Shown in pieces: positions 1-44,008 of a stretch of DNA of 44,008 nucleotides (position 1 is its first letter; the number at the start of each line of letters is the position of its first letter). Location: IMG/VR virus record IMGVR_UViG_3300008450_000083, positions 1-44,008 of that record; one strand, written 5' to 3'. Source of the stretch: a virus. The notes beneath the pieces are model-generated. The model was given only the letters and a program-made list of their open reading frames with translations, ran no database searches and was not told the DNA's origin. The position numbers and the translations under genes were made by a program.

Positions 1-60
1 ATCAAGCAAGCGGGGGACGATCGCATCGACCGTCATTGTCGCCAAATCGGCGTCCGTCAT
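1..60 (-). CDS. Partial hypothetical protein, N-terminal end only
   Basis: Only the first 20 codons are inside the window; the peptide begins MTDADLATMTVDAIVPRLLD and runs off the left edge. The ATG overlaps the stop of the upstream gene as ATGA, like the rest of this leftward operon, and is preceded by a GGAGGAAGGGCG ribosome-binding stretch that lies inside the end of that gene. Function cannot be judged from so short a piece. Confidence 0.55.
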   Translation of the reverse strand, partial: MTDADLATMTVDAIVPRLLD

Positions 61-335
61 CGCCCTTCCTCCATCGCCTTGAGCCGACCGGCGGCGATCA
101 TGGCGGGCCAGTTGCCGGGCTGGGGGTCAAGCCACGCTTCGTTCATCTCCCACGTAGGCTCAACCGGCACTACGCACGCCATCCCCGCGATCAGCGCGTC
201 TGCCGCATGCTCTCCGATGCGGTCTAGGAGGGTGATGGCGAGACGCTCTCGGCACCTGTCGCCCTTCGTGCAGACGAGGTAGGTGACGCCGTTGACCGGA
301 TCGGGGTCGTTCGCGCAGGACTTGCATCCGATCAT
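57..335 (-). CDS. Hypothetical protein, 92 aa, Cys-containing N-terminus
   Basis: Starts MIGCKSCANDPD at an ATGA overlap with the upstream gene and ends in LKAMEEGR, a tail shared with two other products of this operon. A CxxC pair near the N-terminus plus later cysteines (VCTKGDRC) could hold a metal, as in small phage zinc-ribbon proteins; this is inference. I do not recognise the family. Translation looks coupled on both sides. Confidence 0.6.
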   Translation of the reverse strand: MIGCKSCANDPDPVNGVTYLVCTKGDRCRERLAITLLDRIGEHAADALIAGMACVVPVEPTWEMNEAWLDPQPGNWPAMIAAGRLKAMEEGR

Positions 336-703
336 CGCCCCTCCTCCATCGCTTTGAGCACAGCCTCGGGGTCGAGGTAGTAGATGGCACCCACGTTGTC
401 GCAACCGTTGTCGCTCACCGCATCCATCGCCGCCTCCAGCGCCGCCTCCACCACGGCGATGTCGCGGGCGTGGCGGTCGGCCCGCGTGTCCGTCTCGTTC
501 AACACCACGGCCACGGTCAGCGCCTTGTCCCGCTCGGCCGTCAGCCGCGCCACCTCGCTCCGGAGGCGGGTGATCTCGTCGGCGGCCTCCCACTCATGCC
601 TATTTTCAGCGGCATCCGAAGAGTATGTGATTGCTCGGGCGATGCTGCGGAGACGCCTGACAATGTCCAGCCCTTCCGGCGGGCACTTCGGATCATCGTT
701 CAT
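332..703 (-). CDS. Hypothetical protein, 123 aa, coiled-coil-like middle
   Basis: Begins MNDDPKCPPEGLDIVRRLR. Residues about 35-65 (EWEAADEITRLRSEVARLTAERDKAL) carry the heptad-like pattern of a short coiled coil, common in small phage early proteins of unknown role. The C-terminus YLDPEAVLKAMEEGR nearly repeats that of the 149-aa protein encoded further upstream, so the ends of these genes appear duplicated. Coupled by ATGA overlaps on both sides. No enzymatic motif seen. Confidence 0.65.
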   Translation of the reverse strand: MNDDPKCPPEGLDIVRRLRSIARAITYSSDAAENRHEWEAADEITRLRSEVARLTAERDKALTVAVVLNETDTRADRHARDIAVVEAALEAAMDAVSDNGCDNVGAIYYLDPEAVLKAMEEGR

Positions 704-972
704 CGCCCGTCCTCCCCGTCATCGTCGAACGCGCCAAGCCCGATCGCTGATCGCACCGCGCCCTTGGCGTCCCTCACTCCAACGTCGTATGCCCACTCCA
801 TCAGGCGCACGACCTCAGCGAGCGGCAGGGTGTCGCCGTAAAAAGTCTGCGGCGCGCTCGACACCGATCCGCGCTTCGTGCGGCGGGAGATGTGCGGCGG
901 GGCATCCTCGCCTCCGTCCCATTTCGTGCTGATCGCGAACCGAGGAGCGTGGCTGATGCGATAGACCGTCAT
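700..972 (-). CDS. Hypothetical protein, 90 aa
   Basis: Begins MTVYRISHAPRFAI and ends in an acidic stretch DDDGEDGR whose codons also form the purine-rich ribosome-binding region of the next gene. ATGA overlaps on both sides place it inside the early operon. No known family is recognised and no membrane segment or metal motif is visible. Confidence 0.6.
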   Translation of the reverse strand: MTVYRISHAPRFAISTKWDGGEDAPPHISRRTKRGSVSSAPQTFYGDTLPLAEVVRLMEWAYDVGVRDAKGAVRSAIGLGAFDDDGEDGR

Positions 973-1418
973 CGCCCATCCTCCATCATCTTTAGCACGG
1001 CTTCGGGGTCGAGGAGTGCGCGGATGGCGGTGGAGATGCGCCCGCCAACATATACGGTGCAGTGCCCAGCGCTATTCTCCCCCGTCTTCTTGCACACCGG
1101 GCAAACGTCCTTGTCCGTGTGCGTCCATGTCGGGTCGCCCGGCTGATCGTTCGCGTAGGGGCAAACTGGCGCGACGTGCTTAGGGGATGTCGCTACCCCC
1201 GCCGCCTCCTCGATCCCCTCCCGCCGTCCCTCTTCACGGATACGGGCGTCACGGGCAGCGGCGGCGAGACCAAGATCGGCCAATGTCAGCGTCATTTCGC
1301 TAGACACCTTGCCGGGTTGCGCCACCAAGGTCTGCGGCATCCGCCGGATAAGGTCAAGCAGCACGGCCTCGCGGGCCTCGGCTGATTCGGCGCGGGCCTT
1401 CCAGTCGATCTCACTCAT
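969..1418 (-). CDS. Hypothetical protein, 149 aa, putative zinc-binding segment
   Basis: N-terminal helical region (MSEIDWKARAESAEAREAVL) followed, around residues 85-120, by a Cys/His-rich stretch (CPYANDQ, CPVCKK, GHC) that could bind zinc. The C-terminus LLDPEAVLKMMEDGR matches that of the downstream 123-aa gene, pointing to duplication of gene ends in this operon. Phage early operons often carry proteins of this type; the function is unknown. Confidence 0.6.
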   Translation of the reverse strand: MSEIDWKARAESAEAREAVLLDLIRRMPQTLVAQPGKVSSEMTLTLADLGLAAAARDARIREEGRREGIEEAAGVATSPKHVAPVCPYANDQPGDPTWTHTDKDVCPVCKKTGENSAGHCTVYVGGRISTAIRALLDPEAVLKMMEDGR

Positions 1419-1513
1419 TCCTCATGCCTCCTCATCTTGTGGACTGGCAGTTGCGGGTTGTCCGCGTGGCGTAGGGCTGCGGCGACTAAGGCCGCGATGT
1501 CTTCGGAGGTCAT
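1415..1513 (-). CDS. Small hypothetical protein, 32 aa
   Basis: The frame starts MTSEDIAALVAAALRHAD and ends HKMRRHEE. It was chosen because it exactly fills the space between two neighbours with ATGA overlaps at both ends, the spacing rule of this operon, and because its last codons (AGG AGG CAT GAG GAA) supply the ribosome-binding site of the next gene. No family recognised. Confidence 0.45.
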   Translation of the reverse strand: MTSEDIAALVAAALRHADNPQLPVHKMRRHEE

Positions 1514-1953
1514 GTCTGCCGCCAGAATTCGTAATCAGCCACCAATCCACGAAAGCGCCGCTGGGCTTCTTCGTTGTGATCCAAGTCTGAGCGCGATTTG
1601 ACGCCGCAGTATGATCTAACGAACTCTGCCGCGTTGCCGTGGTGGCGAGCCTGTGGGAAGATTTCCGTTATGAACGTCCAGAAGCCCGGCTCATTGCACA
1701 CGATGCCGGCGCGCTTCGCATACTTCCCGCCCTTCGGAGGCGTTGGCTCGCCAGCGACTTCCGGCGCGGCCTTCGCGGCGTTGGGATCAATCCTGGCGAC
1801 GCCGACCCACCGCTCTTGATCCGGCCGGGGAACCCCGCCAAGCACCGTGAGGGCTTCGTCGGCTTGCTCCAGCGGGACTTCCAAGATGATCTGCGCAACC
1901 TTCCGGCCGCGGATGACCTTGAAGTCGGAATACGTGGCCTTGAACGCCGTCAT
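1510..1953 (-). CDS. Conserved phage early protein, 147 aa
   Basis: Begins MTAFKATYSDFKVIRGRK. The pattern is an N-terminal beta-rich half (EVPLEQADEALTVLGG, WVGVARID) followed by a helical half ending with CGVKSRSDLD and ADYEFWRQT. I recognise this arrangement from phage hypothetical proteins found next to annealing-protein genes, but no biochemical function is established that I know of. The start gives an ATGA overlap with the upstream nuclease-like gene. A role alongside recombination is suggested only by position. Confidence 0.7.
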   Translation of the reverse strand: MTAFKATYSDFKVIRGRKVAQIILEVPLEQADEALTVLGGVPRPDQERWVGVARIDPNAAKAAPEVAGEPTPPKGGKYAKRAGIVCNEPGFWTFITEIFPQARHHGNAAEFVRSYCGVKSRSDLDHNEEAQRRFRGLVADYEFWRQT

Positions 1954-2414
1954 GGCACCACCCCCAGCCGGCGAAGCAGCATCCGGGTTTCGGCCGGCGC
2001 GCTGTTGAACGCCACCCGGTACAGCGCCCGCAACGCCTTCTCTTCGTCCCCGGTGTGCTTCCACAGTTCGGTGGCGAGCGTGATCGGGTCGAACCCGAGC
2101 ATCCGCAGACGATCGTGAGGGCTGGCGGGCCCGTGGTCCGGGACGTGCGGGGTCGGGACGTGTAGCCACGCATGGACCGCTCGGGATACCGGGATCGTCC
2201 ACCGGTCCTCTGCCCGCCGGCCGATGCCATGCCCGACGGCGTGGCCCTGCAGGTGGTGCGCCTCTCCACCCGCCGGCCCGCCCAACTGCCCACCGCACGC
2301 GACCGACGCGACGCAGGGCAACGTGCGGACGAAGCGGAGATGCCCGGCGCTATCTCCATCCCGCACCTTGGGTGTGCGGGATGGGGGCTCGCGATCTATG
2401 CGACGGGGGCGCAT
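1950..2414 (-). CDS. Ref/DUF968-like HNH-type nuclease
   Basis: The 154-aa product starts MRPRRIDREPPSRTPKVRDG. A central block reads HLRFVRTLPCVAS, then EAHHLQGHAVGHGIGRRAED, then VPVSRAVHAWLHV-like residues (seen as IPVSRAVHAWLH). The His pair, Gly-rich turn and final HxxLH match the layout of the Ref/DUF968 group of HNH-related phage nucleases. A C-terminal helical domain (FDPITLATELWKHTGDEEKA) follows. Only one Cys remains in the usual CxxC position (CVASVAC), so metal binding may be altered. Neighbouring Rad52-like gene suggests a recombination role. Start overlaps the upstream stop as TGATG. Confidence 0.6.
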   Translation of the reverse strand: MRPRRIDREPPSRTPKVRDGDSAGHLRFVRTLPCVASVACGGQLGGPAGGEAHHLQGHAVGHGIGRRAEDRWTIPVSRAVHAWLHVPTPHVPDHGPASPHDRLRMLGFDPITLATELWKHTGDEEKALRALYRVAFNSAPAETRMLLRRLGVVP

Positions 2415-2716
2415 CAGGAGGGCTCCCCGGTGGCCTTGCGGATGGCGGCCTTGGCAGCTTCCACGGCATCCGCATAGTTGAGCATCATTTCAACGTCGGA
2501 TTCGCCGTCCGCATCGTGGTAAGCGAGAAAAGCGCGGCACGCTTCCAGCAAGTCCGGTGCGGCCGATATCAGGCGAGCGTCTGCGTAGACCTCCGGGTTC
2601 ATTGGATTGCCCGGAGGGACATGCACAATGGTCGCCCGATCATCGCAGGCCATCACCCGGCCGCCGACTTCTGCGGGCTCAAGGCGCCAAGGGCTAGGCG
2701 TGTGGTTCGTCATCAC
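2414..2716 (-). CDS. TPGPW/ARLIAAAP-family phage protein, 100 aa
   Basis: Begins MMTNHTPSPWRLEPAEVGGR and contains ADARLISAAPDLLEACRAFL near the middle. This pair of motifs (TPxPW at the N-terminus, DARLIxAAP before a helix) is a very common phage early-protein pattern with no established function. A second copy of the family is encoded at the start of this operon (5984-6304). The C-terminus is a helical KAAIRKATGEPS segment. Overlaps its neighbours by a few bases on each side. Confidence 0.75.
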   Translation of the reverse strand: MMTNHTPSPWRLEPAEVGGRVMACDDRATIVHVPPGNPMNPEVYADARLISAAPDLLEACRAFLAYHDADGESDVEMMLNYADAVEAAKAAIRKATGEPS

Positions 2717-3465
2717 GCATCCCTCACTTCGCCCTGCGCGAACACGGCACGCCGCTTCGCCGCACGGTCCTTAATGAACGCAGCGCCGGCCTTCTCATCC
2801 CGCTCGAAAGCAACAAGGTGGGCGCCATTGTCGCTCATCAGCTTGTTGATCTTCGGGAGGTCGGGAGCGGCGTCGATCGCCTTCTTAATGCGCTCAGACC
2901 ACGCGCCGTAATCCCCGCGTGCGACCGGGATTTCGAGGTTGTCGCGGCCCCACCAATCAGGCGGCGCGCTGGCCTGCGGCGGCGGTGCGGGGGTGGGCTT
3001 CGGCGCGGCCTTCGGCGGCTCCCGTTCCACGTCCTCTTGGGTCTTGTCGTAAAGGGCCAAGCCGAAGGGGTTGCCGAACGTCATCAGCGCCCGCTTCATC
3101 GCGTCCGTCTCGGCTTCCTTGATCGCGCTTTCGTGGGCTTGGCCTAGGTCCTTGTCGATCCCGGACCCGTAGCCAGTCCCGTCTCGCACGACCGGCATCC
3201 CGTTGTCGGTCACGACAGTGATCCGAACGGTAGCCATCCAAGCGACGCGCCACTTCCCATCCACCTCGCGCGGCGCCCCAAGTTCCTTGAGAGCGGAAAG
3301 GGTGCGGTCCCAAGCGTGGAATCCGAAGATGCGGTTCGCCTCGGCAATGGCGTGCCAGCCTTCGATGTAACTGAGTTGCCGACCGGCCTGAGACCGCGAC
3401 TTGACGTGCGTGCCGTTCAACTTCGCACTGAGGGCCGCGACTTGTTCGTTGGTGAAAGGCATCAT
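2713..3465 (-). CDS. Rad52-family single-strand annealing protein
   Basis: The 250-aa product shows the Rad52/22 core: N-terminal LSAKLNGTHVKSRSQAGRQL and YIEGWHAIAEANRIFGFHAW, beta-strands with RVAWMATVRITVV, then DGTGYGSG and the conserved AHESAIKEAETDAMKRALMT helix followed by FGNPFGLALYDK. Proteins of this family anneal complementary DNA strands during phage recombination and replication. A Pro/Ala-rich linker (about residues 150-170) leads to a variable C-terminal domain containing a second helical segment (KINKLMSDNGAH). The neighbouring Gp157-like and Ref-like genes fit an early recombination cassette. Start MMPFTNEQVAAL sits in an ATGA overlap. Confidence 0.9.
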   Translation of the reverse strand: MMPFTNEQVAALSAKLNGTHVKSRSQAGRQLSYIEGWHAIAEANRIFGFHAWDRTLSALKELGAPREVDGKWRVAWMATVRITVVTDNGMPVVRDGTGYGSGIDKDLGQAHESAIKEAETDAMKRALMTFGNPFGLALYDKTQEDVEREPPKAAPKPTPAPPPQASAPPDWWGRDNLEIPVARGDYGAWSERIKKAIDAAPDLPKINKLMSDNGAHLVAFERDEKAGAAFIKDRAAKRRAVFAQGEVRDA

Positions 3466-3968
3466 GCCCTCCTAATGGTCAGGACGGAGGTGCCGTTTCC
3501 GAGCGTCACGCCGTCGATGGTTTCGCCGCGCTCAATCGCTTCTCGAATGGCGCGCTTGTCAGGGGATACGGTCGTCTTCGTGAGGTGCGTGGGCAGCGCC
3601 GCCTCGTCCGTCACGATCACCTCGGGCTTCCCGGCCCGCACCGTGACGGTAGCGAGGGGCGTGACCACCTTCGCCATGCCGACCTCGCTCATAGCGTCCG
3701 CGATGGCTTCCCGTGTCCGTTCGATGCGCGCCTCCAGCCGCTTCTTGCGGGCCGCGAACTCCCCCATGATAACACCCAATCCAGCGACCAGCGCCTCGTC
3801 CTCGGCCATGTGACGGAGAACGCGACCCACGGCTCCGTCGAACGTGGTTTCGCCCTCCAGCGTGTCGGCAAGGGCCTGATCGTCCACGTCCGGGAACTGG
3901 CGACGGAGTGCGTCGGCAAGGGCGCGATGCCCGGCGACGGCACGGTGCAGGGTGTGAGCGGCGGTCAT
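3462..3968 (-). CDS. Siphovirus Gp157-like protein
   Basis: The 168-aa product has the Gp157 layout: an N-terminal helical half with LADTLEGETTFDGAVGRVLR and EFAARKKRLEARIERTREAI, then the beta-rich C-terminal half TVTVRAGKPEVIVTDEAAL, PDKRAIREAIERGETIDGV and final TSVLTIRRA. Gp157-type proteins occur in many phages next to annealing proteins; they were first noted in connection with phage resistance in Streptococcus, and the molecular role is unclear. Here it immediately precedes the Rad52-like gene with an ATGA overlap, so the two are probably translated together. Confidence 0.85.
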   Translation of the reverse strand: MTAAHTLHRAVAGHRALADALRRQFPDVDDQALADTLEGETTFDGAVGRVLRHMAEDEALVAGLGVIMGEFAARKKRLEARIERTREAIADAMSEVGMAKVVTPLATVTVRAGKPEVIVTDEAALPTHLTKTTVSPDKRAIREAIERGETIDGVTLGNGTSVLTIRRA

Positions 3969-4147
3969 TGATCGCCCCGTGCGATGGCAGCGGGGTCTAG
4001 CGCGCGGATCTCCTCACGCACCCATCGATACGCGACGATGGCGGCAGCGGCCTCTATCCCACGGCGCACCATTTCGACGTCGCGGTCTGTTTGAGGCGAC
4101 TTGGTCGGCGGGCCGGTGAAGTCGTAGACCACGCTATGCACGGTCAT
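3965..4147 (-). CDS. Small hypothetical protein, 60 aa
   Basis: Starts MTVHSVVYDFTGPPTK and ends AIARGDQ. A helical stretch (VRRGIEAAAAIVAYRWVREE) dominates the second half. The ATG was picked because it gives an ATGA overlap with the small gene upstream. No family recognised. Confidence 0.6.
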   Translation of the reverse strand: MTVHSVVYDFTGPPTKSPQTDRDVEMVRRGIEAAAAIVAYRWVREEIRALDPAAIARGDQ

Positions 4148-4260
4148 CGCAGCGTCCTCCGTGGGGATGCGGCGTCCATGTGGACGGCCAGCAGGGCAAG
4201 GTTGAGACGCGGGCGGGGATCGGGCCGGCGGCCAAACAGGCGGCGCAGGAACGCAATCAT
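4144..4260 (-). CDS. Small basic hypothetical protein, 38 aa
   Basis: Frame begins MIAFLRRLFGRRPDPRPRLN and ends SPRRTLR. It is supported by ATGA overlaps at both ends, the standard junction in this operon. The N-terminus is short, hydrophobic and arginine-rich, which could be a membrane-surface peptide, but this is only inference. Confidence 0.45.
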   Translation of the reverse strand: MIAFLRRLFGRRPDPRPRLNLALLAVHMDAASPRRTLR

Positions 4261-4490
4261 GCGGCACCGTGCGGGTCGTACAGTTCAACCTCGCGGGCCG
4301 GCAGCTTGCGGACGATCCCGTTGGGGAACGCCATCTCCAGCACCATCACCCCGTGGACGTCTGACACGTAGGTGACCCGCCCGACCCCGAGACGGGACTG
4401 GTTTGGCACCCACACGAAATCCCCAATGTCCACATGGGGGAGCGCGGGCGCCGAACCCCGGTAGTGGTCTAGCACGATGACGTTGGTCAT
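4257..4490 (-). CDS. Hypothetical protein, 77 aa, beta-rich
   Basis: Starts MTNVIVLDHYRGSAP. The middle (VDIGDFVWVPNQSRLGVGRV, VMVLEMAFPNGIVRKL) alternates hydrophobic residues like a small SH3/KOW-type beta-barrel, with a FPNG turn; this fold guess is inference. Nine bases separate it from the gene upstream, the only non-overlapping junction in this operon, and the spacer carries no obvious signal. Confidence 0.6.
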   Translation of the reverse strand: MTNVIVLDHYRGSAPALPHVDIGDFVWVPNQSRLGVGRVTYVSDVHGVMVLEMAFPNGIVRKLPAREVELYDPHGAA

Positions 4491-4499
4491 TAAATCACC

Positions 4500-5072
4500 T
4501 CACGCGAGGGTGGATTGTGTTGGAACGTGCGTCGGCAAGGGAGCCGGGCGCAGCGTCACTCCAGATGGCCGAAAGCGCATGTCGTCGGCGTCGTACCGTC
4601 GCCCCCGGTAGATAGCGGACAGGTCGCCCGGTGCGGGCTTGACCGCGCACGCCTCGACGCACCCTCGATATTCCGCGTTCGCGGCCCGCTTGTTCTGTTC
4701 CCGAAGCCACGTTCCGCGCTTCGTGCCGCGCGACGTGTCGCACCCGGCATGACGCAGCGCGTCGGTCACGGTTTCGGACGCATACCCCAGATCGCGAGAA
4801 ATCTGAGCCACGCTGAGACCGGCGGCGAACAGGGGCACTGCGCGCGCGGCCAGGTCTTCCCGGCGGCGAGCCACGGCGGCGGCGGTGCGCGCCATCAACT
4901 CTTCCGCGTTCACAAAAATCTTCAGTTCGCGGCGCTTGCAGCAAACCGCCGTTGCAGTCCGGTGCATAGCTGCGCCGATCTGAGCGTCGGTCATTCCGGC
5001 CGCCACCCACCGACGCAGCGCGGCGATGTCGTCCATCAGCCATGCGCGCTTAATGGTGGTTTGGGGTGACAT
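4500..5072 (-). CDS. GcrA-like DNA-binding protein with two HTH-type segments
   Basis: The 190-aa product starts MSPQTTIKRAWLMDD. Residues 10-50 (IAALRRWVAAGMTDAQIGAA then MHRTATAVCCKRRELKI) match the SANT/GcrA-type pattern of a helix, a turn with DAQIGAAM, and a recognition helix. A second similar unit lies at about 80-110 (AVPLFAAGLSVAQISRDLGY then SETVTDALRHAG). GcrA is an alphaproteobacterial sigma70-interacting regulator; phage versions are presumed transcription regulators. The C-terminal third has no recognised domain. It could instead be a terminase-small-like or recombination-directionality protein. Confidence 0.55.
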   Translation of the reverse strand: MSPQTTIKRAWLMDDIAALRRWVAAGMTDAQIGAAMHRTATAVCCKRRELKIFVNAEELMARTAAAVARRREDLAARAVPLFAAGLSVAQISRDLGYASETVTDALRHAGCDTSRGTKRGTWLREQNKRAANAEYRGCVEACAVKPAPGDLSAIYRGRRYDADDMRFRPSGVTLRPAPLPTHVPTQSTLA

Positions 5073-5209
5073 CAGTGAGCCTCCCCGTCGTCCAAAAGGG
5101 CGTTAATGTCCCGCTCAATTGCCTCGGGCGGGTCACGCTCCGGCCCGTCGTCGTTTCCGATCAGGCCCGCTTCCGTCATGCGGAGGTGTTCGTCGGACAT
5201 GCGGCTCAT
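5072..5209 (-). CDS. Small acidic hypothetical protein, 45 aa
   Basis: Reads MSRMSDEHLRMTEAGLIGND and ends INALLDDGEAH. Start overlaps the upstream stop as ATGA and its stop overlaps the downstream ATG as TGATG, so it fits the operon perfectly. Acidic, no Cys, no membrane segment; function unknown. Confidence 0.55.
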   Translation of the reverse strand: MSRMSDEHLRMTEAGLIGNDDGPERDPPEAIERDINALLDDGEAH

Positions 5210-5502
5210 CGCGGACCCCTCTCGGCAAGCACGATATCGTCGGCACGCTCTACAGCCTGATGGTCGTAGTAGCGACGGAAGTCTCCGATCACCTCGGCCT
5301 CGATGTCACTAAGGCACCGAAGTTCGTCTTCGATGTCCTCCGTCATCGCGCGGGTCGGAGCGGCGGCCTTGCGGATGGCGGCCTTAAATGCGTCCACCGC
5401 GTCGTAGACCTTGCCGATGGCGACGGCCAACTCGTCGCCGTCAAGCTCTTGGATGCGCCGATCCTCGGCCATCATCCGCTTGGATGCGATGGTGAAGGGC
5501 AT
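5206..5502 (-). CDS. Hypothetical protein, 98 aa
   Basis: Begins MPFTIASKRMMAEDRRIQEL. Mostly helical (DELAVAIGKVYDAVDAFKAA, DELRCLSDIEAEVIGDFRRY), ending LAERGPR. The start sits in a TGATG overlap with the pentapeptide-repeat gene. A longer frame exists upstream of this ATG, but it lies inside that gene, so it was not used. No family recognised. Confidence 0.6.
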   Translation of the reverse strand: MPFTIASKRMMAEDRRIQELDGDELAVAIGKVYDAVDAFKAAIRKAAAPTRAMTEDIEDELRCLSDIEAEVIGDFRRYYDHQAVERADDIVLAERGPR

Positions 5503-5984
5503 CACGCGCTCTCCTTCGCATCGGTGACGATCCATCCGCGCGCCCGTGCCACGGATTCGACGTAGTCCAGCGCCGCCATCACCTCGCGGCGGTTGTCCTT
5601 GCCGCGCCAGTACTCGCCGCCCTCGGCCAACGTTTTGTCCCTGCACCCGACGCGAACGCGGACCACGCCGTCGCGACGCCACCCGACGCACCACCAGCCA
5701 TCCGGGGTGCCGGCGTCGATCACGTCTTTGGCGTAGGCCAGATTGGCACCGTCCAGATTGGCGCCGACCAGATGGGCGTCGGTCAGATAGGCGCCGGCCA
5801 GATCGGCGCGGGCCAGATTGGCGCCGGCCAGATCGGCGCCGGATAGATAGGCGCCCGCCTTTACGGCCAGCTTGACCGCCGCGCCGAGCCTGACACTACT
5901 TGTCGCGCCGTCGTATTCCGCCGACAGTTCCGCGCTGAACAGCACGGCGTCGGTAGAGCGGTGGCGGATTTCTTGGGTGGGCAT
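5502..5984 (-). CDS. Pentapeptide-repeat protein, 160 aa
   Basis: Residues about 45-85 contain consecutive A(D/N)LxG units: GADLAGANLARADLAGAYL, TDAHLVGANLDGANLAYAK. Such repeats fold into a right-handed quadrilateral beta-helix. The C-terminal half (WWCVGWRRDGVVRVRVGCRD, EYWRGKDNRREVMAALDYV) is non-repetitive and is the arrangement seen in many phage pentapeptide proteins. Large members such as Qnr or MfpA mimic DNA and act on gyrase; this short repeat is unlikely to do the same without its partner domain. The DNA under the repeats is itself repetitive. Start MPTQEIRHRS lies in a TGATG overlap. Confidence 0.75.
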   Translation of the reverse strand: MPTQEIRHRSTDAVLFSAELSAEYDGATSSVRLGAAVKLAVKAGAYLSGADLAGANLARADLAGAYLTDAHLVGANLDGANLAYAKDVIDAGTPDGWWCVGWRRDGVVRVRVGCRDKTLAEGGEYWRGKDNRREVMAALDYVESVARARGWIVTDAKESA

Positions 5985-6304
5985 CACGCGCCCTCCCCTG
6001 CACGGGAGAGAGCGGCGTCTGCGGCAAGCACTTCGGCCGGCGGCTCGCCACTCCATTGGGTGTGGGTCATAAACGCCGCGCGAAGGGCCTTCAGCGCCTC
6101 GAACATCTCCGGGGCGGCGGCGATCAGGCGGGCATCGGCCATCGTCATGATGCCGCTGACCGCCATGTAGCGCCCTGCGCCTGCGCAACCTGTGCCGCCG
6201 CCGGCCACAGGCCTGATCCATGCGTGGACGTGACAATCATCCGTTTCAGTCACGTCGCCCACCTGCCAAGGCCCCGGCGTAAAACTCGGCTTGTCCATAG
6301 TCAC
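5984..6304 (-). CDS. TPGPW/ARLIAAAP-family phage protein, 106 aa
   Basis: First gene of the leftward operon. Starts MTMDKPSFTPGPWQVGDVTE and contains TMADARLIAAAPEMFEALKA, the paired motifs of a widespread phage early-protein family of unknown function. It is a paralogue of the 100-aa protein encoded at 2414-2716. A strong GGGAGG-AAAAAGGGG purine tract precedes the ATG. Expression would come from the leftward promoter about 120 bases upstream. Confidence 0.75.
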   Translation of the reverse strand: MTMDKPSFTPGPWQVGDVTETDDCHVHAWIRPVAGGGTGCAGAGRYMAVSGIMTMADARLIAAAPEMFEALKALRAAFMTHTQWSGEPPAEVLAADAALSRAGEGA

Positions 6305-6330
6305 TTTCCCCTTTTTCCTCCCGGAAGGTC

Positions 6331-6365
6331 CCGCCCGTCGCAGCCGGTTTAAGCGCGACGGGCGG
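6331..6365 (-). promoter_or_regulatory. Leader hairpin 2 of the leftward transcript
   Basis: CCGCCCGTCGC (6331-6341) pairs perfectly with GCGACGGGCGG (6355-6365), an 11-bp stem with a 13-base loop. It lies in the predicted untranslated leader, just upstream of the ribosome-binding region of the first gene. No U-tract follows in the leftward direction, so it is not a simple terminator; it could be an attenuator, an antitermination structure or an mRNA stabiliser. Confidence 0.45.
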
Positions 6366-6403
6366 TAGTTGGGCCGGGTGGGACGGGGGAGGGACCGCCT
6401 CGG

Positions 6404-6424
6404 CCATCAGCATCGTGCTGATGG
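6404..6424 (-). promoter_or_regulatory. 5'-terminal leader hairpin of the leftward transcript
   Basis: CCATCAGCA (6404-6412) and TGCTGATGG (6416-6424) form a perfect 9-bp stem with a TCG loop. The predicted leftward start site is near 6423, so the transcript would begin with this hairpin. A 5'-terminal stem-loop can protect mRNA or act in cis on RNA polymerase as HK022 put RNAs do; which applies here is inference. Confidence 0.4.
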
Positions 6425-6429
6425 GGGGG

Positions 6430-6458
6430 ACAATAGCGGGCCGTTACGAAATGCGCAA
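6430..6458 (-). promoter_or_regulatory. Leftward early promoter
   Basis: On the minus strand TTGCGC (6458-6453), a 17-base spacer and TATTGT (6435-6430) make a good sigma70-type promoter pointing at the 19-gene leftward operon. The first, degenerate operator copy (6443-6459) covers the -35 box and part of the spacer, so repressor binding there would block it. Confidence 0.55.
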
Positions 6459-6482
6459 TGGGCTTGTTATGAAATTCGTAAC
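6443..6482. promoter_or_regulatory. Operator sites O1 and O2
   Basis: O2 (6466-6482) is GTTATGAAATTCGTAAC, a 17-bp near-perfect palindrome. O1 (6443-6459), GTTACGAAATGCGCAAT, keeps one good half-site. O1 overlaps the leftward promoter; O2 lies 6 bases beyond it. A third copy overlaps the rightward promoter. The HTH protein encoded at 6584 is the natural candidate binder. Confidence 0.6.
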
Positions 6483-6547
6483 GGTGCGGGCACGAATCGG
6501 CCTACCTCGGTCCATCCCTCAACCCCAAACGATCGCGGGCATGGGGC

Positions 6548-6576
6548 TTGACGGGTCGTTATGAATTTCGTAACGT
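6548..6576 (+). promoter_or_regulatory. Rightward early promoter with operator O3
   Basis: TTGACG (6548-6553), 17 bases, TAACGT (6571-6576). Operator O3, GTTATGAATTTCGTAAC (6558-6574), fills the spacer and enters the -10 box. The start codon of the first rightward gene is only 8 bases after the -10 box, so the mRNA is predicted to be leaderless or to have a one-base leader. The 6483-6547 stretch between O2 and this promoter holds no other clear signal. Confidence 0.6.
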
Positions 6577-6583
6577 CCGTGGC

Positions 6584-6820
6584 ATGAACGATACCACACC
6601 AGCACATCGCGTCGTTTCGGCCTTCGGCGGCATCAAGCCTGTTTGCGAGATCCTCCGGGTTACCCGAGTCCAGGTCTGGCGCTGGAGTCAGCCGAAACCA
6701 AAAGGCCACGGCGGGCAGGTCCCTGCCCGTCATCACGAGGCGCTTTTGCAAGCGGCTCGGGAGCGTGGCGCTCCGCTGTCGGCAAGGGACTTGATGCCGT
6801 GGCTTTCGGAGGCCGCCTGA
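6584..6820 (+). CDS. HTH (carph-isopro/Cro-like) regulator, 78 aa
   Basis: Starts MNDTTPAHRVVSAFGGIKPV. The pattern VVSAFGGIKPVCEILRVTRV-QVWRW followed by PARHHEALLQAARERG matches small phage HTH proteins with the carph-isopro arrangement (recognition helix, then a basic/proline stretch and a final helix). Probable Cro-type or repressor protein acting on the GTTAYGAAWTTCGTAAC sites beside it. I chose the ATG at 6584 rather than an upstream TTG, because that TTG is the -35 box of the promoter. The stop overlaps the next ATG as TGATG. Confidence 0.75.
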   Translation: MNDTTPAHRVVSAFGGIKPVCEILRVTRVQVWRWSQPKPKGHGGQVPARHHEALLQAARERGAPLSARDLMPWLSEAA

Positions 6821-7305
6821 TGCCGGTCTACTTTATCCAAGCCGGCGACGCCGGCCCGATCAAGATCGGTCACACCAATGACGTTCGGAAGCGTCTGTCG
6901 ATGATTCAGACGTCGGCGCCGGACCATCTTCGGCTGCTGGCTGTCATGGACGGCGGGGAAGCGGAAGAGCGGGCGTTGCATCGGGAGTTGACCGACTTCC
7001 GTCGGGTCGGTGAATGGTTTGATCCGTCTCCTGAAGTGATGGGCGCCGTAAGCCGAGGCCGCCCAGTCAACGAGCGCAGGCATCGTAAGCAAAGGGCCGA
7101 TACGTCGGTTGACAGGTTCGTGATTGCATTCGGCGGCACGACGGCGACAGCAAGGCTGTTCGGCGTGCTCCCGTCTGCCGTCAGCAACTGGCGGAGGGCG
7201 GATCGCTTTCCCGATCGGTTGCAGCTTCGCGTGGTCCGTGAGTGCGAGCGCCGTGGCATTGAGCCGCCCGCGTTCGATCTGCCACCCGAGCGCGAGGCCG
7301 CATGA
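6820..7305 (+). CDS. GIY-YIG-type nuclease domain fused to a Cro-like HTH
   Basis: The 161-aa protein starts MPVYFIQAGDAGPIKIGHTN, with DVRKRLSMIQTSAPDHLRLL and EERALHRELTDFRRVGEWFD; this is the T5orf172/MUG113 branch of GIY-YIG nucleases (YFIQ and IKIGHT for the two strands, R in the helix, E of EWF). After a basic linker (about 85-105) comes a second domain, DRFVIAFGGTTATARLFGVL and PSAVSNWRRADRFPDRLQLR, which resembles the HTH protein encoded just upstream. A DNA-binding nuclease or nuclease-like regulator that shares the operator is possible. TGATG overlap with the upstream gene. Confidence 0.75.
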   Translation: MPVYFIQAGDAGPIKIGHTNDVRKRLSMIQTSAPDHLRLLAVMDGGEAEERALHRELTDFRRVGEWFDPSPEVMGAVSRGRPVNERRHRKQRADTSVDRFVIAFGGTTATARLFGVLPSAVSNWRRADRFPDRLQLRVVRECERRGIEPPAFDLPPEREAA

Positions 7306-7583
7306 CGCGCGCCGCGCCATACAGTTCCGGGGCCGCATCTTCCGGCCGGTCCTGCCCTCCGATCAGAGCACACCAAGCCATCCAGCCGGCTTCGGCCGGT
7401 CAATCCGTTGCGGCACCGGGCACACGGTCTGATGCGGCATGGATGGCGAGGAGGGCACATCATCACATGGAGGCGACCCGTGAGGGCGTGGTGGAGAAAG
7501 TGGCGGCTCGTCGCGCGGATGCGCCTGCTAAACGCACGCATCAGTCTCGCGATCTGGCTCCTCAAATGGAGGTGATGCGATGA
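7302..7583 (+). CDS. Uncertain hypothetical protein, 93 aa
   Basis: The frame begins MTRAAPYSSGAASSGRSC at an ATGA overlap and ends APQMEVMR at another ATGA overlap, which supports it. However the composition is low-complexity (A, R, S, H, Q), resembling a non-coding frame, and a different short frame with a better ribosome-binding site lies inside it (7480-7575). Both are reported; probably only one is real. Confidence 0.35.
   Translation: MTRAAPYSSGAASSGRSCPPIRAHQAIQPASAGQSVAAPGTRSDAAWMARRAHHHMEATREGVVEKVAARRADAPAKRTHQSRDLAPQMEVMR
7480..7575 (+). CDS. Candidate 31-aa Arg/Trp-rich peptide, GTG start
   Basis: A GGAGG (7469-7473) stands six bases before GTG at 7480. The product reads MRAWWRKWRLVARMRLLNAR then ISLAIWLLKWR: very basic and Trp-rich with a hydrophobic end, like short phage peptides that sit at the membrane. 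Its last codons contain the GGAGG used by the next gene. It competes with the 93-aa frame that spans it. Confidence 0.4.
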   Translation: MRAWWRKWRLVARMRLLNARISLAIWLLKWR

Positions 7584-7849
7584 CCAAGGAACGCTATCCC
7601 GAGCGGAACGCAGAGATCCGGCGGCTACATGCCGAAGGCGTGAGCCAAAGAGAAATTGGGCGCCGGTTGCAAATGCCGCATTCAAATGTGTGGCAAGTGC
7701 TGAATCCTCAAAAAGCAAATGAGTCGCTTCGGCGCGCGCATCACAAGCGGTACGGCGTGGACAGCGAATGGACTGAGGCGAAGCGCGCTTACATGCGCGC
7801 CTACTACGCCCGCCGCAAGGCTGCTCAGTCAGCAGGGGCAGCGGAATGA
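7580..7849 (+). CDS. HTH DNA-binding protein, 89 aa
   Basis: Starts MTKERYPERNAEIRRLHAEG. The segment EIRRLHAEGVSQREIGRRLQ and MPHSNVWQVLNP is a clear resolvase/sigma-region-4-type helix-turn-helix at residues 12-43. The C-terminal half is basic with tyrosines (KRAYMRAYYARRKAAQ), a tail often seen in small phage regulators. Good GGAGG seven bases before the ATG. The partner site is unknown. Confidence 0.7.
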   Translation: MTKERYPERNAEIRRLHAEGVSQREIGRRLQMPHSNVWQVLNPQKANESLRRAHHKRYGVDSEWTEAKRAYMRAYYARRKAAQSAGAAE

Positions 7850-7989
7850 CCGACGCCCTCGCCCTCTTCCTCGTTCTCATCGTGGGCGCCCTATCGGCCG
7901 GTGGCTGCGTCTTCGGAGCCCTGTGGCTGATCTGGCGAACGTCCCGTCCCCGTCGTGAGGACGCCCATCGATACGGGGAGACCGAGTGA
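7846..7989 (+). CDS. Small single-pass membrane protein, 47 aa
   Basis: Begins MTDALALFLVLIVGALSAGG, continues CVFGALWLIW and ends with a charged tail RTSRPRREDAHRYGETE. One transmembrane helix (about residues 5-30) with a positive cytoplasmic tail. ATGA and TGATG overlaps link it to both neighbours. A holin or spanin is possible in principle, but nothing here proves it. Confidence 0.6.
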   Translation: MTDALALFLVLIVGALSAGGCVFGALWLIWRTSRPRREDAHRYGETE

Positions 7990-8147
7990 TGGAGATTACC
8001 CAGGAACACATCGCCATAGCCGTGCTGGCGGTCATCGCCGCGGTGGCCGTGGTCGGCATTTTCGCCGGGTTGCTCCGCTGCGTCGAAAGCATCGTTGAGC
8101 GTGCCAGCGAAACTGAAAACCCCCGCGACGGGCAATCGCGGGGGTAA
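7989..8147 (+). CDS. Small single-pass membrane protein, 52 aa
   Basis: Begins MEITQEHIAIAVLAVIAAVA and continues VVGIFAGLLRCVES, giving one transmembrane helix (about residues 8-30), then a polar tail. It overlaps the preceding membrane-protein gene as TGATG, so the two could work as a pair. Function unknown. Confidence 0.55.
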   Translation: MEITQEHIAIAVLAVIAAVAVVGIFAGLLRCVESIVERASETENPRDGQSRG

Positions 8148-8193
8148 CCCGGACGTCTGCGGACGTCCACAATCAGCAAAGGACAAGGGATCT

Positions 8194-9123
8194 ATGACAC
8201 TCGATATCGTTTTTGACAAGACGTTGGGCGAGTTTGTCGCCAAGCAGAAGCTTCCTACCGCTAGCCCGGAGGCTCGGGCGAAGTCGTGGCTCGACCACCA
8301 AATCCGCCGCATGGCGACGGACGGCGTGTTCACGGAGACGGTGACGGTCACGCCGGAACTGGCGGAACTGTTGCTCGCCAGGAACCCGGCGAACCGCGCC
8401 GTTTATCGGTCCAAGGTTGGAGAGTACGCCGCAGCGATCCTTCGCGGCGATTGGGATCTGAACGGCGAGCCGATCATCATCTCCGACACCGGGGAGCTAA
8501 ACGACGGGCAGCACCGTCTCAACGCGGTTTTGCTATCGAACACCGCCATTCGCTCGATCTTCGTGTTTGGGGTCACGCGATCCAGCCGAAACACCGTCGA
8601 TCTTGGCGCGAAGCGCACTGCCGGTGACATCCTCGGGATGAGTGGCGTGCCGGATGCCACGTACGTTGCGGTGATGGTGAAGTTCATCATCAACTACGAG
8701 GCTAAGATGCACCTTGGCACGCATCGGACGCCGCAGGAAATCACGGATCGTCTGAGTGCGATGCGATGGGACGACGTGCAGATCAGCATGACGCACGGGC
8801 GAGCGACCTACCGCGTGTTCCGGTGGTCAGCCGGTGCTTGGGCGGCCCTCCACTACCTCATGGCGCGCGTTGATCAGGTTGCCGCTGATCGCTTCTTCGT
8901 TGAGCTGGCGACGGGGGATGGGGTTGTCGGGAAGCACAACAACGTCGGCGCTCTTCGCGCACGCCTGATCGAGAACTTGGCGGCGAAGGGCAAACTCCCC
9001 GTGACGGAGTTGGCCGCCCTCGCGATCAAGTCGTGGAACCATCGCCGCGCTGGCGTCCCGACGAAGGTTCTCCGGTGGATTACCGGAGGGTCGTCGCCCG
9101 AACCGTTCCCGCAGGTGCAGTGA
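8194..9123 (+). CDS. ParB/Srx-fold protein, 309 aa
   Basis: Near residue 100 the segment EPIIISDTGELNDGQHRLNA followed by VLLSNTAIRSIFVFGV matches the ParB/Srx N-terminal fold, where DGQHRL corresponds to the GxHR motif. Upstream, YRSKVGEYAAAILRGDW fits the helix before it. The remaining helical part (ITDRLSAMRWDDVQ, WNHRRAGVPTKVLRW) is typical of phage versions. ParB-fold proteins bind CTP or act as nucleases; the activity here is unknown. The ATG at 8194 (MTLDIVFDKTLGEF), with AAGGACAAGGG before it, is preferred to a start at 8095 that would overlap the membrane-protein gene. Directly followed by a second ParB-fold gene. Confidence 0.65.
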   Translation: MTLDIVFDKTLGEFVAKQKLPTASPEARAKSWLDHQIRRMATDGVFTETVTVTPELAELLLARNPANRAVYRSKVGEYAAAILRGDWDLNGEPIIISDTGELNDGQHRLNAVLLSNTAIRSIFVFGVTRSSRNTVDLGAKRTAGDILGMSGVPDATYVAVMVKFIINYEAKMHLGTHRTPQEITDRLSAMRWDDVQISMTHGRATYRVFRWSAGAWAALHYLMARVDQVAADRFFVELATGDGVVGKHNNVGALRARLIENLAAKGKLPVTELAALAIKSWNHRRAGVPTKVLRWITGGSSPEPFPQVQ

Positions 9124-9938
9124 TGCCCACGATCATCGAGCGCATGGCCGTGGATGCCATTCTTCTCGGGCAACGGAAGCGTGCTCTTGATGAGAGCAAA
9201 CTTCCTGCCTTGGAAGAGTCGATGCGGTCCCTCGGCCTGCGGACGCCCATCAGCGTCCGCATGGTCCCTGATGCTGTATCGGCAGACGGAGCGGTTCTTT
9301 CGGATCAGCCCGCACTTGTCGCGGGCCTGCACCGGCTAGAGGCGGCTAAGCGTCTCGGGTGGGAAATGATCGACGTCGCGGTCATAGACGGCGACGAAAT
9401 TGATGCCCGCCTTTGGGAGATCGCGGAGAACCTGCACCGCGCAGAACTCTCCCCTGTTGACCGGGCCGAGCATATCGACGAGTGGCGCCGGCTGACGGCG
9501 GATAAGGGGCGTCAAGTTGACACCCCTTTGGGCGGCCACCAGCCGCACGACAAGGGCTTCAAGAAGACGGCCGAGACGTTGGGCGTCTCTGAGCCATCCA
9601 TCCGTCGCGCCGAAAAGATCGCCTCGCTGCCCCAGGACGTCCGCGACCAAGCCCGCGCAGAGGGCTGGACGCAGGACAGGCTGCTCAAGGCCGCCACCCC
9701 TGACCGCGCCAAGCTGGCGCAGATCGCCGCCGAGCGTTCCGGGAAGACAGAAAACAAGCAGATCGACCGCGACATCGGTGAGCAGGCCGCCGCCGAGTTC
9801 GCGGAGTGGCTGATCGCCCACGGGGCCTTGCCTGTCATCCCCCAGATCGTGACGTGGCTGGAGGCGACGAAGACCAAGGACGTCATCCGTGAACTTCACC
9901 GGCAGTCGGCCGGGGTCTCGATCATGGACGCCGCGTGA
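9123..9938 (+). CDS. ParB/RepB/Spo0J-type protein, 271 aa
   Basis: The N-terminal domain reads ESMRSLGLRTPISVRMV, then VAGLHRLEAAKRLGWEMIDV (the GxHRxxA box with G replaced context) and WEIAENLHRAELSPVDRAEH, the ENLHR motif of ParB. A central HTH follows (TAETLGVSEPSIRRAEKIAS). The C-terminal region is helical. Cellular ParB binds parS and works with ParA, but no ParA gene is visible; phage members may regulate transcription or act as nucleases. Starts MPTIIERMAVDAILL in a TGATG overlap with the upstream ParB-fold gene. Confidence 0.8.
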   Translation: MPTIIERMAVDAILLGQRKRALDESKLPALEESMRSLGLRTPISVRMVPDAVSADGAVLSDQPALVAGLHRLEAAKRLGWEMIDVAVIDGDEIDARLWEIAENLHRAELSPVDRAEHIDEWRRLTADKGRQVDTPLGGHQPHDKGFKKTAETLGVSEPSIRRAEKIASLPQDVRDQARAEGWTQDRLLKAATPDRAKLAQIAAERSGKTENKQIDRDIGEQAAAEFAEWLIAHGALPVIPQIVTWLEATKTKDVIRELHRQSAGVSIMDAA

Positions 9939-10123
9939 TGACGTTAGAGGACATGGCAATCGACGTGCGCGAGACCATCGCTATGTGGGTCCGCGAGGGC
10001 CTGTCCGTGGCCGAGATGTGCGACGCGCTCTCGGTTCCTCCGCCGCTCTGCAGCGAGGATGCCATCGCATACGTCCACCGCGCCTGCGTGCGCCGCTGGC
10101 AGGAAATGGAATGCAGGCCGTGA
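9935..10123 (+). CDS. Small hypothetical protein, 62 aa
   Basis: Begins MMTLEDMAIDVRETIAMWVR and continues EGLSVAEMCDALSVP, which could be a short helix-turn-helix-like pair, then ends CVRRWQEMECRP. ATGA overlap with the ParB-type gene. Alternative start one codon in. Function unknown. Confidence 0.55.
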   Translation: MMTLEDMAIDVRETIAMWVREGLSVAEMCDALSVPPPLCSEDAIAYVHRACVRRWQEMECRP

Positions 10124-10212
10124 AGAACGTGAAAGCTGCCGCCGAAGGGGTTATCGTGGGCGAAAAGACCATGGACATGTTCAGTGACGCGACGATGGAT
10201 GGCCCGGCATGA
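10111..10212 (+). CDS. Small hypothetical protein, 33 aa
   Basis: Frame MQAVKNVKAAAEGVIVGEKT then MDMFSDATMDGPA. It overlaps the preceding gene by 13 bases and the next by ATGA. A GGAAATGGA purine run precedes the ATG. Support is positional only. Confidence 0.4.
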   Translation: MQAVKNVKAAAEGVIVGEKTMDMFSDATMDGPA

Positions 10213-10382
10213 AGCGCACCTTCACGCCCGAGGCGGCAGCCGCGGAAGTCGTTCGGCTCCGCAGGATGGTCCGCGCCGCGCCGCACGGGCTTCGCACGAA
10301 GAGGCGCATCAGGCTCGTCGCCGCCGTCGCGCAGCAGCTCCGGGCCGAGGTTAGGCAATCGAAGTTGCGAGGCCGCGCCTGA
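10209..10382 (+). CDS. Small basic hypothetical protein, 57 aa
   Basis: Begins MKRTFTPEAAAAEVVRLRRM and is arginine-rich to the end (KLRGRA). Bounded by ATGA and TGATG overlaps. The charge suggests nucleic-acid binding, but no domain is recognised. Confidence 0.5.
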   Translation: MKRTFTPEAAAAEVVRLRRMVRAAPHGLRTKRRIRLVAAVAQQLRAEVRQSKLRGRA

Positions 10383-11365
10383 TGGCACGCATCCGGTCCC
10401 TTCATCCTGGGTGGTTCACGGACGAGGCATGGGTCTCCGTTTCCGCCCACGCCCGGCTTCTCGGCATCGGTATATGGACGGAGAGCGATGATTGCGGCGC
10501 TTTCGAGTGGAAGCCGCTCACGCTCAAGATGCGCCTATTCCCCGCCGATGGCGTCGATATCGGCGCGCTGTTGGCGGAACTGGAGACCGCTGATCTTATC
10601 CGAAGGTACGAACACGGGGGCCGTCAGTTCGGCGCGGTTCGGAACTTCATGCGGTTTCAGCGCCCCAAAAAGCCGAAATCCGTCCATTTCATGCCTGTGG
10701 AGTTCCGAACCTACGTCGGACAAAACGCTGGCGGTTCTGAACCGGAGCACAATGAACCAGAGGCAGTTACGGAAAAGTCGGAACTTGAAGCCCGTCAACG
10801 CACGCCAGTTCCGCCAAAGCCGGAAATTGCTCCGCAGATGGAGGATGGAGGATGGAGGATGGAGGATGAAAAGGTAAAAACAGGCGGCGGCATATCTCTT
10901 GACCGCGCGCGACCCGCACCGACGCCGCCTGTTGCCGCCGCCGCCGATTTGATTTTGGCATTTGATGAGGCTTACGAGGACACGATCGGCCAGCCGCGCC
11001 GGGGGACCAGCCGGGATCAGGACACCGCCGACGAGTGGGCGGAAGCCGGGTATTCGGCGGATCTAGTCCGCACGGTCGCGAGCGAACAAATCGCGCAGAT
11101 GTGCCGGGCCGGGAAGCGACCTCCGTCGCACATGGGGATCATCACGACGGATTTGGCATCGGCCCATGCCGCGCAGGTCAAGCGGGACGAGCCTCGGGAA
11201 CCTGATGACGTGGTGCAATGGCGCGCTCGGGTTTCGGGGTTTCGTGCTAAACGGTTCTGGTCCGCGATGTGGGGAGAGCCGCCGTCCGATCCTCGATGCG
11301 CCGCGCCTGTTTCCATCCTCACCGAGTTCGGGTTTCGCCAGCCGCAAACGAAGGAGGACGCATGA
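10382..11365 (+). CDS. Phage replication-type winged-helix protein, 327 aa
   Basis: The N-terminal 110 residues (MARIRSLHPGWFTDEAWVSV, ARLLGIGIWTESDDCGAFEW, KPLTLKMRLFPADGVDIGAL, LLAELETADLIRRYE) are a well-known phage pattern often labelled replication or DnaD-like protein; it is thought to be a winged-helix DNA-binding domain. A long disordered linker contains a 7-bp tandem repeat. The C-terminal part (about 180-300) has TADEWAEAGYSADLVRTVAS and helices suited to partner binding such as helicase loading. Followed with ATGA overlap by RusA, as in many phage replication modules. Confidence 0.75.
   Translation: MARIRSLHPGWFTDEAWVSVSAHARLLGIGIWTESDDCGAFEWKPLTLKMRLFPADGVDIGALLAELETADLIRRYEHGGRQFGAVRNFMRFQRPKKPKSVHFMPVEFRTYVGQNAGGSEPEHNEPEAVTEKSELEARQRTPVPPKPEIAPQMEDGGWRMEDEKVKTGGGISLDRARPAPTPPVAAAADLILAFDEAYEDTIGQPRRGTSRDQDTADEWAEAGYSADLVRTVASEQIAQMCRAGKRPPSHMGIITTDLASAHAAQVKRDEPREPDDVVQWRARVSGFRAKRFWSAMWGEPPSDPRCAAPVSILTEFGFRQPQTKEDA
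10838..10868 (+). repeat. 7-bp tandem repeat ATGGAGG, four perfect copies
   Basis: ATGGAGG is repeated at 10838, 10845, 10852 and 10859 and followed by a further ATG at 10866. It encodes the linker MEDGGWRMEDE of the replication-type protein. Since the unit is not a multiple of three, loss or gain of one copy would shift the reading frame and cut off the C-terminal domain. Confidence 0.9.
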
Positions 11366-11817
11366 ACCCCCATCCCGTGACCCGGATCACGATTTTCGGC
11401 GTTCCGGTGGGCAAGGGCCGCGCCCGGTCCACGCGCGACGGCCGGCACTACACCCCCGCGAAAACGCGGGCCTATGAGGACCAAGTGCGGATGCTTGCGA
11501 AGCTGGCGATGGGCCGCGCGCCGCCGCACGAAGGCCCGGTTGCGCTCACGCTCGGCATTTTCCTCCCGGTCCCGCAATCGTGGGCTCAGTGGAAGCGGGA
11601 CGCAGCGTTAGCCGGGGCGGTCCTCCCGACCGGGAAGCCGGATGCGGACAACTGCGCGAAGGCGATCATGGACGGCTGCAACGGCCTCGTCTGGTCGGAC
11701 GATGCGCAGGTCGTCTCGCTCACGGTGACCAAGGCATACGCGACCGATCCCCGTGTCGAGGTTACTGCCGAGCCTCTTCCGTGCCTGTCCGCAAACGTGA
11801 CGAGGAGGGTCGCCTAA
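11362..11817 (+). CDS. rusA: RusA-family Holliday junction resolvase
   Basis: The 151-aa product begins MNPHPVTRITIFGVPVGKGR, where PVGKGRARST is the typical N-terminal RusA motif. The catalytic region is KPDADNCAKAIMDGCNGLVW followed by SDDAQVV, giving the conserved aspartates of PDxDN and the DD pair near residue 112. RusA enzymes cut four-way junctions made in recombination and replication. AAGGAGG stands six bases before the ATG, which overlaps the upstream stop as ATGA. Usual length for the family. Confidence 0.9.
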   Translation: MNPHPVTRITIFGVPVGKGRARSTRDGRHYTPAKTRAYEDQVRMLAKLAMGRAPPHEGPVALTLGIFLPVPQSWAQWKRDAALAGAVLPTGKPDADNCAKAIMDGCNGLVWSDDAQVVSLTVTKAYATDPRVEVTAEPLPCLSANVTRRVA

Positions 11818-12299
11818 TGCCCTACCTCTCCGATCGCGAGCGTATCGAACGCGCACTCCCCGCCCGTCTGGTCTGGCACGTCGCGAAGAGCATTGAGACG
11901 CACAGCACATCCCAGATCGGCACCATCGTCGCGGATCTAGAGGCCAGCTTCAACGCCACTCTGGAAAGCGTCTCCGACAAGGACCGCCTCCGTCTCGCCC
12001 GCCGGCTCTACCGGGTATGTCAGGTGGTGACCGGGGACCTTGCCGACCGCCCCGTCGCGACTGCGCTGGTAGCGGCGCGGGAACTGGTCGCGCAACTCAT
12101 CACCGCCGACCTTTGGGATATGGACCCGGCATTTGACCGGGCGTGGGATGCGCTCGCCACTGCGGTCTATGAGGCAGACGGCAACGCGGAACTGCTTGAC
12201 CGGGTGGACCGGAGCGGCACCCGCTACGGGCGCGCGGCTCTCTCCAGGCTTCAGGGCGAGGGGTATTACCGCCGGGCTGCTATCGGGGTGGCGGCATGA
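11817..12299 (+). CDS. Hypothetical protein, 160 aa
   Basis: Starts MPYLSDRERIERALPARLVW at a TAATG overlap with rusA. Helical throughout (IGTIVADLEASFNATLESVS, DKDRLRLARRLYRVCQVV, VAARELVAQLITADLWDM). No domain recognised. Operon position suggests a replication-linked accessory role only. Confidence 0.6.
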   Translation: MPYLSDRERIERALPARLVWHVAKSIETHSTSQIGTIVADLEASFNATLESVSDKDRLRLARRLYRVCQVVTGDLADRPVATALVAARELVAQLITADLWDMDPAFDRAWDALATAVYEADGNAELLDRVDRSGTRYGRAALSRLQGEGYYRRAAIGVAA

Positions 12300-12508
12300 C
12301 CGGGCGCACCTGGGAAATTCGCTTCATCCGCGAGGGTGGCTTGGTCACTCCCGACGAAGAGTTCTCGTCGTTCGCGGGCGATCACCACGCCGCGCATCGC
12401 GTGGGCATGGCGGTGAGGGAAATCGAGTTCACGCCCGAGGAGCGAGCGGAAATCGCCCGCATCGGGGACCAGATCATCCACGATAGCGAAGGTGGAGAGC
12501 ATGACTAA
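12296..12508 (+). CDS. Hypothetical protein, 70 aa
   Basis: Begins MTGRTWEIRFIREGGLVTPD, ends IHDSEGGEHD. Mixed alpha/beta pattern with an EFTPEERAEIARIGDQIIHD helix. ATGA overlap upstream; overlaps the vWFA gene by eight bases. Function unknown. Confidence 0.55.
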   Translation: MTGRTWEIRFIREGGLVTPDEEFSSFAGDHHAAHRVGMAVREIEFTPEERAEIARIGDQIIHDSEGGEHD

Positions 12509-13127
12509 CGCCTTGTGCGCCTTGTCGTTAATCCTCGCCATGGACGTCAGCGGTTCCATGGACGAGCGTGAGTATCAGCTAGTCACTGAGGGCTACGGGG
12601 AGGCCCTGCGCGACCCCCGCACCGCCAGCGCCGTCTCCAGCGCCCCGTATGGGCGTATCGCCATCGCGGTCACTCAGTGGGCCAGCGAACAGTCGGTCGT
12701 CGTGGCGTGGACGGTGGTCGGGCCGGCGGACCTTCCTGCGCTTGCGGATCGGGTCCAGTCCACGCCCCGGTCTGTCCCGGCGGGGTCCACCAACTTGGAC
12801 GACGCCATCGTCCACGCCGTCGCGCTGATGGACCAAGCCCCTTGCGGGGATCGGATGGTCATCGACGTGTCCGGGGATGGTGAGCACAACACCGGGGCTT
12901 ACGGGTCGGGCCGGTTCCTTGCGGATCAGCGGGGGATCACCATCAACGGACTGCCCATCGTGAACGCCGAAAGCCCCGACTTGGCGGAATGGTACGCCGA
13001 GCATGTGCAGACGGGGTTCGGGTCGTTCACCCGACCGGCACATGGATACGAGGACGTGGGGCACGCGATGATCAGCAAACTCGGGACAGAGATCGCGGGA
13101 ACCCTGCCGCAATGGGCAGGCCGATGA
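12501..13127 (+). CDS. DUF1194-type von Willebrand factor A protein, 208 aa
   Basis: The MIDAS metal site is visible: DVSGS at residues about 15-19 (LILAMDVSGSMDEREYQLVT), the Thr in GSTNLDDAIVHAV, and the Asp in VIDVSGDGEHNTG. The order EGYGEALRDP and PYGRIAIAVTQWASEQSVVV matches DUF1194 proteins of alphaproteobacteria. Those are usually exported; this copy starts almost directly at the first strand and lacks a signal peptide, so it is probably cytoplasmic. Start: ATG at 12501 rather than GTG at 12492. vWFA domains bind partner proteins via Mg2+; the partner here is unknown. Confidence 0.8.
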   Translation: MTNALCALSLILAMDVSGSMDEREYQLVTEGYGEALRDPRTASAVSSAPYGRIAIAVTQWASEQSVVVAWTVVGPADLPALADRVQSTPRSVPAGSTNLDDAIVHAVALMDQAPCGDRMVIDVSGDGEHNTGAYGSGRFLADQRGITINGLPIVNAESPDLAEWYAEHVQTGFGSFTRPAHGYEDVGHAMISKLGTEIAGTLPQWAGR

Positions 13128-13330
13128 CCGGCGTCCGCAGCTACCTCGGCAAGTACCAGCCCCAATCGCACATGACCGACGAGGACATCCGCCGCGCCGC
13201 TCACAAGGCATGGCACGACCGTGGCATGGTCTGCATCACCGCGCACGACTTGGCCCGCATCCCTGAGATGACGAGGGCGACCATCATCAGCGAGGCTAGT
13301 CGCCTCTACGGCAGGAGGGTGAATACGTGA
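13124..13330 (+). CDS. Hypothetical protein, 68 aa
   Basis: Begins MTGVRSYLGKYQPQSHMTDE. The part HMTDEDIRRAAHKAWHDRGM followed by ITAHDLARIPEMTRATIISE may be a small HTH-like bundle. ATGA overlap with the vWFA gene and GTGA overlap with the next gene. An ATG at 13112 is an alternative start. Confidence 0.55.
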   Translation: MTGVRSYLGKYQPQSHMTDEDIRRAAHKAWHDRGMVCITAHDLARIPEMTRATIISEASRLYGRRVNT

Positions 13331-13983
13331 GCGGCCATCCGACGTGCGGGTTCTGCAAACTGGAGATGGGGTACGTCTGCACAGGCGCCTCGGGCTGCGT
13401 GTGGGCGGAACTGCGCAAAGCCGAAGAGGCGATGCGACGGGGCGAGCGTGCGCACACGACCCCGGCGACAGAGCCGCATCCCGATCGGGAAAATCAGGCA
13501 TCTAAGAGCGCCCCAACGGGCCACAATGTCCCGGCCGGGAAAGCGGACGGCGCTGCGTTTGACATGCTCATGCCATCCGAAACGTGGGACCACATCGTAC
13601 CGCACCCGCTGGTGCCGTATGGCTTCGCGCCGGGTGGCTACTTCTGCCGGTGCTCGGGGTGCGGGCGGGAGTTCAGCGGCGACAAGCGGGCGCATCACTG
13701 TCGGGTCTGCGCCGAGCGGCGGCTTCATGATGTGGCTGAGATCCACCGCTTGTGGGGTGAGAACCAGAGGTACATGCGCCTCCATCAAACCCAAGGCGCG
13801 AACATCCGGTTCCTGATGAAAGAGCGCGCAGCCCGCGACTTCGCCGTAGCCGATGCAGTGCGGGAGGCGGTGCTTGCGAATATGCGCGCACGATGGCCCG
13901 AAGTGACGGACGGCCTGTATCAAGACATTAGCGCCATCGACCTCGCATCCGTCATCGCCATGATCAAAGAGGACGCCCGATGA
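13327..13983 (+). CDS. Hypothetical protein with two zinc-binding segments, 218 aa
   Basis: GTG start in a GTGA overlap. N-terminal CGFCKLEMGYVC and GCVWAELRKAEEAM make one Cys cluster; a second, FCRCSGCGREFSGDKRAHHC then RVCAE (about residues 105-130), is a treble-clef-like zinc site. A low-complexity linker separates them, and a helical C-terminus (HRLWGENQRYMRLHQTQGAN) follows. I have seen similar Cys-rich phage proteins but no function is established. Confidence 0.6.
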   Translation: MSGHPTCGFCKLEMGYVCTGASGCVWAELRKAEEAMRRGERAHTTPATEPHPDRENQASKSAPTGHNVPAGKADGAAFDMLMPSETWDHIVPHPLVPYGFAPGGYFCRCSGCGREFSGDKRAHHCRVCAERRLHDVAEIHRLWGENQRYMRLHQTQGANIRFLMKERAARDFAVADAVREAVLANMRARWPEVTDGLYQDISAIDLASVIAMIKEDAR

Positions 13984-14552
13984 CCCGTCGCCGCATCAAC
14001 CGCCGGGGCCGACGACCTAATCCCCGCACTGAGGACGGCCGCATGATCCGACCGCCTGCGAACGACGAGGCCGTGATCCCGAAGGAGGCCATCGCCCAAC
14101 GCGCCCGCATCGTGGGGGAGGCAAATGCCCTCGATCACCGATCCGGCACGGCACTAGGTCAGCTACTTCATGGGGGCTACATCGACGCCCGCCAGCACGA
14201 CGCGGGCCTTCGGGTCCAGCGGGTGTGGTCCACATGGATGCGCCTAGCCGGCTGCCCGCCCATCGCCCTTGTCGCGCACGTCCAGGGGCAATCGGTGAGC
14301 GATGACGACGCCCGCGCGGCGGAAGAGTGGAACCGGGCGAAAGACGATTTCGACGCCATGGCCCGTGTCATCCGCACTCAGGATGCATCCAAGTTGGTGT
14401 GGGATGCGGTGGAAATGGTGTGCCTTGGGGCGGTGGATTTCCGCGAGAACCCCGTGATGCTGGATCGGTGGCCGATGTGGGGCAGCAGGTTCCGGGGGGC
14501 GTTGGATGATCTGGCGAGACTGTGGAAGATCAGCGCGAAGGATGCGGCGTAA
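13980..14552 (+). CDS. Conserved phage protein, 190 aa
   Basis: Basic N-terminus (MTRRRINRRGRRPNPRTEDG), then LDHRSGTALGQLLHGGYIDA and RQHDAGLRVQRVWSTWMRL, a pattern found in alphaproteobacterial phage proteins of unknown role, and a helical end (LVWDAVEMVCLGAVDFRENP, RGALDDLARLWKIS). ATGA overlap upstream. Last gene of the rightward early run before a new promoter. Confidence 0.6.
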   Translation: MTRRRINRRGRRPNPRTEDGRMIRPPANDEAVIPKEAIAQRARIVGEANALDHRSGTALGQLLHGGYIDARQHDAGLRVQRVWSTWMRLAGCPPIALVAHVQGQSVSDDDARAAEEWNRAKDDFDAMARVIRTQDASKLVWDAVEMVCLGAVDFRENPVMLDRWPMWGSRFRGALDDLARLWKISAKDAA

Positions 14553-14580
14553 AAATATATGCCAACGGCGCGCTTTCCCC

Positions 14581-14609
14581 TTGCCAGCAACCCGCCATTG
14601 GCGTACTGT
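14581..14609 (+). promoter_or_regulatory. Sigma70-type promoter
   Basis: TTGCCA (14581-14586), 17-base spacer, TACTGT (14604-14609), in the 90-base gap upstream of the 51-aa gene. The same box types (TTGCCN and TACNGT) recur in the promoters at 14969 and 29634, so these may share recognition. An ACGGAGAC ribosome-binding site follows before 14643. Confidence 0.5.
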
Positions 14610-14642
14610 CTCTTTAACGAAACGCGCACCACGGAGACACCG

Positions 14643-14798
14643 ATGACCAACATGACCGCCGCCATTTCCGCCCGCATCCTGGCCAACATCGCAGCCGGCA
14701 TGTCCATGCAGGACGCCATCGACGCGGTGCTGGGCGCCGGGACGTTCGCCAAGATTGCCGGCGACGTGTACGACGCGCTGAGGGGGGAGGCGGCATGA
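14643..14798 (+). CDS. Small hypothetical protein, 51 aa
   Basis: MTNMTAAISARILANIAAGM, then SMQDAIDAVLGAGTFAKIAG. Short, helical, no Cys. First gene after a promoter and translationally coupled (ATGA) to the HTH gene behind it. Function unknown. Confidence 0.6.
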   Translation: MTNMTAAISARILANIAAGMSMQDAIDAVLGAGTFAKIAGDVYDALRGEAA

Positions 14799-14968
14799 TC
14801 CCCGCCGACCTCCTCGCATGGCGTAACCGCCTCGGGCTATCCCAGTCCGGGGCGGCGGCGCGTTTGAACACCTCCGTAGACACGTACCAGAACTGGGAAC
14901 AGGGCCGGCGGCGCATCCCCGGCGTGGTGGAAGTGGCGATGCAAGCCGTGAGCAAAGAGACGGCCTAG
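14795..14968 (+). CDS. XRE-type HTH protein, 57 aa
   Basis: MIPADLLAWRNRLGLSQSGA then AARLNTSVDTYQNWEQGRRR IPG is split here as a Cro/C1-type helix-turn-helix: LAWRNRLGLSQ, AAARLNTSVDTY, and NWEQGRR. Length is just the domain. Probably a small regulator of the adjacent genes. Its TAG stop is two bases before the -35 box of the next promoter module. Confidence 0.75.
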   Translation: MIPADLLAWRNRLGLSQSGAAARLNTSVDTYQNWEQGRRRIPGVVEVAMQAVSKETA

Positions 14969-14997
14969 TTGCCCCACCCCTTCGAACATGGTACGGT
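14969..14997 (+). promoter_or_regulatory. Module A: promoter with conserved start-site element
   Basis: TTGCCC (14969-14974), 17 bases, TACGGT (14992-14997), then AAATTGAGAAT at 14999-15009 spanning the predicted start near 15004. The stretch TTCGAACATGGTACGGT is identical in module B at 29634, and the start-site element also occurs in module C at 38742. Confidence 0.6.
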
Positions 14998-15019
14998 CAA
15001 ATTGAGAATAGGGATTCGT

Positions 15020-15055
15020 GGGCGCCGGGGGATACCTTTGGCGCCCTTCGCTTTT
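15020..15055 (+). terminator. Module A: promoter-proximal terminator
   Basis: GGGCGCC (15020-15026) pairs with GGCGCCC (15040-15046), followed by TTCGCTTTT. A transcript from the module A promoter would end here after about 50 bases unless polymerase reads through to the 85-aa gene at 15102. Confidence 0.55.
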
Positions 15056-15101
15056 CCGGCCCTCGCGCCGCGCCTCTCTCACTCCATCCCCGGAGACGTA
15101 C

Positions 15102-15359
15102 ATGCGTATCGAGACTGCGGACCAGATCGCCGTAGTGGCGGATACCGATGGCGGGCTGCTGATGCAGTTCGGCCCGACGACGGTCGAGCTGTCCCCGGCC
15201 GAGGCCGAGGCGTTCGTGATCGCGCTTTCGGATGCCCTGCCCGACACGGACGGGGACGTCGATTGCGACGCCGACGAGTGCGAGGACTGCGATTGTGAGG
15301 TCGAGATCGACGCCGAGACGCTCGGCCTGATCATCATCGACGCCCTCACCCGGAAGTAA
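15102..15359 (+). CDS. Acidic hypothetical protein, 85 aa
   Basis: Starts MRIETADQIAVVADTDGGLL. A beta-rich N-terminal half (LLMQFGPTTVELSPAEAEAF) is followed by a very acidic Cys-containing loop (DGDVDCDADECEDCDCEVEI) and a final helix. The four closely spaced cysteines among aspartates could bind a divalent metal. CGGAGAC ribosome-binding site. Expressed only if module A's terminator is passed or from upstream. Confidence 0.6.
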   Translation: MRIETADQIAVVADTDGGLLMQFGPTTVELSPAEAEAFVIALSDALPDTDGDVDCDADECEDCDCEVEIDAETLGLIIIDALTRK

Positions 15360-15363
15360 GGCG

Positions 15364-15552
15364 ATGGACCGGGTGGTTCTCAAACAGCGCGCCTACGACG
15401 GCGCCTATGAGGTCCACGCTTACATCCGCCATCGCAACACCGAAGACCCGTCTCCCGTGTGGACGACGGTCGGGGTATTCGGGCGATCGGACGATGCAGA
15501 GAAATGCCGGGCAACCTGGGCCCGCCGAGTGAACGGAGGAAAGCCGAAATGA
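15364..15552 (+). CDS. Hypothetical protein, 62 aa
   Basis: MDRVVLKQRAYDGAYEVHAY, ending WARRVNGGKPK. Alternating hydrophobic pattern suggests a small beta-sheet protein. Four bases after the preceding gene, ATGA overlap with the next. Confidence 0.55.
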   Translation: MDRVVLKQRAYDGAYEVHAYIRHRNTEDPSPVWTTVGVFGRSDDAEKCRATWARRVNGGKPK

Positions 15553-15803
15553 CCCGCTACGTAAACATCAACACCCCCGCCGCGGAGAAGTACGCGGGCA
15601 AGCGCACCGTGGAAAGCGCCGCTCGCATGGGCGATGGCTACCGGGGCCGGAAGATCTACGGCTCTCAGTCCGACGCCCGCATGGGAAGCTACGGCGTCTA
15701 TTCCATGGGATACGAGCCTTCCGACGCCGGCCGTGCTGGAAAGGCCGCCAAGCCGACGCAATCCAGCCGCATCGACATGATGGATGGCGAGAGGGATTAT
15801 TAA
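15549..15803 (+). CDS. Gly/Tyr-rich hypothetical protein, 84 aa
   Basis: MTRYVNINTPAAEKYAGKRT, with repeated Tyr/Gly/Arg/Met (GDGYRGRKIYGSQSDARMGS, YGVYSMGYEPSD). Probably largely disordered; no domain recognised. Ends nine bases before a hairpin shared with the convergent minus-strand genes. Confidence 0.5.
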   Translation: MTRYVNINTPAAEKYAGKRTVESAARMGDGYRGRKIYGSQSDARMGSYGVYSMGYEPSDAGRAGKAAKPTQSSRIDMMDGERDY

Positions 15804-15831
15804 ACGAGAAACCCCCGCACTGTGGCGGGGG
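15802..15831 (-). terminator. Terminator for the minus-strand trio
   Basis: CCCCCGC (15812-15818) pairs with GCGGGGG (15825-15831). Read leftward, the hairpin is followed by TTTCTCGTTTAA, a fair U-rich tail, so it should stop transcripts of the 15838-16614 genes. Rightward no T-run follows, so it is weaker for the plus-strand genes. Confidence 0.6.
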
Positions 15832-15837
15832 CGTCTG

Positions 15838-16044
15838 TCAGGACATTTCGGGGAGGTTGAACGAAATCGCGGCGCAGGCGAGCGCCACGGTTTTGGGAAT
15901 GACGACGGGCCGGTTGTCAGGCGCACGGCGCTTCCCGGCTTCGTAAAGAACGATGGTTGCGACGGAGACCCCAAGGGCATCGGCCGCTTCCCGGCGTGAC
16001 AGGCGACGATGCGCCCGCCACGCCTTGAAGGTTTCGGGGGTCAT
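15838..16044 (-). CDS. XRE-type HTH protein, 68 aa
   Basis: MTPETFKAWRAHRRLSRREA, ADALGVSVATIVLYEAGKRR: a Cro/C1-type helix-turn-helix with the Ser/Thr recognition helix (SVATIVLYE). The C-terminus IPKTVALACAAISFNL is a typical last helix. Start chosen at the ATGA overlap with the upstream minus-strand gene; a longer frame start at 16083 lies within that gene. Candidate regulator of the 16.6-16.76 kb divergent promoters. Confidence 0.75.
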   Translation of the reverse strand: MTPETFKAWRAHRRLSRREAADALGVSVATIVLYEAGKRRAPDNRPVVIPKTVALACAAISFNLPEMS

Positions 16045-16322
16045 TCGTCGCCTCGCAGACGATAGATCAAAACGCCGCCGCACTCATGCCGGCCCAAACG
16101 ATCCGCCTCGGACGCCGTCACGTCACACCAGCACTCGATGCAGTTATAACCGTCGGGCACGTTGCCAACGTTGGTTCCACCAGCACGCTCTGGGCGGAGC
16201 GAGCCGACCTTGAGTCGGCGCCGGGCGTAGGCGCGCGCTTCCGCCAAGGTGGCGTGGGACGTCTCGTCCCTGTTTCCGTAGCCGTCCGACCCGAAGGTCT
16301 CGGTCATGAATTTGCTGACCAT
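16041..16322 (-). CDS. Hypothetical protein with zinc-ribbon-like end, 93 aa
   Basis: MVSKFMTETFGSDGYGNRDE, then a helix (TLAEARAYARRRLKVGSL) and CIECWCDVTASEADRLGRHE CGG is split as CIECWC and HECGG, possible metal ligands. AGGAGGAACC stands before the ATG. Function unknown. Confidence 0.55.
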   Translation of the reverse strand: MVSKFMTETFGSDGYGNRDETSHATLAEARAYARRRLKVGSLRPERAGGTNVGNVPDGYNCIECWCDVTASEADRLGRHECGGVLIYRLRGDE

Positions 16323-16362
16323 TGGTTCCTCCTGCGTTGAATGGGGTCTCTCTACCACCCTA

Positions 16363-16390
16363 AGCCCCGCCGGATGATCCGGTCGGGGCT
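16363..16390. other. Strong hairpin between minus-strand genes
   Basis: AGCCCCG (16363-16369) pairs with CGGGGCT (16384-16390), extended by CCGGA/TCCGG inside. No U-tract follows in either direction, so a factor-independent terminator is doubtful. It may separate expression of the 67-aa gene from the two downstream genes or protect mRNA ends. Confidence 0.5.
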
Positions 16391-16410
16391 GGTGGGGGAG
16401 TGGGGTGGGG

Positions 16411-16614
16411 TCAGTCTTCGCGAACAAGGTGGCTCTGGCGCACCCACACGCGCTGGCCGTTGTCAAACTTGACTTCCACGTAGCCCTTGCTCCAATCCTT
16501 GGCATTGGAGACGCGGTGCGCCCACCCGCAGTCGCCATCGACGGTGCTGCGGACCCGGATCGGGGTGCCGGCCTTGTAGGCAGCGCGGACTTCGATAGCG
16601 GTCAGGCGGGCCAT
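16411..16614 (-). CDS. Hypothetical protein, 67 aa, SH3-like pattern
   Basis: MARLTAIEVRAAYKAGTPIR, then VRSTVDGDCGWAHRVSN and KGYVEVKFDNGQRVWVRQSH. The alternating beta pattern with VEVKFDNG and VWVRQSHL resembles a small SH3/KOW-type barrel; fold is inference. First gene behind the leftward promoter at 16661-16689. Confidence 0.55.
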   Translation of the reverse strand: MARLTAIEVRAAYKAGTPIRVRSTVDGDCGWAHRVSNAKDWSKGYVEVKFDNGQRVWVRQSHLVRED

Positions 16615-16660
16615 GGTGTTCTCCGTTGGTGTGGGGCGCTGCCCCGTTGCTGATGAGAGG

Positions 16661-16689
16661 AATGTAGCGCACTGAGTGCATGTCGTCAA
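16661..16689 (-). promoter_or_regulatory. Leftward promoter with internal palindrome
   Basis: On the minus strand TTGACG (16689-16684), 17 bases, TACATT (16666-16661). The spacer holds GCACTGAGTGC (16669-16679), a 5-1-5 palindrome placed where a repressor would block polymerase. It drives the three minus-strand genes ending at 15838. Confidence 0.6.
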
Positions 16690-16743
16690 CGATGAAATCG
16701 CCGCCTCGATAACATTTTGTCTGGCCGGTAGCGTCGCATCGCG

Positions 16744-16756
16744 TATAATTGCCTCA
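16744..16756 (+). promoter_or_regulatory. Rightward promoter for a leaderless HTH mRNA
   Basis: A perfect TATAAT (16744-16749) lies six bases before the ATG at 16756, so the predicted start site is the A of the start codon. The -35 region is weak (TGGCCG with a 16-base spacer). There is no room for a ribosome-binding site. Confidence 0.55.
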
Positions 16757-16989
16757 TGACGGGAGCCGAACTGAAGGCGGCCTTGAGCCGCATGGGTATG
16801 AGCCAGCGCGCGTTTAGCCGCTTGCTCACCCGATACGCAGTGGGTAGCGAGGTCACGGCGGCGACGGTCAACCGCTGGTGCATGGGCGAACATCCGGTCC
16901 CTGGGGCGGTGGCGCTGTCCATCGCGCTGCTGGACCTGATGCGGGATCAGGCCGACCGGCTGGCCGAGTTCATCGGAGACGCCCGATGA
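16756..16989 (+). CDS. HTH regulator, 77 aa
   Basis: MTGAELKAALSRMGMSQRAF, SRLLTRYAVGSEVTAATVNR, WCMGEHPVPGAVALSIALLD: a Cro/C1-like helix-turn-helix with an insertion between helices, the pattern of small phage YdaS/XRE-type proteins. Predicted to be translated from a leaderless mRNA like lambda cI from PRM. It faces the minus-strand trio and probably binds the palindrome in the shared promoter region. ATGA overlap with the HNH gene. Confidence 0.7.
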   Translation: MTGAELKAALSRMGMSQRAFSRLLTRYAVGSEVTAATVNRWCMGEHPVPGAVALSIALLDLMRDQADRLAEFIGDAR

Positions 16990-17465
16990 CGACAGGTCTT
17001 CAGCCCTATCACCTCGCGTGGCTGTCGGCGCACCCGAAGCGCACTGAGGCATGGTTGCGCGAGCGCATCGCTGATGGGTTCCAAGTCCACCACCTTGACC
17101 ACAACCCAGGCAACAACGACCCCGCGAACCTCGTCCTGATCGAAGGCGAGGATCACATGCACGTACACAATCTGGCGGGCGGCACGCAGTTCCGTGGTCT
17201 GGTTGAGATGGCGCGCGAGGGCATGGCCAATCCAAATCGCCAGAAACGGAAGGTTCGCAACCCGCACAAAGAGGCTCGCGAAAAAGAGCGGGCTGACTTC
17301 AATTTGGGCTGGAAAACATACGGATTGATAGTCAGCAAGCTGGCTACGATTGAAACATTGGAAGCGGAAGACAAAGCGTCTGGTGGCCCTGATCGCGTGC
17401 ACTTGGCACAGATCTATGCGGCGCAGACCAGAATTCCGTGGCCACCACGAACAATCAACTGGTGA
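16986..17465 (+). CDS. HNH-type endonuclease, 159 aa
   Basis: MTTGLQPYHLAWLSAHPKRT, then FQVHHLDHNPGNNDPANLVL followed by GEDHMHVHN: the HH-D-N-H arrangement of an HNH (beta-beta-alpha metal) nuclease, with HHLDHNPGNNDP as the core. Phage HNH proteins next to terminases assist DNA packaging or act as homing enzymes. The C-terminal part is basic (RQKRKVRNPHKEAREKER). It directly precedes the terminase genes. Confidence 0.8.
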   Translation: MTTGLQPYHLAWLSAHPKRTEAWLRERIADGFQVHHLDHNPGNNDPANLVLIEGEDHMHVHNLAGGTQFRGLVEMAREGMANPNRQKRKVRNPHKEAREKERADFNLGWKTYGLIVSKLATIETLEAEDKASGGPDRVHLAQIYAAQTRIPWPPRTINW

Positions 17466-17854
17466 AAGAGGGACGCCACCCGAAAGGGCGCGTCGAGACG
17501 GCGATGACCGTAGGACGTCCGACCAAGTACGACCCCGCCTATTGCCAGATGGTCGAGGAGATCATGGGGCAGGGGTACAGCCTCACCGCCTTCGCCGGCC
17601 ACATCGGCGTGAGCAAAGAGACGGTGTACAACTGGACCCGCGAACATCCTGAGTTTCTTGGCGCGGTATCGCGTGCGAGGCCGAAACGCCTTGCCCAGCT
17701 AGAGCGGCAATTGCTCGCGGGTGAGACGGGGCCGAAGGTGACTGCGTTCATGTTCGCCTTGAAGAACGCCGACGCTGACGAGTGGCGCGACAAGCAGTCC
17801 GTGGAAAGCACGGTCACCGTCCGCCATGAGGACGCGCTAAAGGCCCTGGGATGA
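17462..17854 (+). CDS. Terminase small subunit (putative)
   Basis: Contains VGRPTKYDPAYCQMVEEIMG, then SLTAFAGHIGVSKETVYNWT, an HTH with the GRPTKYDP lead-in common to small terminases and packaging regulators, and EHPEFLGAVSRARPKRLAQL. Directly upstream of the large subunit with an ATGA overlap, the standard order. The GTG at 17462 gives a GTGA overlap with the HNH gene, the coupling used elsewhere here; ATG at 17504 is the alternative. It would recognise the packaging site. Confidence 0.75.
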   Translation: MKEGRHPKGRVETAMTVGRPTKYDPAYCQMVEEIMGQGYSLTAFAGHIGVSKETVYNWTREHPEFLGAVSRARPKRLAQLERQLLAGETGPKVTAFMFALKNADADEWRDKQSVESTVTVRHEDALKALG

Positions 17855-19356
17855 CGCCGGAAGAGACGGAGATCCGGCGGAAACTGCGGGACAACTTCCC
17901 TCACTACGCTTCCCGGTGCCTCAACATCAGAACCAAGGCTGGCAAGGTCGAGCGGCTTGAACTGAACGCGGCGCAGTTGCTTATCCATGAACGGATTGAG
18001 GCGCAGCGGGCCGAAACGGGCAAGGTCCGCGCGATCATCCTGAAGGGCCGGCAACAGGGGTGCAGCACCTATGTCGAGGCGCGGTACTACTGGCGGGTCA
18101 CGCATCGGTCGGGCGTGCGGGCGTTCATCCTCACTCATGAAGCCGAGGCGACGAACAACCTCTTCGACATGGCGGTTCGCTATCATGAGAACTGCCCCGA
18201 CCCGGTGCGGCCGAGCACGGGTGCCGCGAACGCCAAGGAACTGATCTTCGACAAGCTGGACAGCGGGTACAAAGTCGGGACGGCGGGCACCAAGGGCGTG
18301 GGACGGTCCTCCACGATCCAGTATTTCCATGGCTCGGAGGTCGGCTTTTGGCCCTTCGCCCATGAGCACGCCGCCGGGGTGATGCAGGCCATTCCCGACG
18401 CCCCGGATACCGAAGTCATCCTGGAGAGCACGGCCAACGGGGTCGGGAACTTCTACCACGAACAATGGACCAAGGCCGTCGCGGGGGAGAGCGAGTTTAT
18501 CGCGATCTTCGTGCCGTGGTTCCTGCAACCTGAGTACCGATCGCCGGCCCCGAAGGACATCGTTCTGGACGAGGGCGAGGCGGAACTGGTCGGCGCCTAC
18601 GGGCTGGATCTAGACCAGATCGCATGGCGCCGGAAGAAGGTCGCGGAACTCGGGTCGGTCGAACTCTTCCGCCAAGAATACCCGTGCTCGCCCGACGAGG
18701 CATTCCAGACCTCGATCGAACATGCGGTCGTGCCCATCGAATTGGTGCGGTCGGCCATCAACCGGAACGTCGGGCAGGCGGGCTATCGGCGTGTGTGGGG
18801 TCTGGACGTTGCGCGTAGCCTGACGGGGGACCGGACGGCATTGGCGAAGCGGTGGGGCAACACGCTCCTCGAGCCGGTGAAGTGGTGGCGGCTTCCCGAC
18901 CTGATGCAGATCGCGGGCACGGTCTATCAGGAATACTTGGCGGCCGAAGAGAAGCCCGACGAGATTTGCGTGGACGTGATCGGCTTCGGCGCTGGCGTCG
19001 TGGACCGGCTCAACGAGATGGGCCTGCCGGTGACGGGCATCAACGTTGCGGAAAGCCCGAGCGTTGACGGCGCGAAATACATGCGGCTGCGCGACGAACT
19101 GTGGTTCAAGGCGCGGGAGTGGTTCGAGGGCCGGGATGTTCGGATGCCCCCGGACGAGGCCCTGATCGGTGAACTGACGGGTGTCAAGTACAAGATCACG
19201 TCGTCGGGGAAGCTGCAGGTCGAGGGCAAGGACGAGATGAAGGCGCGGGGCCTACGGTCGCCGGATTTGGCCGACGCATTCAATTTGACCCTATCGGCTT
19301 CGGACATGCCGCCTCAAACGACGTCGTACCAGCCCCCATCCTATTGGGACAGCTAA
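17851..19356 (+). CDS. terL: Terminase large subunit
   Basis: The 501-aa packaging motor has an ATPase domain with a Walker A-like GRQQGCST (66-73) and Walker B EVILEST (188-194, catalytic Glu192), then the RNase H-like nuclease domain with acidic residues at Asp319 (WGLDVARSLTGDRTA), Asp375 (ICVDVIGFGAG) and Asp472/475 (RSPDLADAF). It pumps DNA into proheads through the portal and cuts the concatemer. Length is normal. Start is in an ATGA overlap with the small subunit. Confidence 0.92.
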   Translation: MTPEETEIRRKLRDNFPHYASRCLNIRTKAGKVERLELNAAQLLIHERIEAQRAETGKVRAIILKGRQQGCSTYVEARYYWRVTHRSGVRAFILTHEAEATNNLFDMAVRYHENCPDPVRPSTGAANAKELIFDKLDSGYKVGTAGTKGVGRSSTIQYFHGSEVGFWPFAHEHAAGVMQAIPDAPDTEVILESTANGVGNFYHEQWTKAVAGESEFIAIFVPWFLQPEYRSPAPKDIVLDEGEAELVGAYGLDLDQIAWRRKKVAELGSVELFRQEYPCSPDEAFQTSIEHAVVPIELVRSAINRNVGQAGYRRVWGLDVARSLTGDRTALAKRWGNTLLEPVKWWRLPDLMQIAGTVYQEYLAAEEKPDEICVDVIGFGAGVVDRLNEMGLPVTGINVAESPSVDGAKYMRLRDELWFKAREWFEGRDVRMPPDEALIGELTGVKYKITSSGKLQVEGKDEMKARGLRSPDLADAFNLTLSASDMPPQTTSYQPPSYWDS

Positions 19357-19415
19357 CCGGCTATCCATCGGACGCCGGATGACGCCTTCGGGCGATTTCA
19401 CCAACGGAGAGAGCA

Positions 19416-19691
19416 ATGGGATATGTCGTGGACCCGGCGCGCATGGCGCTGGTGGAGGATGTCGTGCGGCTCCATGCGGAGTTTGGCGCGCTGCTGGACC
19501 GGATTGCCGATGCGGTTGACCCGGCGAAGCGCATTCTTGACCCGTGTGAGAGCGCGCGCGGAAAGTTGAACGCCATTCGCGACGCAGCCCTTGGCCTCGC
19601 TGTGCATAACGCTGCCCGCCCACATGAGGGAGCGTCCCTTCGCGAGATGATCGAAGCGCACTACACCGCGACGATGACGACGGAGGGCTGA
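19416..19691 (+). CDS. Small helical protein, 91 aa (possible Acb2-like hairpin)
   Basis: MGYVVDPARMALVEDVVRLH, AEFGALLDRIADAVDP and ESARGKLNAIRDAALGLAVH NAARP is read as two long helices joined by a loop. The layout (xVGAL-like helix, then a second helix ending with an xxRAxARP-like tail) is reminiscent of the Acb2/Tad1 hairpin family that sequesters cyclic nucleotide signals, but sequence similarity is weak and this is a guess. Good AACGGAGAG site before the ATG. Could as well be a structural accessory protein. Confidence 0.6.
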   Translation: MGYVVDPARMALVEDVVRLHAEFGALLDRIADAVDPAKRILDPCESARGKLNAIRDAALGLAVHNAARPHEGASLREMIEAHYTATMTTEG

Positions 19692-19694
19692 CCC

Positions 19695-20099
19695 ATGTTC
19701 CCCACGTTTGATGCATGGCGTAGCGCCGTGCGGCACAGCTACGCGCACAAGGTCATCGACAAGGCCAAGAGCCCTGACGAGATTGAGCCTTACATGGCCG
19801 AGTTGGACAAAGCCCTTGGTCTCACTGAGGAGCGGTTCAACGCCTTCCGCGACGCCAACATCAAGTACGTGGATGATGCCGCCGAGGCCCGAGCCAAGTT
19901 GGAAGATGCGTATCAGAAGATGCGCGGCACTTACCACGGCGACCTCAAGGCCGACGAGCGCAAAGAGTTCAGCAGCATTTACGGCGAAGTCCTTTGTGCT
20001 TTTCGCAAGGCGAACCGGGCGCTGGACAGGGCGTTTGACCCTGCGGATGGCGGCATTGATCCCAACGTCGGCCGCCCGTGGTGGCAGAGGTTCCGCTGA
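19695..20099 (+). CDS. Hypothetical protein, 134 aa
   Basis: MFPTFDAWRSAVRHSYAHKV, highly helical and charged (AEARAKLEDAYQKMRGTYHG, KEFSSIYGEVLCAFRKANRA). No domain recognised. Overlaps the histidine-phosphatase gene as TGATG, so expression is linked to it. Confidence 0.6.
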   Translation: MFPTFDAWRSAVRHSYAHKVIDKAKSPDEIEPYMAELDKALGLTEERFNAFRDANIKYVDDAAEARAKLEDAYQKMRGTYHGDLKADERKEFSSIYGEVLCAFRKANRALDRAFDPADGGIDPNVGRPWWQRFR

Positions 20100-20623
20100 T
20101 GCGCCTCATTCTCGTTCGCCACGCGCGGACCATCCTCCAGGACAAGAAGATCATCGCGGGGTCCAACGTGGACGCGGGCCTGTCCCACCCGGGCAAGCTA
20201 CAGGCCAAGGCCCTCGGGCCGCTGATCGCGGGCATCCCGGTGTGGTTCGTCTCCCCGATGCAGCGGGCGCAGGAGACGGCGGCCCTTGCGGCGGAAGCGG
20301 CGGGTACCAAGCCGAAGATCGTCACCGTGCCAGCCCTGATCGAGCGGGACTATGGCGAGGCCGACGGAAAGACGGTCCCCTGGGTCATGGAACGCTACGG
20401 CTATTTCGCCCACGACGATTGGGACACGCAGTTCGACCAGGCCCCCCCGGATGGCGAAACGCTGGCGCAGGTCCGGTTGCGGGTCACGGATTGGTGGCGC
20501 GGTCAGGACGTCGAGGAAGCGGTCGTCATCGCCCACAAGCACGTCTTGCGGATGCTTCACCACTCGCTGACGGGTGAGGACTACGAACCCCGCAATGCCG
20601 AGCCGATGGAGGTGATCCTGTGA
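20099..20623 (+). CDS. Histidine phosphatase (phosphoglycerate-mutase-like)
   Basis: The 174-aa protein starts MRLILVRHARTILQDKKIIA: catalytic His8 within the RH motif. Arg56 (SPMQRAQETAALA), Glu82 (ALIERDYGEADG) and His146 (VVIAHKHVLRML) complete the branch-1 histidine phosphatase active site. The enzymes remove phosphate from sugars and nucleotides. In this genome GmhA and HldE are present but no HAD-type GmhB is seen, so it may dephosphorylate heptose 1,7-bisphosphate; this is a hypothesis. It lies 10 kb from gmhA in the same direction among structural genes. Confidence 0.85.
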   Translation: MRLILVRHARTILQDKKIIAGSNVDAGLSHPGKLQAKALGPLIAGIPVWFVSPMQRAQETAALAAEAAGTKPKIVTVPALIERDYGEADGKTVPWVMERYGYFAHDDWDTQFDQAPPDGETLAQVRLRVTDWWRGQDVEEAVVIAHKHVLRMLHHSLTGEDYEPRNAEPMEVIL

Positions 20624-20775
20624 CCACGCAGACATGGAAGTTGATCGTCCAGCGCGCCGACCGGGACTGGTCGAAGGGCAGCGTGCGCCCGGTGGCCTAC
20701 GAGTTTTCCAACGGGCGAGAATTCAATGTGACCGAGCGGCCGGGGCAGGCTTACGGCACGGGGACGGGCACATGA
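20620..20775 (+). CDS. Small hypothetical protein, 51 aa
   Basis: GTG start in a GTGA overlap: MTTQTWKLIVQRADRDWSKG, ending [11 protein letters not shown]. Beta-rich, no motif. Overlaps the membrane-protein gene as ATGA. Confidence 0.5.
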   Translation: MTTQTWKLIVQRADRDWSKGSVRPVAYEFSNGREFNVTERPGQAYGTGTGT

Positions 20776-21332
20776 GCGCCGCCCTCGTCCTGTGGCTCGC
20801 GCTCGCATACCGTATCCGTGGGCACCGTCCTGATAGCGGGTCCCTGCGCACGGTCATGCACCCGGTCTTCACGCTTCGCCCCCTGTGGGCGGCGTCCGTG
20901 TTCGGCGTGGTCTACATGCTGACGGGTGACCTGTGGATCGCGGGTGCCGTGGCCATCGGCGAGTGGATCGGCCTGCACATCCGCCACGCCCCCGGTCAGG
21001 ACATGGGGACGTGGCGCGGGTCCATCTGGGGTGACGTGCTCTACATGGTCCGCGTCGGCGCAATGCGTGGAGCGATCGTCTTTGCTGCCGTCATCGCCCC
21101 GCTCGTCGTCGTGACGCACTTTAATGGCGCAGGGCTGACGTGGTTGGCGGTCGTTTACCCATTTGTGTGGGGCATCCCCGTCCTCTACGCCATCACGCTC
21201 CCGCTCTCCTACTTCGTCGGCTGGCGCATCCCCTGGCGGGTGCCGCACATCCTGCGGGGCGGGATTGAGTGGAGTGAGTTCCTCACGGGCGCATCTCGGG
21301 CGGTCGTTTTCGTTCTGGTGTTCGGAGCCTGA
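20772..21332 (+). CDS. Multi-pass membrane protein, 186 aa
   Basis: [20 protein letters not shown] starts with a hydrophobic helix, followed by [55 protein letters not shown] and [11 protein letters not shown]: about five membrane segments. Such proteins occur in podovirus late regions and are usually unassigned; a lysis or host-envelope role is possible but unproven. ATGA overlap upstream. Confidence 0.65.
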
Positions 21333-21333
21333 C

Positions 21334-21582
21334 ATGGCGCAGTTCCGCAAGAAGCCGGTCGTGATTGATGCCGTTCAGTTCGACGGTACTTTTGGATCAG
21401 TATGGCCGATGATCCGCGAACACCGGGAAATCCAGTGGGAGCCGGATGGCGGGGTCCTGACGATCAAGACCCTAGAGGGCGACATGACTGCTAGTCCTAG
21501 CGACTGGATCATCCGCGGGGTGAAGGGCGAGTTCTACCCTTGCAAGCCTGACATCTTCGCAGCGACCTACGAGGCGGTGTGA
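21334..21582 (+). CDS. Conserved phage protein, 82 aa
   Basis: [20 protein letters not shown], then [20 protein letters not shown] and [12 protein letters not shown]. This is a very widespread phage family ([13 protein letters not shown] ... [19 protein letters not shown]). Function is unknown; the single domain is beta-rich. One base separates it from the membrane-protein gene. Confidence 0.85.
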
Positions 21583-21932
21583 CCATGGCCGTCATCGAAG
21601 TCCTCCCCTATGCGAGCATGGAACAGGCGGCGACGCTTGCGGCCGACCAGAAACTCGCCAGCGAGATCGCCCGCGTTCTTCGCAATGCTTATGCTGGGTG
21701 GAGTTGGGCAGTTCACGTTGATAGCCGCACGGGCATCGCGACGATCGAGAATTGGGACCTGTCCGAACGCTTTGGCTTCGTCCTGCACATGAACAAGCTG
21801 ACCGGCGCGCATGAGATCAGGCGCGCGGCGATCCTAGCCGGCGGCGAGTTCCTTGAGCGCCACGGCCTGCCGGCGACCAAGGCCAACGAGGCCGACCGCG
21901 CAGAGAAGCAGGCCCGCGCGTGGTTCGCATGA
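21579..21932 (+). CDS. Hypothetical protein, 117 aa
   Basis: GTG start in a GTGA overlap (ATG at 21585 is the alternative). [40 protein letters not shown] and [20 protein letters not shown] suggest an alpha/beta fold with a beta-hairpin. It ends with a helical tail. No family recognised; position between conserved phage genes and the portal suggests a structural or packaging accessory. Confidence 0.55.
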
Positions 21933-22291
21933 TGGAAGAGATCAGCGTCGAGCGCGTGTCGTTCTGGGACGGCGAAACCAACGCCCACGAGACGTATGAA
22001 TTCGGCTGCATGAACATGCCGGTGGAAAGCGTCATCGCGGCGCTTCAGAAGGTGCAGGCCATTCTGGCGACCAAGGGGCTCACGACAATCGTGGCCGAGC
22101 CCACCGGAGACGGTGCCGGACTCACCGTGACCGGCAGCCGCTACAAGACGCCGGCCGAGGCAGAGGCGTTCCGGCAGCGCCAAGCCGACTACAAGGCCGG
22201 GCGCGAGCGGTGGCCCAGCCCCGACGCTTCCGACGAACTGAGGGCCACGCGCCGCGCCGCCGTTGCGGCTGAGATCGCCGCTCGCGGCTGA
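21929..22291 (+). CDS. Hypothetical protein, 120 aa
   Basis: [20 protein letters not shown], then YEFGCMNMPVESVIAALQKV and TTIVAEPTGDGAGLTVTGSR. Alpha/beta composition with a helical, Arg-rich C-terminus. ATGA overlap upstream. Seventeen bases precede the portal gene. Unknown. Confidence 0.55.
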   Translation: MMEEISVERVSFWDGETNAHETYEFGCMNMPVESVIAALQKVQAILATKGLTTIVAEPTGDGAGLTVTGSRYKTPAEAEAFRQRQADYKAGRERWPSPDASDELRATRRAAVAAEIAARG

Positions 22292-22308
22292 ACATCCAAG
22301 GTGGTGCC

Positions 22309-24564
22309 ATGCTGAACGACGACGCCGGTTCCAAGATGGAGGACGGGCAGGAGCAGGACGTGCGCTCGCGCGACTGGCTCGCCCTCGCCCGGACCTGTTG
22401 GGACCAATCGGAGTCGTTCGTCCAGTCCGAACTGCAGAAGCCGTGGGAAAAGGCGCTTGATCACTTCCACGGACGCCACCCCTCGGGGTCCAAGTACAAT
22501 TCGGACGACTACCGGGGCCGGTCGCGGCTGTTCCGCCCGAAGACCCGTTCCACGATCCGCAAGGGCGAAGCGGCGTGCGCGGCGGCGTTCTTCTCCACAC
22601 AGGACGTCACCAACGTCGCGCCCACGGACGACGGCGATCCGATCCAAATCGCGTCGGCCGAGTTGATGCAGCAAATTCTTCAGCACCGGCTCACGAAGAC
22701 GATCCCGTGGTTCATGACGGTCCAGTCTCAGTTTCAGACCACGAAGACCATGGGGTACTGCGTCAGCCGGCAAGAGTGGCTGTACGAGCGTGTCGAGGAA
22801 ATGGTTGATCAGCAGGTCATGGACCCGATGACCGGCGCCCCCGTGCTTGATGCCGAGACGGGTGATCCGCTGACGCTACAGGTTCCCAGCGAGCGCATCC
22901 GCAAGGACCAGCCGGTCATCCGACCCATCCCGCCGGAGAACTTCCGCTTCCACCAAGGCGCGGACTTCCTCAATCCGGCCGAGGACTCGCCGTTCCTGAT
23001 CGAGCGGGAGGCGGTTTATGCCGGGGCCTTGAAGGGCGCGGCGGGGTCGAAGGACGGCATTCTCGAATGGCTGGACGTGGACGACGCCACGCTGGCCGAG
23101 GCTAAGGTAGACACGACGTCCTCAATCCGCGAGAAGCGGTCGGGATACGACCCGCTAGACCCGGACGGCACGTCGGAAAGCATTGAAGACCACGAACTCG
23201 TCTGGCGCCACCGGAATATCATCCGCGACGAGGAAGGGGACGATTGGTTCTTCTTCTCGCTCGGAACCGTGTCGTTGCTCAGTGAGCCCGTGCGCCTTCG
23301 GGATTACGCGCCGTGGCTTCGGGATGGTGAGAGGCCGTACGTCATCGGCTACGGGATGCTCGAAGCCTTCACGGCCACGCCGACGAGCCAAGCCACGTTG
23401 CTGTCCGACCTTCAGGTTGCGGTCAACGACGTCCAGAACCTGCGGATGGACGGCATTAAGCACTCGCTGCACCCGAAAACGCGCATCAAGGCCGGCGAGC
23501 AAATCGACATCAAGGCGGCCACGTCGGGGGCGCCGGGGTCTGCGGTGGTGGTCAAGGACGTCGCCAACTCCATCGCCTACGACCGGCCCCCGGATGTGAC
23601 GAGCACGGCCTACGCCGAACAGGACCGGCTCAACGTGGACTTCGACGAGGTGGCCGGGGCGTTCAGTCAGGGCACCGTCGCGACCAATCGCCGGATGAAC
23701 GAGACCGTCGGCGGCATGGCCTTGCTCACAAACGCCGCCAACGCGGTCACCGAGTACGACCTTCGCATCTTCGCGGAAACGTGGGTCGAGCCGGTGCTTC
23801 GCCAGCTTGTCCGATTGGAGCAACGGTACGAAAGCGACGAGGTGATCCTGGGCCTTGCGGCCCGCAAGTCGGACATGATCCAGCAATTCCAGCGGCACGG
23901 CATCGATCCGGGATTGGACAAGCTGCTTGATCAGGAACTCACGGTCACGGTCAACGTCGGCATCGGCCAGACCGACCCGAACATGCGGCTTCAAAAGTTC
24001 CAAGTCGCGATGCAATCCCTGATGCAGATCGGCATGGGGCTGTCTCAGATGACCGGCGGGCCGCAGGTGCTTCAGTCGCCCGCGTTTCAGGCCATCGCGA
24101 AAGAGATTTTCGGCGCGGCCGGCTACAAGGATGCGTCAAGATTCCTCGCGTTTCAGGATCAGGGACAGGACCCGACGCAACAGGCCGTCCAGCAAGTCCA
24201 GATGCAGGCGCAACAGGCGATCCAACAGCTACAGGCGCAGATGGCCGAGATGCAAAAGGCCATTGAGGACAAGCAGGCCGACCGCCAACTCCGGGCGTGG
24301 GAAAAGACGGTGGACGTCCAGGCGTCCATGTCCAAGCAGGAACGCGAACTCGCGGCCCGTCTCGCGATGGAAAAGCAGAAGCTGGCCGTCGACGTCGCGG
24401 TCAAGCGCGAGGACCGGGAGGCGAACGCGGCGATAGAGATGGAGAAACTCCGTCGCCAGCAGGAAATCGCCCAGACCGACACGTTGGACGAAGCGGTCAT
24501 GACGATGCTCCAAGGCGCACTTCAGCCGCCGGCCCCTGTCCGCACCGAACGCCGGGTCATCTGA
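22309..24564 (+). CDS. Portal (head-to-tail connector) protein
   Basis: The 751-aa protein begins with an acidic tail and LALARTCWDQSESFVQSELQ, then WEKALDHFHGRHPSGSKYNS, YRGRSRLFRPKTRSTIRKGE and AACAAAFFSTQDVTNVAP, as in podovirus-type portals. The middle carries the strand-rich wing (FRFHQGADFLNPAEDSPFLI) and the helical stem with QVAVNDVQNLRMDGIKHSLH. The C-terminal 130 residues form a long Gln-rich coiled coil (QQVQMQAQQAIQQLQAQM) ending with LRRQQEIAQ. Located after the terminase, as expected. It forms the ring through which DNA passes. Confidence 0.85.
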   Translation: MLNDDAGSKMEDGQEQDVRSRDWLALARTCWDQSESFVQSELQKPWEKALDHFHGRHPSGSKYNSDDYRGRSRLFRPKTRSTIRKGEAACAAAFFSTQDVTNVAPTDDGDPIQIASAELMQQILQHRLTKTIPWFMTVQSQFQTTKTMGYCVSRQEWLYERVEEMVDQQVMDPMTGAPVLDAETGDPLTLQVPSERIRKDQPVIRPIPPENFRFHQGADFLNPAEDSPFLIEREAVYAGALKGAAGSKDGILEWLDVDDATLAEAKVDTTSSIREKRSGYDPLDPDGTSESIEDHELVWRHRNIIRDEEGDDWFFFSLGTVSLLSEPVRLRDYAPWLRDGERPYVIGYGMLEAFTATPTSQATLLSDLQVAVNDVQNLRMDGIKHSLHPKTRIKAGEQIDIKAATSGAPGSAVVVKDVANSIAYDRPPDVTSTAYAEQDRLNVDFDEVAGAFSQGTVATNRRMNETVGGMALLTNAANAVTEYDLRIFAETWVEPVLRQLVRLEQRYESDEVILGLAARKSDMIQQFQRHGIDPGLDKLLDQELTVTVNVGIGQTDPNMRLQKFQVAMQSLMQIGMGLSQMTGGPQVLQSPAFQAIAKEIFGAAGYKDASRFLAFQDQGQDPTQQAVQQVQMQAQQAIQQLQAQMAEMQKAIEDKQADRQLRAWEKTVDVQASMSKQERELAARLAMEKQKLAVDVAVKREDREANAAIEMEKLRRQQEIAQTDTLDEAVMTMLQGALQPPAPVRTERRVI

Positions 24565-25151
24565 TGTCCGCGAAGTTTGAACGGCTCGTCGCCGCCGCTA
24601 TGCTCAAGCAGATGGCCGACGAGGGGACGGGGGTCGGCCGCGCTGAGATGGCCGCGCTTCGTCAAGAAGTCGCGGACATGGCGGGCGATCTTGCCGAAGC
24701 CATGCAGACGATCCCCGGCTACAGGCAACTGATCGACGGCATCGGGGAGATGAGCCGGGCCGAACTGGCCCAGTTCAAGGAACGGCTGGACGATTTCGCG
24801 GAAGACGTGGCGGAAGCCATGGGCCGGCTTCCGTTGAACGGCGACACGGGTCCGATGGGTCCGATGGGGCCTCCCGGTCGTGATGCGGTCGGGCTGCCCG
24901 GTCGAGACGGCAGGGACGGCGTGGATGGCCGCGACGGGACCGGCATCACGTCGGCCCGGATGGATGGAGACACGCTTGTCCTCGGGCTGTCCGACGGCAC
25001 GGAACGCCGCATCGGCCGGGTCCGTGGTGCGGATGGGAAAGACGGCCCCCGTGGTCCCGCCGGTCCCCGTGCGCAGATCGGCGTGACGGTGAGTTCAAGC
25101 GCCCCGACGTCGGCTGACGGCGTGGACGGCGATATCTGGTTCCAGGTCTAG
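24564..25151 (+). CDS. Collagen-like tail protein, 195 aa
   Basis: A helical N-terminus (AMLKQMADEGTGVGRAEMAA, LRQEVADMAGDLAEAMQTIP) forms a likely trimeric coiled coil. It is followed by collagen-type Gly-X-Y runs: GDTGPMGPMGPPGRDAVGLP, GRDGRDGVDGRDGTG, and after a short beta section GADGKDGPRGPAGPRAQ. The end SADGVDGDIWFQV resembles the last lines of many phage fibres. Probably a trimeric fibre or connector. TGATG overlap with the portal gene. Confidence 0.75.
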   Translation: MSAKFERLVAAAMLKQMADEGTGVGRAEMAALRQEVADMAGDLAEAMQTIPGYRQLIDGIGEMSRAELAQFKERLDDFAEDVAEAMGRLPLNGDTGPMGPMGPPGRDAVGLPGRDGRDGVDGRDGTGITSARMDGDTLVLGLSDGTERRIGRVRGADGKDGPRGPAGPRAQIGVTVSSSAPTSADGVDGDIWFQV

Positions 25152-25153
25152 TG

Positions 25154-25291
25154 ATGACCGACGGCGCGGGCATCGCGGCTGCCGCCACCGACCTGATTGG
25201 CCGCCAGCACTATCATCGCGTCAAGTCCACGCTCATCAGCGACGGGGCCAACGACACGGCCGATTTTAGGGGAACCACAACATGGCACTGA
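25154..25291 (+). CDS. Small structural-type protein, 45 aa
   Basis: MTDGAGIAAAATDLIGRQHY, then HRVKSTLISDGANDTADF. The segment resembles phage tail-associated peptides with an HYxRVKxTLxxDG pattern. Overlaps the next gene by ten bases. Two bases follow the preceding stop. Confidence 0.5.
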   Translation: MTDGAGIAAAATDLIGRQHYHRVKSTLISDGANDTADFRGTTTWH

Positions 25292-25692
25292 AATTCTCGA
25301 CAGATCTGCGCAACTCGCGGGCCGATGCGATCTCGACCGCGATCGGCAACGGGGGCATCCTTCGCATCTACGACGGGACGCGACCGGCAAACGTCGGCAC
25401 GGCGGTAACCACTCAGGTCGTTTTGGCCGAACTGACGGGCGGCAGCCCGTTCGCCCCGGCAGCGTCGAGCGGCGTGCTGACCGCCAACGCGATCACGCAG
25501 GACAGCAGCGCCAACGCGACCGGCACGGCCTCGTGGTTCCGCCTCTTTCAGGCGAATGGAACGACAGCCGTAATCGACGGTGACGTAACGGCGACGGGCG
25601 GCGGCGGCGACCTCACCCTCAACACCATTTCCATCGCCTCAGGCGGGCCGGTCCAGGTGACCAGCGCGGTGTTCACGGAGGGAGGTGCGTAA
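25282..25692 (+). CDS. Structural (tail-region) protein, 136 aa
   Basis: MALKFSTDLRNSRADAISTA, then GGILRIYDGTRPANVGTAVT and TASWFRLFQANGTTAVIDGD. This pattern (LRIYxGxxPxs ... ASWFRL) is a common small virion protein of podoviruses and siphoviruses, with an Ig-like beta fold. Expected to be a fibre- or baseplate-associated component. Start by overlap with the small gene. Confidence 0.75.
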   Translation: MALKFSTDLRNSRADAISTAIGNGGILRIYDGTRPANVGTAVTTQVVLAELTGGSPFAPAASSGVLTANAITQDSSANATGTASWFRLFQANGTTAVIDGDVTATGGGGDLTLNTISIASGGPVQVTSAVFTEGGA

Positions 25693-26138
25693 TGCTTCTC
25701 ACGCAGCGCGTGGCACTGCCCGACGTGCAGGGCCTGCCGGACTGGCAGGTTGCCGAAGTGCTCAACACCCCCGACGCCACACTGCCGACCGTTCGCGTGG
25801 ACGTGCCCACCGGGGACGTGCAGGAGGTGCTCCTGACAACCGGGGAGTGGGCCGGGATCGTGCTCGCGGCCGAAAGCGCGAGCACACCAAGCCAAGTTCG
25901 CACCTTGGCAATCCTCATGCGCGACACCGTGAGGCAATCCTCGACCATCGGCACATCCCAGCCGACGGTCTACGCCAGTACGGCGGCAGCCCTCGCCGGT
26001 CTGGTACAGGCCGGGCTACTGGCGACGCAAACGCGGGATGCGCTCTTGGCGCTGGCCGAGAAACCTCAATCTTGGGCGGCGGCGAACGGCGTCGATGTCA
26101 CGGCCCGAACGGTCGGTCTCGCACGAGGAGGGATTTAA
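25692..26138 (+). CDS. Hypothetical tail-region protein, 148 aa
   Basis: MLLTQRVALPDVQGLPDWQV, beta-rich first half (TVRVDVPTGDVQEVLLTTGE) and a helical second half (TAAALAGLVQAGLLATQTRD, ALLALAEKPQSW). Probably a small virion component judged by its neighbours. Overlaps both neighbours by single bases. Confidence 0.6.
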   Translation: MLLTQRVALPDVQGLPDWQVAEVLNTPDATLPTVRVDVPTGDVQEVLLTTGEWAGIVLAAESASTPSQVRTLAILMRDTVRQSSTIGTSQPTVYASTAAALAGLVQAGLLATQTRDALLALAEKPQSWAAANGVDVTARTVGLARGGI

Positions 26139-26557
26139 TGGCGGTTGCTAAGTGGGCTGCGCCGAGCGCGCGGTCGGCCAATCTTGCTGGCACGGCGCTG
26201 AACAGCCTCGCCAACGGCTCGGCGTCGGCCTTCATCACTTATAACAACGCTACCAACCTCGACCTTTACTCGGCGATTGCCGTCAGGCTCGGGTCGATCA
26301 ACCCCGCGACGGGAGGCAGCGTGACCTTGCGGGTTTACGCGAGCGACGGGACGGACGTGCCGGATGTGAATGGTGGCGCTTTCGACGCCTACGTTGTGGC
26401 GCTGGCGACGGGAAGCAGCGCGAAGGTCGTCACCATCCCCATGGTGCGGCTGTACCCGTTCTCGCTGCGCTTCCAGATCGTGAACGGCGCGGGCGTGTCG
26501 TTCGCCGCCAGCGGCAATGAACTCTACGTCACGCCCTATAACGAGGATGTGACCTAA
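26138..26557 (+). CDS. Tail-region beta-sandwich protein, 139 aa
   Basis: MAVAKWAAPSARSANLAGTA, NSLANGSASAFITYNNATNL and DLYSAIAVRLGSINP. Repeated beta-strand pattern with SVTLRVYASDGTDVPDV and FSLRFQIVNGAGVSFAASG is typical of a small jelly-roll virion protein in podovirus tail clusters. TAATG overlap with the preceding gene. Confidence 0.65.
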   Translation: MAVAKWAAPSARSANLAGTALNSLANGSASAFITYNNATNLDLYSAIAVRLGSINPATGGSVTLRVYASDGTDVPDVNGGAFDAYVVALATGSSAKVVTIPMVRLYPFSLRFQIVNGAGVSFAASGNELYVTPYNEDVT

Positions 26558-26558
26558 T

Positions 26559-27377
26559 ATGCCACGCGGCGTTAGTCTCCTCGACGAAGCCCGCTTGCAG
26601 CAGCGGCTCTGGACGCCCGCTCTGCTGCGGCCGGCTTTGTGGATGGATGCTGCCGACCAGTCCACGATCACGACTGCCACGGGCATCAGCGAGTGGCGAG
26701 ATAAAAGCGGCAACGGGCGGCATTTCACCCAATCAGTCGCGGCGAGGCAGCCAGGGTATAACACAACCGGCATCAACGGTCTGGGCACCATCGCTTTTGA
26801 CGGCAGCGTCAAAGCGCTGCAACGCACGCCCGAGGCGTGGGCGTTTCAATATCCAGTCACGTCCTTTATTGTATTCAGGGCGACGGCATTCAACGGTAGC
26901 TATAACTCGCTTTTTGAGTTTTACACCGTAAGCGGTCAAGCAACTGCCGGATGGAGTGACCTCATCGGCCCTGCATCGCGTTCTGCGATTTATGCAACAA
27001 ACACCGTCGGAACACAGAACTTTTATGACGGCACCGGTTTGTTGACTTACATCGCAAATAGAACCTACATTTTTACAGGCATACATCAAAACAACTCGCT
27101 AGTTGGGCTGCGAAACGGAAACGCAGACGGTAGCAACTCCGGCTCCTATACGTTGCGGACGAACTTAGGAACTTCGCCGCTGTACATAGGCTCATCGCCT
27201 TTGTTCAGTCGGTACACGAACTGGCAAATTGGAGAGGTAATCATCACAAATAATGCGGCGCTATCCGTACCGGATCGTTTGAAAATTGAGGGATATCTTG
27301 CGTGGAAGTGGGGCGTCGCCGGGGACGTGGTGACGAGCAGTCAGTTTTTAAGCCGCCCGCCCCTGATCGGAGACTAA
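26559..27377 (+). CDS. LamG/concanavalin-type tail adhesin, 272 aa
   Basis: PALWMDAADQSTITTATGIS, EWRDKSGNGRHFTQSVA and the later WQIGEVIITNNAALSVPDRL, EGYLAWKWGV form the signature of phage tail proteins with a LamG-like sandwich (DAxDxST ... WxDKSGNGR ... YLAWKWG). The fold binds glycans. Its middle and end are visibly AT-richer than the N-terminus, a sign of domain swapping. It fits between other beta-rich tail genes. Confidence 0.75.
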   Translation: MPRGVSLLDEARLQQRLWTPALLRPALWMDAADQSTITTATGISEWRDKSGNGRHFTQSVAARQPGYNTTGINGLGTIAFDGSVKALQRTPEAWAFQYPVTSFIVFRATAFNGSYNSLFEFYTVSGQATAGWSDLIGPASRSAIYATNTVGTQNFYDGTGLLTYIANRTYIFTGIHQNNSLVGLRNGNADGSNSGSYTLRTNLGTSPLYIGSSPLFSRYTNWQIGEVIITNNAALSVPDRLKIEGYLAWKWGVAGDVVTSSQFLSRPPLIGD

Positions 27378-27378
27378 C

Positions 27379-27960
27379 ATGCCGCTCCGCATCCGCGTTC
27401 CTGCGATCGGTGCGGCGGCGTCTGGCGTAACAGGCGCGATCGCCGCGACGGCGCCCGTCGCCACCCTAGTCGCATCTGGCGAGCGGGGCGTAACAGGCAC
27501 CATCGCGGCCACTGCACCCGCAGCGACACTCGCCGCCTCTGGCACGCATACAGCGCCGAGTGTCACCGGAACCATCGAGGCCACTGCGCCCGCAGCGACG
27601 GCTTCGGCAAGCGGCGCGCATGGCGTCGCGGGTGCAATCAACGCAGCGGCCCCAGTCGCCACGCTGGCGGCGACCGGTGCGAGTGGCGCGGCTGGCACCA
27701 TCGCCGCATCCGCCCCCGCCCCCACGTTGGTCGCATCCGGCGTCATCACACCGGCAGCAGTCACCGGCACCATCGCCGCGACGGCACCCGTCGCCACTTT
27801 GGTCGCTACCGGCGGCGCGGTGCGGCAGATCTACGTCAAGCGCAACGGGGCGTGGACGTCCACCCTCACGCCGAGGGTGAAGAACAACGGCGCATGGTCT
27901 ACACCATCGGCCGTATGGTATCGCACGAACGGCACTTGGACGAAGGTGTGGGGTAACTGA
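27379..27960 (+). CDS. Tandem-repeat fibre protein, 193 aa
   Basis: Residues about 13-140 hold six imperfect repeats of about 19-24 residues with the consensus GVTGTIAATAPVATLVASG, e.g. GVTGAIAATAPVATLVASGE and AVTGTIAATAPVATLVATG. Ala/Thr/Val-rich repeats of this kind form beta-helix or spacer rods. The non-repeated C-terminus (YVKRNGAWTSTLTPRVKNNG, VWYRTNGTWTKVWGN) is a W-rich beta-motif frequent in phage fibres. DNA repeats parallel the protein repeats. Confidence 0.75.
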   Translation: MPLRIRVPAIGAAASGVTGAIAATAPVATLVASGERGVTGTIAATAPAATLAASGTHTAPSVTGTIEATAPAATASASGAHGVAGAINAAAPVATLAATGASGAAGTIAASAPAPTLVASGVITPAAVTGTIAATAPVATLVATGGAVRQIYVKRNGAWTSTLTPRVKNNGAWSTPSAVWYRTNGTWTKVWGN

Positions 27961-29018
27961 TGAGCATCGCCGCCCTTATCCTCGCCATGCAAGCCGCCCG
28001 ACAGGGGAGGCAGGGCCAACAGGCCGATACCGAGGCCCTACAGCGGCTTATTGACCAAGTGTCTACTCTTGCCGACAAGCCTGGCAGGGACGGCCGAGAC
28101 GGCCCCCCCGGTCGCGATGGCGTGGGGGTGGAGCGGGCCACCGTCCGTGATGGAAGGTTGATCCTCACCCGCACGACCGGAGACGACATTGACGTTGGGC
28201 CTGTCATCGGGCCAATCGGGCCGAAGGGTGGCAAGGGTGATCCTGGGGAGAGCGTCATCGGCCCTCCCGGACCCGCCGGAAGAGATGGTCGAGACGGCGA
28301 GGATGGCGTCGGCATCGCCAGCGTCGAGCGGGTCAAGGACAACATCGTCGTTACCCTAGACGATGGCCGCGCGGTCGATCTGGGGAGTTTCCGGGGACCA
28401 CAAGGGCCGTCCGGACCTCGCGGTCCTGCGGGGACTGCGGGGCCTCCGGGCACGGGTGGCGGTGCGTCGGGCGCCATTACGTCGTCCGGGTTGACGATGA
28501 CGACAGCGCATCGAATGCTCGGCGGGAGAACGGCCGGCGGTGCGGTTGAGGAATTCCAAGCTCCTTATCTTGCCGTTCTCGCGACGCGCGCAACGGCCGG
28601 GTCAAGCGTGTTCCCGAACGGAACTGATACCGTGTGCCCGTGGGACAACATTGTTTACAATCCCTACAGTTGGACAGTAAACTCCTCATCAAACTTTGTT
28701 ATTCCGTCAGGTGTCACAAGGGTTCGCTGCACTGCGACGGTAATTCTTGACGCTGCATTTGGCGAGTCAGGCGCTACATATGTGGCAATTAGGCAGTTTA
28801 ATAGTAGCAATGTATTTCAAAATACCGGCTTCTTCCCAGGCGCTACCGGCCTAGGGTTTGTCGCATTCCCGACGGCAACGTGTATTTTTGATGTTGTCGC
28901 GGGGGACTATGTAAGGGTGGCGCTACAACAGCAATCAGGATCTGCACGGGTCTACAACACAGCTGGCTTTGGGGCAGCGGGGCGTGCAAGTTCTCTTGCG
29001 ATTGAGGTGATCGGATGA
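27960..29018 (+). CDS. Collagen-like fibre with C-terminal jelly-roll tip, 352 aa
   Basis: N-terminal helix (ALILAMQAARQGRQGQQADT), then collagen-type Gly-X-Y runs: GRDGRDGPPGRDGVG, GPIGPIGPKGGKGDPGES, GPPGPAGRDGRDGEDGVG, GPQGPSGPRGPAGTAGPP. The C-terminal 150 residues (SSNFVIPSGVTRVRCTATVI, YVRVALQQQSGS) resemble a C1q/TNF-like trimeric jelly roll. This is a trimeric fibre with a receptor-binding tip. The tip sequence is AT-richer than the stalk. TGATG overlap with the repeat protein. Confidence 0.75.
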   Translation: MSIAALILAMQAARQGRQGQQADTEALQRLIDQVSTLADKPGRDGRDGPPGRDGVGVERATVRDGRLILTRTTGDDIDVGPVIGPIGPKGGKGDPGESVIGPPGPAGRDGRDGEDGVGIASVERVKDNIVVTLDDGRAVDLGSFRGPQGPSGPRGPAGTAGPPGTGGGASGAITSSGLTMTTAHRMLGGRTAGGAVEEFQAPYLAVLATRATAGSSVFPNGTDTVCPWDNIVYNPYSWTVNSSSNFVIPSGVTRVRCTATVILDAAFGESGATYVAIRQFNSSNVFQNTGFFPGATGLGFVAFPTATCIFDVVAGDYVRVALQQQSGSARVYNTAGFGAAGRASSLAIEVIG

Positions 29019-29224
29019 CCGCCAGCGTTTTGGTCCTCGGGGATTGGGATCTTCCGTCCATCGCGGCTGCAAGCGGCGCCGCCCCGTCAACTCCGCTATC
29101 ACCGACGTTCTGGTTCGCGTCGGGCGACGACGGCACTGGCGCAGGAACACTTTACGTCGCGGGCGTGACCCAGCATTCCCTCGACGCGGCCCTCGCCGCA
29201 TGGCTGGGGGCAAATCCTCAGTGA
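29015..29224 (+). CDS. Small hypothetical protein, 69 aa
   Basis: MTASVLVLGDWDLPSIAAAS, ending DAALAAWLGANPQ. Follows the fibre gene with ATGA overlap; overlaps the truncated methyltransferase frame. Small tail-associated protein by position; no family recognised. Confidence 0.5.
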   Translation: MTASVLVLGDWDLPSIAAASGAAPSTPLSPTFWFASGDDGTGAGTLYVAGVTQHSLDAALAAWLGANPQ

Positions 29225-29400
29225 ACATCTACGACACCGACCAAGGCCGGTTCGCCGTCCTGCCCGACCCGTTCTTCGACGTACTTCTCGGCAAGCATCG
29301 GGAGTATTGCCCGCACCTGCTGGCGTTCCTCCGCACGATCATCCGGAAAGGGGATATCGTGGCACGGTCCTTCACTGATGCATCTCGAAGCTGGAGATAG
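29221..29400 (+). pseudogene. Truncated FkbM-type methyltransferase, 5' end only
   Basis: GTG start, GTGA overlap: MNIYDTDQGRFAVLPDPFFD, then HREYCPHLLAFLRTIIRKGD IVA is read as the N-terminal lead of FkbM methyltransferases, in which FAVLP... and LRxxIRxGDIV come just before the SAM-binding VxDVGANIG. Here homology stops right after KGDIV and the frame runs into unrelated sequence (ARSFTDASRSWR). FkbM enzymes O-methylate glycans. The gene has lost its catalytic part. Confidence 0.6.
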
Positions 29401-29625
29401 ACGTCCGCGACCTGGGGGAGCAACCGGGCATCATAACCGACTGCTCTCGCGCCCGATTTGGTGCGGTAAAAGATCGGATTGGTCGACTGGGCCAAGTCCT
29501 CGGAAATAAAGGGTTTTAGGGCGTCCGCTTGCAAAAAAAACGGCAGTTGGTCGACGGTCGTCAGAACGCCAGTTCCAGCCTTTGGCGACCTGCTACGGCC
29601 CAGTGCCCGAAGGAATGCCAGAAAG
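29370..29625 (-). pseudogene. Truncated P63C-domain protein
   Basis: The minus-strand frame 29654-29229 contains AFLRALGRSRSP, LPFFLQADALKPFISEDLAQ and PIFYRTKSGARAVGYDARLL PQVADVYLQLRDA, which match the N-terminal region of P63C-domain proteins (FLKALGRSR ... LPxFLAxxxLKPFI ... RAxGYDAxLLPxVCxVYLxARDA). The open frame's first residues are only the reverse of promoter module B, and its end reads antisense through the methyltransferase fragment. Both ends are therefore lost, and the fragment is not expected to be functional. Confidence 0.6.
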
Positions 29626-29633
29626 CGGCTTAG

Positions 29634-29662
29634 TTGCCGCAAGGCTTCGAACATGGTACGGT
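29634..29662 (+). promoter_or_regulatory. Module B: promoter with conserved start-site element
   Basis: TTGCCG (29634-29639), 17 bases, TACGGT (29657-29662), then AAATTGAGAAT at 29664-29674. Most of the 46-base stretch, including TTCGAACATGGTACGGT, is shared with module A at 14969. Confidence 0.65.
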
Positions 29663-29674
29663 GAAATTGAGAAT

Positions 29675-29707
29675 GGCCCCTGTCTTCGGATAGGGCCTTT
29701 TTTGTTT
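29675..29707 (+). terminator. Module B: promoter-proximal terminator
   Basis: GGCCCCTGTC (29675-29684) and GATAGGGCC (29689-29697) pair around a UUCG tetraloop with one bulged C, followed by TTTTTTGTTT. A textbook intrinsic terminator only about 6 bases after the predicted start site, directly before the structural gene set that begins at 29718. Confidence 0.8.
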
Positions 29708-29717
29708 GAGGCTCCGT

Positions 29718-29834
29718 ATGGCGAAAAGCCCCGCTTGGCAGCGTAGCGCCGGGAAGTCCAAGAGCGGGGGGATCAACGAGGCGGGCCGGCCTTATCCGAC
29801 GCTCGTCGATAATATGCGGGCGGCGAAAAAGTGA
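29718..29834 (+). CDS. Small DUF6321-like structural protein, 38 aa
   Basis: MAKSPAWQRSAGKSKSGGIN, then EAGRPYPTLVDNMRAAKK. The start (SPAWQR ... GKSxxGGxNxxGR) matches short, basic phage proteins that appear before portal or capsid genes. The copy is shorter than the usual family length. It lies 11 bases after module B's terminator and overlaps the next gene as GTGA. Confidence 0.55.
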   Translation: MAKSPAWQRSAGKSKSGGINEAGRPYPTLVDNMRAAKK

Positions 29835-30028
29835 CCCGCACGGATTATCGCAAGGGCGGCAAGGTCAAGGGGCCGGGCACGGGGACGAGCGACAGCGTCC
29901 CCGCGAGGTTGTCGAAGGGTGAGTTCGTCACGACGGCGAAAGCCACTCGCGAGATCGGCGCCGCGAAGCTCCAGCGCCAGATGAAGGCGGCCGAGCGCCG
30001 CGCCAACACGAAAGGATCAAAGCGATGA
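29831..30028 (+). CDS. Small basic virion protein, 65 aa
   Basis: GTG start: MTRTDYRKGGKVKGPGTGTS, DSVPARLSKGEFVTTAKATR. The KGGKVxGPG ... DSVPARLSxGEFV pattern is a known podovirus virion-associated motif, found also at the C-ends of larger internal proteins. It is strongly basic at the C-terminus, suggesting DNA contact in the head. Confidence 0.65.
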   Translation: MTRTDYRKGGKVKGPGTGTSDSVPARLSKGEFVTTAKATREIGAAKLQRQMKAAERRANTKGSKR

Positions 30029-30150
30029 TGGCTTGTGCATCTTGTCCGAACCCGGCCGCTTGCAAGAAGGCTGGCGGGTGCATGAAGAAGGCCGCCGGTT
30101 ACAAGAAGGGTGGCATGGTGAAGAAGCCGGTTAAGGGCGGCAAGAAGTAA
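30025..30150 (+). CDS. Lys/Cys-rich miniprotein, 41 aa
   Basis: MMACASCPNPAACKKAGGCM, then KKAAGYKKGGMVKKPVKGGK ends the protein. Four cysteines in the first 19 residues (CASC, C, C) could coordinate zinc, and the rest is lysine- and glycine-rich. Similar tiny basic proteins flank capsid genes in podoviruses and may pack with DNA. ATGA overlap upstream. Confidence 0.55.
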   Translation: MMACASCPNPAACKKAGGCMKKAAGYKKGGMVKKPVKGGKK

Positions 30151-30152
30151 GC

Positions 30153-30437
30153 ATGTCTGCCGCGATCCAAGAGCGCATGGCCCGAGCGCACCTCGGGATC
30201 GAGATGGAGGTGTTCCGCGAGAGCACCGCCTACAAGCATCTCGTAGCGTGTGCGGAACAGCGGTATCAAGGGGCCGTGGCGGAACTGATCGACGCGGACC
30301 CCACGGACGTCGGGATCATCGCACGGGCGCAGGCGGATGCGCGGGTGTTCCTCGAAATGCGGCAGTGGATTGAGACGGCGATCCAGGGCGGTCAACTGGC
30401 GGCCGGCGAACTTCGGGCGCAGGACTACGCGGAATGA
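30153..30437 (+). CDS. Hypothetical protein, 94 aa
   Basis: MSAAIQERMARAHLGIEMEV, helical, with ADPTDVGIIARAQADARVFL EMRQWI; a pattern seen in small podovirus proteins before the capsid region. Overlaps gmhA as ATGA, so gmhA translation depends on this gene. Function unknown. Confidence 0.6.
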   Translation: MSAAIQERMARAHLGIEMEVFRESTAYKHLVACAEQRYQGAVAELIDADPTDVGIIARAQADARVFLEMRQWIETAIQGGQLAAGELRAQDYAE

Positions 30438-30985
30438 ACCCCCACATCGCCGCTCACCGCCGGGCACTAGACGAACTTGACGCCGTGATCCCGTCCGTTG
30501 AAGCCCTTGCCGCTGATTGCATCGCGAGCATCAAGGCGGGCGGCAAGATCCTGCTGTTCGGGAACGGCGGTAGCGCGGCGGATGCCCAGCACTGGGCGGC
30601 GGAACTGACGGGCCGCTACAAGCGGGAACGCCGCGCGCTGCCCGCCATCGCGCTCACCACGGACACGTCGGCACTGACGGCGATCGGGAACGACTACGGG
30701 TTCGGGGATGTGTTCGCGCGACAGGTCCGGGCGCTGGCCCGTGACGGGGACGTGCTGATCGGTATTTCCACGTCGGGCACCTCCCCGAACGTCGTGGATG
30801 CCATCAAGGCGAACGCCGGCCGGGCGTGCATCCACGCGATGATCACCGGGCCGACCGCTCCGGGCATGTCTCTGTTGGACCACGCCATCCGCGCCCCCGG
30901 CGACAGCACCGCCACCATCCAAGAAATGCACGCGATCATCGGACACATCCTATGTGGGATGATTGAAGACGCCTTTGCGGAGTGA
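30434..30985 (+). CDS. gmhA: Sedoheptulose 7-phosphate isomerase GmhA
   Basis: The 183-aa SIS-domain enzyme converts sedoheptulose 7-phosphate to D-glycero-D-manno-heptose 7-phosphate, the first step to ADP-heptose. GNGGSAADAQHWAAEL is at 43-58 and the phosphate loop ISTSGTSPNV at 111-120. The zinc ligands known in E. coli GmhA (H61, E65, Q172, H180) correspond to H53, E57, Q163 and H171, with the same spacing, so the active site looks intact. Usual length. It is coupled by ATGA to a phage gene and lies three bases before a virion gene, so it is a stable late-operon member rather than host DNA at an edge. Confidence 0.93.
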   Translation: MNPHIAAHRRALDELDAVIPSVEALAADCIASIKAGGKILLFGNGGSAADAQHWAAELTGRYKRERRALPAIALTTDTSALTAIGNDYGFGDVFARQVRALARDGDVLIGISTSGTSPNVVDAIKANAGRACIHAMITGPTAPGMSLLDHAIRAPGDSTATIQEMHAIIGHILCGMIEDAFAE

Positions 30986-30988
30986 CCA

Positions 30989-32626
30989 ATGGGACCAGGG
31001 ACGGGCAGAAGCGGCGGGCCTCGCGCCACGCCGGCCGATACGCTGCGCGCTCTGGCGGGGGACATTTCGGATTACCTCGCATCGCGTGGGGAGTTGTTGC
31101 AGGGGATCGCCGCTGATCCTGCCTATGCGCCCCGTGCGGCGTCGGGTCGTGAGGCACTTGCCCAGATCATCAACCGCACCCCGGAAGAGGGTCGCGCGCG
31201 GTTTGATGAAGTGTTCGCCAACCCCTTCATGGGGGCGATGCCGGTTGCGGGCATCTTCGCGGGCATGGGGGCGAAGACCGCCGACCTCGCGAAGCTACGG
31301 GTGGCCGAGGACATGGCGGGCAAGGGAGCCGAGCCGGAAGCCATCCGTGCAGCGACGGGGTGGTTCCAAGGGCCGGATCAGAAGTGGCGGTTTGAGATAC
31401 CGGACAACGAGGCTTTCCTAGAGACGCCGCGTGGCGCCCCACCGGGATACGAGGCCCTACAGCACCCGGACGTGCAGGATGCCTATCCCGACTTGTGGGC
31501 GCAGCTACAGCAGTCCATCCGTCCGGGTCCGCAACGGGGGAAGTTCTACCCCGACACGAAGACCATCGTTGCGGAAGGCCCGACGCAGGACGTGCGCCGG
31601 TCAACGGCGCTTCACGAAATCCAGCACGCCGTACAGCAGCGCGAGGGGTTCGCGCCCGGCGCGAGCGTGGGCGGCATTGAAGCCGGGATGGACAATGCCC
31701 GGCGCCGGGTTGAGGAAACCACGCAGGCTCTCAACAGAAGCCCTGCAATGCAGCGGTTCCGCGACGATTTCGCATCGAAGTTCGGCCAGCCGTATCCCTA
31801 CCCCCTGACGGACGCGGGGATGGATGAGGCGGTTGCGAAAATGCTCGGCAACCGTTTCGGGGTGCCATCGGAAGAGGTTTCAGCGTTTCTCGCGTCCCAT
31901 CCGATGCTGCAATCGCTCCGTCAGGATTTGACCGATGCGACGGCTGGCGCCCGACAGGTGCCGGGGTATGGCACGGGCGCTTACAACGCCTATCGGAATG
32001 TGTCCGGCGAGGTAGAAGCCCGCGACGTCCAGTCCCGCGCCGACTTCACGCCTGAGCAGCGAGCGGCAACGACCCCTTACTCCTCCCAGGGCATCGCACC
32101 GGATGACATGATCGTCCTGCCGCGAAGCGGGGGCGTGCAGGCGAGCGTCCGTGGCGTCACCATCCCGCCGGATGATCTGGCGCGGCTTCGCGGAATGACC
32201 GAGGACGAGTACGTCGCAGCGATCAACCCGGACGGAAAGCGCATCCCGGATCGGCCATTCGGCCCGCAACGCCCGGAGCCAATCCGGGAACTGATGGTCG
32301 GCCTTGGGGAGCCCCCGCGTCTGGTCCGGACTGACACCTTGGCTGACGGCAGCAAGGTCAAGATCGTTGCGGTCACCCGGTACGGGAAGCCAACCGGGGA
32401 GTATTGGGCGGTCCAGGGAAAGAACGTCATCGGCCAAGCCGCGCCGACCGGCGACGGAACGGCGTTGATGGTCGCGGACGAGTTTCAAGGAAAGGGCATC
32501 GGCACGCTGTTGTCGTCCGTCGCTCGGGCTGCCGACCCATTTGCCCCGTCAGGCGGCCTGTCCGCTGGGGGAGAGGCGACGGCGCGCAAGGCATTCCAAA
32601 ACATCGTGGCGCCAGAGGATCGGTGA
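30989..32626 (+). CDS. Large virion protein with zincin motif and GNAT-like end, 545 aa
   Basis: N-terminus MGPGTGRSGGPRATPADTLR is shared with the 178-aa protein at 38839. Around residues 200-225 there is VRRSTALHEIQHAVQQREGF: HEIQH (209-213) is a zinc-metallopeptidase-like motif found in large polyvalent virion proteins of podoviruses. Near the end, MVADEFQGKGIGTLLSSVAR resembles the acetyl-CoA-binding turn of GNAT enzymes. Such proteins are injected or lie inside the head. A +1 frame after the stop continues GDRDEFLTSVGMPF, suggesting the original C-terminus has been frameshifted. Confidence 0.65.
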   Translation: MGPGTGRSGGPRATPADTLRALAGDISDYLASRGELLQGIAADPAYAPRAASGREALAQIINRTPEEGRARFDEVFANPFMGAMPVAGIFAGMGAKTADLAKLRVAEDMAGKGAEPEAIRAATGWFQGPDQKWRFEIPDNEAFLETPRGAPPGYEALQHPDVQDAYPDLWAQLQQSIRPGPQRGKFYPDTKTIVAEGPTQDVRRSTALHEIQHAVQQREGFAPGASVGGIEAGMDNARRRVEETTQALNRSPAMQRFRDDFASKFGQPYPYPLTDAGMDEAVAKMLGNRFGVPSEEVSAFLASHPMLQSLRQDLTDATAGARQVPGYGTGAYNAYRNVSGEVEARDVQSRADFTPEQRAATTPYSSQGIAPDDMIVLPRSGGVQASVRGVTIPPDDLARLRGMTEDEYVAAINPDGKRIPDRPFGPQRPEPIRELMVGLGEPPRLVRTDTLADGSKVKIVAVTRYGKPTGEYWAVQGKNVIGQAAPTGDGTALMVADEFQGKGIGTLLSSVARAADPFAPSGGLSAGGEATARKAFQNIVAPEDR

Positions 32627-32734
32627 CCGCGACGAGTTCCTGACTTCGGTCGGGATGCCCTTCTAAGCGGCCTTGGGCAAGCCGCCGAGCAGCGTCGTGA
32701 GACGCCGCACTTCCCACTAGACGGAGCCTTACCC

Positions 32735-33913
32735 TTGTCTGATGACGCCACCCTTTCGGGCGCGTCGGTAGTCTTCAATGCCGATGCCCCGCCGCAGATC
32801 GACCTTAACGCGGACAACGAGCCGCCGGTCGTAGACGAGCGCCCCGAACTCACGGGCCGCGATGCCGTCGAAGAGGCCGCCGCACGGAAAGCCCGAGACG
32901 CGCAGGCCCGGAAGATCCGGGAAGCGCAGGGACAGCCCGAGCCGTCGAACGACGACGACGACGGGGACGACGACAACACGCCCCCGTCCGCACCGGGACA
33001 GGCGTCGGATGTTCCTGGGGAGCCCCAGCAGCCCCGCGACCGGGAGGGCAAGTTCGCCGCGAAGAACGTGGCCGACGACACGAAGATCCGCGTCAAGGTC
33101 AACGGCGAGGAGCGCGAAGTCACCGTCGAGGAACTTCGGCGCAACTACCAGATCGAATCGGCCGCCCGGCAGCGGATGCAGCACGCATCCGAAATGCAGC
33201 GGCAAGCGGCGGCGATGCTAGAGACGGCCCGACAGGAAGCCGGTCGCATCGCCAACGCGAACCAGAACGCCCCCGGCGGCGCCCCCGCGCAGGCCGAAAC
33301 GGGCAACGATGACGTGGACAAGCTGGCGGAGGCACTCGCCTACGGCAGCAAGGACACGATCAAGGAAGCCTTGGCAAAGGCACTGAAGGGCCAGAGCGGT
33401 ACGCAGCAGGCACCCGCTCTCACCCCCGACGTCGTACAGGCCGAGGTGGACAAGCGGGTGCGTGCTTGGCAGATCGCATCCGAGGCACGAAACGACCTAC
33501 AGACTTTTGCTGACCGTCATCCCGACGTCGCCAAGGACGAGGACCTACAGACCGTCGTCGCGCAGCGTGCCCAGCGCATGATGCTCGAAGACTTGGAGAC
33601 TGTAGGCGCCGACCCCCGCGTACTGGCATCCCTGACGCCCGCCCAGATCGGTTTTTACCACCGTGAGGCGGTACGTCTCGGCTATGCGCGGCCGACCATG
33701 ACGATCTTCGACACGGCAGCGAAAGAAACGAAGGCGAAGTTCGCGCCGCCGGCTCAGGCCGCTCTTCAGTCCCGCAAGGATGCGAAGGCGAACCTGTCCA
33801 AGCCTACTCATGCCGCATCCATCCGGGCGCCTGCACCCCAGCCGCCCAAGCCGAAGACCCCCGCGGACATCATCGCTGAAGAGCGTGCGTCCCGTGGACT
33901 TCGCTTCGCCTGA
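32735..33913 (+). CDS. Scaffold-like protein, 392 aa, TTG start
   Basis: Acidic, disordered N-terminus (EPSNDDDDGDDDNTPPSAPG), then KFAAKNVADDTKIRVKVNGE EREVTVEELRRNYQ, the beta-motif that begins many phage scaffolds, and a long helical region (QRMQHASEMQRQAAAMLETA). The C-terminus is Pro/Lys-rich. Directly upstream of the major capsid gene, as expected for an assembly scaffold. No in-frame ATG precedes the conserved region, so TTG at 32735 is used with GACGGAG upstream. The 108-base gap before it holds the out-of-frame tail of the preceding gene and a small hairpin. Confidence 0.75.
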   Translation: MSDDATLSGASVVFNADAPPQIDLNADNEPPVVDERPELTGRDAVEEAAARKARDAQARKIREAQGQPEPSNDDDDGDDDNTPPSAPGQASDVPGEPQQPRDREGKFAAKNVADDTKIRVKVNGEEREVTVEELRRNYQIESAARQRMQHASEMQRQAAAMLETARQEAGRIANANQNAPGGAPAQAETGNDDVDKLAEALAYGSKDTIKEALAKALKGQSGTQQAPALTPDVVQAEVDKRVRAWQIASEARNDLQTFADRHPDVAKDEDLQTVVAQRAQRMMLEDLETVGADPRVLASLTPAQIGFYHREAVRLGYARPTMTIFDTAAKETKAKFAPPAQAALQSRKDAKANLSKPTHAASIRAPAPQPPKPKTPADIIAEERASRGLRFA

Positions 33914-33953
33914 GAAACTCGCGCAGTGATGCGCCGGTAGAAGGAATACGAAC

Positions 33954-34949
33954 ATGCCTGCTGGTCAGGTTTGGTCCACGAACTCGCTTGGCGGGTTCCT
34001 CTATGCCGACGAACTGTCGGACGTCCTGCGCACCGAGGTGCGTTCCACCAACAAGTTCCGCCAGCTTTGCGATGCCCAGGACTTCAGCGACAAGGGCCTC
34101 CACCACGGCCAGACCGTGACGTGGAACGTCTACTCGAAGCTGGACGGCACCGCGACGACGCTGGCGGAAACGACGGCGATGCCTGAGACGAACTTCCGCG
34201 TCACTCAGGGCACGGCGACCGTGTTGGAGTGGGGCCGGGCCGTTCCGTTCACCTCGCTTGTCGATTATTTCGCCAAGCATTCGGTGAACGAGGTCACCCG
34301 CAACGTCCTCGCCCGCGACTGCCGCGAGACGCTGGACCGCGCCGCGTTTGCCGAGTTCAACAAGACGGCGCTCCGTTACGTGGGCACGGCGACGGCTGCG
34401 GCCGGCGTTCTGACCACGAACGGCACGGCGACCGCCACCAACTCGTCGGCGCTCAACAAGTACCACGTCCGCGCCATCGTGGACACGATGAAGGAACGGA
34501 ACATCCCCGCATATTCCGGGGACGACTACATGGCGATCGGCCGCCCCACTGGCTACCGCGTCCTGCGGAACGAGCTGGAGACGGTGAGCCAGTACGTCGA
34601 AAGCGGGTACGCGAAGATCCTGCGCGGCGAGATCGGTCGCTTCGAGGGCTGCCGCTTCATCGAGCAGACCAACATCCCGCGTGGTCGTGCCGCGTCGGGT
34701 GCGACCACGATCCCGGACGGCGTGGTGTGGTCTTCGAGCCAGGCCGATTGGTGCTTCTTCATGGGCGCCGACACGGTGGCCGAGGTCATTTCGGTTCCGC
34801 CCGAGGTTCGTGGCAAGATCCCGTCCGACTACGGCCGGTCGCTTGGCATGGCTTGGTATGCGCTCGAAGGGTTTGGCATCATCTACTCTTCGGGCAACGA
34901 TCCGGCCGCCACGAACGCCCGCATCATCAAATGGGACTCCGCCGCCTGA
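33954..34949 (+). CDS. Major capsid protein, N4gp56-like
   Basis: The 331-aa protein begins MPAGQVWSTNSLGGFLYADE and shows the HK97-fold N4gp56 pattern: LSDVLRTEVRSTNKFRQLCD, QTVTWNVYSKLDGTATTLAE, VLEWGRAVPFTSLVDYFAKH, then GDDYMAIGRPTGYRVLRNEL and FEGCRFIEQTNIPRG. This places the phage among podovirus-like groups with N4gp56-type capsids. GAAGGAATACGAAC precedes the ATG. An intrinsic terminator follows. Confidence 0.88.
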   Translation: MPAGQVWSTNSLGGFLYADELSDVLRTEVRSTNKFRQLCDAQDFSDKGLHHGQTVTWNVYSKLDGTATTLAETTAMPETNFRVTQGTATVLEWGRAVPFTSLVDYFAKHSVNEVTRNVLARDCRETLDRAAFAEFNKTALRYVGTATAAAGVLTTNGTATATNSSALNKYHVRAIVDTMKERNIPAYSGDDYMAIGRPTGYRVLRNELETVSQYVESGYAKILRGEIGRFEGCRFIEQTNIPRGRAASGATTIPDGVVWSSSQADWCFFMGADTVAEVISVPPEVRGKIPSDYGRSLGMAWYALEGFGIIYSSGNDPAATNARIIKWDSAA

Positions 34950-34964
34950 TACCACGGCGGCCGA

Positions 34965-35002
34965 ACGGGGCATGGTCTGACGACTGCGCCCCGTCTTTTT
35001 TC
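34965..35002 (+). terminator. Terminator after the capsid gene
   Basis: ACGGGGC (34965-34971) pairs with GCCCCGT (34988-34994), with an inner GTC/GAC stem, followed by CTTTTTTC. It should lower expression of downstream genes relative to the capsid protein. Confidence 0.75.
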
Positions 35003-35029
35003 AACTGCCGTGGATAAGGAGCTAAAGCC

Positions 35030-35446
35030 ATGGCTTACAGTGTATCGTATGATCACCCCACCTACGCGGGCCGAACGCTGGTCCAGGGTGGGTCTTCGGC
35101 GGCCGGCACGCTCGCCGTCTCCGCTTCGATCCTGCACCCGGCGGCGCAGGACCTTTGGAACGTCGCCTATCAGGTCACGGCGGCCGGCACGGGCACGGGC
35201 GCTCTTGCCCGCGTCATCAACGTGTCGGGCACGACCACGACCACGCTGGCGACCATGACGGCCGGCACTTCGGCCATCGGGTCGGTCGTTCGCGCGCGCG
35301 TAATCAGCACGGCGACGACGTTCTCCACCCCCATCGCGATCGCGGCGGCGGACTCGTTCACCTACGTCACCAACGTGGCCGATGCCACGCTGGCGGGCCG
35401 GGTGGCCTACGAGGTCTCGATCGACGCCGAAGCCCTGCTTACCTAA
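35030..35446 (+). CDS. Structural protein, possible capsid decoration, 138 aa
   Basis: MAYSVSYDHPTYAGRTLVQG, Thr/Ala/Ser-rich with a repeating beta pattern (TGALARVINVSGTTTTTLAT, VVRARVISTATTFSTPIAIA). Two bases after a GATAAGGAGCT site. Position directly after the capsid gene and the composition fit a capsid-surface or head-fibre protein; family unknown. Confidence 0.65.
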   Translation: MAYSVSYDHPTYAGRTLVQGGSSAAGTLAVSASILHPAAQDLWNVAYQVTAAGTGTGALARVINVSGTTTTTLATMTAGTSAIGSVVRARVISTATTFSTPIAIAAADSFTYVTNVADATLAGRVAYEVSIDAEALLT

Positions 35447-35462
35447 GAAGGAGTGACGCGAC

Positions 35463-35633
35463 ATGGCGATCATGCGCGGGAACAACATGGTCTCGGCCAA
35501 GGTGGTCACGGACAACCTGCCTCGGGACATCGAGTCGAAGGACATGGGCAAGGTCGCGAAGACCGATGCCCTGACCCCGAACAACACCGGCATTGCCGAC
35601 AAGTTCAATTACGGCGGCAAGTCGGGCCGGTAA
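35463..35633 (+). CDS. Small hypothetical structural-cluster protein, 56 aa
   Basis: MAIMRGNNMVSAKVVTDNLP, then RDIESKDMGKVAKTDALTPN and ends FNYGGKSGR. AAGAAGGAG precedes the ATG. Short and polar; may be a head or tail accessory. Followed by a strong terminator. Confidence 0.55.
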   Translation: MAIMRGNNMVSAKVVTDNLPRDIESKDMGKVAKTDALTPNNTGIADKFNYGGKSGR

Positions 35634-35653
35634 TCGATCACACCCAACTCAGG

Positions 35654-35683
35654 CCCCCGCTGGAAACGGCGGGGGATTTTTTT
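35654..35683 (+). terminator. Strong terminator before the heptose genes
   Basis: CCCCCGCTG (35654-35662) and CGGCGGGGG (35667-35675) form a 9-bp stem with one wobble and a GAAA tetraloop, then ATTTTTTT. It separates the capsid genes from the methyltransferase-glycosyltransferase and hldE pair. No promoter is evident in the 44 bases up to the next ATG. Confidence 0.88.
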
Positions 35684-35727
35684 CGTTGCGGCCATCCTTC
35701 GGGACGCCGCCTGACCCGTGAGGGAAC

Positions 35728-37437
35728 ATGGTCTGGAAACCCGGCATCGATTATTCGTGGCGTGAGCACACCCGTATCTGGCACCTCGCCGTCCCGTTCA
35801 CGAAGGGACGGGTGTTGGACATCGGCGGGGGGATGCATCGGATCTTCGAGCACTGGACGTATTTGAACAGCGACAAGGCCCACGCCGGGCAGCGGGTGGC
35901 TGACATCCGCGCTGACGGTGGCGACCTGTCGATGTTCGCGGATCGGTCGTGGGATGCGGTGTTCTCGTCGCACACCTTGGAACACATCAAGGATCACGTC
36001 GGCGCGCTTGTGGAATGGTCCCGCATCGTCAAGGACGGCGGGCATATCTGCCTATACCTGCCCCACAAGGACCTTTACCCGAACATCGGGCAGCCGGGGG
36101 CCAATCCTGATCACGTCCACGACTTCCGGCCTGAAGACATCCTTGAAGCGATGGAGGAGGTCACCAAGCGAACCGGGCGGGGCTGGGAATGCCTTGAATG
36201 CGAGGTTCGCCCGCAGGACGAAGAATACTGCTTCTGGATGGTCTTCCGGCTTCGGGCCGATGCGACCACCGAATTCAAGCCGTGGAAGAAGCCCGATAAG
36301 TCCGTGATGGTCATCCGGCTCGGGGCCTTCGGGGACCAGATCCAAGCGGCGTCGGTCCTGCCCCACCTGAAGGCGCAGGGCTACCACGTCACCTATATGA
36401 GCGCCAATCCCGGTGTGCAGGCGGTCACCCACGACCCGCACATTGACGACTTCATCATCGTGGATAAGGACCAAATCCCGAACCCGCTCCTGGGTGAGTA
36501 TTTCGACCGGATGGAGAGGGAGCGGTTCGACCGGGTGGTGAACTTGTGCGAGAGCATCGAAGGGGCGATCCTGCAGCTTCCGGGGCGGGTCGGGGACAGC
36601 TACCCCCATGAGGTTCGACGGAAGATTTACGACGTCAACTATCTGGAGCGGACCCACGATATCGCCGGGGTGCCGCACGAATTCCATGCCCGGTTCTACG
36701 CGACGGATCATGAGATGGCGCAGACGCAGCGCCAGCTCCTTGACAAGATCAAAGAGCCGGTGAAAGTCCTATGGGTCATTGCGGGGTCGTCGCCTCACAA
36801 GCTGTATCCGTGGCAACCGCAGGCCATCGTCCAGTTGCTACAGGAGCGGGACGACGTGCATATCATCCTCGCGGGGGATGAGCGGTGCCAGGATGTCGAG
36901 CAACTGATTGAGGACGCGGCGATCGGCTATTTCGGCACGGCGAGCCGGATCACGCGCACGTCGGGCAACTGGCCGATCCGGGCGACCATGACCCTCGCCA
37001 AGATGGTTGACGTGGTTGTCGGGCCTGAGACGGGCGTGCTGAATGCGGTGTGTCTGGAGGAGCGGCCGGCGAAGGTGGTGTTGCTTTCGCACTCTTCCGC
37101 GAACGCCTTGACCCGCCATTGGGTCAACACGATCCCGATCCAAGCGCCGGCCGGGTCCACCCCATGTCACCCTTGTTTTAGGCTTCAATACGATTTCAGC
37201 CGATGCGTGAAGGACCCCAAAAGCGGTTCCGCCGCTTGTCAGGCGATGATCAACCCGAAGGACGTGGCGGAAGCGGTGGCGACGGGCATTAACCTGCCGG
37301 ACGCCAATGAGACCGGGGCGACGATCTTGGGGGCGAACCTTGACCCATCCGGCTTGACCGTGGGCACCGTAGCGCCCGCCAAGCCGCTCACCGAAGCGGA
37401 GGGTGGCCTTCGGGTGGTGGTGTCCGATGCTTCCTGA
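35728..37437 (+). CDS. Methyltransferase-GT9 heptosyltransferase fusion, 569 aa
   Basis: Residues 1-180 are a class I SAM methyltransferase: VLDIGGG (29-35) binds SAM, DAVFSSHTLEHIKDHVGAL (77-94) is the post-II motif, and LPHKDLYP lies near the active site. Residues 191-530 are a GT9 (ADP-heptose:LPS heptosyltransferase family) domain: RLGAFGDQIQAASVLPHLKA at 197, VIAGSSPHK at 350, VGPETGVLNA (431-440) for sugar-nucleotide binding, and the Cys cluster CHPC...C...C (480, 483, 493, 504) frequent in the family. It would transfer heptose and modify the acceptor or sugar. It overlaps hldE by 11 bases. Confidence 0.85.
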   Translation: MVWKPGIDYSWREHTRIWHLAVPFTKGRVLDIGGGMHRIFEHWTYLNSDKAHAGQRVADIRADGGDLSMFADRSWDAVFSSHTLEHIKDHVGALVEWSRIVKDGGHICLYLPHKDLYPNIGQPGANPDHVHDFRPEDILEAMEEVTKRTGRGWECLECEVRPQDEEYCFWMVFRLRADATTEFKPWKKPDKSVMVIRLGAFGDQIQAASVLPHLKAQGYHVTYMSANPGVQAVTHDPHIDDFIIVDKDQIPNPLLGEYFDRMERERFDRVVNLCESIEGAILQLPGRVGDSYPHEVRRKIYDVNYLERTHDIAGVPHEFHARFYATDHEMAQTQRQLLDKIKEPVKVLWVIAGSSPHKLYPWQPQAIVQLLQERDDVHIILAGDERCQDVEQLIEDAAIGYFGTASRITRTSGNWPIRATMTLAKMVDVVVGPETGVLNAVCLEERPAKVVLLSHSSANALTRHWVNTIPIQAPAGSTPCHPCFRLQYDFSRCVKDPKSGSAACQAMINPKDVAEAVATGINLPDANETGATILGANLDPSGLTVGTVAPAKPLTEAEGGLRVVVSDAS

Positions 37438-38767
37438 CGATATCCGCCCCATCGTCGTCGTCGGGGATGTGATGCTTGACGTCACGATCCACGGCGAGGT
37501 CACGCGCATCTCTCCCGAGGCCCCGGTGCCGGTGGTGAAGCGGCAGCGGGTGGAAGAGGTGCTTGGCGGGGCGGGGAACGTGGCTGCGAACATCGCGGCC
37601 ATGGGCGCCCCGGTGAAACTCATTTCGGTCGTGGGGGATGACGACGCCGCGCACCGGATGCGTCAGGCGTGCTACACGGCGGGGGTGGGGTGCTATCTGC
37701 ATCCCGACCGCGCACGTCCCACGACGAGCAAAACGCGCATCGTGTCGAGCGGGCATCAGATGATCCGCATGGACGATGAGAGCACGGCCCCCATCAGCCG
37801 GGACGTCGAAGAGAAGATCATCAGTCAGGTGACCCACGCGCTCGAAGGCGCGGCGGTGCTGGTCATTTCCGACTATGCGAAGGGCGTCCTCACGGAACGG
37901 GTGTTGCAGGAGATCATCACGGCGGCGACCGAGAAGGTGCTTGTCGTGGTGGACCCGAAGCACACGAACTGGTCCCGGTACGAAGGGGCCGACGTCATCA
38001 AGCCGAACGCCGGGGAGATGGCGGCGGCGGCGGGGAAGCCTACGGGGACGGATTGCGAGGTGGAGGCATCGGGCTATTGGATGCTCGCCGGCTACTCGGT
38101 CGGGGTGATCGTCTGCACCCGTGCGGAAGATGGGGCGACGCTCATTCGGGACGGCGTGGATGCCCTCCACGTCCGGGGAGAGCGGCGGAAGGTCCGCGAT
38201 GTCCAGGGTGCCGGGGATACCGCCCTTGCGGGGCTTGCGGTTGCCCTCGCTGCGGGGCTCGATCTTGAAGCCGCGACGGAACTGGCGGTCCATGCGTCGG
38301 GCCTTGCGGTGGAGCGACCGGGGACGGCGGTGGTGGGGCGCTATGACCTGTTCACGACGAAGGAAGTCGTCGGCGTGGCGAACGGGTGCTTTGACCTGTT
38401 TCATCCGGGCCACCTGCACTTGATCCGGGCGGCCCAAGAGGAATGCGACCGGCTCGTCGTACTGGTCAATTCGGACGAAAGCGTGCGGGCGTTGAAGGGT
38501 GACGGGCGTCCGGTGTGGAACGAACTGGTCCGATCCGAGATGGTCCGGGCGCACCTCCGTCCGGGCGACGACGTGGTGGTATTCCGGTCGGAGCAAGAGT
38601 TGGCGTCGCTGATTGAAAGGCTCTCCCCCGATGTGTTGGTGAAGGGCGGGGAGTACCGGGGGAATCCGGTCGTGGGATCGGAGTTCGCGGGGCGTTTGTG
38701 TTTCGTGCCTCGGCTTGGGGACCATTCGACCACGGCGCTGGTGGACAAAATCGCCCGCGCGGCGTAG
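37427..38767 (+). CDS. hldE: Bifunctional heptose kinase/ADP-transferase HldE
   Basis: The 446-aa protein has an N-terminal PfkB/ribokinase-type kinase: GGAGNVAANIAAMGA (47-61), DPKHTNW (176), IKPNAGEM and GAGDTALAG (261-269, catalytic Asp264). The C-terminal nucleotidyltransferase starts VGVANGCFDLFHPGHLHLIR with HPGH at 326-329 and ends with GGEY and DHSTTALVDKI. It phosphorylates heptose 7-phosphate at C1 and, after phosphate removal at C7, adds AMP to give ADP-heptose. Slightly shorter than the E. coli enzyme. Start at ATG 37427 rather than 37403, which would extend the overlap. Both active sites look intact. Confidence 0.93.
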   Translation: MLPDDIRPIVVVGDVMLDVTIHGEVTRISPEAPVPVVKRQRVEEVLGGAGNVAANIAAMGAPVKLISVVGDDDAAHRMRQACYTAGVGCYLHPDRARPTTSKTRIVSSGHQMIRMDDESTAPISRDVEEKIISQVTHALEGAAVLVISDYAKGVLTERVLQEIITAATEKVLVVVDPKHTNWSRYEGADVIKPNAGEMAAAAGKPTGTDCEVEASGYWMLAGYSVGVIVCTRAEDGATLIRDGVDALHVRGERRKVRDVQGAGDTALAGLAVALAAGLDLEAATELAVHASGLAVERPGTAVVGRYDLFTTKEVVGVANGCFDLFHPGHLHLIRAAQEECDRLVVLVNSDESVRALKGDGRPVWNELVRSEMVRAHLRPGDDVVVFRSEQELASLIERLSPDVLVKGGEYRGNPVVGSEFAGRLCFVPRLGDHSTTALVDKIARAA

Positions 38768-38770
38768 ACT
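38742..38770 (+). promoter_or_regulatory. Module C: promoter with conserved start-site element
   Basis: TGGACA (38742-38747), 17 bases, TAGACT (38765-38770), then AAATTGAGAAT at 38772-38782. The -35 and spacer lie inside the end of hldE and differ from modules A and B, but the start-site element and the terminator arrangement are the same. Confidence 0.6.
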
Positions 38771-38796
38771 GAAATTGAGAATTCGACGTTCTGCCC

Positions 38797-38826
38797 GAGG
38801 CGCCACAGCGGCGCCTCTTTTCGTTT
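38797..38826 (+). terminator. Module C: promoter-proximal terminator
   Basis: GAGGCGCC (38797-38804) and GGCGCCTC (38810-38817) form a perfect 8-bp stem with ACAGC loop, followed by TTTTCGTTT. It would stop transcripts from both the hldE operon and the module C promoter before the 38839 gene. Confidence 0.82.
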
Positions 38827-38838
38827 GTGGAGGGTGCC

Positions 38839-39375
38839 ATGGGGCCAGGGACCGGCAGGAGTTCCGCGCCGACCCTGACGCCGGCCGACACGCTCGCGGA
38901 CCTGATGGGCGCGGGCCGGGCCGCGCTTGGGTGGGCGCAGGACAACCCCTTGGACGCGGCGGCGCTTGCGGTGTCGCCGGTTCCGGTGGTGGGGGACATC
39001 GCCGGCATCGCGAACGACGTGCGGCACTACGTCAACGAGCCTGAGACGCGGACGGTCAGCAACGCGCTGATGTCGCTCATGGGGCTGTTGCCGTTCGTGC
39101 CCAGTATGGCGGGGGCGATCGGGCGGGCGGGCGGGTCTTTTGAACTGGACTACTTCGGCCAGCCGATCCGCATCCTCCAAAACCCATCCACGCAGCAACA
39201 GGTCGGGTTTCTGAACCGGACGAAGTACAAGGCGGCGCGTCGGATCGTGGACCCTGAGACGGGCGACACGTACTTGTGGGACGCGAACGACCCCGCACTC
39301 CATGCCATGGTGGCCGAGCAGCTTGGCATCAAGCCGGGCGGCAAGACCATCATGGACATGATCGGCTTGGATTAG
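38839..39375 (+). CDS. Virion-type protein, 178 aa
   Basis: MGPGTGRSSAPTLTPADTLA repeats the N-terminus of the 545-aa virion protein, then AQDNPLDAAALAVSPVPVVG and TRTVSNALMSLMGLLPFVPS, a hydrophobic segment found in podovirus internal proteins. The C-terminus NRTKYKAARRIVDPETGDTY LWD is a domain also encoded on the opposite strand in the next gene. TGGAGGGTGCC leader precedes the ATG, shared with the adaptor gene at 40370. Stop codons of the two convergent genes overlap. Confidence 0.6.
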   Translation: MGPGTGRSSAPTLTPADTLADLMGAGRAALGWAQDNPLDAAALAVSPVPVVGDIAGIANDVRHYVNEPETRTVSNALMSLMGLLPFVPSMAGAIGRAGGSFELDYFGQPIRILQNPSTQQQVGFLNRTKYKAARRIVDPETGDTYLWDANDPALHAMVAEQLGIKPGGKTIMDMIGLD

Positions 39376-39584
39376 TCGTCGGTGATGATGTCTCCCGCGC
39401 CGGGGGGGCGGTCGTAAGGAACCTTGAGGTGCGCGGCCCCTTCGGCGTGGGTCGCCTGCTCGGCAGGCCAGTACCAGTGGTCGCCGTTCCGAGGGTCGGT
39501 GATCCGGCGGGCTGCTTTGTATTTCGACGCGGCGATGATGCCGCGCACGTCGGCGTCACTCGGGTTTCGGGTCGGATTGAACAT
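39372..39584 (-). CDS. KYKAARRI-domain protein, 70 aa (inverted paralogue)
   Basis: MFNPTRNPSDADVRGIIAAS, then KYKAARRITDPRNGDHWYWP AEQATHAEGA. It is clearly homologous to the C-terminus of the convergent 178-aa protein (TKYKAARRIVDPETGDTYLW). Last gene of the minus-strand cassette. Alternative longer start at 39668 lies inside the upstream gene. Function unknown; the motif occurs in phage proteins. Confidence 0.65.
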   Translation of the reverse strand: MFNPTRNPSDADVRGIIAASKYKAARRITDPRNGDHWYWPAEQATHAEGAAHLKVPYDRPPGAGDIITDD

Positions 39585-39726
39585 CGGCGTCCTCGCAAAG
39601 AGTTGCCGCCAGCGCACGAACTGCGCTGACGGCCTGATCGGTGTCGGGCACCCACACGCGGATTTCACGAAGCCCGCGCTTTCGCTTGCGGGCCTCGGTG
39701 GCGCGGACGTACTTGGCGGTGGTCAC
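39556..39726 (-). CDS. Small basic protein, 56 aa
   Basis: GTG start in a GTGA overlap: MTTAKYVRATEARKRKRGLR, EIRVWVPDTDQAVSAVRALA. The pattern RKRGLREIRVWVPDT resembles MazE-type antitoxin (DUF3018-like) ribbon-helix-helix N-termini, GLRxIxIWVPDT, so DNA binding is likely. It could be the repressor of this cassette's TTACGCCGTAA sites. No toxin gene of the MazF type is seen beside it. Confidence 0.55.
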   Translation of the reverse strand: MTTAKYVRATEARKRKRGLREIRVWVPDTDQAVSAVRALAATLCEDADVQSDPKPE

Positions 39727-39911
39727 GGGACAGTCACGCCGTCCCGGCCGCAGCCGGGGCCGTAGATGATGGCGGGGTGGGCGGCGCGGTTTTCCAGCTT
39801 GTACAGGATGTTGAGCGCCCGCTTTTCGGCGGCCTCATAGGTCGGCCAGAAACGGCGGTAGCGGACGGACACGTTGCCCCAGAACGTCAGTTCAAACTTG
39901 CCGGTGGTCAT
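39723..39911 (-). CDS. Small hypothetical protein, 62 aa
   Basis: MTTGKFELTFWGNVSVRYRR, then FWPTYEAAEKRALNILYKLE and AAHPAIIYGPGCGRDGVTVP. A beta-hairpin, helix, beta layout. Start at 39911 chosen for its GGAG six bases upstream; ATGs at 39917 and 39923 are possible. A perfect 7-bp palindrome (CCCCGCG/CGCGGGG, 39924-39939) lies just upstream and may control its translation. Confidence 0.55.
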   Translation of the reverse strand: MTTGKFELTFWGNVSVRYRRFWPTYEAAEKRALNILYKLENRAAHPAIIYGPGCGRDGVTVP

Positions 39912-39951
39912 GGTCATCTCCATCCCCGCGAGCGCGGGGAACAAGGGGTGG

Positions 39952-40275
39952 TCAGATGCCGCTCGCCATGGACGGCTGCGCCGCATCGCGGTCGTGCATG
40001 TCGAACGCGCCGACGTCGGAGTTCCACGAAAACTGGACGCCGCAGCCGCCGTTCGCGAGGATGTGGGCAATGAGGGCGTCGGTCGCGGGGCCGTAGTTCC
40101 ACGTCCGGTCGCCGCGGGTGCGGCCGAACTGGACCTCGTATGCGGTGTTGCGGGCGTCGTCGATCTCGTCCGGGTTGTTGAGCCACTGCGTCGCGTCGGT
40201 GAACATTTCCGACACGGTGGCCCCGGTGCCGTAAACGGCGCCGTCGTCGGTGTTATAGAGGATGAAGCCGGGCAT
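39952..40275 (-). CDS. Hypothetical protein, 107 aa
   Basis: First gene of the minus-strand cassette: MPGFILYNTDDGAVYGTGAT, FTDATQWLNNPDEIDDARNT, then YEVQFGRTRGDRTWNYGPAT and CGVQFSWNSDVGAFDMHDRD. Alpha/beta composition, no family recognised. CAAGGAGGCACC ribosome-binding site. Confidence 0.6.
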   Translation of the reverse strand: MPGFILYNTDDGAVYGTGATVSEMFTDATQWLNNPDEIDDARNTAYEVQFGRTRGDRTWNYGPATDALIAHILANGGCGVQFSWNSDVGAFDMHDRDAAQPSMASGI

Positions 40276-40303
40276 TGGTGCCTCCTTGGTTGCTGACAAG
40301 AGA

Positions 40304-40353
40304 ACCTTACGCCGTAACGTCGGCCCGGTCAACGAAAATCTTACGCCGTAACG
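40304..40353 (-). promoter_or_regulatory. Leftward cassette promoter with two operator repeats
   Basis: On the minus strand TTGACC (40332-40327), 17 bases, TAAGGT (40309-40304). CTTACGCCGTAACG occurs twice (40306-40319 and 40340-40353), 34 bases apart; each holds the perfect palindrome TTACG-C-CGTAA. One covers the -10 box and the other lies just upstream of the -35 box, ideal for repression and for looping. Confidence 0.65.
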
Positions 40354-40369
40354 AAATTTGGAGGGTGCC

Positions 40370-41005
40370 ATGGCGGTCAGCTACAGCGGACTGACGGGCA
40401 CGCGAGGTAGCGCGGGAGCCATTCAAACCTGGGTGAACCAGTCCGTCCCCGCCGACGAAATCCTAGACGACGCGCAGGCCCACATCTTCCGGCGCCTTCG
40501 GGTGCGGGAGATGATTGCCACGTCCACGGGCACCATCACGGCGTCGGCCACGGCGGTCGATCTGCCGGTGCGGTATCTGTCGAACAAGCGCCTTCGGATG
40601 GTGTCCCCGGACACGCATGAGATCCAGCCTCGGCTTGTCGAAGACTTGGACGACTTCCGGGTCTACGACGGGGCGGGCGGGGTGTCGAGCGGAACCCCGA
40701 TGATGTTCGCGGAACAGGGAACGTCGGCTGAATTGGATGTGATGGCGGATCAGGCTTATGTCTACCGATGGACGTACTTCCAAGAGCCGGCCCGGCTTTC
40801 CACGGCGACGGAAACCAACTGGCTCACCACGAAGGCCCCCCGGTTGCTTCGGGCGGCGTGTCTGGCCTTTGCCAACGAGTACATGAAGGACCAAGCCGAA
40901 AAGTCCCACTGGCTCGCGGTGGCCGAGGCCGAGATCGACAAGCTGAATGAGGAATACGACCTCGCGCAGGGGGCCGCGATCATCGACCGGCCGACGACGC
41001 GATGA
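40370..41005 (+). CDS. Head-tail adaptor-type protein, 211 aa
   Basis: MAVSYSGLTGTRGSAGAIQT, then PADEILDDAQAHIFRRLRVR, VDLPVRYLSNKRLRMVSPDT and AACLAFANEYMKDQAEKSHW. The helical ends with a central beta part resemble podovirus adaptors or tail-tube proteins (gp4/gp11-like) that dock on the portal. The TGGAGGGTGCC leader resembles that of the 38839 gene. Overlaps the next gene as ATGA. Confidence 0.65.
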   Translation: MAVSYSGLTGTRGSAGAIQTWVNQSVPADEILDDAQAHIFRRLRVREMIATSTGTITASATAVDLPVRYLSNKRLRMVSPDTHEIQPRLVEDLDDFRVYDGAGGVSSGTPMMFAEQGTSAELDVMADQAYVYRWTYFQEPARLSTATETNWLTTKAPRLLRAACLAFANEYMKDQAEKSHWLAVAEAEIDKLNEEYDLAQGAAIIDRPTTR

Positions 41006-41259
41006 CCTTTCGGCTATCCGACATTCCGACCGGCGACCCCACGCTTCAACGGTGGTGGGCGGATACGAAGCGGGCGCTTGAACAAGAGTTCGACCGCCTG
41101 TCCCGGCAAAACCTGCTTCCGATCTATGCGTCCACGGCCCTACCCGACAAGGGCGGCAAGCCTTTGTGGATTGCGGTGTCCACGGGCACCGCGCTCGTCC
41201 CTGCCTACCGCGACGGGACGAACTGGCGGCATTGGGGCACGGGCACGGCGACTTTCTGA
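41002..41259 (+). CDS. Small tail-associated protein, 85 aa
   Basis: MTFRLSDIPTGDPTLQRWWA, helical start, then LPIYASTALPDKGGKPLWIA and GTNWRHWGTGTATF. The short beta end with DGTNWRHW is typical of phage tail-tip or fibre-associated proteins. Precedes the fibre gene by eight bases. Confidence 0.6.
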   Translation: MTFRLSDIPTGDPTLQRWWADTKRALEQEFDRLSRQNLLPIYASTALPDKGGKPLWIAVSTGTALVPAYRDGTNWRHWGTGTATF

Positions 41260-41267
41260 GGTGACCG

Positions 41268-42389
41268 ATGGCTGATTCCGCGACGACGAGCAATCGCTTT
41301 CGCAAGCAGACGCTCGCCTCGAATGTGAACGTGTGGGGCGATCCGTACCTCAACACGAATTTCGACCTGATTGATGCGGCGTTGGATGGTGTGTCCGCCA
41401 TTGCGGTGGGGACGGCGACGGCGACGACGCTCACGTCCACGAACTACGCCAGCGACCAGACGCGCAACCGGGTCCACATTTACTCGGGCACGGGGACGCA
41501 GACGCTCACGGCGACGATCCCGCTGGTCACCAAGAACTACCTCGCGATCAACGATGCGGCCGGCCCCGTCCGGTACATCATGGCATCGGGGACAGGGGCC
41601 ACGGTCGAGGCGGGGCGCATTTCCTGGGTCGTGTCGGACGGGACGAATGTTCGCCTTGGCTCCCCCCGTCTGGATCAGGTTCCCGCGCCCACTTCGGCGG
41701 TGAGCCTCAATTCGCAGCGGATTACGTCGCTTGCGGCGGGCACGGCGGCGACGGATGCGGCGAGCCTGTCGAACCGGCTTGACCAGTTTGCGGCGCCCAC
41801 GACGGCGGTTTCGTTCGGGACGCAGCGGATTACGAACCTCGCGACGCCGACGAGCACGGCGGATGCAGTGACCAAGGCATATGCGGACGGCCTGTCATTC
41901 TCGGCGGCGCTGCCGACGGGCACCTCTTCGGGCGACGTGCTGATCTACAACGGGTCGGCGGGTGCGTGGGCAGGCCCGGCAACGCTTCCCTACATCGCGA
42001 CGACGGGCGGCACGCTGTCGGGTGCGTTGAACTTCACGGACCATCAGGCCATCCGGCCGGAACTCCACGACTACTCGCTGACGCTCTCCAATCTCGGGAA
42101 CGCGGGCGGGACGGCGACGGCTAATCTGCAAAACGGCAACACGTTCTCGGCCACGTCCACGGCGACGACGACGTGGGTGTTCTCGCACCCCCCGACCGGC
42201 AACCGGACCGGGGCGTTCTCGCTATTCTTGATCAACGGGGGGCAGTACACGCAGACTTGGCCCGCATCGGTACGGTGGAACGGCAACAGCGCGCCGACGC
42301 TCACCTCGACCGGCACCGACGAACTGGCCTTTGTGACCTACAACGCGGGGACCAACTGGCACGGTCGCCGTGCGTGGGCAAGCGCATGA
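41268..42389 (+). CDS. Tail fibre protein, 373 aa
   Basis: MADSATTSNRFRKQTLASNV, VNVWGDPYLNTNFDLIDAAL is the usual podovirus fibre head. The middle has repeats with PTSAVSLNSQRITSLAAGTA and PTTAVSFGTQRITNLATPTS, about 35 residues each, before VTKAYADGLSF. The C-terminus (FSLFLINGGQYTQTWPASVR, WNGNSAPTLTSTGTDELAFV) is a beta-rich tip found in many phage fibres. ATGA overlap with the next fibre gene. Confidence 0.78.
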   Translation: MADSATTSNRFRKQTLASNVNVWGDPYLNTNFDLIDAALDGVSAIAVGTATATTLTSTNYASDQTRNRVHIYSGTGTQTLTATIPLVTKNYLAINDAAGPVRYIMASGTGATVEAGRISWVVSDGTNVRLGSPRLDQVPAPTSAVSLNSQRITSLAAGTAATDAASLSNRLDQFAAPTTAVSFGTQRITNLATPTSTADAVTKAYADGLSFSAALPTGTSSGDVLIYNGSAGAWAGPATLPYIATTGGTLSGALNFTDHQAIRPELHDYSLTLSNLGNAGGTATANLQNGNTFSATSTATTTWVFSHPPTGNRTGAFSLFLINGGQYTQTWPASVRWNGNSAPTLTSTGTDELAFVTYNAGTNWHGRRAWASA

Positions 42390-43360
42390 TCCCGTTCTTC
42401 CTAGGGGCGGCGGGCGGGGCGCCGGTCGCGTCGCAAGTCTTCGCCACGACGCTTTACACGGGCAACGGGTCGTCGCAGACGATCGCAAACGGCATCGACA
42501 CGGACCTCGCGTGGATCAAGGCTCGCAGCGAGGCGTGGGACCATGCCTTGTGCGATCAGCTTCGCGGCATCAACGCCAAGCTGCGCTCAAACTCGACGAT
42601 CAACGAACTGACCGGCTCGGGCAGCGTGACGGCGTTCGGCACGACCGGGTTCACGGTCGGGTCGCAGGACGACGTGAACCGCAACCTCGTTACCTACGTC
42701 GCATGGTCCTTCGCCCGCGCCGCCCGCTTCTTCGATGTGGTGACGTGGACGGGTGATGGGTCTAGCAACCGGCAGATTGCTCACAGCCTTGGCATTGCTC
42801 CGGGCCTAATTCTCGTCAAGTCACGGAGCGGGGTAAGACATTGGACAGGTCAGCACAGGTCTTTGGGCCCAACGCAGGATATTGTTCTTTCTCTTGCAAA
42901 CGCAGCTTACTCTGAGCCGAATGCTTGGAACAACACAGCCCCAACATCAGCGAATTTTACGGTCGGAAGTTACACTAGCGCAAACAACAACCTTGAAACC
43001 TACGTCGCCTACCTCTTCGCCCACGACACCGCGTCGGACGGCATCGTGCAGTGCGGGTCGTATACCGGCAACGGGTCCGCGAGCGGGCCGACTGTGACGC
43101 TCGGGTGGCGTCCACAGTTCGTGATGGTCAAGCGGGCATCCGGCGGCACAGGCAACTGGGTCATCTTTGACACGGCGCGCGGCATTCCCGCCGGCAACGA
43201 TCCGACGCTCTGCCCGAACAGCAGCGCAGCCGAAGACGGTGTGCTTTCAGCCGCCGACTATATCGACCTGACGGCGACCGGCTTCACGCTCGCCAGCGCC
43301 GACACGAACCTGAACAACAACACCGACACCTACGTGTTCATGGCCGTGAGGTCCGCATAA
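42386..43360 (+). CDS. Tail fibre/adhesin with two DUF7483-like domains, 324 aa
   Basis: Beta-rich sequence of repeated domains: LYTGNGSSQTIANGIDTDLA with WIKARSEAWDHALCDQLRG, then VVTWTGDGSSNRQIAHSLGI and APGLILVKSRSGVRHW, then GSYTGNGSASGPTVTLGWRP with QFVMVKRASGGTGNW. Each unit is a jelly-roll-like DUF7483-type fold common in phage adhesins. The middle unit is AT-richer than its flanks. Probable receptor-binding component. Confidence 0.75.
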   Translation: MIPFFLGAAGGAPVASQVFATTLYTGNGSSQTIANGIDTDLAWIKARSEAWDHALCDQLRGINAKLRSNSTINELTGSGSVTAFGTTGFTVGSQDDVNRNLVTYVAWSFARAARFFDVVTWTGDGSSNRQIAHSLGIAPGLILVKSRSGVRHWTGQHRSLGPTQDIVLSLANAAYSEPNAWNNTAPTSANFTVGSYTSANNNLETYVAYLFAHDTASDGIVQCGSYTGNGSASGPTVTLGWRPQFVMVKRASGGTGNWVIFDTARGIPAGNDPTLCPNSSAAEDGVLSAADYIDLTATGFTLASADTNLNNNTDTYVFMAVRSA

Positions 43361-43899
43361 TGAAAACGTGCGCCGTCCCAAATTGCACGGGGAAACACAG
43401 CGCCCGTGGATACTGCCACACCCATTACATGAGAATAATGGCGCACGGAGACCCCAACACGGTCAAACTGAAGCGCCACGGCAAAGACAAGAATACGTAC
43501 AACCGTTGGCTCGCAATGGTAAAGCGGTGCACTGACCCGGCCGACAAGCATTTCAAGAACTATGGCGGGCGCGGGATTACGGTGTGCGAGCGATGGATGT
43601 CGTTTGAGAACTTCTACGCGGACATGGGCAAGAGCCCTGACGGACTGTCGCTTGACCGTATCGACAATGACCGGGGCTATGAGCCGGACAATGTTCGATG
43701 GGCGACCCGCAAAATGCAGCAGCGGAACCGGCGGTGCGTCCACCTGAGTATTGAAGTGGCGCGAGACATCCGCGCGCGGTGGGCTGCCGGGGAAATGCAG
43801 AAGGACATCGCGGCGCATTACGGGCTGATCCCGGCCTACGTGTGCCAGATCGTCCATCACCGTATCTGGGCAGAAGACGTCGGGGGGATTGCCACATGA
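43360..43899 (+). CDS. HNH-type homing endonuclease, 179 aa
   Basis: N-terminal Cys/His finger CAVPNCTGKHSARGYCHTHY, then YNRWLAMVKRCTDPADKHFK, NYGGRGITVCERWMSFENF and the nuclease core SLDRIDNDRGYEPDNVRWAT followed by QQRNRR. A HTH-type C-terminus (EVARDIRARWAAGEMQKDIA) recognises DNA. Such genes are selfish insertions in phage genomes, often between tail genes. ATG directly overlaps the stop of the fibre gene. Confidence 0.83.
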   Translation: MKTCAVPNCTGKHSARGYCHTHYMRIMAHGDPNTVKLKRHGKDKNTYNRWLAMVKRCTDPADKHFKNYGGRGITVCERWMSFENFYADMGKSPDGLSLDRIDNDRGYEPDNVRWATRKMQQRNRRCVHLSIEVARDIRARWAAGEMQKDIAAHYGLIPAYVCQIVHHRIWAEDVGGIAT

Positions 43900-44008
43900 C
43901 CATGCACGTCATCATCGAGGACGGCGCGGTCGTCGCCGAACTGTCCGGCTGGAACCCCGCGGCGGTCGCGGCGATGCTCTACGCGCGGGGCCACAACATC
44001 AGCCCGCC
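43896..44008 (+). CDS. Partial hypothetical protein at the right edge
   Basis: MTMHVIIEDGAVVAELSGWN, then PAAVAAMLYARGHNISPP runs off the window. ATGA overlap with the HNH gene. The start may be the second ATG at 43902. Too short to assign. Confidence 0.5.
   Translation, partial: MTMHVIIEDGAVVAELSGWNPAAVAAMLYARGHNISP

What the first reader, a model, noticed from the sequence alone, without database searches (positions are those of the whole stretch)
39372..40353. Minus-strand cassette with its own operator-controlled promoter in the late region
Four leftward genes interrupt a rightward structural region. They have a promoter (TTGACC, 17, TAAGGT) flanked by two exact copies of CTTACGCCGTAACG containing the palindrome TTACG-C-CGTAA. 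This is how a moron or lysogenic-conversion cassette would look: expressed when the late genes are silent. The GLREIRVWVPDT-type basic protein encoded inside is a candidate self-repressor.
Basis: partly seen in the sequence, partly recalled or inferred. Interest (0 to 1): 0.66.

Follow-up and report, generated by a model that had tools for sequence, protein, structure and literature searches.

The report
Self-regulated reverse mini-operon in phage
Inside the structural genes of a little-known phage sits a small backward-facing group of genes with its own switch; related phages carry the same switch and likely switch protein at one of two places, next to genes for proteins probably injected into the host, but with different passenger genes.

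Summary
Two exact CTTACGCCGTAACG copies (34 bp apart) bracket a leftward promoter-like sequence ahead of four compact leftward ORFs, inside a rightward virion-gene region. Relatives provide a natural experiment. Two lack the whole block at this site. Four cassette lineages keep both palindromes at exactly 34 bp, the TTGAC hexamer and the 56-aa MazE-like gene, while the other cassette genes are replaced (HNH nuclease, HTH protein, others). In three contigs the cassette lies at a different site, upstream of the scaffold gene. It always converges on a rightward gene that, wherever its start is visible, begins MGPGTG. Some of these are recognisable injected 'polyvalent' effectors (LPD23, ART-PolyVal). 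The last leftward gene (B) is homologous to the C-terminal domain (A) of its convergent neighbour; A and B were found in exactly the same ten contigs. Best reading: a mobile accessory module, an effector C-terminus plus a reversed operon autorepressed by the MazE-like protein. Autorepression is strongly suggested, not shown. 'Lysogenic conversion' is not supported: no integrase, resolvase or ParA in the complete 59.6-kb genome. It is not a MazEF pair: no MazF/PemK. New variant of a known kind.

The parts
40341..40351 (.). distal operator TTACGCCGTAA (within exact repeat 40340-40353)
   Evidence: conserved in L010/L011, L016, L018 (centre base flipped C/G); last base changed in L151 (TTACGGCGTAC)
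40307..40317 (.). proximal operator TTACGCCGTAA (within exact repeat 40306-40319), overlapping spacer and -10
   Evidence: arms identical in all four cassette lineages; spacing to the distal site 34 bp in all
40327..40332 (-). -35 hexamer TTGACC
   Evidence: TTGACC in window, L010, L018 and TTGACG in L151
40304..40309 (-). -10 hexamer TAAGGT (17-bp spacer), weak consensus
   Evidence: invariant in four lineages but overlaps the operator; not listed by the generic scan
39952..40275 (-). leftward gene 1, 107 aa, no known family; strong SD AAGGAGG
   Evidence: close relatives only in near-identical contigs; replaced in L010, L018, L151
39723..39917 (-). leftward gene 2, 62-64 aa (start 39911 or 39917), no known family
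39556..39726 (-). leftward gene 3, 56-aa MazE-like protein (REIRVWVPDT), candidate autorepressor; its GTG overlaps the stop of gene 2
   Evidence: Pfam PF11455 22.3 bits vs cut-off 22; in all cassette versions
39372..39584 (-). leftward gene 4 ('B'), 70 aa, homologous to the C-terminal domain of the convergent gene
   Evidence: AF2 model pLDDT 89.8; found in the same ten contigs as A
38839..39375 (+). rightward MGPGTG gene, 178 aa, with C-terminal 'A' domain (39139-39375); stop codon overlaps that of B
38828..38842 (+). left copy of 15-bp direct repeat TGGAGGGTGCCATGG (RBS and start of MGPGTG gene)
   Evidence: the motif is present once at the empty site of L007 and L009
40359..40373 (+). right copy of the direct repeat (RBS and start of adaptor gene)
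40370..41005 (+). SU10-type adaptor (virion) gene downstream of the cassette
   Evidence: Pfam PF24175 E 1.7e-17; PHROG 2941
30989..32626 (+). second MGPGTG gene: LPD23 domain, metallopeptidase-like HEIQH, GNAT-like C-terminus; alternative cassette site just downstream, empty in this window
38797..38817 (+). terminator-like hairpin after the HldE-like gene, upstream of the inserted unit
   Evidence: similar hairpin sequence at the empty site in L007 and L009

Best explanation
The feature is a self-regulated, reverse-oriented accessory mini-operon that travels with the C-terminal module of a phage effector gene. A promoter reading leftward, against the virion genes, expresses small proteins from the phage genome when late rightward transcription is low. 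The MazE-like protein encoded in the operon binds as a dimer to the two TTACGNCGTAA operators, one over the -10/spacer and one just upstream of the -35, and shuts its own promoter down (negative autoregulation). Its partners are interchangeable accessory proteins. In this phage the last of them, B, is a short relative of the A domain that forms the C-terminus of the convergent MGPGTG protein, and B most likely modulates or neutralises A. Shown here: the sites, their conservation, the insertion, the two alternative locations, the constant regulator gene with variable cargo, and the A-B pairing. Inferred: promoter activity, DNA binding by the MazE-like protein, repression, virion packaging of the MGPGTG protein, and B acting on A.
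For: Empty site in L007 and L009, where the HldE-like gene is followed directly by the adaptor. Operators, 34-bp spacing, TTGAC and AAGGT kept in four lineages whose flanks and cargo are unrelated. The cassette lies at the pre-adaptor site (window, G007, G008) or the pre-scaffold site (G004, G010, G011). The MazE-like gene is the only cassette gene common to all versions; all 8 contigs encoding it have the operator pair. The motif is absent elsewhere in the complete genome, so the regulator looks dedicated. Purifying selection on MazE-like and B. Independent scans with A and with B return the same ten contigs; convergent overlapping stops in window, L016/L018, L159, L161, and almost abutting in L160. 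In L161 B ends a small-gene operon that carries two HTH_3 proteins. Effector context: LPD23 and ART-PolyVal in the pre-scaffold MGPGTG genes; such proteins are proposed to be injected with phage DNA (PMC5512222). Precedent: M. tuberculosis MazE6, an RHH protein, autoregulates by binding at its -10 (PMC9477884).
Against: The -10 is weak and the generic scan did not call the promoter. The AF2 model of the MazE-like protein has pLDDT 71 with one strand and one helix in its better part, and no PDB match, so a ribbon-helix-helix fold is not shown. Eleven bacterial relatives (LRPIQIWVPDT type) have no such palindrome upstream. All cassette-bearing phages are near relatives, so co-occurrence of operator and gene is partly shared descent. 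In L157 B runs in the same direction as A, so the reversed arrangement is not obligatory. No terminator was found for the leftward operon.
Confidence: 0.58

Rival explanations
1. The palindromes are operators, but the regulator is a host or other phage protein; the MazE-like protein is a passenger with another job.
For: Promoter-sized pairs of TTACGNCGTAA occur in many bacteria with no MazE-like gene nearby, so several regulator families read this palindrome. Bacterial PF11455 relatives do not have it upstream. DNA binding is untested.
Against: The motif is found nowhere else in the complete phage genome, and operator pair and MazE-like gene are present or absent together in this phage group.
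Confidence: 0.2
2. Lysogenic-conversion moron: the cassette is expressed from a prophage and alters the host.
For: Insertion between genes that are adjacent in relatives, reversed strand, own regulatory region.
Against: No integrase, resolvase or ParA in the complete genome; no head-protein relatives in 385 alphaproteobacterial genomes or in plasmids; nearest named head relatives are Vibrio phages at 48%.
Confidence: 0.08
3. A selfish mobile cassette spread by a homing-type endonuclease and repaired by recombination at the TGGAGGGTGCCATGG repeats; the regulator only keeps it quiet.
For: An HNH endonuclease is cargo in L016/L018; two alternative sites, empty alleles and short flanking direct repeats.
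Against: The window, L010 and L151 versions have no recognisable nuclease; the A-B pairing and the constant convergence on an effector gene are not explained.
Confidence: 0.1
4. Spurious ORFs and chance repeats in a high-GC stretch.
For: High-GC DNA yields many overlapping mechanical ORFs.
Against: Repeat statistics, third-position-biased divergence, a Pfam hit reached independently by two lineages, compact overlaps.
Confidence: 0.02

Closest known systems
Phage morons / lysogenic-conversion genes (e.g. definition in PMC6469090)
   Same: Accessory genes inserted between genes contiguous in relatives, apparently transcribed independently
   Different: No sign of lysogeny; base composition as in the rest of the genome; a conserved promoter/operator with its own regulator recurs with different cargo at two sites and always converges on an effector gene
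Autoregulated antitoxins of the MazE-like type (Pfam PF11455; MazE6 of M. tuberculosis, PMC9477884)
   Same: Small basic protein with the (R)IxVWVPDT segment; operator over the -10 of its own operon
   Different: No MazF/PemK toxin in the genome; partners are variable cargo; fold not established
Polyvalent proteins of phages and conjugative elements (Iyer et al. 2017, PMC5512222)
   Same: LPD23, ART-PolyVal and metallopeptidase-like segments in the MGPGTG genes that the pre-scaffold cassettes converge on; encoded among virion genes
   Different: The window's own 178-aa MGPGTG protein has only the N-terminal signature and the unnamed A domain; the reversed self-regulated companion operon was not among the passages of that paper read here
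Polymorphic toxin systems with exchangeable C-terminal toxin plus immunity cassettes (Zhang et al. 2012, PMC3482391)
   Same: Constant N-terminal leader, variable C-terminal domain, and a dedicated adjacent small gene (B) that moves with one C-terminal type (A)
   Different: Toxicity and immunity unproven; B is homologous to A itself and is usually encoded on the opposite strand in an operon with its own regulator

Membership tests
Phage moron | inserted between genes that are adjacent in a related phage | tested here: met
   L007 and L009 have the HldE-like gene followed directly by the adaptor
Phage moron | own promoter | tested here: inconclusive
   conserved -35/-10-like elements with 17-bp spacing in four lineages; weak -10, not called by the scan
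Phage moron | own terminator | tested here: not met
   no minus-strand terminator-like site in 34000-44008
Phage moron | base composition different from neighbours | tested here: not met
   GC about 0.66 in the cassette vs 0.645 for the window
Lysogenic conversion cassette | carried by a temperate phage (integrase or plasmid partition genes) | tested here: not met
   PF00589, PF00239 and PF13614 absent from the complete genome G001; a ParB-like gene and a replication-initiation-like gene exist, so a plasmid-like state is not excluded
Lysogenic conversion cassette | expressed in lysogens | not testable with these tools
   needs RNA data
MazE-like antitoxin family (PF11455) | score above the curated cut-off | tested here: inconclusive
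   22.3 vs 22 bits; L151 version 21.2
Type II mazEF toxin-antitoxin pair | partner MazF/PemK toxin gene | tested here: not met
   PF02452 absent from G001, G004, G007, G011; positive controls rang
Ribbon-helix-helix repressors | strand-helix-helix fold, dimeric | tested here: inconclusive
   AF2 pLDDT 71, strand 20-27 and helix 30-43, no PDB match
Polyvalent proteins | named polyvalent-associated domains in the adjacent MGPGTG gene | tested here: inconclusive
   met for the pre-scaffold genes: LPD23 in window 30989-32626, L016 and L151; ART-PolyVal in L151; not met for the window's own 178-aa protein next to the cassette
Polymorphic toxin/immunity system | variable C-termini on a constant leader with a dedicated neighbouring gene | tested here: met
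   A and B in the same ten contigs
Polymorphic toxin/immunity system | C-terminus toxic, neighbour protective | not testable with these tools
   needs expression assays

The most novel reading that the evidence does not exclude
A polymorphic-effector system in an apparently non-temperate phage. C-terminal modules of virion effectors are exchanged between two genomic sites together with a reversed, autorepressed antidote operon, in which B, a miniature homologue of the effector's own C-terminal domain, restrains the effector in infected or co-infected cells.
Probability: 0.22. Interest if true: 0.75.

Novelty: new variant of a known kind. Interest (0 to 1): 0.52.

Why it matters
It shows a phage accessory unit whose constant part is a regulator plus its operators, while everything it controls is swapped, and it ties such units to virion effectors. 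If B proves to restrain A, effectors of this kind would have dedicated, separately timed partners encoded against the late genes, a testable idea about how phages control proteins they inject. It also gives a compact operator/regulator pair (TTACGNCGTAA x2, 34 bp apart, with a 56-aa protein) for a family of small DNA-binding candidates whose operators are not known to me.

Tried and rejected
Phage, plasmid and PDB sequence searches with the cassette proteins gave nothing useful. PHROGs, NCBIfam and PADLOC added nothing beyond weak hits. The operator pair in bacterial genomes is common, but none of the fetched loci carries a MazE-like gene, so it did not identify the regulator. Bacterial PF11455 relatives were checked for the palindrome: none. 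PF11455 was absent from the three genomes first tried. The B structure is confident but matches no fold in PDB or BFVD at E<=0.001. No RNA family and no tRNA in the window. A chance origin of the repeats and a MazEF toxin-antitoxin reading were rejected.

Full report
THE OBSERVATION. The window is part of that genome: IMG/VR contig 3300042691_012584 (G001) contains all of it at 100% identity, and its 69-bp terminal repeat indicates a complete genome. On the minus strand the order is distal palindrome, TTGACC, 17 bp containing the proximal palindrome, TAAGGT, AAGGAGG, ATG. The proximal site overlaps the -10, the usual place for a repressor site. The four leftward ORFs are packed with overlaps and end by sharing stop-codon bases with the rightward gene 38839-39375. 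Changes against relatives are concentrated at third codon positions.

A NATURAL EXPERIMENT. The adaptor protein downstream brought in relatives at 82-86% identity. In L007 and L009 the HldE-like gene runs directly into the adaptor: the MGPGTG gene, the leftward genes and the repeats are all missing and the motif TGGAGGGTGCCATGG is present once, whereas in the window it borders the insertion twice. In L010/L011 the promoter region is nearly identical, with the distal palindrome's centre flipped from G to C (leftward strand), but behind it lie only a different 78-aa ORF and the MazE-like gene. L008 has an MGPGTG gene and no cassette.

THE CASSETTE MOVES. A scan of 2.9 million viral contigs for the operator pair returned eleven stretches: seven belong to this phage group and all seven encode the MazE-like protein; four are unrelated. 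In L016 and L018 the same promoter stands upstream of the scaffold gene instead and drives a 100-aa ORF, an HNH endonuclease, MazE-like and B. L018 comes from the same contig as L007, whose pre-adaptor site is empty. A scan for the MazE-like protein added L151: cassette at the pre-scaffold site, 60-aa ORF, 168-aa HTH protein and MazE-like, with one palindrome carrying a single change and the 34-bp spacing intact. Where both sites are visible and a cassette exists (window, G004, G007) there is exactly one; G006 has none. So the constant core is operators, promoter and MazE-like gene; everything else varies.

THE EFFECTOR NEIGHBOUR. Every cassette converges on a rightward gene that, wherever its start is visible, begins MGPGTG (in G004 the contig begins inside the gene). 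The pre-scaffold versions carry the polyvalent-protein domain LPD23, a metallopeptidase-like HExQH segment, and different C-termini: GNAT-like in the window (no cassette there), A domain in L016, ART-PolyVal in L151. Iyer et al. (PMC5512222) propose that such proteins are injected with the DNA. That the MGPGTG proteins are packaged is inferred from this. The block from the A domain through B and MazE-like aligns between the window's pre-adaptor site and G004's pre-scaffold site, starting at the A-domain boundary (39145-39714 to 429-1010, 79.7%), as does the promoter region (40273-40352 to 1680-1760, 90%). This resembles exchange of a C-terminal cassette with its partner genes.

A AND B. B (window 39372-39584) is homologous to A: K-AARR-DP-G---W-A----H---A--L. 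Scans with B and with A-specific patterns returned the same ten contigs. Stops overlap convergently in the window, L016/L018, L159 and L161, and nearly abut in L160, where the contig begins inside B. In L157, a phage with a P22-type coat protein, they run in the same direction. In L161 B closes a small-gene operon that includes two HTH_3 proteins, so an operon with other DNA-binding genes can fill the same role. AF2 gives B a confident alpha-beta-beta-alpha-beta fold without known relatives.

MECHANISM. The MazE-like protein is the best candidate regulator: it reaches the Pfam cut-off (22.3 vs 22 bits), it is the only common gene, and related antitoxins such as MazE6 autoregulate by RHH binding at the -10. 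The RHH fold is not demonstrated here, and bacterial PF11455 relatives, which differ in the strand residues (PIQIW versus EIRVW), do not have this palindrome upstream. Convergent late transcription would cross the cassette as antisense, so expression before or outside the late phase is plausible but unproven.

WHAT IT IS NOT. No MazF/PemK toxin. No integrase, resolvase or ParA. The host is unknown, so absence of prophages in 385 alphaproteobacterial genomes is weak evidence. All cassette-bearing phages are near relatives, which limits how much the co-occurrence proves.

VERDICT. Observation confirmed and extended; the moron/self-repressor reading is partly supported; lysogenic conversion is not. 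A new variant of known accessory-module themes, with an untested but concrete effector-partner hypothesis.

Noticed in passing
37403-38767 (+) and 35728-37437 (+): Late region encodes a full-length HldE-like bifunctional protein (PfkB kinase plus cytidylyltransferase) next to a methyltransferase-domain protein with a long C-terminal extension; an ADP-heptose-type pathway in a phage would be worth its own study.
   Followed up: partly
30989-32626 and 38839-39375 (+): Two genes in one genome share the N-terminal signature MGPGTGRS..P.PADTL, suggesting a common packaging or targeting leader for effectors.
   Followed up: partly
L151 3204-4847 (-): MGPGTG polyvalent protein with an ART-PolyVal (ADP-ribosyltransferase) C-terminus above the Pfam cut-off.
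   Followed up: no
L022 845-915 and L044 3040-3139: Arrays of TTACGNCGTAA sites (four at 20-bp spacing in L022; several, some imperfect, at about 22 bp in L044) in unrelated phage and bacterial contigs; palindrome pairs are also common in Streptomyces and Prevotellaceae genomes. The regulator is unknown to me.
   Followed up: no
L159 3057-3746 (-): Uncharacterised 229-aa Cys/His-containing ORF next to the A-B pair in a contig with two tyrosine recombinases.
   Followed up: no
12492-13127 (+): DUF1194 / von Willebrand factor A-type protein (E 4.8e-51) in the early region of a phage.
   Followed up: no
window ends: The window is an incomplete copy: G001 holds about 15.6 kb more (tail, lysis and small leftward genes).
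   Followed up: partly
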